From NCBI GenBank assembly GCA_026398575.1, contig JAPLSP010000348.1, forward strand, positions 1 through 8,259: a stretch of DNA of 8,259 nucleotides, in the 5' to 3' direction. The translations under genes and the position numbers were made by a program. Source of the stretch: Candidatus Sumerlaeota bacterium (lineage in GTDB: Bacteria; Sumerlaeota; Sumerlaeia; JADFCT01). Shown here piece by piece: positions 1 through 8,259 of this stretch. The notes beneath the pieces were generated by a model that was given only the letters and a program-made list of their open reading frames with translations, ran no database searches and was not told the origin of the DNA. Position 1 is the first letter of the stretch. Every line of letters starts with the position of its first letter.

Positions 1-68
1 TCCGTCGGGCGGCCACGCGCGCTAATACTGCCCGGCTGATTAATGAGCGCGCGGCGCCGCCCGACGGA
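1..68. repeat. Long GC-rich inverted repeat (hairpin), cut by window start
   Basis: Bases 1-13 (TCCGTCGGGCGGC) are the exact reverse complement of 56-68. Further in, 16-23 (CGCGCGCT) pairs with 46-53 (AGCGCGCG), leaving a loop of about 22 bases with a small asymmetric bulge between the stems. As RNA this would be a very stable stem of about 21 pairs. No T-run follows on the plus strand, so it is not a standard intrinsic terminator in that direction. The arms may continue left of the window. It could be a dispersed intergenic repeat or a structured RNA; the sequence does not decide. Confidence 0.6.
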
Positions 69-238
69 GCGGGCCGGCCTACCATTCGCCGCCAATCTTC
101 GTAGATCGCGTTTTTCCTTTCCTGTCGAATGCAGGCTTTGGGCTTGCCAAGCTACAGCGCGGGGCGCACCCCCCGGCTTGCCCTTGTCCATCGCCCTGCC
201 CAAACAATCGCTCTCCGGCGCAGGCGCCATAAAACACA
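69..238. other. Non-coding stretch downstream of the rplI terminator
   Basis: This is G+C-rich sequence between the left-edge hairpin and the terminator of the ribosomal operon. Short open frames cross it, but they have arginine/proline-rich compositions typical of chance frames in GC-rich DNA, and none has a convincing ribosome site. I see no recognisable gene, tRNA or promoter here. Confidence 0.4.
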
Positions 239-268
239 AAAAAGCACGAAATAAATTCCGTGCTTTTT
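239..268 (-). terminator. Intrinsic terminator of the rpsF-ssb-rpsR-rplI operon
   Basis: A ten-base stem AAAAAGCACG (239-248) pairs perfectly with CGTGCTTTTT (259-268) around a ten-base A+T-rich loop. On the minus strand the stem is followed by a T-rich run (TTTTTTGTGTTTT). It lies about 28 bases past the rplI stop codon, as expected for the end of the operon. Because the arms begin with A's and end with T's, it could also stop transcripts arriving on the plus strand. Confidence 0.88.
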
Positions 269-295
269 CGTATGATTTGCGCTGGGGCGCCACTG

Positions 296-739
296 CTACT
301 TTTTCTCGACCAGGACCTTGATCGTCGTCTCGACTTCCGGACGCAGATGCACGTGCACGGTATAAAGACCCAGGGTCTTGATCGGTTCGTCAAGGATGAT
401 CTTGCGGCGGTCCACCGTATAGCCCTGCTTGGCGATGGCCTCGGCAATGTCGGCGTTGGTCACCGAGCCAAACAATCGGTCGTTTTCGCCCGCTTTGAGA
501 TTGAACGTCAGCGTCAGCTGGATGATCTCGGCGGCCAGGGCTTTGGCGTCGTTCAGTTCGCGCGCCGCCTTCTTCTGCAGCGAGCGTTTGTGTTCCTCCA
601 ACATGCGGCGGTTGGCCGCCGTCACGGTCACGGCCATGCCGCGGGGCGCCAAAAAATTGCGGAAATATCCGTTTTTAACGCGAATGACATCGCCAATTTC
701 GCCTTTTTCGCGAAGGGGTTGAAGCAATAAGACTTCCAT
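296..739 (-). CDS. rplI: 50S ribosomal protein L9
   Basis: The 147-residue product is the normal length for bacterial L9 of the large ribosomal subunit. The N-terminal rRNA-binding domain is clear (residues 1-40, MEVLLLQPLREKGEIGDVI followed by VKNGYFRNFLAPRG, the L9 signature with its Gly, Tyr, Arg and Asn residues). It is followed by a long charged connecting helix (about 41-75) and a C-terminal domain (about 80-147) with the FGSVT motif and a terminal beta strand. The start is set by an AGGAG/GAGG ribosome site just upstream. It is the last gene of the rpsF-ssb-rpsR-rplI operon, 54 bases behind rpsR, with the terminator 28 bases beyond its TAG stop. Nothing suggests it is defective. Confidence 0.97.
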   Translation of the reverse strand: MEVLLLQPLREKGEIGDVIRVKNGYFRNFLAPRGMAVTVTAANRRMLEEHKRSLQKKAARELNDAKALAAEIIQLTLTFNLKAGENDRLFGSVTNADIAEAIAKQGYTVDRRKIILDEPIKTLGLYTVHVHLRPEVETTIKVLVEKK

Positions 740-793
740 GATTCCTCACTCCTGAAGATGAGAGTCGCTTGGGAGGGCGCCAAAGAGAGCCTG

Positions 794-1267
794 TCAGGCT
801 TTGAACGGCAGCAGGGCGATATTGCGCGCCCGCTTGATGGCCACGTCCAATTCGCGCTGATGGCCGGCGCACGTGCCCGTCATGCGGCGCGGACGGATTT
901 TACCCCGGTCCGAGATAAAGGTGCGCAAAATCCCCACGTCTTTATAGTCAATGTATTTGATCTTCTGGGCGCAAATCTGGCACATCTTGCGATGCGCAAA
1001 GCGCCGCCCGCCGCCGCCGCGCTTGCCGCCCATCTCGTCGCCGCGATCTCCGCTGTCCCTGCGCGGGCCGCGGCCATATCCGCCACCGCCGCCATATCCG
1101 CCGCCGCCGCCGCCATATCCGCCGCCGCCGCCGCGAGGACCGCCGCGATCATCGCGACCACCGCGATCATAGCGTTCCGTCGGGGGAGCGGGCCGTCGTT
1201 CTTCCACTGCGGGCTTCGCGATCTCTGCCGCAACTTCTGTTGCTTCGCTTTTTTCCATCTCGTCCAT
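794..1267 (-). CDS. rpsR: 30S ribosomal protein S18 with long Gly-rich N-terminal tail
   Basis: Residues about 88-157 are a full S18 core ([15 protein letters not shown], then the [19 protein letters not shown] and [31 protein letters not shown] segments). It carries C96-x2-C99 and C133-x2-H136, four candidate zinc ligands of the cysteine-containing form of S18. S18 pairs with S6 on the small-subunit platform. The first roughly 87 residues are an extension not found in the usual 70-90-residue protein: an acidic start, then Arg/Asp/Gly and YGGGG repeats. I chose the ATG at 1267 because AAGGGA lies eight bases upstream; an ATG at 1285 in the same frame has no ribosome site. The YGGGG coding tract (about 1070-1135) is made of GCC/GCG-type triplet repeats and may vary in length between strains. 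Confidence 0.95.
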
Positions 1268-1304
1268 TAGGGTATTCCCTTCCATTCGAAATCATAACTT
1301 GCCG

Positions 1305-1391
1305 GTCTTCCCCATCCGCGGCGGACCTTCGGGTGGACTCGCCGGCAGAGATGCCGGCGTTCCCAGTCTTCTCCACCCGCGGCGGACCTTC
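1305..1391. repeat. Direct repeat pair flanking nested hairpins in the ssb-rpsR gap
   Basis: Two 26-base copies at 1305-1330 and 1366-1391 differ at only two positions; both contain the core CCGCGGCGGACCTTC. Between them, GGGTGGA (1331-1337) pairs with TCCACCC (1372-1378, inside the second copy), enclosing a 7-pair hairpin CGCCGGC (1340-1346) / GCCGGCG (1353-1359) with a six-base loop. The unit fills most of the 137-base space between ssb and rpsR. It may be a dispersed palindromic repeat, an mRNA processing or attenuation structure within the operon, or both. No T-run follows the hairpin on the minus strand, so it is not a classical terminator. Confidence 0.65.
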
Positions 1392-1404
1392 CGGCGATCA
1401 GGCC

Positions 1405-1938
1405 TCAAAAGGGCAGATCATCATCCGTCGAAGAAACGCCGGGGCCGTTATCCGCAGACATGATCGGCGGCTCGCGATGCAATTCGGGTTGATCGAATGC
1501 CGTGGGGTCTTCCGAAGACATCGGAGCGGATGAAGCGCCCGCGCCCGCGCCCGAACCGGCGCCGGCCGCGCCCGCCGGAGCGCCGCCGCGCCGGGCTTCT
1601 TCTTCCGCGCGCGTCTCGGCGAACGCCAGACGCTCGGCGACCACCACCAGGCGCGACAGCTTCTGTCCGTCTTTTTCCCAGTTCTCCTGCTGAAGGCGCC
1701 CCTCGACGTATATCCCTTTGCCCTTCGTGAAAAACTGCTGCATGAACTCGGCTTGCTTATTCCAGGCCTTCACGGTGATGAAAGCCGTTTCCGTGACGTA
1801 TTCATTGGTGCGGGAATCGCGGCGCCGCCGCCCGATGGCCACGCCGAAACTGGCCACCGAACTGCCCCCCGCTAAAACACGGACTTCCGGATCGCGCGTC
1901 AAATTGCCCACCAACATGACTTTGTTGAGCTCCAGCAT
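1405..1938 (-). CDS. ssb: Single-stranded DNA-binding protein
   Basis: The 177-residue product fits the usual bacterial SSB size. Residues 1-108 form the OB fold (NKVMLVGNLTRDPEVR, TAFITVKAWNKQAEF with W59, then KGKGIYVEGRLQ and ENWEKDGQK). It coats single-stranded DNA during replication, repair and recombination. Residues about 110-170 are a flexible Glu/Ala/Gly-rich linker. The protein ends in TDDDLPF, the acidic-hydrophobic tip that recruits partner proteins (the common form is DDIPF; here Leu replaces Ile). The start at 1938 is supported by a strong GGAAGGAG site eight bases upstream. It lies between rpsF and rpsR, the usual place for ssb in this operon, 56 bases after rpsF. Confidence 0.97.
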   Translation of the reverse strand: MLELNKVMLVGNLTRDPEVRVLAGGSSVASFGVAIGRRRRDSRTNEYVTETAFITVKAWNKQAEFMQQFFTKGKGIYVEGRLQQENWEKDGQKLSRLVVVAERLAFAETRAEEEARRGGAPAGAAGAGSGAGAGASSAPMSSEDPTAFDQPELHREPPIMSADNGPGVSSTDDDLPF

Positions 1939-1994
1939 GGTTTCATCTCCTTCCGGGTTTTCAGACCCTGGTTGTAGGATTTATCAACCTTATG

Positions 1995-2594
1995 CTATTC
2001 ACTCTTCGCAGTATCCGCCGCGACCGGTTCAACCGGCGCAGGCTCGGAAGCGGCAACGGCGGCATCCGTCTGCAGCAAAGCCTCCAAAGCGGCGGGTTCC
2101 GCGGCGGCGGGTTCCGCGGCCGGAACGGCCTCCGCAACCACTGCGACGCCTTCGGCAGCAGCGGCCGGAGCGCCTTCAACGGGCGCCTTGGCGGCTTCCG
2201 CAGCAGGGGCAGGCTGCGACCGGGTATAACGCCGCGAGCCCGGCGCCGATTTCGTGTATTCCTGTGGCGTGAGGATGGGGCTGTCTTTTTGTTCGTCTGG
2301 AATCCGGACGAAGATATGCCGCATCACCGCTTCGGAGAAACGCAGGTGGCGCTCAAGCTCCGTAAAGTCCACCGCTCCGCCCGTTGGATCATGCGTAAAG
2401 CGGAAAACGATGTAGTTGCCTTCCGGCTTTTTTTCAACCGGATAAGCCATCTTGCGCCGGCCCCAGTGATTCTGGGCCGTGATGGCGATGCCTTTGGTCT
2501 CGCTCAGGCGGCGTTTGATATCTTCGACTTGCGCGACGGCCTGATCATCATTTAATGCAGGGTCAAGAATGACGACTATTTCGTAAACAGCCAT
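1995..2594 (-). CDS. rpsF: 30S ribosomal protein S6 with Ala/Glu-rich C-terminal tail
   Basis: Residues 1-100 match S6 (MAVYEIVVILDPALNDDQ, then HWGRRKMAYPVEKKPEGNY, FTELERHLRFSEAVMRHIFVRI). S6 is the small-subunit protein that binds 16S rRNA together with S18. The start is the ATG at 2594, which has an excellent GGGAGGT site; an in-frame ATG 84 bases further upstream (2678) has none and would add a non-S6 stretch. Residues 101-199 are a tail rich in Ala, Glu and Pro, roughly doubling the protein relative to the typical 95-130 residues. It is the first gene of the four-gene operon, so S6 and S18, which form a heterodimer, both carry extensions here. Confidence 0.96.
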   Translation of the reverse strand: MAVYEIVVILDPALNDDQAVAQVEDIKRRLSETKGIAITAQNHWGRRKMAYPVEKKPEGNYIVFRFTHDPTGGAVDFTELERHLRFSEAVMRHIFVRIPDEQKDSPILTPQEYTKSAPGSRRYTRSQPAPAAEAAKAPVEGAPAAAAEGVAVVAEAVPAAEPAAAEPAALEALLQTDAAVAASEPAPVEPVAADTAKSE

Positions 2595-2620
2595 TCTTTT
2601 ACCTCCCTCTGGGCGAAATG

Positions 2621-2653
2621 GCCCCCCGCCGGCGGGCGCCGAAACCGGGGAGC
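2621..2653 (-). promoter_or_regulatory. GC-rich hairpin in the rpsF 5' leader, possible S6:S18 leader element
   Basis: In the rpsF mRNA direction, GCTCCCC (2653-2647) can pair with GGGGGGC (2627-2621) around 19 bases. The same stretch also contains the perfect 12-base palindrome CCCGCCGGCGGG (2625-2636), so two folds exclude each other. The structure ends about 18 bases before the ribosome site of rpsF. Many bacteria control this operon through a leader hairpin bound by the S6:S18 pair. Placement fits such an element, but I could not match the conserved bulge of that motif with confidence. Confidence 0.35.
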
Positions 2654-2700
2654 AGAGAGACAAAGAAGCGAGCTTCAAATGTCAAAACAAGGGTGAGAGA

Positions 2701-2826
2701 TTAGTCAGGCAGCTTCCGTCGGCGCAAGGGAAAAATGAGGCAGGCAGAAAACAAATTACAGTCCTTGATGCTTTTGCCCTTTGCTAAAAGCTGTTGATGA
2801 AAAGGAAATCCTTGTATTTTCATCAT
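2701..2826 (-). CDS. Short hypothetical reading frame, ATGA-overlapped with the frame before it
   Basis: This is a 41-residue frame starting MMKIQGFPFHQQLLAKGKS and ending with a TAA at 2701. Its ATG overlaps the TGA at the end of the preceding frame in an ATGA arrangement typical of translational coupling, and a second ATG follows directly. The first roughly 25 residues look protein-like. The end (RRRKLPD) looks like read-in to unrelated G+C-richer sequence, so this may be the 5' remnant of a longer third gene in the A+T-rich block, cut at its junction with the ribosomal operon. I do not recognise the product. It may equally be a chance frame. Confidence 0.28.
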   Translation of the reverse strand: MMKIQGFPFHQQLLAKGKSIKDCNLFSACLIFPLRRRKLPD

Positions 2827-2960
2827 GAATCACCTACATCTTTTGGAAGTGCGGCAAATGCCGTTGTCTCTATTCCATAAACGGTATTAGCAATGTCGTA
2901 GATACCTTGTTCATGACCTTCCTCTGAGACTGTGGCGGAAAATCGAAACTTGGAATTCAC
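2823..2960 (-). CDS. Small frame continuing in phase after the MBL gene stop
   Basis: Six bases after the TAA of the MBL gene, in the same phase, a GTG opens a 45-codon frame (VNSKFRFSATVSEEGHEQG, then IYDIANTVYGIETTAFAAL and PKDVGDS) ending in a TGA-TGA pair. Residue make-up is like a soluble folded protein and codon use resembles the MBL gene. There is no clear ribosome site before the GTG. Two readings are possible. It may be a separate small gene translated by re-initiation. Alternatively it is the former C-terminus of the MBL protein, cut off by a nonsense change in which one codon became TAA; the joined protein would be about 474 residues. I recognise no family. Confidence 0.4.
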   Translation of the reverse strand: MNSKFRFSATVSEEGHEQGIYDIANTVYGIETTAFAALPKDVGDS

Positions 2961-2966
2961 CCAGTA

Positions 2967-4247
2967 TTAGCTATAATCGAACAGCCCACTAATCCAGTGA
3001 CCTTCGCGCTTATCCACGCGCACTGGGCAATAAGGCCAGAAGTCACGAAGCACTTCTGCATGCGGGTGTCCCAACTTCTTATGATGAGGATCAGAGCTAA
3101 AAACGCTTACTATTGGTTTAATCGCTTCAGCCACGCCTTTATGCCAGTTTCGCTTGGCGCCATGATGCATCACTTGAAAAACACCTGTTCGGTCTATCCT
3201 CGCCTGACTAAGAAAATTAACTAAACGACTTAACTTGTTAGTAGTATCCAGAAAACCGTCACCAGTATAAAGTATGCTACAGGCTCCTAGCGATACTGGC
3301 CAGAGATGATGCCAATGGCGATGTGGAAAGCGAAAAGGAAATTCGCATAACTCAAACGAACACCTGCCAAGAGTATAGAAACCTTGATTGCTGTAAATAG
3401 GACCTGCATACAAAAAGAGCGAAATAGCGTTCCGCTGTTCCGATTTACCGCCAAACTGACTGTCATAGATATTTTTCAGCTCTTTTAGTGTTTGATTCCT
3501 TTGCGAATTAGGAATTCCCTCTCGCAGAAGATTACTGCTTTCAGCCTTAACCTTCTCTCGAAAACTCTCTGGAATCTCATCCTCAGGATCGTCATTGTAT
3601 GCAATAAACTCCCAGTATTTGGAGATCGAGATTGCGCTTCCTTTTTTGAGATAATTCACTGACGACTTTCCAGATTCGGAAGTCGAACCAAATTCATTCT
3701 TTTCCGGTGGTTCACCTGACTGGAAGTCGATATTGAAATTATCCTCACTCAAATCCGGTGAAGGTGGCATACCTCCTGACATTGAAGGTCCTTCATTTCC
3801 GCTCGGCGGAACGAAAAGAATGCGCCCAATTCTATTATCACCAAGGGATGTAAGATAACGTACAGGGTTAATGAAGAAGCTCATGTCCGGATCGTCTAGT
3901 CCTGTATTTTCTTTATAGGCGTGAATGAGCCGCTGTTCAAGAGGCATATAAGGCAGCATCAGTGTGCCAATATTCTTGAATCTCCCGATTAATTTACAGA
4001 TGCCGCTAATGTGATCCTTGTCAAAATGCGAAATTGCAAGTAAATCAATGCATTTTCTGTCTTCATACTGGCGTTCTATCTTGGAAATTCCCGAATCAAT
4101 CATATCTTGAGACGAGCTCGTTCCGCAATCATAGACCCATTGGAAGCGGCATTTTTCATTAGGCTCATCAACAATATCACCATAAGCAAAAAGCCCTTGA
4201 CCGACCGGAAAAAACTGATAGTGAAACAAATGCCGTGGAAAGCTCAT
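2967..4247 (-). CDS. ComEC/Rec2-type metallo-beta-lactamase-fold hydrolase (soluble, stand-alone)
   Basis: The 426-residue product has the motif order of the MBL domain of ComEC/Rec2 competence proteins but no membrane segments or signal peptide, so it is probably cytoplasmic. Visible are FFPVGQG (12-18), VYDCGT (38-43), the metal site ISHFDKDH (72-79, the HxDxDH variant normal for this subfamily), YTGD (327-330), VMHHG (359-363) and GHPH (393-396). Metal-dependent hydrolysis of a nucleic acid or other phosphodiester is the family expectation; the substrate is unknown. Residues about 145-200 are a Ser/Pro/Asn-rich insertion that looks disordered. The ATG at 4247 has GAGGT nine bases upstream, and a good promoter lies about 80 bases before it. 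The gene is much more A+T-rich than its neighbours, which suggests transfer. Soluble proteins of this type often sit in defence-like or mobile contexts, but no partner gene is identified here. Confidence 0.85.
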   Translation of the reverse strand: MSFPRHLFHYQFFPVGQGLFAYGDIVDEPNEKCRFQWVYDCGTSSSQDMIDSGISKIERQYEDRKCIDLLAISHFDKDHISGICKLIGRFKNIGTLMLPYMPLEQRLIHAYKENTGLDDPDMSFFINPVRYLTSLGDNRIGRILFVPPSGNEGPSMSGGMPPSPDLSEDNFNIDFQSGEPPEKNEFGSTSESGKSSVNYLKKGSAISISKYWEFIAYNDDPEDEIPESFREKVKAESSNLLREGIPNSQRNQTLKELKNIYDSQFGGKSEQRNAISLFLYAGPIYSNQGFYTLGRCSFELCEFPFRFPHRHWHHLWPVSLGACSILYTGDGFLDTTNKLSRLVNFLSQARIDRTGVFQVMHHGAKRNWHKGVAEAIKPIVSVFSSDPHHKKLGHPHAEVLRDFWPYCPVRVDKREGHWISGLFDYS

Positions 4248-4324
4248 ATGGCAATTACCTCAATAAGGATTTATTAGCAAAGACCTTAGATTGCGGTTTG
4301 ATCTGTGTCATAAGCCTTCTGTGT

Positions 4325-4352
4325 ATTGTACCTATATTTTTTTTGGATTCAA
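4325..4352 (-). promoter_or_regulatory. Sigma-70-type promoter for the MBL gene
   Basis: On the minus strand TTGAAT (4352-4347) and TACAAT (4330-4325) are separated by 16 bases made of CC, eight A's and TATAGG. The -10 hexamer matches the consensus at five of six positions and the spacer is A-rich. Transcription would begin near 4318, giving a leader of about 70 bases to the ATG at 4247. This indicates that the MBL block carries its own promoter. It may also feed transcription into the downstream rpsF operon, since no terminator is visible between them. Confidence 0.55.
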
Positions 4353-4500
4353 GCAGTTTTTCATGCTTCTCCAAAAAAAATCGCATTGCTCACTCGCGCC
4401 GATATTGATATATTCCAGCCGCTCTTTATGGCATGGAATTATCAAGTATCGCAATTGCATTTTATCCTTGTTATCGTAGATATTACATGAGGATTTCACC

Positions 4501-5559
4501 ATGACCAAAACGCCTGCCGTCCGCAATGCCAATAAGCAGATCAAGCGAAACGCCCCGCCGCCGTTCGTCGAGGCGGCCACAAAAGGCCCGATCCTCATCA
4601 CAGGCGCCGGCGGATTTATCGGCAGCCATGTGGTGGAAGCGGCAGCGCGGCGCGGGATGCGCGTACGCGCCTTTGTCCGCTATAATTCCCGCAACGATTC
4701 GGGACTGCTGCGATGGATTGACAAGGAGATTGGGGAGACCGTGGAAGTTTTTCGCGGCGATTTGCGCGATCCGTCCGCCGCGCGCGAAGCGGTCGCCGGA
4801 TGCGCCACGGTCATTCACCTCGCGGCGCTGATCGCCATCCCCTATTCCTACCTGCGCCCGATGGAATACCTCCAGACCAACGTCCTCGGGACGGCCAACG
4901 TGCTGGACGCCTGCCGCGAAGCCCAGGTCCGGCGGGTGGTCATCACTTCGACGAGCGAGGTTTACGGCAGCGCGCGCTATACGCCGATAGACGAAGGCCA
5001 TCCGCTCCAGGCGCAGTCGCCCTACGCGGCCAGCAAAATCGCCGCCGACAAACTGGCGGAAAGCTACGGTTGCGCGTTCGGACTGCCTGTTGTCATCGCG
5101 CGGCCCTTCAACACGTTTGGTCCGCGACAGTCGGCGCGCGCCATCATCCCGACGATCATCGCGCAGGCGCTTTCGGGCGGACCGGTGCGCCTCGGAAGCC
5201 TTGAACCGCGCCGCGATCTGAATTTCGTGGCCGACACCGCCGAAGGCATGCTGCGATGCGCCGAGACGCCGGGAATCGAAGGCGAAACCTTCAACCTGGG
5301 CCGGGGCGAAGACATCTCGATCGGCGAACTGGCGCGCAACATCGTCACGCAGATTGACGCGCGCATCCCAATCGAGTCCGACGCGCGGCGCGTGCGCCCG
5401 GACAAAAGCGAAGTGATTCAGTTGCTGGCCGACAGCTCCAAAGCGCGCGAGCGCCTGGGCTGGACGCCGCAAACCAGCCTCGACGAGGGTTTGCGCCTGA
5501 CCATCGAGTGGTATCGTCAGAATGCGGGATTCGTGGATGCGGGCGCCTATGGCATATAG
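4501..5559 (+). CDS. legB: NAD-dependent sugar-nucleotide 4,6-dehydratase, LegB-like
   Basis: This is a 352-residue extended short-chain dehydrogenase. The Rossmann NAD site is TGAGGFIGS (34-42), followed by GDLRD (86-90) and HLAALIAIPYSY (106-117). The catalytic TSTSEVYG (149-156) contains the Thr-Ser-Glu set of 4,6-dehydratases, and Y175/K179 (SPYAASK) complete the active site. PFNTFGPRQSARAIIPTII is characteristic of LegB, which converts UDP-GlcNAc (or GDP-GlcNAc in Campylobacter) to a 4-keto-6-deoxy sugar for legionaminic or bacillosamine-type glycans. The ATG at 4501 has GAGGA seven bases upstream. The first roughly 28 residues (Lys/Pro/Ala-rich) precede the usual start of the fold and are unusual. 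No other genes of the pathway lie in the window, so the exact sugar product is inferred from resemblance only. Confidence 0.85.
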   Translation: MTKTPAVRNANKQIKRNAPPPFVEAATKGPILITGAGGFIGSHVVEAAARRGMRVRAFVRYNSRNDSGLLRWIDKEIGETVEVFRGDLRDPSAAREAVAGCATVIHLAALIAIPYSYLRPMEYLQTNVLGTANVLDACREAQVRRVVITSTSEVYGSARYTPIDEGHPLQAQSPYAASKIAADKLAESYGCAFGLPVVIARPFNTFGPRQSARAIIPTIIAQALSGGPVRLGSLEPRRDLNFVADTAEGMLRCAETPGIEGETFNLGRGEDISIGELARNIVTQIDARIPIESDARRVRPDKSEVIQLLADSSKARERLGWTPQTSLDEGLRLTIEWYRQNAGFVDAGAYGI

Positions 5560-5578
5560 CCAGGCAAAGATAATCCTG

Positions 5579-6319
5579 TTATTTCTGCTTCAAACTGTCG
5601 GTAAATTCCTTCCACAGCTCATCCAACGTCTTGCCGGTATAGTCCTTGAAAAGTTCTTCGCGATACCGGTTGCGGCGCAAGGCGTCATTCAGTTTCTTGA
5701 CGATACCCTCGTCTTTCTTTTCGACCAGCCACGCCAGGAACGCCCCGGTAGTTTGATAGCCTTGATTATATTGCGCCTTGTCCGGATTGACACGCGGGCG
5801 CTTCCCCTTCGGCTCATACATCCAGAAGCGGACATAGTCGGCGATGCCCTCGACCAGCCAGCTCGGTTTGCTATAGGGCGGCTGCGGACTGCCGCGATAT
5901 TGCTGCGCGACGTGCGCCAGCTCATGCATGACGGCGCCGATGTCCTCCGGCTTTTTCAGGAACCACTCGGGCGCCAGCTGAATCCACGCGCCCCTTGTAT
6001 CCGCGATCCCCTTCTTATCTTTGACAATCGTGATCCTGACGTCGCGCGGTGGCGTGAAACCGTCGGCGCGCAGGTATTCGGCGGCCTTGGGATAAAACAT
6101 GTTGGCGTCTTTTTCAACGCGCCCGGCCCACGCCTTCATCTCAGGGACTTGCGAGTACTCCATCTGAATCACAAAGGTGGTGGCCTGGGCTTGAGCTTGG
6201 GATTGGGCTTGGACCTTACTGTCACTGGACACGCTTTCGGCGAAAGCAACCGGCGGCGCGATCAACAGGATTGCGACTAAGGTAATTATGCAGGACAACA
6301 AAAATTTACGCTGGGGCAT
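5579..6319 (-). CDS. Secreted basic-secretory-protein family peptidase-like protein
   Basis: The 246-residue product has a clear signal peptide: MPQRK, a hydrophobic stretch (about 6-21) and a likely cut after PPVAFA (residue 27). A Gln/Ala repeat linker (36-46) follows, then a domain (about 50-246) resembling the plant basic secretory protein family. H132-E-L-A-H136 is a zincin-type HExxH motif and WLVEGIADYVRFW (from 154, with E157) is the downstream family signature. Proteins of this family are regarded as metallopeptidase-like; the substrate is unknown and the location should be periplasmic or extracellular. I chose the ATG at 6319 because GGAG lies seven bases upstream and it puts the signal peptide at the N-terminus; the in-frame ATGs at 6337 and 6361 have no such site. 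It converges on the 4,6-dehydratase gene with an 19-base gap and no obvious terminator between them. Confidence 0.85.
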   Translation of the reverse strand: MPQRKFLLSCIITLVAILLIAPPVAFAESVSSDSKVQAQSQAQAQATTFVIQMEYSQVPEMKAWAGRVEKDANMFYPKAAEYLRADGFTPPRDVRITIVKDKKGIADTRGAWIQLAPEWFLKKPEDIGAVMHELAHVAQQYRGSPQPPYSKPSWLVEGIADYVRFWMYEPKGKRPRVNPDKAQYNQGYQTTGAFLAWLVEKKDEGIVKKLNDALRRNRYREELFKDYTGKTLDELWKEFTDSLKQK

Positions 6320-6548
6320 TGTGTCACTCCATTTCATTGCGGACTTTGCGTTCCGCGCCAAATCGAATCATGAAGATGATTTTGGACGCAATGCTTTCTT
6401 TTATCGAGCAAGTCCGGCGCCAATCATATATGGCAGCATAAGAACTGGGATTTTTTCAGACTCTGTTAGAAAAATGTGCCGCACTGTGGCGCCAGAGAAT
6501 TAGATGGCTTGCTCATGGCGCCCGTGCCTGTTGCTGAAAATCCGTCCT
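6320..6548. other. Intergenic region upstream of the basic-secretory-protein gene
   Basis: There is no gene here. The base composition is more balanced than in the flanking genes. The leader of the secreted-protein gene must lie at its left end, but I found no promoter hexamers convincing enough to list. Short frames that cross it are unlike known proteins. Confidence 0.4.
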
Positions 6549-6631
6549 GATTCGCCCGATCCGCCCAATCCGTGTTCTATAACAAAAAATCAGATTGAGA
6601 TAGAACACGGATCGGGCGGATCGGGCGGATT
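6549..6631. repeat. Large inverted repeat with 32-base arms
   Basis: The left arm 6549-6580 and right arm 6600-6631 are reverse complements at 29 of 32 positions, with a 19-base A-rich loop (6581-6599). The inner ends read CCGTGTTCTAT and ATAGAACACGG. The outer parts are tandem CGGATCGGG units (two copies at 6609-6626). One internal mismatch and two wobble-type differences near the tips suggest an established element, not a recent copy. It could form a stable hairpin or DNA cruciform between the divergent secreted-protein and phosphoketolase genes. No T-run follows directly on either strand, so terminator function is uncertain. Confidence 0.8.
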
Positions 6632-6744
6632 ACCACGGATTTTTCCTTAGTTTGCTCGTACGGCAACACCTTGTCGTTCATTTTTTGACAATGCGATAGG
6701 GTATGCCAGGAAAGTATCCGAGTTATCCGAGTTATCCGTGGTTA
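6632..6744. repeat. ATCCG-type repeat units, tandem and inverted
   Basis: ACCACGGAT (6632-6640) is the reverse complement of ATCCGTGGT (6734-6742). Just before the latter, TATCCGAGT occurs twice in tandem (6715-6723 and 6724-6732) and a third, altered unit TATCCGTGG follows at 6733. Together with the adjacent large inverted repeat, whose arms also contain ATCCG, this forms a composite of related units over about 200 bases. The pattern is that of dispersed intergenic repeats and not of a gene. Confidence 0.55.
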
Positions 6745-6872
6745 AATTGCGGCCATGCAAGAAAAAAATCCCTTGATACAAAAGCCCTGCTGCAAATACT
6801 CGTGCGAACGATGAACGGCGCCGCAGCCGTTTTTTTGAGTTTTTATGAGTGACGAAAAAAAAGGGAGGCCTT
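6745..6872 (+). other. Leader region of the phosphoketolase gene
   Basis: This stretch of about 130 bases between the repeat cluster and the phosphoketolase ATG holds no gene. Just before the ATG at 6873 is AAAAAAAAGGGAGG, a strong ribosome site with four bases to the start. A second ATG at 6846 opens a different phase and is not supported. No confident promoter hexamers were found. Confidence 0.45.
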
Positions 6873-8259
6873 ATGAATGCGCCATTATCATCCGAATTGC
6901 TCCGCAAACTAAACGCCTACTGGCGCGCGGCCAACTATCTGTCGGTCGGGCAAATCTACCTGTTCGACAATCCGTTGCTGAAAGAGCCGCTCCAGGCAAA
7001 GCACATCAAGCCCCGCCTGCTCGGACACTGGGGGACCACGCCGGGATTGAACTTCATCTACGCGCACCTCAACCGCGTCATCAAAGAGCGCGACCTGAAC
7101 ATGATCTACGTCATCGGGCCGGGACACGGCGGCCCGGCGCTGGTCGCCAACGCCTACCTCGAAGGGACGTATAGCGAAGTCTATCCCAACATCTCGCAGG
7201 ATGAGGAAGGGATGAAACGGCTGTTCACGCAGTTCTCATTCCCGGGCGGGATTCCCAGCCACGTGGCGCCGGAGACGCCCGGTTCGATTCATGAAGGCGG
7301 CGAATTGGGATACGCCCTGTCGCATGCGTTCGGCGCGGCATTCGACAATCCCAATCTGATCGTGGCGGCTGTGGTCGGCGACGGCGAGGCTGAGACCGGC
7401 CCCCTGGCCACCAGCTGGCACTCCAATAAATTTCTCAACCCGATTGGCTACGCGCCGCGCTTTGTCGGCGCCGATGGTCCAGAGGCGCTGACCCTCGAGC
7501 CCACCGCCGCGCACCAGCAGATGGCGGCGACGCTTGATGAAGCAATCGCGGAGATCAAAAGCATTCAGGACGCCGCGCGCACAAAAGGCTTCCAGGATCG
7601 CCCCCGGTGGCCGATGATCATCCTGCGCTCCCCGAAAGGCTGGACCGGCCCTCATACCGTGGACGGCAAGCCGACCGAGGGAACGTTCCGTTCTCACCAA
7701 GTGCCGATGGCCGAGATGGACAAGCCCGAACACATCCAAATCCTCGAAACCTGGATGAAGAGCTACAAAGCGGAAGAGCTCTTCGACGCGACGGGCAGGC
7801 TCAAAGCGGAGCTGGCCGAACTGGCGCCCCAAGGCCTTCGCCGCATGAGCGCCAATCCTCATGCCAACGGCGGCGTCCTTCTGCGCGATCTGCGGATGCC
7901 CAACTTTGAAGACTATGCCGTGGACGTTCCCACGCCCGGCGCCGTGGACGCCGAGTCCTGCCGAGTCCAGGGACAGTTCATCCGCGACGTGATGAAGCTG
8001 AATTGGGACAGCGCCAACTTCCGCGTCTTCAGCCCGGACGAAACCAGTTCGAACCGCTGGGACGCCGTATTCGAGGTGACGAACCGTTGCTCGACGGCGG
8101 AAATCATTCCGATCGACGACCATGTCGCCGCGGATGGCCGGGTGATGGAGATGTTGAGCGAGCATCAATGCGAGGGTTGGCTCGAGGGGTATCTCCTCAC
8201 CGGCCGTCACGGATTTTTCTCCTGCTACGAGGCGTTCATTCACATCATCGATTCGATGT
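6873..8259 (+). CDS. xfp: Xylulose-5-phosphate/fructose-6-phosphate phosphoketolase, 3' end outside window, internal in-frame gap
   Basis: 462 codons of a usually about 790-830-residue thiamine-diphosphate enzyme that splits xylulose-5-phosphate (or fructose-6-phosphate) with phosphate into acetyl phosphate and an aldose phosphate. Matching stretches include [15 protein letters not shown] (16-30), [11 protein letters not shown] with H52, GPGHGGPA with H85, [16 protein letters not shown] with H140, [18 protein letters not shown] (169-186), PKGWTGP, RSHQVP, NPHANGG, and SEHQ with E430, then [17 protein letters not shown]. The ATG at 6873 follows GGGAGG. The frame is open throughout. Oddity: after NP (189-190) the protein goes straight to IGYAPRFV. 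About 38 residues that normally lie there (RTDGIVLPILHLNGYKIAN and the following helix) are absent. These include the Asn that completes the GDG...N cofactor motif, so the enzyme may be inactive or altered unless this is an assembly error. Confidence 0.93.

Follow-up and report, generated by a model that had tools for sequence, protein, structure and literature searches.

We put at about 0.93 the probability that the phosphoketolase (xfp) frame at the end of the window (the whole stretch of 8,259 nucleotides that was analysed) is an ordinary phosphoketolase gene, and that the 111-base gap in it is a contig error or a very recent deletion and not the mark of a variant clade. In this one contig copy, 111 in-frame bases of the PP domain are absent from an otherwise normal phosphoketolase gene, either through an error in the contig or through a deletion too recent for decay to have followed. 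Neither an artefact nor a recent deletion makes a new kind of enzyme, and nothing here points to one. The case is rather a caution: when only one metagenomic contig shows an in-frame gap, the gap can mimic a natural enzyme variant.

By its domains and its matches, the xfp frame is an ordinary bacterial phosphoketolase gene. It scores far above the Pfam cut-offs for XFP_N (PF09364; 499.9 bits against 23.7) and XFP (PF03894; 138.3 bits against 22), the latter match covering profile positions 2-98 of 177 and being shortened by the contig end. The frame is still open where the window and the contig end at 8259, so that its 3' part is cut off and the region of the XFP C-terminal domain (PF09363) is not reached. 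With this cut protein, six NCBIfam phosphoketolase models all stayed below their cut-offs, the best (NF003619) giving 804.1 bits (cut-off 962). All PDB sequence matches were solved phosphoketolases (10 distinct sequences; best 8io8, E-value 2.1e-187). The frame opens with a GTG at 6849, and the ATG at 6873 is the likelier start because the database protein P0001 (462 residues), which is the window's own protein, begins at the same ATG. P0001 is represented by a single sequence, from one contig 8259 bases long, and by this length the window is most likely the contig in full. Coordinates are given in Table 1.

Table 1 Features of the phosphoketolase frame, in positions of the window
Feature	Position	Strand	Basis
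Phosphoketolase (xfp) frame	6849..8258	+	ORF list, PF09364 499.9 bits, PF03894 138.3 bits
GDG half of the ThDP/Mg motif, intact	7377..7385	+	Translation; invariant in relatives' alignment
SNKFLNP, conserved residues directly preceding the gap	7422..7442	+	Translation
Junction: Ile codon ATT 7443-7445, GYAP from 7446; net -37 codons (111 nt) against every relative measured	7443..7446	+	
SEHQ motif, intact	8157..8168	+	Coordinates; SEH invariant in relatives' alignment

An earlier note on this DNA had described an uninterrupted frame from which a stretch is missing directly after SNKFLNP, and both the open frame and the junction were confirmed. Its estimates of size were about 38 residues and 114 nt. 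When P0003 (84% identical over aligned columns) is taken as the reference, a single Ile in the window stands in place of the 38 residues that separate SNKFLNP from GYTP, so that 37 codons (111 nt) are lost on balance; that an exact multiple of three is missing without a frameshift holds. Downstream of the junction the frame stays open for 271 codons. The alignment to 8io8 breaks at the same point (query 199|200 = chain 199|237), and the XFP_N match is split into two stretches, the best of which ends at residue 199. One deletion starting just after the Ile codon would be the simplest reading, since Ile occurs at the first position of the 38-residue stretch in 16 of 316 sequences as well.

As had been claimed, LPILHLNGYKI, the strand that carries the Asn of the GDG-x-N motif, lies in the lost stretch, and so do two helices predicted by a structure model. 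This Asn is N in all 316 sequences, 13 of the 37 columns inside the gap are invariant and 21 are conserved at 97% or more. The GDG half of the ThDP/Mg motif is present in the window protein and the Asn half (L-N-G-Y-K) is absent with its segment; in two relatives measured, 33 residues separate the GDG Asp from the Asn. A tblastn search of the whole window for the deleted segment, which includes the HLNGYKI region, did not find it at any other place; the best match had E = 0.12 and fell inside the xfp frame itself. We take it that the GDG Asp and the lost Asn hold Mg and thiamine diphosphate, as in ThDP enzymes; a literature search for a Mg-binding Asn of phosphoketolase, or for its motif, returned no paper. 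In published work, phosphoketolase is placed in the transketolase family with TPP/Mg at the dimer interface (PMC10365998), and the GDG motif of transketolase is placed at the turn of a beta-alpha-beta fold (PMC3352088).

A natural variant clade, which had been offered as one explanation, is not supported as far as the searches reach, and we rejected it: no relative measured and no match listed has the gap, except the window's own protein. The junction-centred search compared residues 165-260 with 5.8 billion proteins; among the best 120 matches listed of 7999 candidates scored, no second protein with the gap was found, the window's own protein scoring 205 bits and the next one (P0003) 150 bits. 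The whole-protein search scored 8000 candidates and again listed the best 120. The 38-residue stretch is present in the 119 other relatives listed there and in 105 further ones from the junction search, so that 224 of the 225 proteins spanning the place have it. It was also seen in 92 of 92 fetched loci (91 distinct, L044 and L088 being the same locus). In the phylum of G016, the genome that carries L044 and is labelled as a Terriglobia bacterium, 59 of 297 genomes gave a match, those in G259 and G292 being very weak, and the 12 best of them (L081-L092) all carry the stretch. Among the proteins measured, the proposed alignment to related phosphoketolases places the gap in the window's alone. 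Three hits of the junction-centred search (P0123, P0124 and P0126) are N-terminal pieces of phosphoketolase with XFP_N only (332-375 aa) on long contigs (36-189 kb); frameshifts may have split them, or they may be true short forms.

Outside the gap, the gene shows no decay. The conservation alignment had 287 rows (the window and 286 relatives). It excluded 29 sequences shorter than 600 aa, two proteins that are not XFP, the duplicate locus L088 and the window's own P0001, and the tree was drawn for the window and 50 of the 286 relatives. In the part of the protein that is present, the 286 relatives have 95 invariant columns, 131 with at least 99% conservation and 194 with at least 97%, and the window differs at none of them, in line with the claim that the other motifs, GDG and SEHQ included, are intact; of the 269 columns with at least 90% conservation, 3 differ in the window. 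When each row was left out in turn, the other rows averaged 1.97 mismatches at the 97% columns (maximum 76). On this count, zero mismatches is the normal score of a sound member and nothing unusual. The window's end branch (0.13) is comparable to those of sister clades, and pairwise comparison with five relatives gave dN of about 0.15-0.19 and dS above 1. Outside the gap, these values carry the signature of purifying selection on xfp.

The absence of decay in conserved columns means that the lesion is very recent, or is not in the organism at all. The 194 codons comprise 446 nonsynonymous sites, and on these the neutral divergence since the loss would be less than about 0.7% (95%), if the loss ended selection. 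The weights that we give below to an artefact, a recent deletion and an altered protein are our judgement and were not computed.

We consider it somewhat more probable than all else that the contig is in error, an assembler or gap-closing step having dropped a stretch which the organism does possess and linked what lies on either side of it. The gap is a singleton on a short contig which ends 814 bases past the junction, strongly conserved sequence is lost and yet there is zero decay elsewhere in xfp, and no other sequence with the gap occurs among the matches listed or the relatives measured. Checking metagenomes for misassemblies is called crucial in a passage of PMC8172020. The earlier note had thought of a collapsed assembly, and an assembly error is indeed what we favour, but not its usual route. 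Simple repeat collapse is unlikely because the relatives carry no repeat flanking the break: at the homologous break point the microhomology in 91 of the 92 loci was 0 nt in 70, 1 nt in 18, 2 nt in 2 and 4 nt in 1 (0-2 nt in 90 of 91). No repeat was found at the junction within 7150-7750 of the window; one 10-nt pair with 90% identity (7374-7383 and 7464-7473) straddles it. A join of two organisms was rejected, as GC and GC3 are similar on the left (0.595 and 0.774) and the right (0.622 and 0.786) of the junction and the two sides have 7 of their 10 nearest relatives in common. This likeness of the two sides counts against a contig error, and so does the L9 gene on the same contig: it is intact, with a full-length alignment to a protein of 97% identity, which speaks against a contig of poor quality throughout. 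Finally, an erroneous join would give an exact multiple of three followed by 271 open codons with a chance of one third, an outcome that suits a selected deletion too.

The second explanation, which we hold to be possible but clearly less probable than the contig error, is a real and very recent 111-base deletion, through which a strain or lineage makes a dead phosphoketolase that is dispensable in its niche or covered by a second copy. The open frame, the exact multiple of three and the lack of a collapse-prone repeat agree with such a deletion, and a lesion younger than the 0.7% of neutral divergence given above would leave no decay. Against it, there is no second instance among the matches listed, and no independent xfp copy of the same species was found, the next best protein being 79% identical. 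If the deletion is true and fixed, the lineage would just have lost its phosphoketolase, or would depend on another copy. The proposal of an in-frame deletion that leaves the protein inactive or repurposed can thus be kept in its first half, provided that the event was very recent; the second half found no support.

A protein with such a gap should not, as encoded, bind ThDP/Mg. Since the segment is missing, a loss of catalytic competence is expected, and a product without a core beta-strand, two helices and the motif Asn should neither fold properly nor be active. Structure models of the window protein and a control were built from alignments of 50 sequences each, and their comparison is weak evidence on the gap. 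Mean pLDDT and pTM were 67.0 and 0.76 for the window protein and 67.5 and 0.73 for the control, the lengths being different; the control model also falls below pLDDT 50 near the site (173-184 and 207-211), and the rmsd to 8io8 was 5.4 for the control and 3.0 for the window protein in models of unequal length. In the model of the window protein, the strand that should follow the gap fails to form.

A retained protein of altered function, in which the shortened phosphoketolase would have a non-catalytic role, for example as a regulatory partner of a full-length copy, is very improbable: the kept frame and the unchanged conserved columns look as if selection still acts, but a changed role should relax some catalytic columns and 0 of 194 are changed, no clade with the gap was found, and the model lacks the strand. 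Slighter still is the chance that this bacterium keeps a PP-domain-shortened phosphoketolase which, unable to bind ThDP, would without catalysis partner or regulate a full-length copy in the same cell line.

The remainder of the window carries several other genes. A ribosomal/ssb cluster (L9, S18, SSB and S6) lies at 296-2678 (-). The 97% and 90% identical matches of L9 (P0228, on a contig of 615 bases, and P0229) come only from environmental contigs, and the organism seems to belong to a poorly sampled lineage because the organism-named matches (Sumerlaeia, Binatia and Poribacteria) are at most 52% identical among the best 120 listed of 691. The S18 frame (794-1285, -) has an unusual-looking N-terminal extension of about 107 residues that contains RGG- and GGGGGY-like stretches; the match to the S18 domain takes up only residues 108-159 of 163. 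The S6 frame (1995-2678, -) has a long Ala/Pro-rich C-terminal tail beyond its domain (residues 32-125 of 227). A metallo-beta-lactamase-fold protein at 2967-4247 (-) matches weakly the defence proteins LmuA (E-value 1.4e-12) and Avs1a (E-value 1.6e-7; 30.4 bits, cut-off 420), and no partner gene for it was recognised within the window. The frame at 4501-5559 (+) encodes a sugar-nucleotide dehydratase nearest to LegB (TIGR04180; 408.1 bits, cut-off 475), and the one at 5579-6361 (-) a 'Peptidase of plants and bacteria' (BSP, PF04450; 90.2 bits) whose start looks by eye like a signal peptide. Scans of the window for tRNA and Rfam families gave no match.

When compared with known systems, the window protein is not a member of the transketolase family, whose members are ThDP enzymes bearing a GDG motif; this family was rejected at 12-19% identity in the transketolase rows among the matches listed. 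A literature search for inactive or deleted phosphoketolases listed 12 of 6,580 papers, and none of these 12 is, judged by title and abstract opening, about a deleted one. Conserved indels of phosphoketolases, as far as the consulted part of PMC5315409 describes them, are of 1-3 residues and mostly in surface loops, and the gap in the window is unlike these. The nearest relatives form a clade of phosphoketolases from uncultured bacteria (P0002-P0009, P0011 and P0019; for P0002, 79% BLASTP identity and 85% over aligned columns), which resemble the window protein in two features, a lengthened loop that follows the gap and ends in GPE, and an additional stretch in front of HxQM, but which, unlike it, all have the 38-residue stretch. 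The solved XFP/XPK enzymes (8io8, cyanobacterial; 3ai7, Bifidobacterium longum; 3ahc, B. breve; 6gua, Lactococcus lactis) are like the window protein in their XFP_N and XFP domains and in the strongly conserved columns outside the gap, and differ in that the window protein is without a net 37 codons of the PP domain, the motif Asn and the core strand.
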